Below are positions 1 through 39,383 of a stretch of 39,383 nucleotides of DNA, piece by piece (position 1 is the first letter of the stretch; every line of letters begins with the position of its first letter). The translations under genes were made by a program, and so were the position numbers. The notes under the pieces were generated by a model. It saw only the letters and a list, made by a program, of their open reading frames with translations, did no database searches and was not told where the DNA came from. Location: positions 66,547 through 105,929 of the forward strand of contig JAAYEQ010000005.1 in the NCBI GenBank assembly GCA_012728655.1, read 5' to 3'. This DNA comes from Syntrophomonadaceae bacterium (lineage in GTDB: Bacteria > Bacillota > Syntrophomonadia > Syntrophomonadales > DTU052).

Positions 1-873
1 AGATACGCGGCTTGTGATGTAGGAACCAATTCCTGCCGACTGCTGGTCGCCGAGGTTGGGGACGACGGGAAGATAAAGACAATGTTGAAAGAGGTTGTTA
101 CCACCCGCATTGGGGAGGGAGTACATGAAAGCGGTTGGTTACAGCCCGGGGCGATTAACCGTACCCTGGACTGCCTGGACTCGTTTATTGATACAATGCG
201 CCGCAACCAGGTAACGGAGAGAGTGTTCGTGGCTACCAGTGCCGTACGTGACGCCATTAACCGCGATGACTTCCTGGTTCTGGCCGAAGAGCGGATAGGT
301 ATGCCCATCCAGGTGCTTGACGGCAAGCGGGAAGGTGAACTGAGCTATCTGGGAGCTGTGGCGGGGTTGGGTCTCAGAACCAATCCCCTCTTGGCTGATG
401 TGGGCGGAGGCAGTACGGAGATAATTTTTAAACACCGCGGAATCAAGTCCTTCAGCGTTAACGTGGGGGCGGTCAGAGCCTGGGAAGCGGATTGGAACGA
501 GGATGAGGTGAAGACCAGGCTGGCGGCCGGAATCCCAAAGGGAGCAAAAACAAAGTCAGCCCCTCTGGTCCTGGTCGGGGGAACCGCCACCTCGCTGGTG
601 GCAATTAAAAAAGGTATGACTGAGTACGATCCTGAACAAGTGCAGGGCGAAAGACTTACTTTGCCGGAAATAAACGCATGCCATGCCCGGCTTGATCGGC
701 TTACCCTTGAAGAAAGAAAGGCTCTGCCGGGACTGCAGCCGGAGAGAGCCGATATCATTGTCAAGGGCGTGCTGATAATCAAATGCCTGATGGAACTGCT
801 GGGACGAGAGGAAGCGCTGGTCAGTGACAGCGATCTGCTGGAGGGCCTGATCCTGTCGCTGCACAACAAATGA
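1..873 (+). CDS. Ppx/GppA family phosphatase, 5' end outside the window
   Basis: The reading frame is open from base 1, so the gene starts before the window; the ATG at 82 is internal. The visible N-terminal segment DVGTNSCRLLVAEV is the phosphate-1 motif of the actin-like ATPase fold of exopolyphosphatase/pppGpp phosphohydrolase (Ppx/GppA), and the second motif DVGGGSTEI lies near base 400. A third motif, VLVGGTATSLVA, lies near base 570. The family hydrolyses polyphosphate ends or the pentaphosphate alarmone in the cytoplasm. The visible 290 residues match the short, single-domain form (about 300 residues) common in Clostridia, without the C-terminal HD-like domain of the E. coli enzymes. 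Polyphosphate or pppGpp specificity cannot be decided from this. The gene converges with the carbonic anhydrase gene. Confidence 0.88.
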   Translation, partial: RYAACDVGTNSCRLLVAEVGDDGKIKTMLKEVVTTRIGEGVHESGWLQPGAINRTLDCLDSFIDTMRRNQVTERVFVATSAVRDAINRDDFLVLAEERIGMPIQVLDGKREGELSYLGAVAGLGLRTNPLLADVGGGSTEIIFKHRGIKSFSVNVGAVRAWEADWNEDEVKTRLAAGIPKGAKTKSAPLVLVGGTATSLVAIKKGMTEYDPEQVQGERLTLPEINACHARLDRLTLEERKALPGLQPERADIIVKGVLIIKCLMELLGREEALVSDSDLLEGLILSLHNK

Positions 874-900
874 AGCGGACGGAGGAAACTACATATTCGG

Positions 901-923
901 CAACATGCGAGTGAGCGATGTTG
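901..923 (+). other. Small hairpin after the Ppx/GppA gene
   Basis: CAACAT (901-906) pairs with ATGTTG (918-923) around an 11-nt loop. No T-tract follows, so a terminator role is doubtful. It lies in the 185-base convergent gap between the phosphatase and carbonic anhydrase genes. Confidence 0.25.
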
Positions 924-999
924 TGAGGAGCCGTTAAATCCCCCAAGGAAGTTTTTATGGGACCAGGGGGGGACTATTTGGCCACGGATGGCGAAATAC

Positions 1000-1031
1000 C
1001 GACATCCGCGGCACAGAGGCCGCGTATGTCG
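1000..1031. terminator. Hairpin between convergent genes, possible bidirectional terminator
   Basis: CGACAT (1000-1005) pairs with ATGTCG (1026-1031), and inside it CGCGG pairs with CCGCG after one mismatch. This gives a stem of about 11 bp over a short loop. It sits between the stop codons of two convergent genes, where a shared terminator is expected, but neither flank has a clear T-tract. The call rests on position and stem strength. Confidence 0.4.
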
Positions 1032-1058
1032 GCTGTCCTGCCCAAAACCCGCCACAAA

Positions 1059-1670
1059 CTAATCAAAAATGACCACTTCACCCGAGCCGACATGGTACTT
1101 GGCGCCCAACACCGTAAGCCGACCTTCGTCTACCAGGTGTCTTACCACCGGACTTTTTCTCAGGACCTCCAGTGAGGTTTTGACATTCTCATCCGTTGCC
1201 TTTTCACACAGTTCACGGCCTTCCAGGCCTATCGCGCGCACCCGGTCGACTGCGGGACGGATCAGTGCGGTAATACTCCCGATGCTCCCCGGCGGCTCCC
1301 CGCCTTCAACGGTGGCTTGAACCGCGCCGCAGTTTTCATGTCCCATAACCACAACCAGAGGGGTGTGGAGGTGATCCACCGCATACTCTACACTGCCCAG
1401 GGAGACTGAATCCAGGACATTGCCTGCCACCCGAACTACAAACAGGTCTCCCAGAGCCTGGTCAAACACCAACTCGGGAGGGACCCGTGAATCAGAACAG
1501 GTAATTATTACAGCAAAAGGATGCTGCCCGTTAACCAGCAGGTCCTCTCTTTTTTCCCTCCCTAGGTTTTTGGGGCACAGGTTGCCGGTTACGAACCGGC
1601 GGTTTCCTTCAACCAGCTTGTTGAGAGCTTCAGTGCCGGAGATATATGGACGTCCGTTACGGTGACTCAA
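1059..1670 (-). CDS. Beta-class carbonic anhydrase
   Basis: Interconverts CO2 and bicarbonate in the cytoplasm. The beta-class zinc site is intact: CSDSR gives Cys58 and Asp60, and GHENCGA gives His111 and Cys114, numbered from the start used here. There is no signal peptide. Two in-frame TTG codons are possible starts, at 1685 and 1670. I prefer 1670 because GGGGG lies about 8 bases upstream of it, whereas nothing resembling a ribosome binding site precedes 1685. The 203-residue length suits the family. It sits about 200 bases from a divergent formate dehydrogenase operon, so supplying or removing CO2 for that enzyme is a natural role, though this is inferred from position only. Confidence 0.9.
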   Translation of the reverse strand: MSHRNGRPYISGTEALNKLVEGNRRFVTGNLCPKNLGREKREDLLVNGQHPFAVIITCSDSRVPPELVFDQALGDLFVVRVAGNVLDSVSLGSVEYAVDHLHTPLVVVMGHENCGAVQATVEGGEPPGSIGSITALIRPAVDRVRAIGLEGRELCEKATDENVKTSLEVLRKSPVVRHLVDEGRLTVLGAKYHVGSGEVVIFD

Positions 1671-1832
1671 TGGCGATACCCCCAAACACGTTTTTTATGT
1701 TTCACTATTCGGCACAGCAACCGGGTTAACCTTTAATAATTGATTAAGGATGAATAATGGGTTGAAAGGAATCCCTTTGAAGGCAGGAATCAGATGATAA
1801 TTGTCGAATTTCATAAAAAATGGAGTAAAAAT

Positions 1833-1868
1833 ATGATAAGACGGCCAGTCCCGTGGCCGTCTTATCAT
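1833..1868 (+). promoter_or_regulatory. Perfect 15-bp inverted repeat in the formate dehydrogenase leader
   Basis: ATGATAAGACGGCCA (1833-1847) is followed by a 6-base loop and its exact reverse complement (1854-1868). The element ends 15 bases before the AAGGAGG ribosome binding site of the first formate dehydrogenase gene. There is no T-tract after it, only a mixed AT stretch. It could be an operator, a leader hairpin protecting the mRNA or masking the ribosome site, or an attenuator. A -10-like TATGAT (1832-1837) overlaps its left arm. Confidence 0.6.
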
Positions 1869-1895
1869 GATATATATTTCAAAAAGGAGGTGATA

Positions 1896-2345
1896 ATGAT
1901 GGCCAATTTCAGGGATATCATCGGAGCATTTAAGGACAAACCCGGAGGTATTATTGAGGCTTACCATGCCCTGCAGAAGGAGTATAATTACATTCCCAAA
2001 GGGGCAGTAGCAGAAGCGGCCAGGGTTTTTGGGATTTCGGAGGCTCAGGCTTATGGAGTGGCGACCTTTTATTCATATCTGGCGACTGAGCCAAGAGGCA
2101 AGTATATAATACGCATTTGTGAAAGTGCTCCTTGTCACATAGCGGGCGCTGATCAGGTGATTAAGGCGTTCGAAAGGCACCTGGGCATCAAAATCGGGGA
2201 GACCACTCCTGACGGCAAGTTCACTCTTGAGTTTGCCGAGTGTGTCGGTCAATGCCAGGAAACGCCGGTAGTTACCATTAACAGTGTCCCCTATGTCGGG
2301 ATTACTCCCGAGGATGTCCCTGCGGTGTTGGACAAGTGCAGGTAA
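1896..2345 (+). CDS. NuoE-like [2Fe-2S] subunit of NADH-linked formate dehydrogenase
   Basis: A 149-residue thioredoxin-fold ferredoxin of the NuoE/HydA-gamma family. The four cluster ligands are visible as Cys75 and Cys80 (C-x4-C) and Cys116 and Cys120 (C-x3-C). In NAD-linked hydrogenases and formate dehydrogenases this subunit passes electrons beside the flavoprotein. The start is ATG 1896 (or the adjacent ATG 1899), placed by the strong AAGGAGG at 1884-1890; the frame is open further upstream but that part crosses the inverted repeat and has no ribosome site. The next gene (NuoF-like) begins 20 bases after the stop and FdhA follows it, so the three form one operon and most likely one cytoplasmic complex. 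Confidence 0.92.
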   Translation: MMANFRDIIGAFKDKPGGIIEAYHALQKEYNYIPKGAVAEAARVFGISEAQAYGVATFYSYLATEPRGKYIIRICESAPCHIAGADQVIKAFERHLGIKIGETTPDGKFTLEFAECVGQCQETPVVTINSVPYVGITPEDVPAVLDKCR

Positions 2346-2365
2346 TCGTATAGGGAGGGAAGAGA

Positions 2366-3586
2366 ATGGGAAAAGAAATGAGAATTGTACTGCGCAATGC
2401 CGATAAGATCGATCCCAACAGCATAGACGATTATATTAAAGCTGGCGGGTATCGAGCTCTGGAAAAGGCTCGGGGCATGGAACGCAAGGCCTTGATTGAA
2501 GAGGTCAAGAAGGCGAACCTGAGAGGCCGCGGGGGAGCAGGTTTCAACGCCGGTATGAAGTGGAGCTTTGTTCCGCCTGCAGAGGTCACGTATGTGGTCT
2601 GCAACCTGGATGAAGGTGAGCCCGGAACCTATAAGGACCGGACCATTGTACAAAAGGACCCCCATACCCTCTTGGAAGGGATGGCCATCTGTGCCCATGC
2701 CATTAACTCCAAAAAAGGTTTTATCTACTGCCGCGGAGAGTACCCGTATGTGGTGGAACACCTGAACCGCGCCATTGACCAGGCACGAAAAAAGGGTGTT
2801 CTGGGAGACTTTGACATCGAGGTGCGGATGGGCGGAGGAGCCTATGTTTGTGGAGAGGAAACCGCACTGATCGAATCCATTGAAGGACACCGCGGTGAAC
2901 CCCGATTTAAGCCCCCGTTTCCGGGTGTGGCCGGATTATGGAACCGGCCAACGGTGGTTAACAACGTGGAAACGTTTGCCAACTTACCGGAGATAATAAA
3001 TCGGGGTTATGAGTGGTTTGCGTCGATAGGTGCCCCCAGCTATCCGGGGACCAAGGTTTTAACCCTATCGGGAGATGTGGTTAACCGTGTAGCCATCGAG
3101 GTGCCTACCAATACAACCATTCGCGAGGTCATATACGATTTCGGGGGCGGAATCAGGGACGGCAAGAAGTTTAAGGCGGTACAGATAGGGGGAACTTCAG
3201 GCGGATTTATTCCGGAGTCGTTGCTTGATACCCCTATTGATTTTGATTCCATGAGAGATATTGGGGCAACACTGGGAACTGGAGCCGTTTTTGTGATGGA
3301 CGAGACTAGAGATATAGTGGATATAGTAACTCGAATTGCCAAGTTTTTTGAACATGAATCTTGTGGTAAATGCAATCCCTGTCGGGAAGGTACCTTCCGT
3401 AACTTTAAGATCATGACGAAGATCAACCGGGGAATGGCTGCAGCGCAAGACATTGAGAACATGACACTGCTCTGCAAGGTTATGCAAAAAGCCTGCTTGT
3501 GTGGTTTGGGACAGGCAGCTCCAGGACCGATAGTTACTACCCTGCAGCACTTTCGTCATGAATATGAGCGCAAGCTCTTAGCTTAA
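2366..3586 (+). CDS. NuoF-like flavoprotein, NADH-binding subunit of formate dehydrogenase
   Basis: A 406-residue FMN and NAD(H)-binding subunit. The FMN-site motif GRGGAGFNAGMKW is near residue 52, the NADH-site segment GGGAYVCGEETALIESIEG near 155-175, and the C-terminal [4Fe-4S] site is CGKCNPC (Cys333, 336, 339) plus Cys379 in CLCGLG. It lacks the N-terminal thioredoxin-like and C-terminal two-cluster ferredoxin extensions of HydB-type subunits, so nothing here points to an extra ferredoxin branch in this polypeptide. It exchanges electrons between NADH and the FeS chain leading to FdhA. It is co-transcribed with the NuoE-like gene upstream and fdhA, which starts 20 bases downstream. Confidence 0.93.
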   Translation: MGKEMRIVLRNADKIDPNSIDDYIKAGGYRALEKARGMERKALIEEVKKANLRGRGGAGFNAGMKWSFVPPAEVTYVVCNLDEGEPGTYKDRTIVQKDPHTLLEGMAICAHAINSKKGFIYCRGEYPYVVEHLNRAIDQARKKGVLGDFDIEVRMGGGAYVCGEETALIESIEGHRGEPRFKPPFPGVAGLWNRPTVVNNVETFANLPEIINRGYEWFASIGAPSYPGTKVLTLSGDVVNRVAIEVPTNTTIREVIYDFGGGIRDGKKFKAVQIGGTSGGFIPESLLDTPIDFDSMRDIGATLGTGAVFVMDETRDIVDIVTRIAKFFEHESCGKCNPCREGTFRNFKIMTKINRGMAAAQDIENMTLLCKVMQKACLCGLGQAAPGPIVTTLQHFRHEYERKLLA

Positions 3587-3606
3587 AGGAAGGGAGGAAG
3601 AGTTAA

Positions 3607-6309
3607 ATGGTTACACTTACCGTTAATGGTAGACAGATTAAGGCCCCGAGGGGCAGCACCATACTGGAAGCTTGTCGCTTAAACGGGATCGAGATACCGA
3701 CCCTGTGCTATGATCCCGATCTCAGGCTGGCCGGCTCCTGCCGCATGTGTTTGGTGGAAGCCAAGGGCCGTCCGCTGTTTCTGGCCTCTTGTGTAGCTCC
3801 TGCTGAAGACGGTATGGTCATAGAGACTGAGAGCCCGGATATCGTTGAAGCACGCCGGATTGTCTTGGAGCTATTGGCTGCGCGCCACGATTTCAGTTGC
3901 CAGACCTGTGAAAAAAACGGCGACTGCAAGTTCCAGGACTATTGCTACCGGTACGGGGTTAAGGATTCACGTTTTACCGACGGGGGACGTCATGTTTACC
4001 CGATTGATGACCCCAATCCCTTTATCGAGAGGGATTACAATAAGTGTATTATGTGCACTCGTTGTGTGCGTGCCTGTGAAGAGATCACCGTGGCCCGAGC
4101 CATCAACGTCAAGGATCGCGGCCACAACGCCAAGATAGCCACGGCTTTCGACGGACACCTGGCGGATTCACCCTGTGTATTCTGCGGCCAGTGCATCATG
4201 GTCTGCCCGGTAGGGGCTCTGACCAGTAAGGTAAGCGCGGGCAAGGGCCGCGCCTATGAAGTTGACAGGGTCTTAACCACCTGTACCTACTGCGGTACCG
4301 GATGTACCCTGGAGCTCAATGTCAAGGACAACCAGGTGGTAGGGGTTACCTCCAACCGTTCGGAGGAATACAGCCCGGTAAACAAAGGGGCTCTCTGCGT
4401 CAAAGGGCGCTTCGGTTGGGACTTCATCAATTCACCGGATCGTTTAACGACCCCTCTCATCAAAGAGAACGGGGAATTCCGGGAGGCGTCCTGGGATGAA
4501 GCATTGGACCTGGTGGCCGCTCGTCTTCAGGCTATTAAGGAGAGCAGCGGGCCTGATTCCATGGCCGTCTTCACATCGGCTCGCATGACCAATGAGGAGA
4601 ATTACCTAGCGCAGAAGTTTGCCCGAGCGGTGCTCGGAACCAACAATGTGGATCACTGCGCCCGTCTCTGACACTCCGTTACTGTCGCCGGTCTGGGGAC
4701 AGCATTTGGGAGTGGAGCAATGACCAATTCCATTGAAGAGTTGGAAAAGGATGCCAAGTGCATTTTTGTTATCGGGTCCAATACTACGGAAAATCACCCG
4801 GTTATTGGGATGAAGATTAAGAAGAACGTCCTTTACCGAGGTGCCAAACTGATTGTTGCCGATCCGCGCCGCATCGATCTGGCGGAAATGGCGGACGTTT
4901 ATATGGCACACCTGCCGGGTACTGACGTAGCTCTGATCAACGGAATGATGAACGTCATCATTAATGAAGGGTTGGTTGATAAGGAGTTTATAGACAACTG
5001 TACCGAAGGTTATGAGGCTATGGCCGAGGTGGTAGCCAAGTACACCCCGGAGTATGTGGAGAAGATCACTACGGTACCGGCGGAGGACATAAGAAAGGCT
5101 GCCCGGATATATGCCGAATCTGAGGCGGCTGTCATCTGTTATGCTATGGGAGTTACCCAGCACAGTACCGGAACCGACAATGTGAAATCCATATGCAACC
5201 TGGCCATGCTTACCGGTAATATCGGTCGTCCGGGAACCGGGGTTGATCCCCTGAGAGGTCAGAACAACGTGCAGGGTTCCTGCGACATGGGAGGCCTGCC
5301 GGTTACCTATCCCGGTTACCAGGCGGTGACCAATGAGGCCGTCCGGGCCAAGTTTGAGGCCGCATGGGGGGTACCGCTGCCGCCCAACAACGGTCTAACC
5401 CTGACAGAAACCATAAACAAGGCCCATGAAGGGCAGATCAAGGCACTGGTGGTCATAGGTGAGAACCCAATGATGAGCGATCCCGACCTGCATCACGTGG
5501 AAGAGGCCTTGGAGAAGCTGGACTTTTTGGTAGTCCAGGACATTTTCCTGACCGAAACTGCCAGGTATGCAGATGTAGTCCTGCCGGGGGTTACCTTTGC
5601 AGAAAAGGATGGAACTTTCACCAATACGGAACGCAGAGTGCAGCGGGTTCGCAAGGCGATAGACCCCATAGATGGTGCCAAACCGGATTGGCAGATCATA
5701 TGTGAACTGGCTACCAGGATGGGTTATCCCATGCACTACAATTCACCGGAAGAGATATTCGAGGAAATGAAAGCCCTTACCCCCTCCTATGCCGGAATGA
5801 GCTATGCCCGCCTGGAAGGCAGGGGACTGCAGTGGCCGTGTCCTTCCGCGGATCACCCGGGAACCCCGTTCCTGCACAAAGACGGCAAATTCACTCGGGG
5901 CAAAGGACTCTTCAGCGCTATTGAATTCAAAGAGCCCCGTGAGCTTCCGGATGAGGAGTACCCCCTGATACTGACCACGGGGCGGAACCTGTACCATTAT
6001 CATACCGGTACCATGACCCGTCGTTCGGTGGCCCTGGACAAACATGTACCGGAGGCCGAATTGGAAATCAATCCGCATTTGGCAGCAAAGATGGGTATTC
6101 GGGACGGAGAAAAGGTCAGACTGTCCACCCGCCGGGGAAGCGTGGAGATTAAGGCCAAAATCACCGATATCCTGGCAGAGAATGTGGTCTTTACGACCTT
6201 CCATTTCCACGAGGCGGCGGTTAACTGGCTGACCAACGCGGATTCTCTGGATCCGGTGGCCAAGATACCGGAGTACAAAGTGTGTGCCGCTCGGATCGAT
6301 AAAATTTGA
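3607..6309 (+). CDS. fdhA: Formate dehydrogenase catalytic subunit, selenocysteine-containing
   Basis: Two reading frames (3607-4671 and the codons from 4672 to 6309) are one 900-residue protein read through an in-frame TGA at 4669-4671, residue Sec355. Around it the sequence reads NNVDHCARL-U-HSVTVAGLG, the conserved active-site context of FdhH-type enzymes; the second part has no ribosome site of its own. Domains in order: NuoG-like [2Fe-2S] (Cys34, 45, 48, 62), His-Cys [4Fe-4S] (His94, Cys98, 101, 107), two ferredoxin clusters (Cys147-157 and Cys190-200), the molybdopterin-domain [4Fe-4S] site (Cys226, 229, 233, 264), then the Mo/W bis-pterin catalytic and C-terminal domains. It oxidises formate to CO2 or reduces CO2, coupled to NADH through the two upstream subunits. 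The host must carry selABCD elsewhere. The metal, Mo or W, cannot be told. Confidence 0.96.
4669..4714 (+). promoter_or_regulatory. Selenocysteine codon and bacterial SECIS hairpin in fdhA
   Basis: The UGA at 4669-4671 is followed directly by a two-part stem. CACTCC (4672-4677) pairs with GGAGTG (4709-4714). After an internal loop, CTGTC (4682-4686) pairs with GACAG (4698-4702), and CC/GG closes a GGUCU apical loop (4690-4694). The GGUCU loop is the same as in the E. coli fdhF element bound by SelB, and its distance of 18 bases from the UGA fits the bacterial SECIS rule. Confidence 0.9.
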
Positions 6310-6560
6310 ACCGGTTGACACAAGTAGAGGAACGGTTTCCAGATAGAAAACATGACTTTAATGGGCAATTCGTCGGCTCTGACACTGCCGGCGGAATGCT
6401 CGTGGGAGTCCCGAAAAAATATGGATTTTTAGGATGAACGGTATTACCACATTCCTGTCCTGGATGTGGAACAGGGGGTGGGAAACTGGACCATAGCTCG
6501 CGATAGATGGAACAGGTTTAATGAAGAGTAAGCAGTAACAACGAAAGGGGAGCACTAACG
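6310..6560 (+). other. Structured 250-base leader between fdhA and the formate channel gene
   Basis: No gene is seen here. Possible structures are GTCGGC/GCCGGC (6372-6392), AAAAAT/ATTTTT around 6415-6430, and CCACAT (6447-6452) with ATGTGG (6464-6469). The loop of the last contains CCTGT (6454-6458), which could pair with ACAGG (6471-6475), giving a nested or pseudoknot-like fold. A TTGACA occurs at 6315-6320 but without a convincing -10. I see no T-tract terminator after fdhA, so read-through into the channel gene is possible. No known riboswitch consensus was recognised. Confidence 0.35.
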
Positions 6561-7424
6561 GTGAACATTTTTTCTCCAGCCGAAGTAGCGGTAAATGCAT
6601 GTACCGCCGGGAAAAACAAGGGGGACTTGGCACTCTTCCCCATGATTATCCTGGGGATTCTGGCCGGAGCCTATATTGGATTCGGGGCGAATCTGGCGAC
6701 TGTAGTAGGAGCCGACGGCGGCAGCAAGTTCCTGTTCGGGGCCGTCTTCTCGGTAGGCCTGATGATGGTTGTTATTGGGGGAGCGGAACTGTTTACCGGG
6801 AACAACATGTTCCTGACCATCTGTGCCCTGAATGGGCAGACCACCTGGGGGAAACTCCTTTATAACTGGGTTGTTGTTTACTTCGCCAATTTCGCAGGTT
6901 CACTGCTGCTGGTTTTCATAATCTTCAGCGGCATGTTCTGGATTGGGACCAACGCCGAGGGAAACCTGGCATTATCTGCCATCGGTGTGAAGGCGGTCTC
7001 TATTGCTCAGGGGAAACTGACCTTGACCTGGTCTTCCGCCTTCTGCCGTGCAATCTGCTGTAACTGGTTGGTATGTATGGCCGTGTGGTTGGCCTTGACC
7101 GCCAAGGACACCATTGGCAAGATATTTGCGATCTTCTTCCCCATCATGGCTTTCGTAACCAGCGGATTTGAGCACAGTGTAGCCAACATGTACTTCATTC
7201 CGATGGGCATTACCATCGTGAGCAAGGCTCCGGAGCTGGCAATCGCTGCCGGTTTCGATCCGACATTATTCACCTACGGGAACTTTATCATGAACAACCT
7301 TATCCCCGTTACCCTGGGCAACATCGTCGGAGGCGGATTCTTCGTGGCCGGTCTCTATTACCTCGCATACCTGCGCCCGGCCAAAATCGCAGCCGCGAGA
7401 AAGGACAGCGGGGTAGGTGCATAG
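6561..7424 (+). CDS. Formate/nitrite transporter family channel (FocA/FdhC type)
   Basis: A 287-residue pentameric-channel family protein with six predicted membrane helices. The family signatures are visible: GAYIGFGANLA near residue 36, the AELFTGN slide-helix motif near 79, and GFEHSVANMYFIP near 202, which contains the conserved pore histidine. Members move formate, nitrite or related small anions. Its place directly after the formate dehydrogenase genes argues for formate import or export. The start is GTG 6561, with AAAGGGGA about 9 bases upstream. An intrinsic terminator at 7513-7558 closes the unit. Direction of flow, which matters for a syntroph, cannot be read from sequence. Confidence 0.93.
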   Translation: MNIFSPAEVAVNACTAGKNKGDLALFPMIILGILAGAYIGFGANLATVVGADGGSKFLFGAVFSVGLMMVVIGGAELFTGNNMFLTICALNGQTTWGKLLYNWVVVYFANFAGSLLLVFIIFSGMFWIGTNAEGNLALSAIGVKAVSIAQGKLTLTWSSAFCRAICCNWLVCMAVWLALTAKDTIGKIFAIFFPIMAFVTSGFEHSVANMYFIPMGITIVSKAPELAIAAGFDPTLFTYGNFIMNNLIPVTLGNIVGGGFFVAGLYYLAYLRPAKIAAARKDSGVGA

Positions 7425-7476
7425 TCAGTTCCCGCTCTCCAAACAAATAGAGCCTCAACTGATGACTCGATGAAAC

Positions 7477-7497
7477 GGGGCCGGTTAATCCGGCCCC
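7477..7497 (+). other. GC-rich hairpin after the formate channel gene
   Basis: GGGGCCGG (7477-7484) pairs with CCGGCCCC (7490-7497) over a TTAAT loop. No T-tract follows. It lies just before the clear intrinsic terminator at 7513 and may support termination or protect the 3' end of the mRNA. Confidence 0.45.
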
Positions 7498-7512
7498 GGC
7501 AGATTGCAGCCA

Positions 7513-7558
7513 AATCCCGTTTTTCAGACTGCCGGTTCTGGAAGCGGGATTGTTTTTT
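7513..7558 (+). terminator. Rho-independent terminator of the formate operon
   Basis: AATCCCG (7513-7519) pairs with CGGGATT (7545-7551). Inside, after a bulged T, TTTTCAGA pairs with TCTGGAAG including G-T pairs. The stem is followed by a run of six T (7553-7558). Confidence 0.8.
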
Positions 7559-7766
7559 GTGACCGTTTACCTCCATTTGGAGGCGACATCCCTTTCTTCT
7601 TCCAGATTACGCTGGTTTATGCTGCGGGAATCTCGGGGGGAATATTTGTATGAGAATAGCGGTTCGAAGATGCTTTATTGCTTGTTCTGTAGTATTATAA
7701 ACACACAGGGTTATGGAATCAGATTCCAGAACACATTGATGATTTTGAAAACGGGAGGATATAGTC

Positions 7767-8261
7767 TTGAATCCAGCGGTACAATTCATTACTCGTACCG
7801 GTGTTTTGCTGGCCATTGCCCTCGCCGTGCAATTTATGAGACTGCCGCAACCGGTGACCGGACCGTTGGTAAACGCCATACTGTTGCTGGCAGCCATCTA
7901 TGTTGGAGTAAGCAGTGGAATCATAATAGGCTTATTTACTCCGCTGGTAGCCTTTTTTGTGGGTATACTGGCGCCTCCTCTGGCGCCGTTGATCCCGGTG
8001 ATCATGGCAGCCAACGCGATTTTGGTGGCGGTTTTTTACGGGGTAGGCAAATACTACAATAAGTATTTGGCGGCTGTTGTCGCGGCTGTCGCCAAGTACT
8101 TAACCTTTTATGTATCGCTTAATTATGTATTGGTTTTCCTGGGAATAACCCTCCCTCCTGCACTGGTGGCCGCGTTTGGCCTGCCGCAGTTAATCACTGC
8201 GCTTGTCGGCGGTTTTGTGGCAGCCCTGATCGCGCACCGATACCCTCCGAAATCCTTATAA
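7767..8261 (+). CDS. ECF transporter substrate-binding (S) membrane protein, substrate unknown
   Basis: A 164-residue, very hydrophobic protein with about five membrane helices and alternating alanine-rich and leucine-rich stretches, of the size and pattern of ECF-type S components. A conserved-looking segment near residues 38-70 resembles the family's early helices. No EcfA ATPase or EcfT gene is in the window, so it would share a housekeeping energising module (group II ECF). The start is TTG 7767 with GGGAGGA 7 bases upstream. It has its own 200-base leader after the formate-operon terminator and is a single gene. Formate context and the later folate and biotin genes suggest a vitamin substrate, but this is only inference. 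Confidence 0.65.
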   Translation: MNPAVQFITRTGVLLAIALAVQFMRLPQPVTGPLVNAILLLAAIYVGVSSGIIIGLFTPLVAFFVGILAPPLAPLIPVIMAANAILVAVFYGVGKYYNKYLAAVVAAVAKYLTFYVSLNYVLVFLGITLPPALVAAFGLPQLITALVGGFVAALIAHRYPPKSL

Positions 8262-8739
8262 GCGTATTTATTGCACCGGGGTGATCATTATCAACCAGAC
8301 TAGTCGCCTGCACCGGAGCGGTCAGCGGCATCCGGCTGCACCGCGGCGATCATTTGAACTATACCCGTTGCCGCCCTCGTTTCAGCCTTCACCGAAAGCG
8401 GCTCGTTTCCCTGGCGGTCACGGCAATGACGCAGGGTAAGGGCCAAAGCATGCCCCCAATGGTGTTTTGTCGGGTTCCTTGCGGTTTCTTCCGCTGTGAA
8501 CCGGGTGGTGTTTTCCCGCCAGCTTATCGGAAAAAGGGGAGCGGATTGGGGTGCTATGCATTCGAGCCGGCATTCCCTGAGGGTTAATCCCGGGTATTGA
8601 CCCTGAAAATCGGGGAATGATGGGATTTCGCTGGAAATGATGTCGTAACAAAACCCCAGGCCTGTCCACAGAATTTACAAATATTTACTGTGGGTTGCGG
8701 TATAATAGCCCCGTAGCCGGGTCAAAAGGGGTGTTAACC
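8262..8739 (+). other. 478-base gene-free stretch before spoIIE, with repeats and a hairpin
   Basis: No convincing gene. Three imperfect 16-base copies of TGCACCG..G.G.TCA start at 8272, 8309 and 8337. A hairpin AGGGTTAAT (8580-8588) with ATTGACCCT (8596-8604) has no T-tract. The last 70 bases hold the spoIIE promoter region. The rest shows nothing I can name. Confidence 0.4.
8641..8706 (+). promoter_or_regulatory. Candidate spoIIE promoter with 21-bp spacer and a Spo0A-box-like site
   Basis: TTTACA (8674-8679) and a perfect TATAAT (8701-8706) are separated by 21 bases, too far for an ordinary sigma-A promoter. The B. subtilis spoIIE and spoIIG promoters are known for such long spacers and need Spo0A-P. 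TGTCGTA (8641-8647), one mismatch from the Spo0A box TGTCGAA, lies 26 bases upstream of the -35. CCACA/TGTGG flanks the -35 as an inverted repeat. Confidence 0.5.
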
Positions 8740-11187
8740 TTGGACAGGCCTGAAATCTATCCTTTTAAACGTGTGAAAAAGGAGAAATCACAGAGGCCCG
8801 GATTAAAATGGCAGCCCTGGCCGCGGGTTGTGCTCCTCGGTGCCGACGTTCATCGCAGGTTGGGCGCCTTAACCGGGATATTCGATCTGGAAACCGTTGT
8901 CCTCTGGATGATTGCCTTTTTGTTGGGAAGGTCTTTTATCCTGGGTGAGGTACTGCCGTTTGCTCCGGCGTTTGCGGCGGCCTTTGCCTCCAAAAACCGC
9001 AAGCTGGCTTGGGGTATACCTCTCTTTTCCATCCTGGGTCTTCTTACCATGGCCGAGGGTTATCTGATGTGGGGAAATGCCCTGGCCATTGTCGGGGTAT
9101 CTTTCCTTCCCCGGTTTATGACCTTGAGGGAGCCGCGCCGGTGGGTGGCCCTGCCCCTGCTTACCGTGTCCATAATGGTGGTTACCAAGACCCTCTTCCT
9201 GCTGCTTAATAATCCCAATATATATCTGGAGATAGTAATCTTTTTTGAGGCTGTTGCGGCCGGGATCCTTGCTTTTGTGCTGATGGTGGTCCGGGAGGTC
9301 ATCGATGAGGGCAAACCGCTGAAGGAGTTCAACCTGGAAGATGCGGCTTCTTGGATAATCCTGGGAATTGGGGTGCTAATCGGCCTATCCGGGGTTAATG
9401 TTTTCGGCATGTCCCTCTCCGGAATCACCTGTCGGCTGGGGATAATGCTGGCCGCCTTTCTATGGGGCATCGGCGGCGGAACCGTGGTCGGAGTCGCGGT
9501 GGGGGTTATTCCGGCAATGGCCAACCTGGCTCTGCCAAAAGTCCTGGCCATATATGCGCTGTCAGGATTGCTGGCCGGAGCTTTCCGGGCATTCGGCCGG
9601 GTAGGGGTGGGGTTGGGTTTTGTGACCGGCAACCTTATTATGTCGGTCCTTTTGATGGACAGCGGGCAGGCCATATCCGGATTGTGGGAGACGGGCCTGG
9701 CCGTGGCGGCGTTTCTCCTTATGCCCAGGGATTTTCAAAACCATATGCCGGTAAAGACAATAGGACCCTTGGGCTATTCCGATAAAGAGGAGGCGGCGGC
9801 CAGCCATCTGAAGCAGTGGACGGCCGAGCGCATGAATAACCTGGCCAAGGTATTTGAGGAGATATCCATGACCTTTGTCGAACCCGAGACGGCGGAACCG
9901 GAACCCCGGGAATCCTCCGGTATCGGACGGGTAATGCAGAACATCTCCGAGGTCCTGTGCCAGGGATGCAGCCTGTACCAGACCTGCTGGGAACGTGAAT
10001 TCTACCAGACCTATCGCGACTTTTTCAACCTGGTCAGCCTCACGGAAATAAAAGGACAGCTTGAGTTTGATGACCTGCCGGTTGAGGTTAAGCGGCGGTG
10101 TCTGAGATCGCGGGATCTCTGTGCCGCGGTCAACCGGGTTCTGGAGACCACCCGGATAAACGAGTTCTGGGAGGGGAAGATCGAGGAATCCCGCGATCTG
10201 ATATCGCAGCAGCTCAAAGGGGTGAGCGGGGTGATAAAAAATCTTGCCCGGGAGCTCGACCTCAAAACCGTGGTGGATACTGAATTGCAGGAGCGGCTGA
10301 TGAAGGACTGTAAAGAGTTGGGGGTCCCGGTTAAACACGTAGTCCCGGTGATCGCCGGTAATAACCAGGTATTCATCCGGGTGACAGCGGAAGCCTGTCT
10401 GGATCGGGAAACCTGCGATAATCTCCTGGCCCCGGGGATATCGGCTTTAATGGATACCCGCTACGAGGTAAGCCATCGCAAGTGTCCGCGGGGTAATTGG
10501 GGCACCTGTGAATTCACCCTGGCCCGCACCTTCAACTTCAGGGTCAACACCGGAGTATCCCAACTGGCCAAAAGCGACGTATCGGGGGACAGTTTCAATG
10601 TGGTGACGCTCAAGGATGGCCGGGAATTGATAGTATTAAGTGACGGCATGGGGGTGGGACGCAAAGCCGCCCAGGAGAGCAAGGCCACGGTTAACCTGTT
10701 GGAAGAATTGTTTAACATCGGTTTCGGGCAGGAGGTAGCCATAAAAACTGTCAACTCGGTTCTCATGCTGCGGCAGCGGGAGAGCTTCGCCACCGTTGAC
10801 CTGGCCCTGATCGACCTTTACAGCGGGGAAATCGAATCCATAAAAATCGGAGGAGTTCCTTCATTCCTTAAGCGCGGCAGTCGGGTGGGGATTATATCCA
10901 GCAGCAACCTGCCCATCGGGGTGGTGGAGGATCTCGACATTCCCACCGAAAGGCGGGCCATGCTGCCCGGTGACATGCTGGTCATGGTGACTGACGGGGT
11001 CCTGGATCCCGGCAAACTGATAGATGGCCGCGGTTTGTGGTTGCGCGATTTTCTGGCCCGGACCAATGAGAACGATCCCCACCGCCTGTCGGAGATGATA
11101 ATCAACCGGGCCCTGGCTTTGGCCCGGGGTGAACCGCGGGACGACATGACCGTCATCTGTGCCCGGGTTGAACGCAATCAAGGTTAA
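8740..11187 (+). CDS. spoIIE: Stage II sporulation protein E, membrane-anchored serine phosphatase
   Basis: SpoIIE dephosphorylates SpoIIAA in the forespore to release sigma-F, and links this to the asymmetric septum. The 815-residue length is close to the 827 of B. subtilis. The N-terminal third is about ten membrane helices (starting near LETVVLWMIAFLLG), the middle is a linker with a Cys cluster (near bases 9957-9987), and the C-terminal PPM phosphatase domain starts near SGDSFNV with the metal-site segment LSDGMGVG and ends with VTDGVLD and DDMTV. The start is TTG 8740 with AAAGGGG 8 bases upstream; the frame is open earlier, but the TATAAT at 8701 lies in that extension, so it cannot all be translated. 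It is proof of an endospore former. Confidence 0.95.
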   Translation: MDRPEIYPFKRVKKEKSQRPGLKWQPWPRVVLLGADVHRRLGALTGIFDLETVVLWMIAFLLGRSFILGEVLPFAPAFAAAFASKNRKLAWGIPLFSILGLLTMAEGYLMWGNALAIVGVSFLPRFMTLREPRRWVALPLLTVSIMVVTKTLFLLLNNPNIYLEIVIFFEAVAAGILAFVLMVVREVIDEGKPLKEFNLEDAASWIILGIGVLIGLSGVNVFGMSLSGITCRLGIMLAAFLWGIGGGTVVGVAVGVIPAMANLALPKVLAIYALSGLLAGAFRAFGRVGVGLGFVTGNLIMSVLLMDSGQAISGLWETGLAVAAFLLMPRDFQNHMPVKTIGPLGYSDKEEAAASHLKQWTAERMNNLAKVFEEISMTFVEPETAEPEPRESSGIGRVMQNISEVLCQGCSLYQTCWEREFYQTYRDFFNLVSLTEIKGQLEFDDLPVEVKRRCLRSRDLCAAVNRVLETTRINEFWEGKIEESRDLISQQLKGVSGVIKNLARELDLKTVVDTELQERLMKDCKELGVPVKHVVPVIAGNNQVFIRVTAEACLDRETCDNLLAPGISALMDTRYEVSHRKCPRGNWGTCEFTLARTFNFRVNTGVSQLAKSDVSGDSFNVVTLKDGRELIVLSDGMGVGRKAAQESKATVNLLEELFNIGFGQEVAIKTVNSVLMLRQRESFATVDLALIDLYSGEIESIKIGGVPSFLKRGSRVGIISSSNLPIGVVEDLDIPTERRAMLPGDMLVMVTDGVLDPGKLIDGRGLWLRDFLARTNENDPHRLSEMIINRALALARGEPRDDMTVICARVERNQG

Positions 11188-11360
11188 AGGGGCTGCAGCC
11201 GGGGAACCTGATGTGGTACAGGATGTGTCGCCAAACGGAGGGCTCGGGCACCTGTAAACACCGTCGTCGATCACGGATGGGGGCGGCAGTTTTGGGGAGA
11301 GATGGTGACCGAGGTGGGGGCGGCAGACAAGAATATAAAAATCTGGTACACTACAGATGA

Positions 11361-11400
11361 GGGGGCGGAAAACAAAACCGCTCCCGCTGTTTTTATTTTG
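11361..11400 (+). terminator. Rho-independent terminator of spoIIE
   Basis: GGGGGCGG (11361-11368) pairs with CCGCTCCC (11378-11385), with one G-T pair, over an A-rich loop, followed by a T-rich tail from 11390. The rest of the spoIIE-tilS gap (11188-11360) holds only a repeated GGGGGCGGCAG (near 11279 and 11316). Confidence 0.75.
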
Positions 11401-11437
11401 TTTGGAATCTGAGATAATTAACTCTATGCGGGGGACA

Positions 11438-12811
11438 ATGACATTAAAAAGGGTAAGAGAATACATCGCCGACCATCGCCTGATTGCCGCTGGTGACCTG
11501 GTGGTGGCGGGGGTATCCGGAGGGCCGGACTCGGTTGCTCTCCTGCACATGCTCTTGCAACTGCAGGAGGCTTTGGGGTTTCGGGTGCATGCGGCGCACC
11601 TGCATCACGGGCTGCGGGATGAAGCCGACCGGGACCAGGAGCTGGTTGAGTCCGTCTGCCGGGAGTGGGGGGTCCCGCTGTCCTGGCGCCGGGTTGATGT
11701 GGCCCGGATGGCAGGGGAAAAAAAGATGTCGGTGGAAGAAGCGGGGCGGGAAGTCCGGTATCGTTTTCTGGAGGATGTGCGCCGGGAAATCGGCGGCCAC
11801 AAGATTGCTACCGCCCACCACCGGGGTGATCAGGCGGAAACCATACTCCTGCACCTGATTCAGGGCACCGGAGCCACGGGGCTGCAGGGGATTTTGCCTC
11901 TGCGCGACCGCATCATCCGGCCGCTGCTGGATTTAAGCAAAACCGAAATCATGGATTATCTGGAATATCACCGCCTGCCCTATCGTATTGACAGTTCAAA
12001 CTTTGACAACAATTATCTCAGGAACCGGATTCGCCTTGAACTGTTACCCTTTCTGGAGCAGAGGTTCAATCCCGGCATGGTGGATGTGCTCTGCCGCCTG
12101 GCAGCGGTTATGAGAGAAGAAAACCGTTACTGGGACGAACTGGTTGCAGAGGTTATGCATGAAGTGGTGCAAGAGGGGGAGGAGGGGCCGCTGACGGTCA
12201 GGGCGGATCGACTGCAGCCCATGCCCCTGGCTCTCAAGCGGCGGCTGATTTACCGGATCCTGCAGCAGGCCGGCGGCCGGAGGGTGTCCTGGGATGATGT
12301 GGAACGGGTAATCGATCTGTTGTCACAACCGGAATCGGGCCGCCGGGTACCGGTAAGCGGCGGCCGGTGGGTCAGGAGATCATATGAGGTGCTGGAATTC
12401 GGCATCGAGGAATCGGCCCCTGTTGATTTCTGTTATGAATTGCCGGTTCCCGGCCGGATCGAGATCAAGGAGATCGGTTTATTGGTGTCGGCCCGGCTGC
12501 TGTCGGAGCCCCCGGCGGCTGCGGCCGATGAGGTTGCGGTTTTCGATTGGGAGGCCTTGAAAAAACCGCTCTTTATCCGCTCGCGGCGGCCGGGAGATAC
12601 CTTCCGTCCACTGGGTCTGGGGGGCAGTCAAAAGCTGAAAAAATACCTCATCGATAAAAAGATTCCGCGGCAGCAGCGGGAGCGCATCGCAATCCTGGCG
12701 GCTGATGATGAAATCTACTGGGTTATCGGCCATCGCCAGGATGAAAGAGGCAAGGTGGGCCCGGGCACCAGGAAAATCCTGGAGGTTAGGGCGTCTCATG
12801 TCGACAAATAG
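11438..12811 (+). CDS. tilS: tRNA(Ile)-lysidine synthase
   Basis: Uses ATP and lysine to convert cytidine-34 of the AUA-reading tRNA(Ile) to lysidine, an essential step. The N-type ATP-pyrophosphatase loop SGGPDS is at residues 27-32, followed by HLHHGLRDEADRD and the HHRGDQAET segment near residue 125. The C-terminal TilS domains extend to residue 457, including FIRSRRPGDTFRPLGLGG, a well-conserved C-terminal motif. The frame opens 81 bases earlier, but ATG 11438 gives the usual family N-terminus; GGGGG lies only 3 bases before it, so the start is probable, not certain. ftsH follows 65 bases later, as in many Firmicutes, but with its own promoter. Confidence 0.94.
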   Translation: MTLKRVREYIADHRLIAAGDLVVAGVSGGPDSVALLHMLLQLQEALGFRVHAAHLHHGLRDEADRDQELVESVCREWGVPLSWRRVDVARMAGEKKMSVEEAGREVRYRFLEDVRREIGGHKIATAHHRGDQAETILLHLIQGTGATGLQGILPLRDRIIRPLLDLSKTEIMDYLEYHRLPYRIDSSNFDNNYLRNRIRLELLPFLEQRFNPGMVDVLCRLAAVMREENRYWDELVAEVMHEVVQEGEEGPLTVRADRLQPMPLALKRRLIYRILQQAGGRRVSWDDVERVIDLLSQPESGRRVPVSGGRWVRRSYEVLEFGIEESAPVDFCYELPVPGRIEIKEIGLLVSARLLSEPPAAAADEVAVFDWEALKKPLFIRSRRPGDTFRPLGLGGSQKLKKYLIDKKIPRQQRERIAILAADDEIYWVIGHRQDERGKVGPGTRKILEVRASHVDK

Positions 12812-12819
12812 TACCTTCG

Positions 12820-12849
12820 TTGCACGTGAAAATTGAATTATGCTACAAT
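12820..12849 (+). promoter_or_regulatory. Sigma-A promoter of ftsH
   Basis: TTGCAC (12820-12825), an 18-base spacer, and TACAAT (12844-12849) preceded by TGC, an extended -10. It lies between tilS and ftsH, about 28 bases before the ftsH start. Confidence 0.6.
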
Positions 12850-12876
12850 TTATCACAGACTAGCTAGGGGGGGGAC

Positions 12877-14697
12877 ATGTTGGAAAGAACCCTGAAAAAT
12901 ATCGCAATTTATGCGTTAATAGTCCTAATCGCTCTATTTGCTATTAAATGGACTTCCCCGCCAGAAGAAACCAAGCAGGAGATTGATTACAACGCCTTTT
13001 ACCAGGCGGTTTTGGACGGTAAGGTTAAAAGCGTAACGATAACCCCGAAGAACGGGGTTTACCTGGTGGAAGGGGAATATAAAGACGGTAAAGCCTTCAC
13101 CACCACCGCATTTCTGGAAGAGAACCTGCCGGAGGTGCTGCGAGAGCATAAGGTGGCCGTTGATCCCCAACCAACCCCTGAACCGGCTTGGTGGACTGGT
13201 TTGTTGACCACGTTCCTGCCGGTTTTACTGTTGATCGGTTTTATGGTGCTGATGATGCAGCAGACCCAGGGCGGCGGCAACCGGGTAATGCAGTTTGGCC
13301 GCAGCCGGGCCCGCATGATGAATCCGGACGCGAGACGGGTTACATTTCAGGATGTGGCCGGGGCTGACGAGGCCAAGGAAGAGCTGCAGGAGGTCATCGA
13401 TTTCCTGACCAACCCTTCCAAGTTCGTGCAGATCGGTGCCAAGATCCCGAAGGGGGTGCTGCTCTACGGACCACCGGGAACCGGTAAGACCTTGCTGGCC
13501 AAGGCGGTGGCGGGTGAAGCCGGGGTGCCCTTCTTTTCCATCAGCGGTTCCGATTTTGTGGAGATGTTTGTGGGTGTGGGCGCATCCCGGGTACGGGATC
13601 TGTTCGAACAGGCCAAAAAGAATTCGCCATGTATTGTTTTTATCGATGAGATCGATGCCGTGGGAAGGCAGCGAGGCGCCGGCTTGGGAGGCGGTCACGA
13701 CGAGAGGGAGCAGACCTTGAACCAGTTGCTGGTGGAGATGGACGGGTTCTCCACCAACGAAGGGATCATTGTGATGGCGGCCACCAACCGTCCTGACATT
13801 CTTGATCCCGCACTGCTGCGTCCGGGTCGCTTTGACCGCCATATCACCATTGACCGGCCGGATGTCAAAGGGCGGCAGGCTATACTGGAGGTCCATATCC
13901 GCAACAAACCGATCGACCCCGATATCGACCTGGAGGTGCTGGCCAAGAGAACGCCCGGTTTTACCGGAGCCGATCTGGCCAATATGGTGAACGAGGCCGC
14001 TCTGCTGGCCGCCCGGCGCAACAAGCGCAGTATCGGTATGCAGGAGATGGAGGAAGCCATTGAAAGGGTTATTGCCGGACCGGAGAAGAAATCGCGGGTT
14101 ATATCTGAATCGGAAAAACGGCTGGTAGCCTATCATGAGGCCGGACACGCCGTGGTCAGTTATTTTCTGGAACACACCGACAAGCTGCACAAGATATCGA
14201 TTATTCCCCGGGGAAGAGCCGGGGGATACACCCTGTTGCTCCCGGAAGAGGACCGGAATTATATCACCAAATCCAAACTGCTGGATGACGTGGTGGTCCT
14301 AATGGGAGGAAGGGTGGCGGAAAGCCTGGTCCTGAATGAGATCAGCACCGGCGCCCAGAACGATCTGCAGCGGGCCACCGATATCGTGCGCAGGATGATC
14401 ACCGAATACGGGATGTCGGAGGAGCTGGGGCCGCTGACCTTCGGCCGTCGACATGAGGAGGTTTTCCTGGGGCGCGACCTGGGACATGATCGCAATTATT
14501 CGGAAGCGATTGCCTTTGCCATTGACAAAGAGGCGCGCGCTTTTGTCGAAACCGCTTATAACAGAGCCAAAGAAATCCTGGAAACCCATATCGACAAGCT
14601 GCACCAGGTGGCCAACAGGTTGATGGAAGTGGAGATAATGGATGGAGAGGAGTTCAGGGCAATCATGGAGGGTGAAAATTCCAAGGGGGAATCGTAA
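12877..14697 (+). CDS. ftsH: ATP-dependent zinc metalloprotease FtsH
   Basis: Membrane-bound AAA+ protease that removes damaged or short-lived membrane and cytoplasmic proteins. It has 606 residues. Transmembrane helices are at about 9-24 and 108-127 with a small extracytoplasmic domain between. Walker A GPPGTGKT is at 198-205, Walker B ends at IDEID (256-260), and the second region of homology covers about 300-322. The zinc site is HEAGH (420-424) with Asp496 as third ligand. The start ATG follows a GGGGGGGG stretch. The stop TAA abuts the TTG start of ndk, so the two are translationally linked. Confidence 0.97.
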
Positions 14698-15114
14698 TTG
14701 GAAAGAACCTTCCTTATGGTAAAGCCTGACGGGGTAGAGCGCGGCCTGATCGGTCAGGTTATAAGCCGTCTTGAGAACAAGGGTTTTCGCATGGTGGCCA
14801 TGAAGATGCTCCGGATCAGTGAAGAGCTGGCCAGAGAGCAATACGCGGAACATGCCGGAAAACCCTTTTTTGATGAGATGCTGTCCTTCATGACCTCGGG
14901 GCCGGTGGTGGCCATGGTCTGGGAAGGCCGCGGCGTAATCCAATCGGTTCGCCGGCTGATGGGAGCGACCGACCCCGCCCAGGCTGCGCCGGGCACTATC
15001 CGCGGGGATATGGGAACATCGATATCGAGGAATGTGGTGCACGGCTCCGACAGCCCGGCCGCCGCCGAGCGCGAAATCAAGCTCTTCTTTGATAGCGGCG
15101 AAATCCTGGCCTGA
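14698..15114 (+). CDS. ndk: Nucleoside diphosphate kinase
   Basis: Transfers the gamma phosphate of ATP to nucleoside diphosphates through a phosphohistidine. It has 138 residues, the usual family size. The catalytic His115 lies in NVVHGSDS and the N-terminal KPDGVERG is intact. The start is TTG, immediately after the ftsH stop, with AAGGGGGA 7 bases upstream; no other in-frame start gives a complete N-terminus. This tight ftsH-ndk coupling is unusual compared with Bacillus, where the genes are apart. Confidence 0.96.
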
Positions 15115-15183
15115 TGCGGCCGGTATCGGTGCCGACAGTGGGAAAACGCGGTGCAGAAAATAATTTCCAGGCAAGTTAGAAAT

Positions 15184-15236
15184 CCGGGTTGGTTTGTTCA
15201 CGAGAGTAGGCGGCTTTCTTGTTCACAAAACCCCGG
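15184..15236 (+). other. Imperfect long inverted repeat between ndk and fhs
   Basis: The segment beginning CCGGGTT at 15184 pairs imperfectly with the segment ending AACCCCGG at 15236. The octamer TTGTTCAC occurs twice inside (near 15194 and 15219). There is no T-tract, so it may be a weak terminator of ndk or a processing site. Confidence 0.3.
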
Positions 15237-15292
15237 ACGTCTTGCCTCCAGCCGAATTTTGTTGGTACTGGCCGATTCCCGGGGGATACAAG

Positions 15293-15298
15293 TATAAT
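15293..15298 (+). promoter_or_regulatory. -10 element of the fhs promoter
   Basis: A perfect TATAAT lies at 15293-15298, about 74 bases before the fhs start. I see no good -35 at 16-18 bases, so an activator or another -35 may be involved. A TGCCCA/TGGGCA hairpin (15309-15335) and the Rex-like site follow downstream. Confidence 0.4.
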
Positions 15299-15335
15299 AG
15301 GATCATAGTGCCCAGATAAACAGCAGTTGTGGGCA

Positions 15336-15353
15336 TTGTGAATTGGATCACAA
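15336..15353 (+). promoter_or_regulatory. Rex-like 18-bp operator in front of fhs
   Basis: TTGTGAATTGGATCACAA is an inverted repeat with 6-bp perfect arms. It differs by one base from the redox-repressor Rex consensus TTGTGAA-N4-TTCACAA. It also fits the CRP/FNR-family pattern TGTGA-N6-TCACA. It lies downstream of the -10 and 18 bases before the GTG start, the position of a repressor site. Confidence 0.55.
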
Positions 15354-15371
15354 AAGCAGGGGGGCCGGAAT

Positions 15372-17039
15372 GTGAAAAGCGATATTGACATTGCTCAGGA
15401 GGCACGACTGGAGAGGATTGAAGCCATAGCTGAGAAGGCCGGATTGTTGGCGGATGAGATTGAACCTTACGGGCGGAATAAAGCCAAGGTATCCCTGACG
15501 GTCATGGAGCGGCTCCAGGGGCGTACCCCGGGCAAACTCGTCCTGGTTACGGCAATAAATCCAACCGCAGCGGGAGAAGGTAAGACAACCGTTACCATTG
15601 GACTGGGCCAGGCGTTGAATCGTATCGGCAAAAAAGCGATCATCGCATTGCGGGAGCCCAGCCTGGGCCCGTGTTTTGGGGTAAAAGGCGGTGCCACCGG
15701 AGGGGGATACTCCCAGGTGGTGCCGATGGAGGATATCAATCTGCACTTTACCGGAGACATTCACGCCGTCAGCACCGCCCACAACCTGCTGGCGGACTTG
15801 GTTACCAACAGCTATTATTTTGGTAATCCGCAGGGCATTTCTCCAACTCGGATTACCTGGCGGCGGGTCGTGGACCTGAATGACCGCTTCCTGCGCAAGG
15901 TAGTGATCGGTTTGGGGGGTAAAGCCCACGGCATACCCCTGGAGACCGGGTATGATATCTCCGTAGCCTCGGAGGTTATGGCCTGTCTTTGCTTAAGCCG
16001 CGACCTCATGGATTTGAAATCCCGACTGAGCAAAATTATTGTCGCCTACACCGACAGCGGCGAACCGGTAACCGCCCGGGATATGCAGGCGGTAGGTTCC
16101 ATGACCGTGCTGCTTAAGGATGCCATCAAGCCCAATCTGGTGCAAACCCTGGAAAACACTCCGGCCTTTGTCCACGGAGGGCCGTTTGCCAATATTGCCC
16201 ACGGATGTTCCAGCCTGATCGCCACCGAGATGGGCCTTAAGCTGGGGGATTATCTGATAACCGAGGCCGGATTCGGTGCGGACCTGGGGGCGGAGAAATT
16301 CATGAATATCAAGTGCCGACTGCTGGGGCGGGGGCCGGATGCGGTGGTAATAGTAGCTTCAATCCGGGCGCTCAAGCTCCATGGCGGTGCCGAGAAAGTC
16401 CATTTGACCGTTCCCGATGACCAAGCGGTGGGCCGAGGGCTGGCCAATCTGCAGAAGCATATTGAAAACGTAAGGAAGTTCGGGCTGTCGCCGGTGGTGG
16501 CTCTCAATCGGTTCCCGACCGATGCCGAGGATGAAATTGAGGTGGTGAAGAGCTTCTGCCGGGAGATGGGAACCCGATTTGCGGAAACCCATGTCTGGGA
16601 AGCCGGGGGCGAGGGAGGTATCGAGCTGGCGCGGCAGGTTATTGAGGCTGCCGAAAATCCTTCAGAATTTAATTTCCTTTATGAACTGAACCGGCCGTTG
16701 ACGGAGAAGATTGACACCATTGCCCGTGAGATATACGGGGCCGCGCGGGTTGACTACCTGGGTCCGGCCTTAAAAACCCTGCAGGACTTGGAGCGGTTGG
16801 GCTTTGGGGACCTGCCCATTTGTGTGGCCAAGACCCAGTACTCCCTTTCAGACAATCCTTCAGTTGTTGGACGACCCGAGGGATTCAACGTCACCGTTCG
16901 TGAGGTGCGCATTTCAGCCGGGGCCCGGTTTGTTGTCCCCCTGATGGGCGACATACTTACCATGCCGGGGCTGCCGCGTCACCCTGCAGCCCATAATATT
17001 GATATCGATGATAACGGCCGCATTACCGGACTTTTCTAA
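15372..17039 (+). CDS. fhs: Formate-tetrahydrofolate ligase
   Basis: Joins formate to tetrahydrofolate with ATP to give 10-formyl-THF, the entry (or, in formate oxidisers, exit) step of the methyl branch of the Wood-Ljungdahl pathway. It has 555 residues, full family length. The P-loop region is TAAGEGKTT near residue 62, followed by LREPSLGPCFGVKGGATGGG, a conserved substrate-site segment. The start is GTG 15372, with AGGGGGG about 8 bases upstream. It is a single gene between ndk and the folate block, with a strong terminator at its end and a Rex-like site in front, so control by the NADH/NAD ratio is likely. Confidence 0.97.
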   Translation: MKSDIDIAQEARLERIEAIAEKAGLLADEIEPYGRNKAKVSLTVMERLQGRTPGKLVLVTAINPTAAGEGKTTVTIGLGQALNRIGKKAIIALREPSLGPCFGVKGGATGGGYSQVVPMEDINLHFTGDIHAVSTAHNLLADLVTNSYYFGNPQGISPTRITWRRVVDLNDRFLRKVVIGLGGKAHGIPLETGYDISVASEVMACLCLSRDLMDLKSRLSKIIVAYTDSGEPVTARDMQAVGSMTVLLKDAIKPNLVQTLENTPAFVHGGPFANIAHGCSSLIATEMGLKLGDYLITEAGFGADLGAEKFMNIKCRLLGRGPDAVVIVASIRALKLHGGAEKVHLTVPDDQAVGRGLANLQKHIENVRKFGLSPVVALNRFPTDAEDEIEVVKSFCREMGTRFAETHVWEAGGEGGIELARQVIEAAENPSEFNFLYELNRPLTEKIDTIAREIYGAARVDYLGPALKTLQDLERLGFGDLPICVAKTQYSLSDNPSVVGRPEGFNVTVREVRISAGARFVVPLMGDILTMPGLPRHPAAHNIDIDDNGRITGLF

Positions 17040-17095
17040 CCGCATAAGAAAATGAAAACAAGTTGGCGAATGGGACCAAATTGTGGTCATGATTA

Positions 17096-17136
17096 CAGGC
17101 GCAGCATCATCAGAGGTGCAGATGCGCCTGTTTTTT
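17096..17136 (+). terminator. Rho-independent terminator of fhs
   Basis: CAGGCGCA (17096-17103) pairs with TGCGCCTG (17123-17130), followed by six T (17131-17136). Confidence 0.9.
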
Positions 17137-17165
17137 CACGTTGGCAAAATACGAAGGAGACGGTT

Positions 17166-17267
17166 TTGCGTTTACGCCGCCTGCCCGGCTGCATCGGGCA
17201 AAAATGCAAATGCAACCTATGCAGGTTAAAAAATGGATTATATAATAAATGTACTCAAATTATATAA
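17166..17267 (+). CDS. Possible small cysteine-rich protein (33 residues)
   Basis: A TTG start at 17166 has AAGGAG 6 bases upstream (17154-17159). It would encode 33 residues with five cysteines: Cys9, 14, 16, 19 and 29, the first four packed as C-x4-C-x-C-x2-C, with several lysines and arginines. Such a pattern could bind a metal. It starts just after the fhs terminator, has no visible promoter of its own, and precedes the HD-domain gene of the folate block. It may be chance; I recognise no family. Confidence 0.25.
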   Translation: MRLRRLPGCIGQKCKCNLCRLKNGLYNKCTQII

Positions 17268-17314
17268 CAGGCCTTCGGTTGCCGGAAACGGCGGTCAAAG
17301 ATACAGAAGGCCGG

Positions 17315-17339
17315 CTTCCCGGGAAAGTTTCCCTGGAAG
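17315..17339 (+). promoter_or_regulatory. 12-bp quasi-palindrome before the HD-domain gene
   Basis: CTTCCCGGGAAA and TTTCCCTGGAAG surround a single central G; 11 of 12 positions are complementary. It ends 26 bases before the ribosome binding site of the HD gene (17365-17373) and follows a TATAAT at 17241-17246 that lacks a clear -35. Its symmetry suits a dimeric regulator better than an RNA hairpin, which would have almost no loop. Confidence 0.4.
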
Positions 17340-17380
17340 GCAGGGTTTTTCGTAATGACGGGTCAGGGGAGGTAAACAGT

Positions 17381-17902
17381 ATGAAGAGAATCGACTCCAT
17401 CCTCAAGGATCCGGTTTATGCGGAGTACATAAACCATAACATGTCCGCCGCCAAAGATGACCTTTTCTGCAAACATGATCTGGCACACAGTGTGGACGTG
17501 GCCCGGATTGCCTACATCCTGATCCTGGAGAACCAGGATTTAGACTTTTTTATCAAGGATGCCGGCCTTTCCGGGAAGGAAGCCGCCAAGGAAGTCGTAT
17601 ACGCGGCCGGATTACTACATGATATCGGCAAATGGAAAGAATATGAGGAAGGAGTTGACCATGCCGCCTATGGGGCGCGCCTGGCCCGCGATTTATTGAC
17701 CCGAGCCGGATTTGATGAGAATGAGATCCGGATAATCACCCGGGCGATATACGAGCACCGCAACATCAGCCGCGATATGAGCTTCCTGGGAGAGAGGCTC
17801 CACCGCGCCGATAACCTTTCCCGAGCCTGTTCTCAGTGTGTGGCCAGGGAGGATTGCTGCAAATACCAGAACAAGGAAACCGGAGCGTTTTTACTTTACT
17901 AA
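17381..17902 (+). CDS. HD-domain phosphohydrolase in the folate gene block
   Basis: A 173-residue metal-dependent HD hydrolase. Expected ligands are His36 (HDLAHS), His80-Asp81 (LLHDIGKW) and Asp144 (HRADNLSRA), with His94 and His126 also near the site. The C-terminus carries four cysteines (C150, 153, 159, 160), which could hold zinc or a cluster. The start is ATG 17381 with AGGGGAGGT 7 bases upstream. The substrate is unknown. Its place directly before folP and folBK raises the possibility that it removes phosphate from a dihydroneopterin phosphate, as the archaeal HD enzyme MptB acts on a cyclic pterin phosphate. That is inference from context; other HD roles such as nucleotide hydrolysis are possible. 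Confidence 0.8.
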   Translation: MKRIDSILKDPVYAEYINHNMSAAKDDLFCKHDLAHSVDVARIAYILILENQDLDFFIKDAGLSGKEAAKEVVYAAGLLHDIGKWKEYEEGVDHAAYGARLARDLLTRAGFDENEIRIITRAIYEHRNISRDMSFLGERLHRADNLSRACSQCVAREDCCKYQNKETGAFLLY

Positions 17903-17939
17903 GCCGATAACATGGTGGGTTCGACCGGATCCGGCTCCA

Positions 17940-17963
17940 CGCCGCCGTGGCGAGGTGGCGGCG
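17940..17963 (+). other. Hairpin between the HD gene and folP
   Basis: CGCCGCC (17940-17946) pairs with GGCGGCG (17957-17963). There is no T-tract. It lies in the 150-base spacer before folP and may tune expression between the genes. Confidence 0.35.
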
Positions 17964-18052
17964 GGAGCGGCATACGAAACGGTAACGACCGGCCTCAAAT
18001 CGCCGGGGAACAAGATTGCCAATTGCGAGAACACGACTTTTAAGGGAGAGCT

Positions 18053-19246
18053 ATGGACGGGTACAGAGTAATAAGTATAAACGACACCAGTGAAGCGGAG
18101 AGGTATATAAGGGAGATTGGAGCGGAAGAATTGGGAATCAAGCTGATGGTTCCCAAAGCTGTTTTTAGAGCAGTAAAAATCCAGTCGCTCCCGGCACCAG
18201 CCGCCGGTATTCTCAAACAGGAGATGCTGGCCAAAGGCGGCGAAGCCGCCGTGAACCGCTGCACCATAACCGGGCAGGGCAGGACGGATGTTCTGCTCCT
18301 GGGTACCCTCCGCCAGTACCAGTTGTTAATAGACAAGCTGAAACTGCAGCCCTTCGGGTTGAAGAAGCTGGCAGCAGAACTGGAGCGTGTATTGCAGAAC
18401 ATGGAATCCGGTTCCCGGGTTAAGCTGAACCTGCCTTCAGGCCTGCAACCGGTCCATGGCGGGAAGACGCTGATCATGGGGATACTGAATGTAACCCCCG
18501 ATTCCTTCTATGACGGGGGACGATACCTGGAGGTGGATGCCGCCCTCAACCGGGCCCGGGAAATGGTGGAAGAAGGAGCCGATATAATTGACCTGGGCGG
18601 ATTTTCCACCCGTCCCGGAGCGTCACCGGTACCTCCCGAGGAAGAGATCAGGCGGGTAGTTCCGGTTCTGAAGCGGCTCAAACAGGAGATGCCCGAAGTA
18701 CCGGTGTCGGTGGATACCTTCGTCGCCGTCACCGCCCGCGCGGCGCTGGAAGCAGGGGCGGACATAGTCAACGACCCGGGGGGCCTCAAGGCCGATCCCG
18801 AGATGGCCTCGGTGGTGGCGGAGTACGGCTGTCCGGTAGTAATTATGCACAACCGTATGGGAGGGGGCTACCGGGATCTGATGGCCGAGGTGACGGCCGA
18901 TCTCAGGGATGCCATCGGGCTGGCCGTGGAACGGGGCATTTCCGAAGAAAAAATAGTGGTTGATCCCGGTATCGGTTTTGGCAAGACCGCGGAGGAGAAC
19001 CTGACCCTGATCCGGAACCTGGGGGAACTGAGATCCCTGGGGCGGCCGATTCTCTTGGGAGTCTCCAACAAGTCCTTCATCGGCCGGGTTACCGGTGATC
19101 CGGTGGAGGAGAGGCTGATTGGGTCTCTGGCCGCGGCGGTTATTGGGGTTATGAACGGCGCCGCCATCGTAAGGGTTCACAATGTCAGGGAGACGCGCAA
19201 GGCCCTGCTGATGGCCGATGCGATAATGGAGGCAAGTCATGGATGA
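18053..19246 (+). CDS. folP: Dihydropteroate synthase with N-terminal extension
   Basis: Condenses p-aminobenzoate with dihydropterin pyrophosphate, the sulfonamide target. It has 397 residues, about 120-130 more than the usual enzyme. The TIM-barrel domain starts near residue 138 with TLIMGILNVTPDSFYDGG. The second loop reads LGGFSTRPGA (180s), with Phe where most family members have Glu (GGESTRPG). VSNKSFIG is the third conserved segment. The first 130 residues form a separate domain of unknown role, ending in a helix-rich segment. The start is ATG 18053 after GGGAGAG. The gene overlaps folBK by 8 bases, so the two are translationally coupled. Confidence 0.94.
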   Translation: MDGYRVISINDTSEAERYIREIGAEELGIKLMVPKAVFRAVKIQSLPAPAAGILKQEMLAKGGEAAVNRCTITGQGRTDVLLLGTLRQYQLLIDKLKLQPFGLKKLAAELERVLQNMESGSRVKLNLPSGLQPVHGGKTLIMGILNVTPDSFYDGGRYLEVDAALNRAREMVEEGADIIDLGGFSTRPGASPVPPEEEIRRVVPVLKRLKQEMPEVPVSVDTFVAVTARAALEAGADIVNDPGGLKADPEMASVVAEYGCPVVIMHNRMGGGYRDLMAEVTADLRDAIGLAVERGISEEKIVVDPGIGFGKTAEENLTLIRNLGELRSLGRPILLGVSNKSFIGRVTGDPVEERLIGSLAAAVIGVMNGAAIVRVHNVRETRKALLMADAIMEASHG

Positions 19247-20051
19247 GGTGATTCTAAAAGGCTTGAGGTTTGAAGGCCGGCACGGGGTATCAACCGCAGA
19301 GAGAGCGGTTCCCCAACCTTTCGAAGTTGATTTGATTCTGGGGCTGGATCTGCGAGCCGCCGGGAGAACCGATTCTCTGGATAAAACCGTGGATTACTCC
19401 CTGGCTTACCGGGAGGTCCGACATATCGTGGAGGAAGAGAGCTTCAGGCTCCTGGAAGCCCTGGCGGAGAGGATTGCGGAACGGGTACTGCGTCTTAATC
19501 GGGTGATCCGGGCCGACGTAGTGGTGAAGAAGCTGCGGCCGCCTATTGCCGGGGATTACGATTACGTGGCCGTTCGTCTGCAAAGGGAGAGACCCGAGCA
19601 CCGAGCTTACATCGGCCTCGGGACCAACCTGGGCCATCGCGAGGAGAATCTGAGGGCGGCCGGCCGCAGACTGGAGGAGCTCCCTTCCAGCCGTGTGGTC
19701 AAGTTTTCTTCAACATATCCCACCCGGCCCTGGGGAAAGGTTGAACAGCCGGAATTCCTGAACCAGGTGGCAGCCATTGATACCCGCCTGTCGGCGCGGG
19801 AACTGCTCCGGGAATTGATGGAGATAGAAGAAGCCATGGGACGCCGGCGCGCGGAGAAATGGGGTCCCAGAGTTATCGATCTGGATCTTCTGCTGTACGG
19901 TGATCAGCAGATTGAAGAACCCGATTTGACCGTACCCCACCCCGGGCTCACTAAGAGGGCTTTCGTCCTAACCCCCTTGCTGGAAATAGCTCCTGATCTC
20001 AAACTGCCTGATGGACGTTATCTGCGGGAAATCCTGGCCAACCTGTCATAG
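19239..20051 (+). CDS. folBK: Fused dihydroneopterin aldolase and hydroxymethyl-dihydropterin pyrophosphokinase
   Basis: A 270-residue fusion of two consecutive folate enzymes. Residues 1 to about 118 are FolB (RFEGRHGVSTAER, then DYSLAYREV and the Lys of KKLRPPI), which cleaves dihydroneopterin. From about residue 121, YIGLGTNLGHREENL opens FolK, with GPRVIDLDLLLYGD near residue 208, the ATP and magnesium site. FolK pyrophosphorylates the product for FolP, so the fusion passes the intermediate directly to the co-translated upstream enzyme. GTP cyclohydrolase (folE) is not in the window. Confidence 0.95.
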   Translation: MDEVILKGLRFEGRHGVSTAERAVPQPFEVDLILGLDLRAAGRTDSLDKTVDYSLAYREVRHIVEEESFRLLEALAERIAERVLRLNRVIRADVVVKKLRPPIAGDYDYVAVRLQRERPEHRAYIGLGTNLGHREENLRAAGRRLEELPSSRVVKFSSTYPTRPWGKVEQPEFLNQVAAIDTRLSARELLRELMEIEEAMGRRRAEKWGPRVIDLDLLLYGDQQIEEPDLTVPHPGLTKRAFVLTPLLEIAPDLKLPDGRYLREILANLS

Positions 20052-20098
20052 CCGGTATGGAATTGCGCAGTATATACGTGGAATCCTTCTGCTTAAAA

Positions 20099-20122
20099 GA
20101 GTCTCTTTCCGGAAAAAGACTC
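20099..20122 (+). terminator. Hairpin after folBK, possible terminator
   Basis: GAGTCTCTTTCC (20099-20110) is followed directly by GGAAAAAGACTC (20111-20122), complementary at 11 of 12 positions. There is no T-tract on this strand. It lies between the folate block and the promoter of the next operon. Confidence 0.4.
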
Positions 20123-20174
20123 CAACTATTGTCCTGGTTGGTTCAGATGATTTTGACAAATTGTTGAAGATTGG

Positions 20175-20204
20175 TTGTACATTGCCGGGGTTACGTGCTA
20201 AAAT
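20175..20204 (+). promoter_or_regulatory. Sigma-A promoter of the pantothenate operon
   Basis: TTGTAC (20175-20180), an 18-base spacer, and TAAAAT (20199-20204) preceded by TGC as an extended -10. An upstream TTGACA (20153-20158) may add a second -35. The transcript would carry a leader of about 130 bases with CGGATT/AATCCG and AACGGT/ACCGTT hairpins, before the TTG start at 20342. I recognise no riboswitch in it. Confidence 0.6.
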
Positions 20205-20341
20205 AAAATCCTAAGAATAGGTGCGGAAAAATTGTTTTCTCCCGCCGGATTCCTTAAAAATCCGCTTGTATCCACGGGGGCCAAGACGGAAATCCTGAGT
20301 AACGGTTGGACGGTGACCGTTGCTCTCTAGGGGGAATTCTC

Positions 20342-21247
20342 TTGAGGAAGATCGGCATTGTTGGGGCGGGAGTGGTTGGAACAGCCGTAGGGATTATTCT
20401 TGATTCCAAGGGCTACGAGATTACGGGGGTCTACGATATTAATCCCGAATCTACGCGGCCGTTGGTTGAAAAGGTGGGCGCGGTTCAGTGCTCGTCCCTG
20501 CGGGAGGTAGCCGAACGGGCTGAAATATTGTTTGTAACCACCTCTGATTCAGCGATCGGAAAAGTTGTTGAGGATTTGGCCGCAGAAGGAGGCTTTTTTG
20601 AAGGCCAGTTAGTCGTCCATATGAGCGGGGCACTGACCTCGGAGGTGTTGGAACCGGCTGTTGCGTTCGGAGCTTTACCGGTTTCAATTCACCCCATGCA
20701 GTCTTTTGCCACCGCAGAGCAGGCCATAAAGAATCTCCCTGGTTCGGTATTTACTATTGAGGGAGATCCAAAAGCTCATAGTCTGGCAGCGGACCTGGTT
20801 CGGGATTTGGACGGGGAATACTTCTTTATTGACAAAAAAGTTAAGCCCTTGTATCACGCCGGGGCCTGCGTTGTGTCCAACTATTTGGTAACGGTGATTG
20901 ACGTTGGCTTGCAGCTCCTGGAATCGATAGGGATTCCGCGTGCCCAGGCTCTGCAGGCAGCCCTGCCGCTCATAAAAGGAACGATTAAAAACATTGAAAA
21001 GATTGGAATCCCTCGGGCTTTAACCGGTCCTATTGCCCGGGGAGACTTGATGACGGTGCTTAAGCACCTGGATTGTCTTGAAGAAATGGCCCCCAAATTG
21101 ATGGTGTTGTACAGTTGGTTAGGGTACTATACCACCGAAGTGGCGAAAGCAAAGGGAACCGTTGAGGATACGGCGGTCGATGCCATGAGGAAACTCTTTT
21201 TGCGCAAGATGAGCAGTACGCGAATGAGAGCTTTTGGGGGTGAATAA
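20342..21247 (+). CDS. Rossmann-fold DUF2520 oxidoreductase, likely ketopantoate reductase
   Basis: A 301-residue protein with an N-terminal dinucleotide site [12 protein letters not shown] (residues 5-16) and a helical C-terminal DUF2520 domain with the segment HPMQSFA ([10 protein letters not shown]) near residue 120. It is the first gene of the panB-panC-panD operon, where a ketopantoate reductase is the one missing enzyme; no panE is seen. A group of non-PanE ketopantoate reductases (PanG) has been described in Francisella and clostridia, and this could be that type; I cannot verify the match here. The start is TTG 20342, with AGGGGGA 7 bases upstream. panB starts 1 base after the stop. 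Confidence 0.75.
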
Positions 21248-21248
21248 T

Positions 21249-22079
21249 GTGGCACGGGTTACAACAGCGGTTTTAAAAGAAAAGAAGCAGAAGGGCGAAA
21301 AGATCACCATGCTCACCGCCTATGATTATGCCACCGCCATGTTGTTGGATCAGGCGGGAATTGATGTGGCCCTGGTGGGCGATTCTGTGGGCAATGTGAT
21401 TTTAGGCTTTGAAAACACCCTGGCGGTTACCATGGATGACATGGTTCATCATACCAAAGCCGTGGTCCGCGGGGTAAAGAACACCATGGTTGTAGGAGAT
21501 ATGCCTTTCCTCTCCTACCATATCTCCATTCCCGAATCCGTCAGGAACGCGGGCCGGCTGATTCAAGAGGGCGGTGCCCAGGCGGTTAAGCTGGAAGGCG
21601 GTCGGGAAAGAGTCGATGTGATAAAAGCGATTCTGGATGCCGAGATTCCGGTTATGGGGCATATCGGATTGACCCCGCAGTCGGTTCACCAGTTTGGCGG
21701 TTTTAAGGTGCAGGGGCGCGACCTGGAGACGGCCAAAAGACTGATTGAGGATGCCAAAGCCCTTGAAAGAGCAGGAGTGTTCTCAATTGTGCTTGAGGGA
21801 GTGCCGGCCGCGCTGGCCAAGATTATAACCGAGGAGGTAACGATTCCCACCATAGGGATTGGAGCCGGGCCCCATTGTGACGGCCAGGTTTTGGTGATAA
21901 ATGATATGCTGGGACTTACCCAGGGTCATGTGCCAAAGTTTGTAAAGAAGTTCGCCAACCTCCACCCGCTGATGTTGGAGGGGATTAAGGCCTACATCGA
22001 CGAAGTGAAAGCCGGAACTTTCCCGGCCGAGGAACACTGCTACTCAATTGACGACGAAATAATTGAGAAACTGTATTAG
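21249..22079 (+). CDS. panB: 3-methyl-2-oxobutanoate hydroxymethyltransferase
   Basis: Makes ketopantoate from 2-oxoisovalerate with methylene-THF, linking pantothenate synthesis to the folate block upstream. It has 276 residues from GTG 21249, which has GGGGGTGA upstream; TTG 21234 and GTG 21240 are less well placed. Visible family segments: [31 protein letters not shown] (metal and substrate site), [15 protein letters not shown] and [14 protein letters not shown]. It lies 1 base after the reductase gene and 12 before panC. Confidence 0.96.
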
Positions 22080-22091
22080 GAGAATGGACCG

Positions 22092-22940
22092 GTGATAGTA
22101 ATAGAAAACCCTCAGGAGATGCAAGATTGGAGTCGTGCCCGGTCGCGAGCCGGGTTGAAGATAGGACTGGTCCCCACTATGGGGTATTTGCACGAAGGAC
22201 ACCTGAGCCTGGTGCGCAAGGCGCGGGAGCTTTGTGATACGGTTATTGTCAGCATTTTTGTTAACCCGATTCAGTTTGGAGAAGGAGAGGATTATGATCG
22301 GTATCCCCGGGATCTGTCGCGGGACCTCGACCTTCTGCAAAAGGAAGGAGTTGATGCAGTTTTTGCCCCTAAGGTGAAATCAATGTATCCGGAAAGAGAG
22401 CAGACCATGGTGGAACCGCCGGCGGGACTGGAAAACAAGATGTGCGGCCGTAACCGGCCGGGTCACTTCCGGGGAGTTACTACCGTGGTAAGCAAACTCT
22501 TCAATATCTGTTTGCCGGATATGGCGTTCTTCGGTCAGAAGGATGCCCAGCAGGCCCTGATCGTTGAAAAGATGGTGAGGGACTTGAACTTCCCGGTTCG
22601 GATAGTAAAGGGTGAAATCATCCGGGAGCCGGACGGCTTAGCCATGAGCTCGCGCAATGTTTACCTGTCGCCGGAGGAACGGGAAAAAGCTACGGTCTTA
22701 TACCGGAGCCTGCTTATGGCCAGGGATTTGATTAACCGGGGAGAAAGAGAACCTTCCAGAGTAAGAGAGGCCATGCTGGAAATGATTAAACAGGTAGACG
22801 GTGCGCAGGTTGATTATGTGGAGATTTATAACGCCAATGACTTGAGTGAGCTTGAGGAAATAAAAGGCCAGGTTTTGCTAGCACTCGCTGTAAGGTTTGG
22901 CACTACAAGATTGATTGATAACCTTCTCGTGGAGGTGTAA
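22092..22940 (+). CDS. panC: Pantothenate synthetase
   Basis: Joins pantoate and beta-alanine with ATP. It has 282 residues. The HIGH-type ATP signature is [14 protein letters not shown] (residues 31-44), then [23 protein letters not shown] and the KMSKS-like [12 protein letters not shown] near 187. The start is GTG 22092, with AGGAGA about 8 bases upstream. It lies 1 base before panD, so the pathway genes are packed with no spacer. Confidence 0.96.
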
Positions 22941-22941
22941 C

Positions 22942-23328
22942 ATGTTCAGAACAATGTTCAAATCCAAGATTCACAGGGCCGTAGTTACTGAGGCAAACCT
23001 GAACTATATGGGAAGCATAACCATCGACCGGGACCTGATGGATGCGGCTGATATTCTGCCCAATGAGAAGGTTCAGGTGGTTAACAATAACAACGGGGCA
23101 CGCTTCGAGACCTATGTGATCGAAGGTGCTCGCGGTTCAGGTACAATATGCCTGAACGGTGCTGCCGCCCGCCTGGTACAGCCGGGAGATTCAGTAATCA
23201 TCATAACTTATGCGGTAATGAGCGACGAAGAATGTAAGACCTTCCAGCCCAAGATGGTCTTTGTTGATTCCCAGAACCGGATCGTGGAGTTGAGGTCCGG
23301 ATCTGAACCGGCGAATACTGTCGGATGA
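22942..23328 (+). CDS. panD: Aspartate 1-decarboxylase, pyruvoyl enzyme precursor
   Basis: Decarboxylates aspartate to beta-alanine for PanC. It has 128 residues. The self-cleavage site is Gly24-Ser25 in NYMGSITID; Ser25 becomes the pyruvoyl group of the alpha chain. The N-terminal [13 protein letters not shown] is that of the family, so ATG 22942, with GGAGGTG just upstream, is the start. It is the last gene of the pantothenate operon. A hairpin (23347-23385) follows. Confidence 0.96.
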
Positions 23329-23346
23329 TTTGTGCTTGCTGAGAAT

Positions 23347-23385
23347 CTTGCCGGGATAGGATGGCGGTGTTCACCCTCCGGCAAG
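23347..23385 (+). terminator. Hairpin between panD and nadA
   Basis: CTTGCCGG (23347-23354) pairs perfectly with CCGGCAAG (23378-23385), with a GGTG-TT-CACC hairpin nested inside. There is no T-tract, so it is a probable but weak terminator of the pan operon, or a leader element of nadA, which starts 41 bases later. Confidence 0.45.
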
Positions 23386-23425
23386 CGGTACGATAGATTT
23401 AATACATTAACAAGAGGGATTTGCG

Positions 23426-24334
23426 ATGTCTGACAACCTGGTAGAGTTTATCAAGAAACGGAAGGAAGAGCTAAACGCAGTAATTATGGCCCATTTCTAC
23501 CAGCGTCCCGAGATTCAGGACCTGGCGGATATGGTGGGGGATTCGCTGCAGTTGGCCCGGTATGCGGCCAATACTGATGCCAGCGTTATCGTTTTCTGTG
23601 GTGTCAACTTTATGGCGGAGAGTGCCAAGATATTGAGCCCGGAAAAGCTGGTAATCATGCCGGAACCGGAGGCCGGTTGCCCGATGGCGGATATGATCAC
23701 CGGGGAAGAACTGCGGGAATGGAAGAAGGCCCATCCGCGAGCCCAGGTGGTCTGCTATGTCAACTCATCGGCCGAGGTCAAGGCGGAAAGCGATATCTGC
23801 TGCACCTCGTCCAATGCCATCCAGGTGGTAAACTCCATCCCCTCCGATTGCCAGATTCTGTTTGTACCCGACCAGAACCTGGGCCATTTTTTGGCCCGAA
23901 AAACCGGCCGGCAGATCGAATGCTGGCCTGGATACTGCCCGACTCATCATAATGTCACCGCTGAAGAGATACGGGAACAGAAGGCGCGGCATCCCGAGGC
24001 CATAGTGCTGGTGCATCCGGAATGTCGCCCCGAGGTGATAGACCTGGCTGATGAGGCTTTATCCACGGGAGGAATTCTCAAGTATGTGGAAAAAAGTCCG
24101 GCGCGCGAATTCATCATCGGCACTGAAATGGGGCTTTTGCACCAACTCCAGACCAGGTTTCCCGATAAAGTGTTTCATATTGCTCATGAGGAATTCATTT
24201 GCCCGAACATGAAACTAAACACCCTGGAGAATCTGGCCCGGGTTATGGATACCCTGGAGAACAGAATTGAAGTGCCGGAGGATGTAAGGGTAAGGGCCTA
24301 TCGTTCACTGGAGAGGATGCTTAATATTTCGTAA
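23426..24334 (+). CDS. nadA: Quinolinate synthase
   Basis: Condenses iminoaspartate with dihydroxyacetone phosphate to quinolinate using an oxygen-sensitive [4Fe-4S] cluster. It has 302 residues, the short anaerobe form. The likely cluster ligands are Cys85 (EAGCPMAD), Cys171 (WPGYCPTHH) and Cys259 (EEFICPNMK), with spacing as in the Thermotoga enzyme. The start is ATG 23426, with AAGAGGG upstream. nadB and nadC follow, a full NAD de novo operon. Confidence 0.96.
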   Translation: MSDNLVEFIKKRKEELNAVIMAHFYQRPEIQDLADMVGDSLQLARYAANTDASVIVFCGVNFMAESAKILSPEKLVIMPEPEAGCPMADMITGEELREWKKAHPRAQVVCYVNSSAEVKAESDICCTSSNAIQVVNSIPSDCQILFVPDQNLGHFLARKTGRQIECWPGYCPTHHNVTAEEIREQKARHPEAIVLVHPECRPEVIDLADEALSTGGILKYVEKSPAREFIIGTEMGLLHQLQTRFPDKVFHIAHEEFICPNMKLNTLENLARVMDTLENRIEVPEDVRVRAYRSLERMLNIS

Positions 24335-24403
24335 TCGTCAGGGGATTTATATAATGGAAATACATGATTGGTGCTGACAGCACGGGAAAGTAATGAGATC
24401 AAT

Positions 24404-25999
24404 ATGCAGATCAGTCGATATATCTCGGAAATAGAACCGGATGTGCCGGTATTCAGGACAGATTATCTGGTAATTGGCAGTGGCATTGCCGGGCTGTATA
24501 CTGCGCTGAAGGCTTCAGAATTCGGCCGGGTGATCGTGCTTACCAAGAAAACCCTGAAGGATTCCAATACCGGTTTGGCTCAAGGGGGAATTGCCGCCGC
24601 CGTACACGAGGAGGATTCCCCCTTTCTGCATCTGGAGGACACCCTGGAAGCCGGTGCCGGATTGTGCGACATCGAGTCGGTAAACGTGCTGGTCACTGAA
24701 GGCCCGGCCCGGGTAAGAGAACTGATGGAGCTGGGAGCACAGTTTGACACCGTGGACGGGACGGTGGCTCTGACCCGGGAAGCCGCCCACAGCAAAGCCC
24801 GTATACTCCATTCCGCGGATGCCACCGGGGAAGCCATTAGGCAGGCCCTGGTAGGGAGGTGCCTGCAGGAACCCAACATTGTCGTTCGGGAGAACCAGTT
24901 TCTGATTGATATTCTCACCACGGGAGAAGAGTGTCAGGGCGCTCTGGTATACGATAACACCAGGGGGAGTAAAGCCCTCTATCTGGCAAAGTCCACCATT
25001 GTGGCTACCGGAGGCGCGGGGCAGTTATTCAAGTATACAACCAATCCCGACATCGCAACGGCTGACGGGGTGGCGGCCTGTTTCCGGGCGGGGTGCGAAC
25101 TGGCGGATATGGAGTTCATCCAGTTCCACCCGACGGTACTGGTTACCGATACCAGCCAGCGTTTTCTTATATCGGAAGCCGTCCGCGGCGAGGGCGCCCA
25201 CCTGTTGAACGGCAAAGGCGAGCGCTTCATGCCTCGGTATCATCCCCTGGGAGAATTGGCTCCCCGGGATGTGGTGGCCCGGGCTATCTGGAACGAGATG
25301 AACCAGACCGGATCTGATCGGGTTTTCCTGGATGTCAGCCGTTTGCCCGATCCGGCGGGCCGGTTCCCCAACATCTACCAAACATGTCTGGGTTTTGGGT
25401 ATGATCTCACCCGGGACCCGATACCGGTAGCCCCGGCGGCCCATTTCATGATGGGCGGGGTGAAGACCAATACATACGGGGAGACCTCAATCTACGGCCT
25501 TTACGCCTGCGGGGAGGTGGCATGCAACGGGGTGCACGGGGCCAATCGCCTGGCCAGCAACAGCCTCCTGGAAGGGTTGGTATTTGGGCAGCGGATTGTG
25601 GAGGCCTCCCGGCCCATGGTGTATCGGCGAACGGTAGATGTAAAGGAGATCATGGAGAACTGCCGCCGGGAGGACAACCTGTACCTCCCGGAGGGAGACC
25701 GGGAACCGGAGGAGATTCGCCGGGAATTGAGCGACATCATGTGGGAGCATGTCGGCATTATACGAGACGAAGAGGGCCTGAAGACCGCCGCCGCCGCCAT
25801 AAACAAGCTGGCGCGCGAACTGGGCCGGGGCAAAAGCGAACTTGAGTACTATCAGGCGATCAACATGCTGACGGTGGCCCGGGTGATGGTCCAGGCCGCT
25901 TTGTGGCGCAAGGAAAGCAGGGGAGCACATTATCGCCGGGATTATCCCGCCCGGGATGATATAAGATGGGCAAAACACCTGACAATTAAAAACTGGTAG
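24404..25999 (+). CDS. nadB: L-aspartate oxidase
   Basis: FAD enzyme that oxidises aspartate to iminoaspartate for NadA; in anaerobes fumarate can be the acceptor. It has about 531 residues. The FAD site VIGSGIAGLYTALKA lies near residue 23, then LAQGGIAAA and the active-site region EFIQFHPT and ANRLASNSLLEGLVFG. The start is uncertain: ATG 24404 gives the usual N-terminus, but TTG 24368 and GTG 24371 are in frame and TGGAAA lies before them. A TATAAT occurs at 24350-24355 without a clear -35. A nine-codon ORF starting at ATG 24364 overlaps this region. Confidence 0.94.
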   Translation: MQISRYISEIEPDVPVFRTDYLVIGSGIAGLYTALKASEFGRVIVLTKKTLKDSNTGLAQGGIAAAVHEEDSPFLHLEDTLEAGAGLCDIESVNVLVTEGPARVRELMELGAQFDTVDGTVALTREAAHSKARILHSADATGEAIRQALVGRCLQEPNIVVRENQFLIDILTTGEECQGALVYDNTRGSKALYLAKSTIVATGGAGQLFKYTTNPDIATADGVAACFRAGCELADMEFIQFHPTVLVTDTSQRFLISEAVRGEGAHLLNGKGERFMPRYHPLGELAPRDVVARAIWNEMNQTGSDRVFLDVSRLPDPAGRFPNIYQTCLGFGYDLTRDPIPVAPAAHFMMGGVKTNTYGETSIYGLYACGEVACNGVHGANRLASNSLLEGLVFGQRIVEASRPMVYRRTVDVKEIMENCRREDNLYLPEGDREPEEIRRELSDIMWEHVGIIRDEEGLKTAAAAINKLARELGRGKSELEYYQAINMLTVARVMVQAALWRKESRGAHYRRDYPARDDIRWAKHLTIKNW

Positions 26000-26013
26000 G
26001 AGGGTGCCTCATA

Positions 26014-26853
26014 ATGAACTGGATGGAAATCGACAGGATTGTCAAGCAGGCACTGATTGAGGACATCGGCCATCGCGACATAACCACCGACAACCTCATT
26101 CCTCCCGATCATCAATCGCAGGGGGTTTTTTATGTCAAACAAGAGGGAGTCGTGGCCGGCATCCATGTCGCGGAGCGGGTTTTTTTTCTCCTTGATCCGG
26201 AAGTGGTGTTTACCGTATTGAAAGAGGATGGGGAACTGGTCCGGGAAGGAGAGGAGATAGCTCGTGTTTCCGGCAAAACCCGATCCCTGCTCACCGGGGA
26301 AAGGGTGGCCCTCAACTTCCTGCAGCATATGTCGGGTATTGCCACCAAAACCTATGACCTGGTGGACCGGGTGCGCCATTTCCCGGTGATGATCGTTGAC
26401 ACCCGCAAAACCCTTCCCGGCCTCAGAATTCTGGAAAAATACGCGGTTCGGGTTGGAGGAGGGCATAATCACCGTTTCGGACTCTTTGACGGGGTGCTTA
26501 TCAAGGACAATCATATCCGCGCCGCCGGGGGGATTACCGAGGCTATTCAAACCATTAGGCGCAACACCCATCACCTGTGCAGGATTGAAGTGGAAGTCGA
26601 AGATCTGGAGCAGTTGCGTGAAGCCCTGGCCGCAGGGGCCGACGTGATCCTGCTTGACAACATGGACCCGGAGATGATGAGGGAAGCGGTGCGCATAACC
26701 GGAGGGCGGGCCATACTGGAGGCCTCCGGCGGTATCACCGGTGAAAACCTGGTTGAAGTCGCCAAGACCGGTGTCGACTTAATTTCCATAGGCAGTCTTA
26801 CCCATTCGGCCGCGGCTCTTGACATCAGCTTTGACATTATAAGCCTGCGTTGA
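26014..26853 (+). CDS. nadC: Nicotinate-nucleotide pyrophosphorylase, carboxylating
   Basis: Converts quinolinate and PRPP to nicotinate mononucleotide, completing the NadA-NadB-NadC route. It has 279 residues. Visible active-site segments: DTRKTLPGLR near residue 128, VGGGHNHRFGLFDGVLIKDNH near 146-166, and ILLDNMDPE near 211. The start is ATG 26014 after AGGAGGG, 14 bases after nadB. Confidence 0.97.
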   Translation: MNWMEIDRIVKQALIEDIGHRDITTDNLIPPDHQSQGVFYVKQEGVVAGIHVAERVFFLLDPEVVFTVLKEDGELVREGEEIARVSGKTRSLLTGERVALNFLQHMSGIATKTYDLVDRVRHFPVMIVDTRKTLPGLRILEKYAVRVGGGHNHRFGLFDGVLIKDNHIRAAGGITEAIQTIRRNTHHLCRIEVEVEDLEQLREALAAGADVILLDNMDPEMMREAVRITGGRAILEASGGITGENLVEVAKTGVDLISIGSLTHSAAALDISFDIISLR

Positions 26854-26896
26854 TTCAATATTTACTGATCTATATTAACGAAAAAGGGGGGTTTAG

Positions 26897-27457
26897 ATGC
26901 CGCCAAAGACCAGGGAATTGGCCTATGCCGCCGTGTTTACGGCATTGATCGCAGCTTCTACTGTTTTGACCAGGTTTCTCCCGGCAGCCGTTGTTCCCTA
27001 CAGCCTGCAGCCCCTGCTGGTTTTTTTGGCCGGAGGCGTTCTGGGCCGTCGCATGGGTCCCCTCAGCGTAATGGCGTACATACTGCTGGGGCTGATAGGG
27101 ATACCGGTATTTGCCAGCCCTCCCTACGGAGGACCTGCTTACTTCCTGGCGCCGACTTTCGGGTTTCTGCTCGGTTTTGTCCCGACCGCCTGGGCGGTCG
27201 GCTTCTGTCTGGAACGCTGGGGCAACACCCTTACCGCCCATGTGCTGTCAATCATCTCGGGAATTGCGGTTTTGTACCTGATTGGACTCCCTTATCTGTA
27301 TGTGATTCTGAAGTTCTATCTGGGGCAGGCGGTTGACGTAGGGTATGTGATCAAAATCGGGTTCTTGCCATTTATTGGTCTCGATCTTGTAAAGGCTTCG
27401 GTGGCCGCCTTTATCAGCTACCATGTCCGCAAAAACCTTAATCTGAATCAGGTGTAG
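26897..27457 (+). CDS. bioY: Biotin ECF transporter S component
   Basis: A 186-residue membrane protein with about six helices. The family signature is GRRMGPLSVMAYILLGLIG near residue 50 and the loop PYGGPAYFLAPTFGFLLGF near 75-93, which forms the biotin site in BioY structures. It needs a shared EcfAAT module not encoded here. There is no biotin biosynthesis gene in the window, so the host may depend on uptake. No BirA-type operator was recognised in the 43 bases upstream. It lies between nadC and coaX and may be part of that transcript. Confidence 0.9.
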   Translation: MPPKTRELAYAAVFTALIAASTVLTRFLPAAVVPYSLQPLLVFLAGGVLGRRMGPLSVMAYILLGLIGIPVFASPPYGGPAYFLAPTFGFLLGFVPTAWAVGFCLERWGNTLTAHVLSIISGIAVLYLIGLPYLYVILKFYLGQAVDVGYVIKIGFLPFIGLDLVKASVAAFISYHVRKNLNLNQV

Positions 27458-27550
27458 TTCCCGAGGTTTGCAACGGGTGGATGGCAGGGAGAACCGAGGC
27501 AGCACCAAAGGCCGGCATCAAACCTTGATTTACCCAAGGGAGGGATAATA

Positions 27551-28318
27551 ATGATTCTGGTTTTGGATGTAGGGAATTCCAACATTGTGACCGGTGTTTT
27601 CAAGGGGCAAGAACTGCTGACCCACTGGCGGATAAGGACCGACCGGCTGCGGACAGCCGATGAGTATGGTTTATTGATGCTGGGTTTTTTTCGGCACGCA
27701 GGTATTGATCCCCTTCAAATCCGGGGCTCCATTATCTCATCGGTAGTACCTCCCCTGGTGAATGAACTGGAATCGATGATAAGCAAGTATTTCAACATTA
27801 AGGCCCTGGTCATCGAGCCCGGGATCAAGACCGGTTTGGCTATCAAGTACGAGAACCCTCGCGAGGTAGGGGCCGACCGGGTGGTCAATGCGGTGGCCGC
27901 TCTGGAGAAATACGGCGGTCCCCTGATTATTGTGGACTTTGGAACCGCCACCACCTTTTGCGTGGTCAGCGAGAATTATGAATACCTGGGAGGGGCCATT
28001 GCTCCAGGAATCGGCATCTCGATGGAGGCTTTGTTCCAGAGAACCGCCAAGCTGCCGCGGGTGGAATTGGAGAAACCCAAGAGTGTGGTGGGGAAGAACA
28101 CCGTGGCCAGCATCAAATCGGGAGCACTGTACGGGTTTGTCGGCCAGGTGGACGGTATAATAAGGAAGATCAAAGAAGAGATCCCCTGGGATTTCAAGGT
28201 CGTCGCCACCGGAGGCATGGCCGATTTCATTGCCCGGGAGTCCGAGTACATTCAGGTGGTGGATCATTTTCTTACCCTGGAGGGTCTGAGAATAATATAC
28301 GAAAAAAACCTGTCGTGA
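27551..28318 (+). CDS. coaX: Type III pantothenate kinase
   Basis: Phosphorylates pantothenate, the first step of CoA synthesis, so it uses the product of the panBCD operon 4 kb upstream. It has 255 residues of the ASKHA fold. Motifs: [12 protein letters not shown] (phosphate 1), [19 protein letters not shown] (phosphate 2) and [11 protein letters not shown]. The start is ATG 27551, after GGGAGGG. dusB starts 7 bases after the stop. Confidence 0.96.
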
Positions 28319-28325
28319 GGCGGAT

Positions 28326-29294
28326 ATGAGTTTCAGCATCGGAGGATATGTCTTTAAGAACCGGGTAATATGCGCCCCTATGGCCGGTGTTACCGATAAA
28401 GCTTACCGCATCCTGACCGCATCCTTCGGATGCGGTTTAAATTTCACCGAGATGATAAGCGATCAGGCGCTGCTTCATGGTCACCACCGGACCATGGAGA
28501 TGCTGGATTTGTCGCAGGAAACCATTCCCGCCGTAGTGCAGCTCTTTGGCGCGCAGCCGCAGAATATGGCCCGGGCGGCGGCTATTGCCGAAAGACGGGG
28601 AGCCCTTGTCATCGACATCAACATGGGCTGCCCCACTCCCAAGATAGTGAAAAATGGCGAGGGGGCTGCATTGATGAAGGACCTTCCCCGGGCGCGGGAG
28701 CTGATACGGGCGGTGGTAAATGCGGTTGATATTCCGGTCACGGTAAAAATGAGAAAAGGCTGGGATGACTCCAGCATCAATTACCTGGAACTGTGCCGTA
28801 TAGCCGAAGCCGAGGGCGTCAAGGCCATCACCCTTCATCCCCGTACCCGCGAGCAGTTTTTTTCCGGGCGGGCCGACTGGAATGCGATCCGGGAGGCCAA
28901 AGCCGCGGTGAATATCCCGGTCATCGGCAACGGGGACATTTTTGAGGCTGAGGATGCTCTGGAAATGATCAGGCAAACCGGCTGTGATGCGGTTATGATC
29001 GGCCGCGGAGGTATGGGGAATCCCTTTCTGTTCGCAGCGGTGGCGGCGGCTTTGAATGGAGAAGAGCCCCCACCCGCACCTACTCTGGCTCAGCGAATAC
29101 AAACCGCCCTGCGCCATTTTGACCTGATGCAGGAACTGAAGGGTCTTGACCGCACCATCGCGGAGATGCGCAAGCACCTGTCCTGGTACATCAAAGGCAT
29201 CCCCGGGGCGGCCCAGGTCCGCAACCGGATAAACCAGGCCGCCTCCCGCGAGGAGATCTACGCCATACTCATGGGTCTCTTGGATAAAGCCTGA
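28326..29294 (+). CDS. dusB: tRNA-dihydrouridine synthase, DusB/NifR3 type
   Basis: FMN and NADPH-dependent reduction of uridine in tRNA. It has 322 residues: a TIM barrel opening with ICAPMAGVTDKAYR, the catalytic-cysteine segment INMGCPTPKIVKNGEGAALM near 100-119, and the C-terminal helical tRNA-binding domain (MRKHLSWYIKGIPGAA). The start is ATG 28326. It follows coaX by 7 bases. A strong GC hairpin follows its stop. Confidence 0.95.
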   Translation: MSFSIGGYVFKNRVICAPMAGVTDKAYRILTASFGCGLNFTEMISDQALLHGHHRTMEMLDLSQETIPAVVQLFGAQPQNMARAAAIAERRGALVIDINMGCPTPKIVKNGEGAALMKDLPRARELIRAVVNAVDIPVTVKMRKGWDDSSINYLELCRIAEAEGVKAITLHPRTREQFFSGRADWNAIREAKAAVNIPVIGNGDIFEAEDALEMIRQTGCDAVMIGRGGMGNPFLFAAVAAALNGEEPPPAPTLAQRIQTALRHFDLMQELKGLDRTIAEMRKHLSWYIKGIPGAAQVRNRINQAASREEIYAILMGLLDKA

Positions 29295-29343
29295 TACGGC
29301 ACCGGGATGCATCTTCCGCAGCCCGGGGTTTCCCGGGGCCGTA
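29295..29343 (+). terminator. GC-rich hairpin after dusB
   Basis: TACGGCACCGGG (29295-29306) pairs with CCCGGGGCCGTA (29332-29343) at 11 of 12 positions. An inner CCCGGG/CCCGGG can also fold alone. There is no T-tract, but it begins right at the stop codon and is followed by a new promoter, so it likely ends the bioY-coaX-dusB transcript. Confidence 0.5.
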
Positions 29344-29405
29344 TCGGGTACAAGCCGGAGCAGGGTTTACCCTCATTGTCCTTACCCGGATTTTTGCCCT
29401 CCCCC

Positions 29406-29434
29406 TTGATCAGAATTTTTTCCAGTGGTAATAT
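29406..29434 (+). promoter_or_regulatory. Extended -10 promoter of the uncharacterised three-gene module
   Basis: TTGATC (29406-29411), a 17-base spacer, and TAATAT (29429-29434) preceded by TGG, an extended -10. Transcription would start near 29441, just in front of the tandem repeats, and the RBS lies at 29468-29474. Confidence 0.65.
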
Positions 29435-29446
29435 GTTTTTGTCCTC

Positions 29447-29468
29447 ATTGTGAACAATATTGTGTACA
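29447..29468 (+). promoter_or_regulatory. Tandem 10-bp repeat operator
   Basis: ATTGTGAACA (29447-29456) and ATTGTGTACA (29459-29468) are direct repeats with one mismatch, at a 12-base period. ACAATATTGT between them is a perfect palindrome. They lie between the expected transcription start and the ribosome site of an HTH regulator gene, the usual place for self-repression. Confidence 0.55.
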
Positions 29469-29478
29469 GAGGTGCAGA

Positions 29479-30030
29479 ATGGATTTTTACCGGATTCAGG
29501 ACAAGATGGTCAGCAGGGAAAAGCTGATGGCGGCAATTACCCGGATCCTGGAACTGAGATCCAAAGGGTATTCCCAGCAGGAGACGGCCGACCGACTGAA
29601 CGTAGACCGGACCTTCATATCCCGTCTTGAGACCCTGGGCGAAGTGCGCAAAGGACAATCCATTGCGGTTATCGGTTTTCCCATTTTGAATAAAGACGAG
29701 ATCCAGAAACTGGCAGATAATGAGGGAGTTGATTTTACCCTCCTGTTCACAGAAGAGGAACGCAATAACTGGGTGTCCAGCAAAACCGGGAGCGAATTGC
29801 TGAACGAGCTCATGGACTTGATTGCCCGCGTGAAGAAGTATGATGCAGTTATTCTCCTGGCCTCCGATTACCGGTTGCGACTGATGAAAGGTTTGCTGGA
29901 CAATGAGGTTCTTACCATTGAGATCGGAGAGTCACCTCTTACGGAAGACAAATGGGTGGATCCCCAGGAATTCCTGCGGGTTCTGCGGGCGGTCAAGAAT
30001 GCGCGTAAACTTAAAACTACGGAACGATAG
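29479..30030 (+). CDS. HTH-domain transcriptional regulator of unknown family
   Basis: A 183-residue protein. Residues about 11-58 form a helix-turn-helix (SQQETADRLNVDRTFISRLE around 32-51). Residues 59-183 look like an alpha/beta sensing domain: SIAVIGFPIL, then a helix, and YDAVILLASDYRLRLMKGLL near 130. I do not know its ligand. The start is ATG 29479, with AGAGGTG upstream; the frame opens at 29425, but that part holds the promoter and operator. It has its own promoter with a tandem repeat in its leader. The Rossmann-like gene starts 7 bases later, and a third gene follows, so they form one small operon between dusB and greA. Confidence 0.8.
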   Translation: MDFYRIQDKMVSREKLMAAITRILELRSKGYSQQETADRLNVDRTFISRLETLGEVRKGQSIAVIGFPILNKDEIQKLADNEGVDFTLLFTEEERNNWVSSKTGSELLNELMDLIARVKKYDAVILLASDYRLRLMKGLLDNEVLTIEIGESPLTEDKWVDPQEFLRVLRAVKNARKLKTTER

Positions 30031-30037
30031 GGGGTAA

Positions 30038-30949
30038 ATGGGATTGAAACATGTAGTCAGCGTGAGTCTGGGCTCATCAAAGAGAAACCATGCGGTGGAA
30101 ACTGAGTTCCTGGGCGAGAAATTCCGGATCGAGAGGATCGGTACCGACGGTAACTGGGATGAGGCCATCAACCTGATCCGCCGCCTCGACGGAAAGGTTG
30201 ATGCGTTTGGCATGGGAGGCATAACCCTTTATATTTACGCAGGCAACCGCAGGTATATCATGAGAGACGCCAAAAAACTGCTGCTCGAGGCCAAGAAAAC
30301 CCCCATAGTCGACGGTGGAGGTATAAAGAATATCTTGGAGAGACAGAGCATTGAGCGGGTGGCCCGGGAAGGCATTGTGGACTTCAAAGGCCGTCGCGTT
30401 CTCATGGTCTGCGGAGTGGACCGGTTGGGCATGTCCCAGGCACTGAGCGAACTCAGCGACCAAGTAGTCTTTGGAGACCTGATTTACGGCTTGGGTATAC
30501 CGATAAGGATTCGCTCACTGAAGGGCTTGGAGAGGCTGGCCCGGGTTATGGCCCCGATTGTGGTTAATCTGCCATTTGATTCATTGTATCCCACCGGCAG
30601 CAAACAAGAAGTCATAATTCCCAAGTTCGCCAAATACTATTATGAAGCGGATATAATCGCCGGAGACTTCTTGTATATCAGGCGTTACCTGCCGGAGCGG
30701 CTGGATGGCAAGATGGTAATCACCAATACCACCACCCGGGAGGATGTTGAACTGCTGCGGGAGCGGGGAGTCAAGCTCCTGGTAACTACCACGCCGGAGA
30801 TGGAAGGCCGGTCCTTTGGCACCAATGTGATGGAAGCTCTCCTGGTAAGCATAATCGGCAAACCGGTAGACCGGATAACCGAAGATGACTATCGCAACCT
30901 GCTGCGGGAACTGGACTTTCGCCCCGGAGTGGTTTACCTCAACGATTAG
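30038..30949 (+). CDS. Rossmann-like protein of unknown function (often named quinate dehydrogenase-like)
   Basis: A 303-residue protein. I believe relatives are annotated as quinate 5-dehydrogenase. The motifs I would need for that are not visible: no GxGxxG and no shikimate-type catalytic Lys-Asp pair. What is seen is a glycine-rich stretch near residues 57-62 (DAFGMGG), DGGGIKN near 98, a second alpha/beta domain from about 120 (GRRVLMVCGVDRLGMSQAL), then YPTGSKQE near 187 and a C-terminal helix. It might bind a nucleotide or a sugar-like ligand. The start is ATG 30038 with AGGGGG 3 bases upstream, 7 bases after the HTH gene. The operon context suggests it works with the regulator; the name should not be taken as function. 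Confidence 0.7.
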   Translation: MGLKHVVSVSLGSSKRNHAVETEFLGEKFRIERIGTDGNWDEAINLIRRLDGKVDAFGMGGITLYIYAGNRRYIMRDAKKLLLEAKKTPIVDGGGIKNILERQSIERVAREGIVDFKGRRVLMVCGVDRLGMSQALSELSDQVVFGDLIYGLGIPIRIRSLKGLERLARVMAPIVVNLPFDSLYPTGSKQEVIIPKFAKYYYEADIIAGDFLYIRRYLPERLDGKMVITNTTTREDVELLRERGVKLLVTTTPEMEGRSFGTNVMEALLVSIIGKPVDRITEDDYRNLLRELDFRPGVVYLND

Positions 30950-31025
30950 CTGTGCCGGTCCCGGTTGTGGCCGTTTGGCGGCAGAGAGCCGGCTGACGCC
31001 TGAATTACGTCAGGTAGGTTGTAGG

Positions 31026-31955
31026 ATGAAGCGGATCGGCTTGCTAACCATTCCCTATAGACCGCAAAGAGGACCCCTGTTTAAACCGGCGGTATTGAAC
31101 AGGGTTGCCTCTATTTTTTTTGGCCCCCGCATATCCGGTATCATCAGGATGAAGGAAGTGGAATTGGAGGTATGGGAACTTCACATCCCGCTGGAAAATG
31201 AAAGCCTGTATCACCTTGACCCACAGCATAAAGAACAATGCCGGCAGAAACTGGCGGCATTGTGCCGGAAGCTGGGGATTAAATCCCTGGGGGTAAGCCG
31301 CGTCCTCAGGCCGGGGATAATGGATTCGTTGGCCGTGGAGGGGAGAAGGGGTGACTGCTTCATCATTGCTCTGGCCTTGTTACGACTAGAGGAGATGCTG
31401 GAGTTTGTCAGAGCCCGGCGGGTGATACTGGTCTCGGATCAGGAACTGGCATATACGCTGGCGGTCGAGATCAGCGAAAGGTTGAAGCTGCCTGTATTCC
31501 TGCAGACTGCCAACCCGCGTCAACATGAGCCCACCGTCCTCAGGATGCTGCAGCGGTACGGCCTGGCCCTGTCACTGGCCCTCCTCAATCCTGCAGGATG
31601 GAAGGACGATGATATCGTCTTCATACTCGATGAAAAATACCGGGACCTCATCCGGCAAGCCGGGGTCGGGGAGACGGTTCTGCTGCCGCCTTTGCCGCCG
31701 GTTGATCTGACCGACAGCAGCCGCGGGCATGCCCCGGAACTGGAGAAAAGGCTTAAGGAGCAGGGTCTTAATCCGGCGCTGCATCACCTGGCTCCGCTTA
31801 TGGAGGCCTATTTGCTGGATGGGGAAGATACCGGACTGCAGATTATAAATCACCTGGAAGCGGGAGGGGGCCGGGTATGGGACTACTTCCTTGACAAGGT
31901 TAGGGACGGTCATTATAATACCATAAAAGGATTTGAGCGAGAAATATTGAGATAA
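31026..31955 (+). CDS. Conserved hypothetical protein, third gene of the module
   Basis: A 309-residue protein I do not recognise. It begins KRIGLLTIPYRPQRGP and has alternating strands and helices: VELEVWELHIPL near 40-50, then ARRVILVSDQELAYTLAVEISERLKLPVFLQT near 137-169, a nucleotide- or sugar-binding-like alpha/beta pattern. There are no membrane helices, signal peptide or metal motif. The start is ATG 31026 with AGGTAGG upstream; the frame opens at 30885, but that would overlap the previous gene by 65 bases. It follows that gene by 76 bases and ends before a strong terminator, so it closes the module. Confidence 0.75.
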   Translation: MKRIGLLTIPYRPQRGPLFKPAVLNRVASIFFGPRISGIIRMKEVELEVWELHIPLENESLYHLDPQHKEQCRQKLAALCRKLGIKSLGVSRVLRPGIMDSLAVEGRRGDCFIIALALLRLEEMLEFVRARRVILVSDQELAYTLAVEISERLKLPVFLQTANPRQHEPTVLRMLQRYGLALSLALLNPAGWKDDDIVFILDEKYRDLIRQAGVGETVLLPPLPPVDLTDSSRGHAPELEKRLKEQGLNPALHHLAPLMEAYLLDGEDTGLQIINHLEAGGGRVWDYFLDKVRDGHYNTIKGFEREILR

Positions 31956-31966
31956 GTGGTCCTCGG

Positions 31967-31991
31967 GAAGCAAACGCTGCTTCGATTTTTT
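31967..31991 (+). terminator. Rho-independent terminator of the three-gene module
   Basis: GAAGCA (31967-31972) pairs with TGCTTC (31978-31983) over a 5-base loop, followed by a run of T from 31986. It separates the module from greA. The AT-rich 40 bases after it probably hold the greA promoter, but no clear pair of boxes was found. Confidence 0.75.
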
Positions 31992-32029
31992 ATTTATTGA
32001 TTTATTATATATTTTTAAGGAGAGATTTC

Positions 32030-32506
32030 ATGTCGGAAAAAGAGATTTTCCTTACTCGAGAGGGTTTGCAGAGACTGGAGGACGAACTTGAACTGCTTAA
32101 GTCCGTCAAGCGTAAGGAGGTTGCGGAACGAATCAGACAGGCCATTGAATTCGGGGATATAACCGACAGTTCGGAATATGAAGATGCCAAGAACGAGCAG
32201 GCGTTTATCGAAGGAAGGATATTGGCCCTGGAGAAGACGTTGCGCCAGGCCCGATTGATTGAAGACGATGATATTACCACGGACCGTGTTTCCCTGGGCT
32301 CGCGGGTGGTACTGCGAGATGTGGAAACCAATAAGGAGATAACGTTCACCATTGTATCGTCGGCGGAAACCAACCCCAAAGAACGGAAAATCTCGGATGA
32401 ATCCCCGGTTGGCCGCGCAATCATAGGCAAGCCTATTAATTCAGAGGTTGAGGTTCAGGTGCCGGCGGGAATAGCCAGGTACCGGATTGTGAGCATAGAG
32501 AAGTAA
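32030..32506 (+). CDS. greA: Transcription elongation factor GreA
   Basis: Rescues backtracked RNA polymerase by stimulating transcript cleavage. It has 158 residues. The N-terminal coiled coil (about 10-75) carries the acidic tip FGDITDSSEYEDAK near 41-54, and the C-terminal FKBP-like domain ends VPAGIARYRIVSI. The start is ATG 32030, with AAGGAGAG 8 bases upstream; an in-frame earlier codon at 31997 has no ribosome site. lysS follows 18 bases later, the usual Firmicute pair. Confidence 0.96.
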   Translation: MSEKEIFLTREGLQRLEDELELLKSVKRKEVAERIRQAIEFGDITDSSEYEDAKNEQAFIEGRILALEKTLRQARLIEDDDITTDRVSLGSRVVLRDVETNKEITFTIVSSAETNPKERKISDESPVGRAIIGKPINSEVEVQVPAGIARYRIVSIEK

Positions 32507-33991
<1,485 letters not shown>

Positions 33992-34006
33992 AGGTGAAAC
34001 ACAGTC

Positions 34007-34032
34007 CGGCGTCCCCTGATGCGGGGACGCCG
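34007..34032. terminator. Hairpin between convergent lysS and murJ
   Basis: CGGCGTCCCC (34007-34016) pairs perfectly with GGGGACGCCG (34023-34032). ACAC/GTGT outside may extend it. It is very stable and set between two stop codons, so it likely blocks transcription from both sides; no T-tract is seen. Confidence 0.55.
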
Positions 34033-34122
34033 TCGTGTTACCGGTGAATTTTGAAAACGCTCGGTTATTTCCCACCGTGTCCCCCGGTTTCGGGACGCCG
34101 CTGAGTTATAAGTTTTCTTATT

Positions 34123-35709
34123 TCAAGCCTGTTCCGGTTTACCTTCCTGCCGAGCCTTACCCTTCAGCCGTGAAGCCAACCGGTTCAAGAATTCCCCGAC
34201 CTCATCCACCCCCAGCAGAGCCACCAGTACCAGGTATAAGGACACTCCGAATGTCATACAGGCACCAAGGTGTATCAACTGGCCCTTAAGGTAGGTCAAG
34301 TCGAGCCGTGCCGCCAGCAGGATATCCAGGAAGTACACACCCAATCCCATTAAGACTGAAGCGAAGAGGATCTTGCCGAGATTAATGAACAGCCTCTTTT
34401 CGGGAAGATCAGGCAGCCGAGGTCGCAGCAGCCAGTAAGCCAGGCACATGTTGACCAAAGCCGCCAGGCTGTTGGACAGGGCCAGGCCTCCATGCTGCAA
34501 ATAGCGTATGAGGATGAGGCTGAGGATCAGGTTGATGATCACCACCGCAATGCTGATCTTGACCGGGGTTTTGGTATCATGCAGGGCGTAGTAGGTGCGG
34601 TTGATCACATTGTATGCCCCTTGGGCGAACAGCCCGAAGATGAAAAACTGGAGGGCGAAAGCGGTCATCTGGGTGGACTGGGCGTCAAAGGCACCGCGCT
34701 CGAAGAGCACCCGCACGATGGGGGCACTCAGGACAAACAGCCCGACTGCGGCCGGGATGGTAAAAAGCCCCACCAGGTTCAGCCCGAAGACCATGGTATC
34801 CCCCAGCCCCTTGTGGTCACCTTTGGCGGCCAGGGCCGAGAAAGAGGGAAAGACCGCGGTATTGATGGCGACGACAAACAGGTTGAAGGGCAGGAACATC
34901 AGCTTGTTGGCAAAGTTCAGGGCTGCCAGACTGCCTTCGGACAGGGTGGAGGCCAGGATGCGGTCAATAGTTACGTAGAGCTGGTTCACACCGGTACCGA
35001 TCATCACCGGAAGTACCAGTTCGCCGATTTTTCGTACCCCCGGATGCTGAAGCGACACCGAGGGATAATAACGGAGACCGCGGCCGAACATGGCCGGAAC
35101 CTGGATGAGGACCTGGACTACCATGGCCAGGACTGTTCCCAGGGCCAGCCCATAGATCCCCATCTCCGGGACCAGCAGAAAGACCGACAGTATTACCGTT
35201 CCCGAAAAGGCGGCCGAGGTAAAGGCTGGCATGGTAAAATGCTGCAGGCTGTTGAGTATCCCTCCCTGGAGCATGGAGAGGGTGTACAGAAGTACGCAGG
35301 GAAACATGATCCGGGCCAGCTTTACGGTGAGGGCCTTGGCCTCGGGAGAGAACCCCGGCGCAATAAGGGATACCAGTATGGGAGCCAACAGGATTCCCAG
35401 AAGGGCAATAACGATCATCACCAAGGCTGCCAGATTGGCGATATAGCTGGCCAAACGGGATGCTTCCTCCCGCCCCTGGTTGATATTGGTGGAGGTGAAG
35501 ACCGGAATAAAGGCGGTGGCCAAAGCCCCGCCCAGTATCACGTATATGAGGTTGGGAATGGTATAGGCCATCAGGTAAGCATCGGTAGCCATGGTGGTGC
35601 CGAACTCGGCGGCAATGACCTGCTCACGTATGAAGCCCATGAGCCTGCCTATAATGCTGATGGCCAGGATAAGGCCCGCAGCCTTAACCAGGGTGCTTTT
35701 CTCTGTCAT
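34123..35709 (-). CDS. murJ: MurJ/MviN family lipid flippase
   Basis: A 528-residue membrane protein of the MOP superfamily with about 14 helices. The N-terminus (GLILAISIIGRLMGFIREQVIAAEFG) holds the conserved arginines of MurJ, and the first loop reads ATDAYLMAYTIPNLIYVILGGALATAFIPVF. It flips lipid II, or in some clusters other polyprenyl-linked sugars. The start is ATG 35709, with AAGGGAT upstream. It lies 22 bases after a UDP-sugar dehydrogenase gene and close to glycosyltransferases, so a role in exporting another envelope polymer is also possible. Which substrate it carries cannot be told from sequence. Confidence 0.93.
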   Translation of the reverse strand: MTEKSTLVKAAGLILAISIIGRLMGFIREQVIAAEFGTTMATDAYLMAYTIPNLIYVILGGALATAFIPVFTSTNINQGREEASRLASYIANLAALVMIVIALLGILLAPILVSLIAPGFSPEAKALTVKLARIMFPCVLLYTLSMLQGGILNSLQHFTMPAFTSAAFSGTVILSVFLLVPEMGIYGLALGTVLAMVVQVLIQVPAMFGRGLRYYPSVSLQHPGVRKIGELVLPVMIGTGVNQLYVTIDRILASTLSEGSLAALNFANKLMFLPFNLFVVAINTAVFPSFSALAAKGDHKGLGDTMVFGLNLVGLFTIPAAVGLFVLSAPIVRVLFERGAFDAQSTQMTAFALQFFIFGLFAQGAYNVINRTYYALHDTKTPVKISIAVVIINLILSLILIRYLQHGGLALSNSLAALVNMCLAYWLLRPRLPDLPEKRLFINLGKILFASVLMGLGVYFLDILLAARLDLTYLKGQLIHLGACMTFGVSLYLVLVALLGVDEVGEFLNRLASRLKGKARQEGKPEQA

Positions 35710-35731
35710 TATCCCTTCCCCCGGTGCTGTT

Positions 35732-37021
35732 TCACAGCGTTTCCAGCCTCAGGCCGTAGGACTCTACCTCCGACCGTTCATAGATATTCTTGGTATCAAC
35801 GATAAACGGTTTCTCTCCTACCAGGCTCTCCTTGAACAGAGCCAGGTTGTGGTAATCGATGCCGTGCTGCCGGGCCAGCACCAGTATGCCATGCGCTCCC
35901 TTTACCGCCTTCTCCAGGGAATCAACTTTGTACGGATAGACGGAAGGAACCGCGGGGTCGTAGGCCCTTACCGTACATCCGGCTGCCTGCAGGTGGCTGA
36001 TAACTTCCCGGGCCGGGCTTATCCGATCATCGTTGGAGTAGTCTTTCATGGCAATACCCAGGACCGCCAGTATGGCTTCCCGGGGAGGAACGTCCAGGTT
36101 TTTGAAAGCCAGACCGGCTACAAAGGCGGGCACGCTGTCGTTGATCCGCCGGGCTGTTGTTGCCAGAGGCAGCTCGATCCCCATCTCCTCGGCCTTGGGC
36201 AGCAGGTAATAGAGGGCATTGGGGAGGCAGTATCCGCCCACCCCCGGTCCCGGAATCAGGAGGTTGACCCGCTCATGGGTGTTGGCCACCCTGATTACCT
36301 CGAAGATATCAATGCCCAGACTCCGGGCGAAGCGGGCAAACTCCTGGCTCATGGCAATGTTCACATCCCGGGAGATGTTCTCCATCACCTTGGCGGTTTC
36401 CACCACTTCTATCTGGCTGCCCCGGATTATCGGAGCCTTGGTGACAATGCTGATGAGGTCATGGGCTCTTTCCGTGCTTTCCTCATTGATGCCGCTTACC
36501 GCAGCCGGCATGTTCTCAAATTCATAAAAGGCCCTGCCTTCGGCTATCCTTTCCGACGAGTAGGCCAGGAAAAAGTCAGTCCCCGCCTTAAGGCCGGACT
36601 GCTCCAGGATGGGCAGGATGACATCCCGGGTGGTTCCCGGGATCAGGGTACTGCGGATGACTACCAGGTCGCCCGGCTTTAACCCCTGGGCGATGGAGCC
36701 GCAGACAGTGGTGACCGGCGACAGGTCGTGCCGTCCGTTTTCCACCGGAACCCCTACCGTGACGATGATGTTGTTACATTCGCTCATGGCCTCCATGCAG
36801 TCCAGGGTGGCGCGAAAACGCCCCGACGCCAGTTCGTCCTGCAGGATTTCCTGGATGCCCCGGTTACCGTATGACTCGAGGTGATGGGTGATCCCCCGAT
36901 TCAAATCTTCAATTAATTGTCTATCTATATCGACCCCGATGACCCGGCATCCGCGCATGGCGAAGCTCAGGGCCAGAGGAAGGCCGACGAAACCCAATCC
37001 AAATACGCAGACTTTTCGCAA
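35732..37021 (-). CDS. UDP-sugar dehydrogenase, UDP-N-acetylmannosamine dehydrogenase type
   Basis: Oxidises a UDP-hexose at C6 to a uronic acid with two NAD. It has 429 residues. The N-terminal NAD site is VFGLGFVGLPLALSFA; then STLIPGTT near 140, ETAKVMENISRDVNIAMSQEFA near 225-245, and the catalytic-cysteine loop GPGVGGYCLP near 280. It resembles WecC/Cap-type UDP-ManNAc dehydrogenases, but UDP-glucose dehydrogenase is close and cannot be excluded. The start is TTG 37021, with GGAGAGG 6 bases upstream; the frame runs on to 37129 without a ribosome site. It is co-transcribed with murJ. Confidence 0.88.
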   Translation of the reverse strand: MRKVCVFGLGFVGLPLALSFAMRGCRVIGVDIDRQLIEDLNRGITHHLESYGNRGIQEILQDELASGRFRATLDCMEAMSECNNIIVTVGVPVENGRHDLSPVTTVCGSIAQGLKPGDLVVIRSTLIPGTTRDVILPILEQSGLKAGTDFFLAYSSERIAEGRAFYEFENMPAAVSGINEESTERAHDLISIVTKAPIIRGSQIEVVETAKVMENISRDVNIAMSQEFARFARSLGIDIFEVIRVANTHERVNLLIPGPGVGGYCLPNALYYLLPKAEEMGIELPLATTARRINDSVPAFVAGLAFKNLDVPPREAILAVLGIAMKDYSNDDRISPAREVISHLQAAGCTVRAYDPAVPSVYPYKVDSLEKAVKGAHGILVLARQHGIDYHNLALFKESLVGEKPFIVDTKNIYERSEVESYGLRLETL

Positions 37022-37318
37022 ATTAATCCTCTCCCCTGCAATATTATGTATCGCTAACCGATGCAACCGTGGTATTCGACATATGGTCAAGTTAATTAAA
37101 TTACCGGGAAGACTTGAATGCTGGATCAATCATCCCGACCGCCGAAGGTACAGAATTCAGCACTCGCGACAATGATAACAGGACGGGGGGTATTCGTCAA
37201 TCATGCCGGTGAAAAGGGGGAAATTTTCAAGGGTTCGGCAAGCATCAATTTGAACCCGGACTGCTTCCGGGTCTGCTCCATATCGGACAGGTTGAACACT
37301 TTCAGCATCAACCGGGGA
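37022..37318 (-). other. 297-base gap between glycosyltransferase and UDP-sugar dehydrogenase genes
   Basis: No gene seen. On the minus strand it is the leader of the dehydrogenase-murJ pair; TTGACC and TTGCAT occur, but neither has a matching -10. A short ATCG/CGAT hairpin is near 37050. Nothing else is supported. Confidence 0.3.
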
Positions 37319-38479
37319 TCAGCCTTCCAGGTGAGCTGCGATTTTATCCATCATAAAGGCCACCCGGCTTTCCCAGGAGTTCTCCCGCGCCCGGCGCAGC
37401 CGCGCAGCCTTCTTGGCCGGGGTATCGTTGAGGGCCCGCTCGATGGCATCCACGAAGCCATCAGGCCCCGAACCAAATTCCACCACATCGGCAAAGTCTT
37501 GGATTTCCGGCATCGGCACCGAAGCGATCGGCTTGCCCGAAGCCAGGTATTCGTAAAACTTCAGGGGGCTGACGGTTTCCGTCAGGCGGTTGAGCCGGAA
37601 GGGATTCAGGCAGACATCAAACCCTTTCAGGTAAGAGGGCAGTACCTGACGATCGCGCCGCCCCAGGAAAAAAACATTGGGAAGCCGGCTCAAGGATGAC
37701 ACATCCACCCCGGCACCGATGGGACCGATCATCACCAGCGTCCAATCCGGCCGCCGCTCGGCAACCTGCTGCAGGAGGTCCAGGTCCACCCACTCTTTGA
37801 TGGCTCCGATAAACCCCAGAATCGGACGCGATATTTCCGCCATTTCCGGAGCCGGCGGGGTGGAGGGGTCATCGGCCCGCATGAAGTGGTCCACATCGGC
37901 GGCGTTGGGAGAGAGGTATATCTCCCGGCAGTAGGGTGCTTTGTCGCGATAGAGGCCCTGGGCGGTGACAAATACCAAGTCCGCTTTTTTCAGGAGTTCT
38001 CTCTCCATGGCTCGCACCGCCCGGGGGTTAAAACCCTGGTATTCCGAATGCTCATCTACACAGTCATAGACCAGGAGTTTTTCCCCCAGCTTCCCGGCCA
38101 GGGGAGCGATGCTGTGCAGGTAAGTCCACAAAATCGGACGCTTCATACCCAGGCTGTGGGCGGCGTTCCTGACCGACCGGGCAAGAATGGCCTGGTTGAT
38201 GCGGTTAATCCAGGGGTAGATGTTGCTGAATGGAGGCATGACCGGGGGTGACAGCAGGAAGATATTGTCGTTAAGCCGGCGGATGCCTTCCCGCCACCGC
38301 GACCACTTCTCCCAGCAGGCGGGGTCCTTAAACGGAGACAGCCAGGATACCGGCGGTTCCACGTAAAGGATGCGGTTGGACGCCGGCAGCCGCGACATCA
38401 CCTGCTGCTTGCGGGTCCACAGCGGTTCCCAGTCCACCGAAGAAATACAGATTATGTCCTGATCGTGCAGTTCCCTCAT
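37319..38479 (-). CDS. Glycosyltransferase, GT4-like
   Basis: A 386-residue GT-B fold glycosyltransferase. The N-terminal segment DIICISSVDWEPLWTRKQQVMSRL is typical of exopolysaccharide transferases of this subgroup. VYDCVDEHSEY marks the acceptor domain, and PILGFIGAIKEWVDLDLL begins the nucleotide-sugar domain; SPLKFYEYLASGKPI is the donor-binding motif. The start is ATG 38479, which gives this family N-terminus, although the GAGAGGG upstream is about 11 bases away. The frame is open to 38551. It probably builds an envelope or exopolysaccharide; donor and acceptor are unknown. Confidence 0.88.
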   Translation of the reverse strand: MRELHDQDIICISSVDWEPLWTRKQQVMSRLPASNRILYVEPPVSWLSPFKDPACWEKWSRWREGIRRLNDNIFLLSPPVMPPFSNIYPWINRINQAILARSVRNAAHSLGMKRPILWTYLHSIAPLAGKLGEKLLVYDCVDEHSEYQGFNPRAVRAMERELLKKADLVFVTAQGLYRDKAPYCREIYLSPNAADVDHFMRADDPSTPPAPEMAEISRPILGFIGAIKEWVDLDLLQQVAERRPDWTLVMIGPIGAGVDVSSLSRLPNVFFLGRRDRQVLPSYLKGFDVCLNPFRLNRLTETVSPLKFYEYLASGKPIASVPMPEIQDFADVVEFGSGPDGFVDAIERALNDTPAKKAARLRRARENSWESRVAFMMDKIAAHLEG

Positions 38480-38629
38480 TGAATAAACTACCCTCTCTGT
38501 GTTCCCGATTGCACGCGTCAGTTCGAATCTATCACCGGGTTCCTTAACCAATAAGGTTTTCCTCTATACCTGATCTGTCATCATTGTCAATCGTCTCAGC
38601 TTATATCCTCCTTCGTGCGGAGGTCACTT

Positions 38630-39383
38630 TTATTGCCGGAAGATAAGACTGGTGTAAACATTTTCGGTTTGGCGTACCATTTTTTCCACCGTAAACTCCT
38701 GCGCCCGCTTTCGACCCCCGGCTATCAAGCGCTGTCGGAGAGCGGGGTCGTCCAGAAGCCAGGTGATGGCGATCGCCAGGGCATCGCTGTTTCCCGGATC
38801 CACCAGCAGCCCGCTCTCACCATCGATAATCAGCTCGGGTATGCCCCCCACCCGGGTGGCCACCACCGGGACGCCGAAGTACATGGCCTCAAGGAGGGCA
38901 AGCCCCATTCCTTCCATGAGCGAGGGAAGGCAGAGCATATCCATTACCGGGTAGAGCTCACTGATATTGGGATAATAACCAGTCATGATCACCCTGTCGA
39001 CGAGGTCCAACTCTTTTATGGTCCTTTCAATGAGGCCCCGTTCCGGCCCCTCGCCCACGAGGAGAAAGAGCACATCATCATACTGGTTTACGATCTGCCG
39101 GGCGGCCTGCAGCAAGTATACGTGACCCTTAACTGCATGCAGACGGCCTACCATGGCCACTACCCGCTGTCCCGGGAGGATTCCCAGTTTCCCTCTCACC
39201 GTTGCGGGTTCATCACCGGGAACCAGCAGCGAGACGTCAAGCCCGTTGTAAATGACGTTTACCTTATCCGGGGGCACCCCCATGGTTACCAGGTCCTCTT
39301 TGACGGCTCCTGAAACCGCGATGAAGCGGTCGGTGCGGTTGTTGGTCAGCCTGGTTAAAGCCCGTGCCACCCAGGCTTCAGCC
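38630..39383 (-). CDS. Glycosyltransferase family 4 protein, N-terminus outside the window
   Basis: The frame is open at the window edge with no start, so the N-terminal acceptor domain is cut off. The visible 250 residues are the C-terminal donor domain: VVAMVGRLHAVKGHVYLLQA, GEGPERG and the E-x7-E motif SLMEGMGLALLEAMYFGVPVVAT, with IPELIIDGESGLLVDPG near the end. Members transfer sugars from nucleotide donors in polysaccharide or glycolipid synthesis. It lies 150 bases upstream of the other transferase on the same strand. The short hairpin CCTCC/GGAGG (38607-38623) after its stop has no T-tract. Confidence 0.9.
   Translation of the reverse strand, partial: AEAWVARALTRLTNNRTDRFIAVSGAVKEDLVTMGVPPDKVNVIYNGLDVSLLVPGDEPATVRGKLGILPGQRVVAMVGRLHAVKGHVYLLQAARQIVNQYDDVLFLLVGEGPERGLIERTIKELDLVDRVIMTGYYPNISELYPVMDMLCLPSLMEGMGLALLEAMYFGVPVVATRVGGIPELIIDGESGLLVDPGNSDALAIAITWLLDDPALRQRLIAGGRKRAQEFTVEKMVRQTENVYTSLIFRQ

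Follow-up and report, generated by a model that had tools for sequence, protein, structure and literature searches.

Between the genes dusB and greA of a Syntrophomonadaceae bacterium lie three co-directional open reading frames (designated A, B and C), of which we think A and B probably belong to an undescribed regulon. In this regulon, the presumed regulator A would join fatty-acid synthesis to the formation of long-chain amines (or amino ketones), B would be the constant partner, and C would be a catalytically dead descendant of D, an acyl-thioester enzyme encoded in most of the related loci. The argument draws on the conservation of the genes, the distribution of an operator-like palindrome, an either/or pattern between D and an enzyme of the serine palmitoyltransferase/oxoamine class (AOS), the homologies of the encoded proteins and the loss of residues in C, with all functions assigned from sequence. 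In the literature that we searched, which included few subscription journals, we found no description of the A-B-D group, of the regulator with its operator and regulon, of B, or of the D-AOS exchange; D, AOS and the aminotransferase that often accompanies D are enzymes of known kinds.

Layout of the locus and its expression signals

The window, i.e., the whole stretch of 39,383 nucleotides that was analyzed, carries the three genes on its forward strand: A at 29479-30030 (183 aa, with a likely ATG start at 29479), B at 30038-30949 (303 aa, likely start at 30038) and C at 31026-31955 (309 aa, likely start at 31026). The gaps between them are 7 bp (A-B) and 76 bp (B-C), and the longest open reading frames of A and C begin further upstream than the likely starts. 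As read from the sequence, a ribosome binding site, GAGGTG, precedes A at 29469-29474 (forward strand), and a predicted promoter of the A-B-C operon, TTGATC-17 bp-TAATAT, spans positions 29406-29434 of the same strand (boxes at 29406-29411 and 29429-29434). This promoter was missed by a consensus scan because it matches the consensus at only 8 of 12 positions; the same layout is found upstream of A orthologues. An earlier note on this DNA had placed an uncharacterized group of genes, with a promoter of its own, in housekeeping surroundings; in this respect it was confirmed.

The same note had also placed a terminator hairpin behind dusB and a good intrinsic terminator before greA. A very stable stem is indeed present behind dusB (29289-29349, forward strand; -46.1 kcal/mol, z -3.5), yet with its start at the dusB stop codon and without a U-tract it does not qualify as a canonical intrinsic terminator. 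As for the second element, a weak hairpin (GAAGCAAACGCTGCTTC) followed by a T-run does exist downstream of C, at 31967-31983 of the forward strand, but as a terminator it does not stand out from chance (2 sites of this kind versus 3.1 expected; fold z -0.9). A promoter that matches the consensus at 12 of 12 positions, TTGACA-17-TATAAT, is embedded in the 3' end of C (31891-31919, forward strand); its TTGACA is kept in 14 of 14 C loci, with a -10 box of the TATAAT or TAAAAT type at matching spacing. This perfect sigma-A type promoter presumably serves greA-lysS, and because the weak hairpin lies downstream of it, the hairpin would be transcribed within the greA leader, of which it is probably a part. 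Since the promoter is encoded at the conserved FLD end of C, the conservation of this end may partly reflect the promoter.

In the loci of relatives, the usual gene order is coaX-dusB-A-B-X-greA-lysS, where X is C in Syntrophomonadales only and otherwise usually D (350-370 aa). In each of the 56 loci with a detected A, this gene adjoins B, upstream of it and in the same orientation. The three-gene module of the earlier note therefore stands in part: what is conserved, rather than the trio, is the pair of A and B, well beyond this locus, together with an acyl-thioester enzyme, whereas C is confined to the window's order. In eight loci of the Thermosediminibacteraceae type, a 320-aa protein (cluster 16), Lon-substrate-domain-like or otherwise unidentified, is encoded between dusB and A.

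Gene B encodes a widespread orphan protein

In a scan of one genome per species, B relatives were encoded at 468 places. The best 80 of these were mostly from Bacillota (Clostridia), with a few from Armatimonadota and Actinomycetota, and among these 80, B was ~54-61% identical outside the window's order. The closest named relatives come from Syntrophothermus/Syntrophomonadaceae assemblies, in one of which B is identical, while that of Syntrophothermus sp. DTU052 is 90% identical. Co-occurrence was assessed in 149 genomes of one phylum, which are not independent of each other, and GTDB families were counted as well; B was present in 117 of the 149, i.e., nearly 80%. The plasmid records searched held no B.

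B was said in the earlier note to show no known catalytic site, and it is in fact an orphan family: searched as a single sequence, B gave nothing significant in Pfam, NCBIfam or the PDB, its profile had no match in the PDB, and 44 B relatives gave none of note in Pfam. Across 44 aligned sequences, ~50 residues never vary. The AlphaFold model of B is confident (pLDDT 90), two-domain and Rossmann-like. Among its fold matches, the TM-score is highest for TAD, an NADH-binding protein of the carmabin pathway (0.54), followed by acyl-ACP reductase (0.46); the matches to YdiB and AroE are weaker (0.34). When the B and D profiles were compared, hhalign gave a probability of 13-18%, which leaves this a relation by fold only, and B has no Cys in the helix equivalent to that of acyl-ACP reductase.

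B correlates with Spo0A (113 of the 117 genomes with B versus 19 of the 32 others, Fisher 3e-7). This correlation is explicable by phylogeny and nothing else points to sporulation, and B was rejected as a sporulation gene. Diverged second copies of B were seen in several genomes (eight loci), with unrelated-looking neighbors: SfsA-like, patatin-like, PHP-domain and ThiL-like genes.

An operator-like palindrome outlines a probable small lipid regulon

A carries an N-terminal helix-turn-helix (with an HTH_3 match in 22 of 26 orthologues) and, as seen in the alignment, a conserved C-terminal domain of unknown fold; on these features it is presumed to be a regulator. It was found in 97 of the 149 genomes, never without B. 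Between the -10 box and the ribosome binding site of A lies a near-perfect operator-like palindrome, TGTGAACAATATTGTGTACA (29449-29468), which the earlier note does not mention and the general form of which is TGTGCACA-N4-TGTGCACA. The motif model, TGTGCACAAAATTGTGCACA, fits 70 of 82 distinct A upstream regions (shuffles, ~0), and a regular expression for the palindrome matched 59 of the 82 A loci (shuffle mean, 0.03). In the window, the palindrome matches TGTGNACANNNTTGTGNACA perfectly and is the sole such site in this genome. When the exact degenerate pattern was searched, sites were found in 52 of the 149 genomes, compared to 0 with the reversed control, and A was present in 45 of these 52 (Fisher 6e-5). 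We infer that A binds the palindrome. Some exact matches look like chance or like sites of other regulators and were set aside: one is inside a gene, one precedes a GntR-type gene, and five genomes have exact sites but no A.

Most genomes have a site at A only. A second search tolerated two mismatches. Away from A, the operator was found upstream of aminotransferase-D fusions in ten genomes (in two of which, G032 and G144, A and B were not found), upstream of an aminotransferase followed by D in one, of an aminotransferase alone in one, of D alone in one, and of AOS in seven, including the window's genome and the one genome, G001, that has B with both D and AOS. Stand-alone aminotransferases were mostly without an operator. 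Sites at fab genes were found in few genomes, one of which (G096) has two at fabZ-fabH-fabK-fabD-fabG-fabF. In another genome (G010), a site lies at an operon of YloU-like, fatty-acid-kinase-like and DegV-like genes. In the window's genome, the next-best sites, and the only ones with a single mismatch, precede AOS and a fabH-fabK-fabD-fabF-fabZ run. The rest of the system is encoded elsewhere in this genome, AOS on contig C16 and the fab operon on contig C75. The fab, DegV and kinase genes were named by reading their sequences, while AOS and the aminotransferases were checked against models. A small lipid regulon under this palindrome is, as a pattern, well supported.

A resembles FapR, which regulates fatty-acid synthesis in Bacillus, Staphylococcus and Caldicellulosiruptor, in having sites at fab genes (predicted ones in the case of A). 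Unlike those of FapR, however, the putative sites of A lie mostly at its own operon, D, the fusions and AOS, and in Pfam and NCBIfam A matched HTH models only, with no FapR or hotdog-type match.

Either D or AOS accompanies B

D was detected in 103 of the 149 genomes, 100 of which have B. Most of its sequence shows homology to the acyl-ACP reductase of cyanobacteria (6jzq, E 1e-24), and it is also homologous to the N-terminal half of PigE. Its GATGSIG loop and its Cys align with the cofactor loop (GATGxIG) and with the acyl-carrying residue C294 (PMC7089970) of acyl-ACP reductase (TIGR04058; PDB 6jzq/6jzu). At 126 bits, D falls far below the TIGR04058 equivalog cut-off of 449.7, and is therefore a homologue, not an orthologue, of this enzyme; its setting differs as well, with no deformylating oxygenase as a neighbor in the loci read. 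In the first set, roughly one D copy in four is truncated or has no Cys.

Of the 100 genomes that have both D and B, 87 also encode a PigE/TamH-type aminotransferase, often as a fusion with D. An aminotransferase of this class was found neither in the other 13 nor in any of the 18 genomes that have AOS and B. The fusions place a class III aminotransferase and an acyl-ACP-reductase-type domain in one chain, as in PigE/TamH-type enzymes, and share the domain order of TamH, aminotransferase first. In TamH, a fused transaminase and thioester reductase act as a coupled cascade that yields amines from fatty acyl-ACP (PMC9594044), and PigE carries out thioester reduction, followed by transamination of the aldehyde (PMC8341465). 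In contrast to TamH and PigE, the domains are mostly separate genes in these genomes, no pyrrole pathway was seen in the loci read, and the aminotransferase and D are linked to A, B and the shared operator. On plasmids, most D homologues are part of proteobacterial proteins annotated as class III aminotransferases, and are in this sense PigE/TamH-like. Aminotransferases of Deinococcus megaplasmids were matched by one query but not by a stricter one, and were not accepted as members of this class.

AOS was assigned in 19 of the 149 genomes, with scores of at least 523 bits (the next class scored 458). The AOS of the window's genome has a bacterial serine palmitoyltransferase as its best PDB match (E 7e-89), yet it scores below every curated cut-off, including those of the serine palmitoyltransferase equivalog NF047600 (390 bits versus 640) and of the BioF/Kbl subfamily (420 versus 535). 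It differs from serine palmitoyltransferase and other alpha-oxoamine synthases in having an A-type operator upstream and in being mutually exclusive with D.

This exclusion is nearly complete. All 117 genomes with B have D (100) or AOS (18), including all 17 without D, which have AOS, and a single genome has both; in that genome (G001), D was matched over its first 254 positions only. Within the genomes that have B, the exclusion is significant (Fisher 1.5e-19), and when counted by GTDB family, 51 families are D-only, 9 are AOS-only and 1 has both. The either/or pattern of D versus AOS is thus well supported. Moreover, in the window's genome AOS adjoins oxidoreductase and DegV-like genes that in sister genomes are the neighbors of the aminotransferase-D fusion (one locus compared with two). 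It seems that one set of enzymes took the place of the other at this position, under the same operator. In several families (seven loci), AOS is followed by a zinc alcohol-dehydrogenase-like gene, a candidate for reducing an amino ketone.

Gene C most likely descends from D but is inactive

C was present in 5 of the 149 genomes, all of the window's order. As a single sequence it gave nothing significant in Pfam, NCBIfam or the PDB, and its profile gave nothing in the PDB. When compared to the D profile, however, the C profile matched over 264 columns (E 4.6e-9, and 4.7e-10 with more sequences), while in the same comparison the unrelated profiles of A and B had probabilities below 2%, placing C in the acyl-ACP reductase superfamily by detectable homology. 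The NAD(P)H loop GxxGxxG is absent from C, and the position of the Cys (C294 in acyl-ACP reductase) is held by a Pro that is nearly invariant in the C family. Given that C has lost both the loop and the Cys, yet is under purifying selection (dN/dS 0.25, compared to 0.16 for B and 0.13 for A), it most likely descends from D, has become inactive and has kept a role other than catalysis. The absence of a known catalytic site, noted earlier for C as for B, thus reflects in C a degenerate acyl-ACP reductase homologue without cofactor loop and Cys; as to a known enzyme with a settled function among the three proteins, the one link is that C descends from a known enzyme family. In the Syntrophothermus DTU052 locus, C carries a CCCTTGACA-type tandem repeat and an assembly gap (positions 7660-7720 of that locus, L003), corresponding in position to a Pro/Leu-rich stretch of the window's C.

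A proposed pathway and its alternatives

We propose that A acts at the palindrome to control both its own operon and a small lipid regulon, in which fatty-acid synthesis would be coupled to enzymes that channel acyl thioesters into nitrogen-bearing lipids with long chains. In most genomes, D would reduce an acyl thioester to an aldehyde, and the class III aminotransferase, often fused to D, would convert the aldehyde to an amine. In a minority that includes the window's genome, AOS would instead join an acyl thioester to an amino acid, giving a long-chain amino ketone. The product, a long-chain amine or amino ketone, is proposed by analogy with the known enzymes. Both routes would share a long-chain base, and B therefore probably acts on this base or on a shared intermediate; most likely it would act on the product of both routes or on such an intermediate. 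It is perhaps a distant relative of D that uses a nucleotide cofactor, although what B does is a guess. C would have been kept under selection in the window's order after the fusion or AOS had assumed the reaction of D.

Part of the same evidence could be read differently, namely that the module regulates fatty-acid synthesis, with B and D (or AOS) making or removing a signal (an acyl thioester, aldehyde or amine) that is sensed by A, in parallel to FapR, which senses malonyl-CoA. The operator sites at fab operons and at the fatty-acid-kinase-like operon, the strict occurrence of A with B, and the retention of C without its catalytic residues, as for a sensor, would all be in line with such a role. 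Yet B strictly goes with one or the other of two acyl-thioester enzymes whose chemistry differs, which looks biosynthetic, as does the aminotransferase that accompanies D, and the fab sites are found in few genomes; we regard sensing as the clearly less likely purpose. It is rather unlikely that the output of D and B is fatty aldehydes destined for lipids of the ether or plasmalogen type, with the aminotransferase only a side partner: D is homologous to acyl-ACP reductase, an aldehyde maker, and 13 genomes with D and B are without an aminotransferase of this class, but aminotransferase-D fusions occur in many families under the same operator, and AOS, which replaces D, yields no aldehyde.

Finally, A and B might be together through conserved gene order alone, with B an ordinary quinate/shikimate-type dehydrogenase. 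We take quinate 5-dehydrogenase to be a name that clostridial B carries, and YdiB and AroE are among its weak fold matches. The name is also in use for a conserved Deinococcus family (PMC9425974). However, B matches no Pfam or NCBIfam model and its 44 relatives none of note in Pfam, on which grounds B was rejected as a quinate dehydrogenase; its TM-scores to YdiB and AroE are below those to TAD and acyl-ACP reductase; and gene order cannot explain the either/or pattern, because AOS and the fusion partners are unlinked to the A-B locus. We consider this explanation very improbable.

Implications for lipid synthesis

B, a protein of ~300 residues, occurs in nearly four fifths of the genomes sampled from the phylum and extends to assemblies of Armatimonadota and Actinomycetota, yet it has no entry in Pfam or NCBIfam; its strict acyl-thioester partner and the shared operator suggest long-chain amine or amino-ketone lipids as the place to look. 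As a bolder and rather doubtful extension, B could be a core enzyme of an alkylamine or long-chain-base pathway for membrane lipids in most of the phylum, and perhaps in Deinococcus and Thermus. Members of both genera make phosphoglycolipids with an alkylamine, and we know of no biosynthetic genes assigned to these glyceroyl-alkylamine phosphoglycolipids, which would fit the reading of B as an enzyme of long-chain bases. The family annotated as quinate 5-dehydrogenase was near-invariant and unassigned in all 33 Deinococcus genomes of a 2022 survey, and is present in Thermus (PMC9425974). If the proposed regulon is correct, most of these anaerobes would make nitrogen-bearing lipids, which seem never to have been sought in them, and this lipid class would be under a new regulator linked to fatty-acid synthesis; the genes described here would then be candidates for the synthesis of alkylamine lipids in other organisms.
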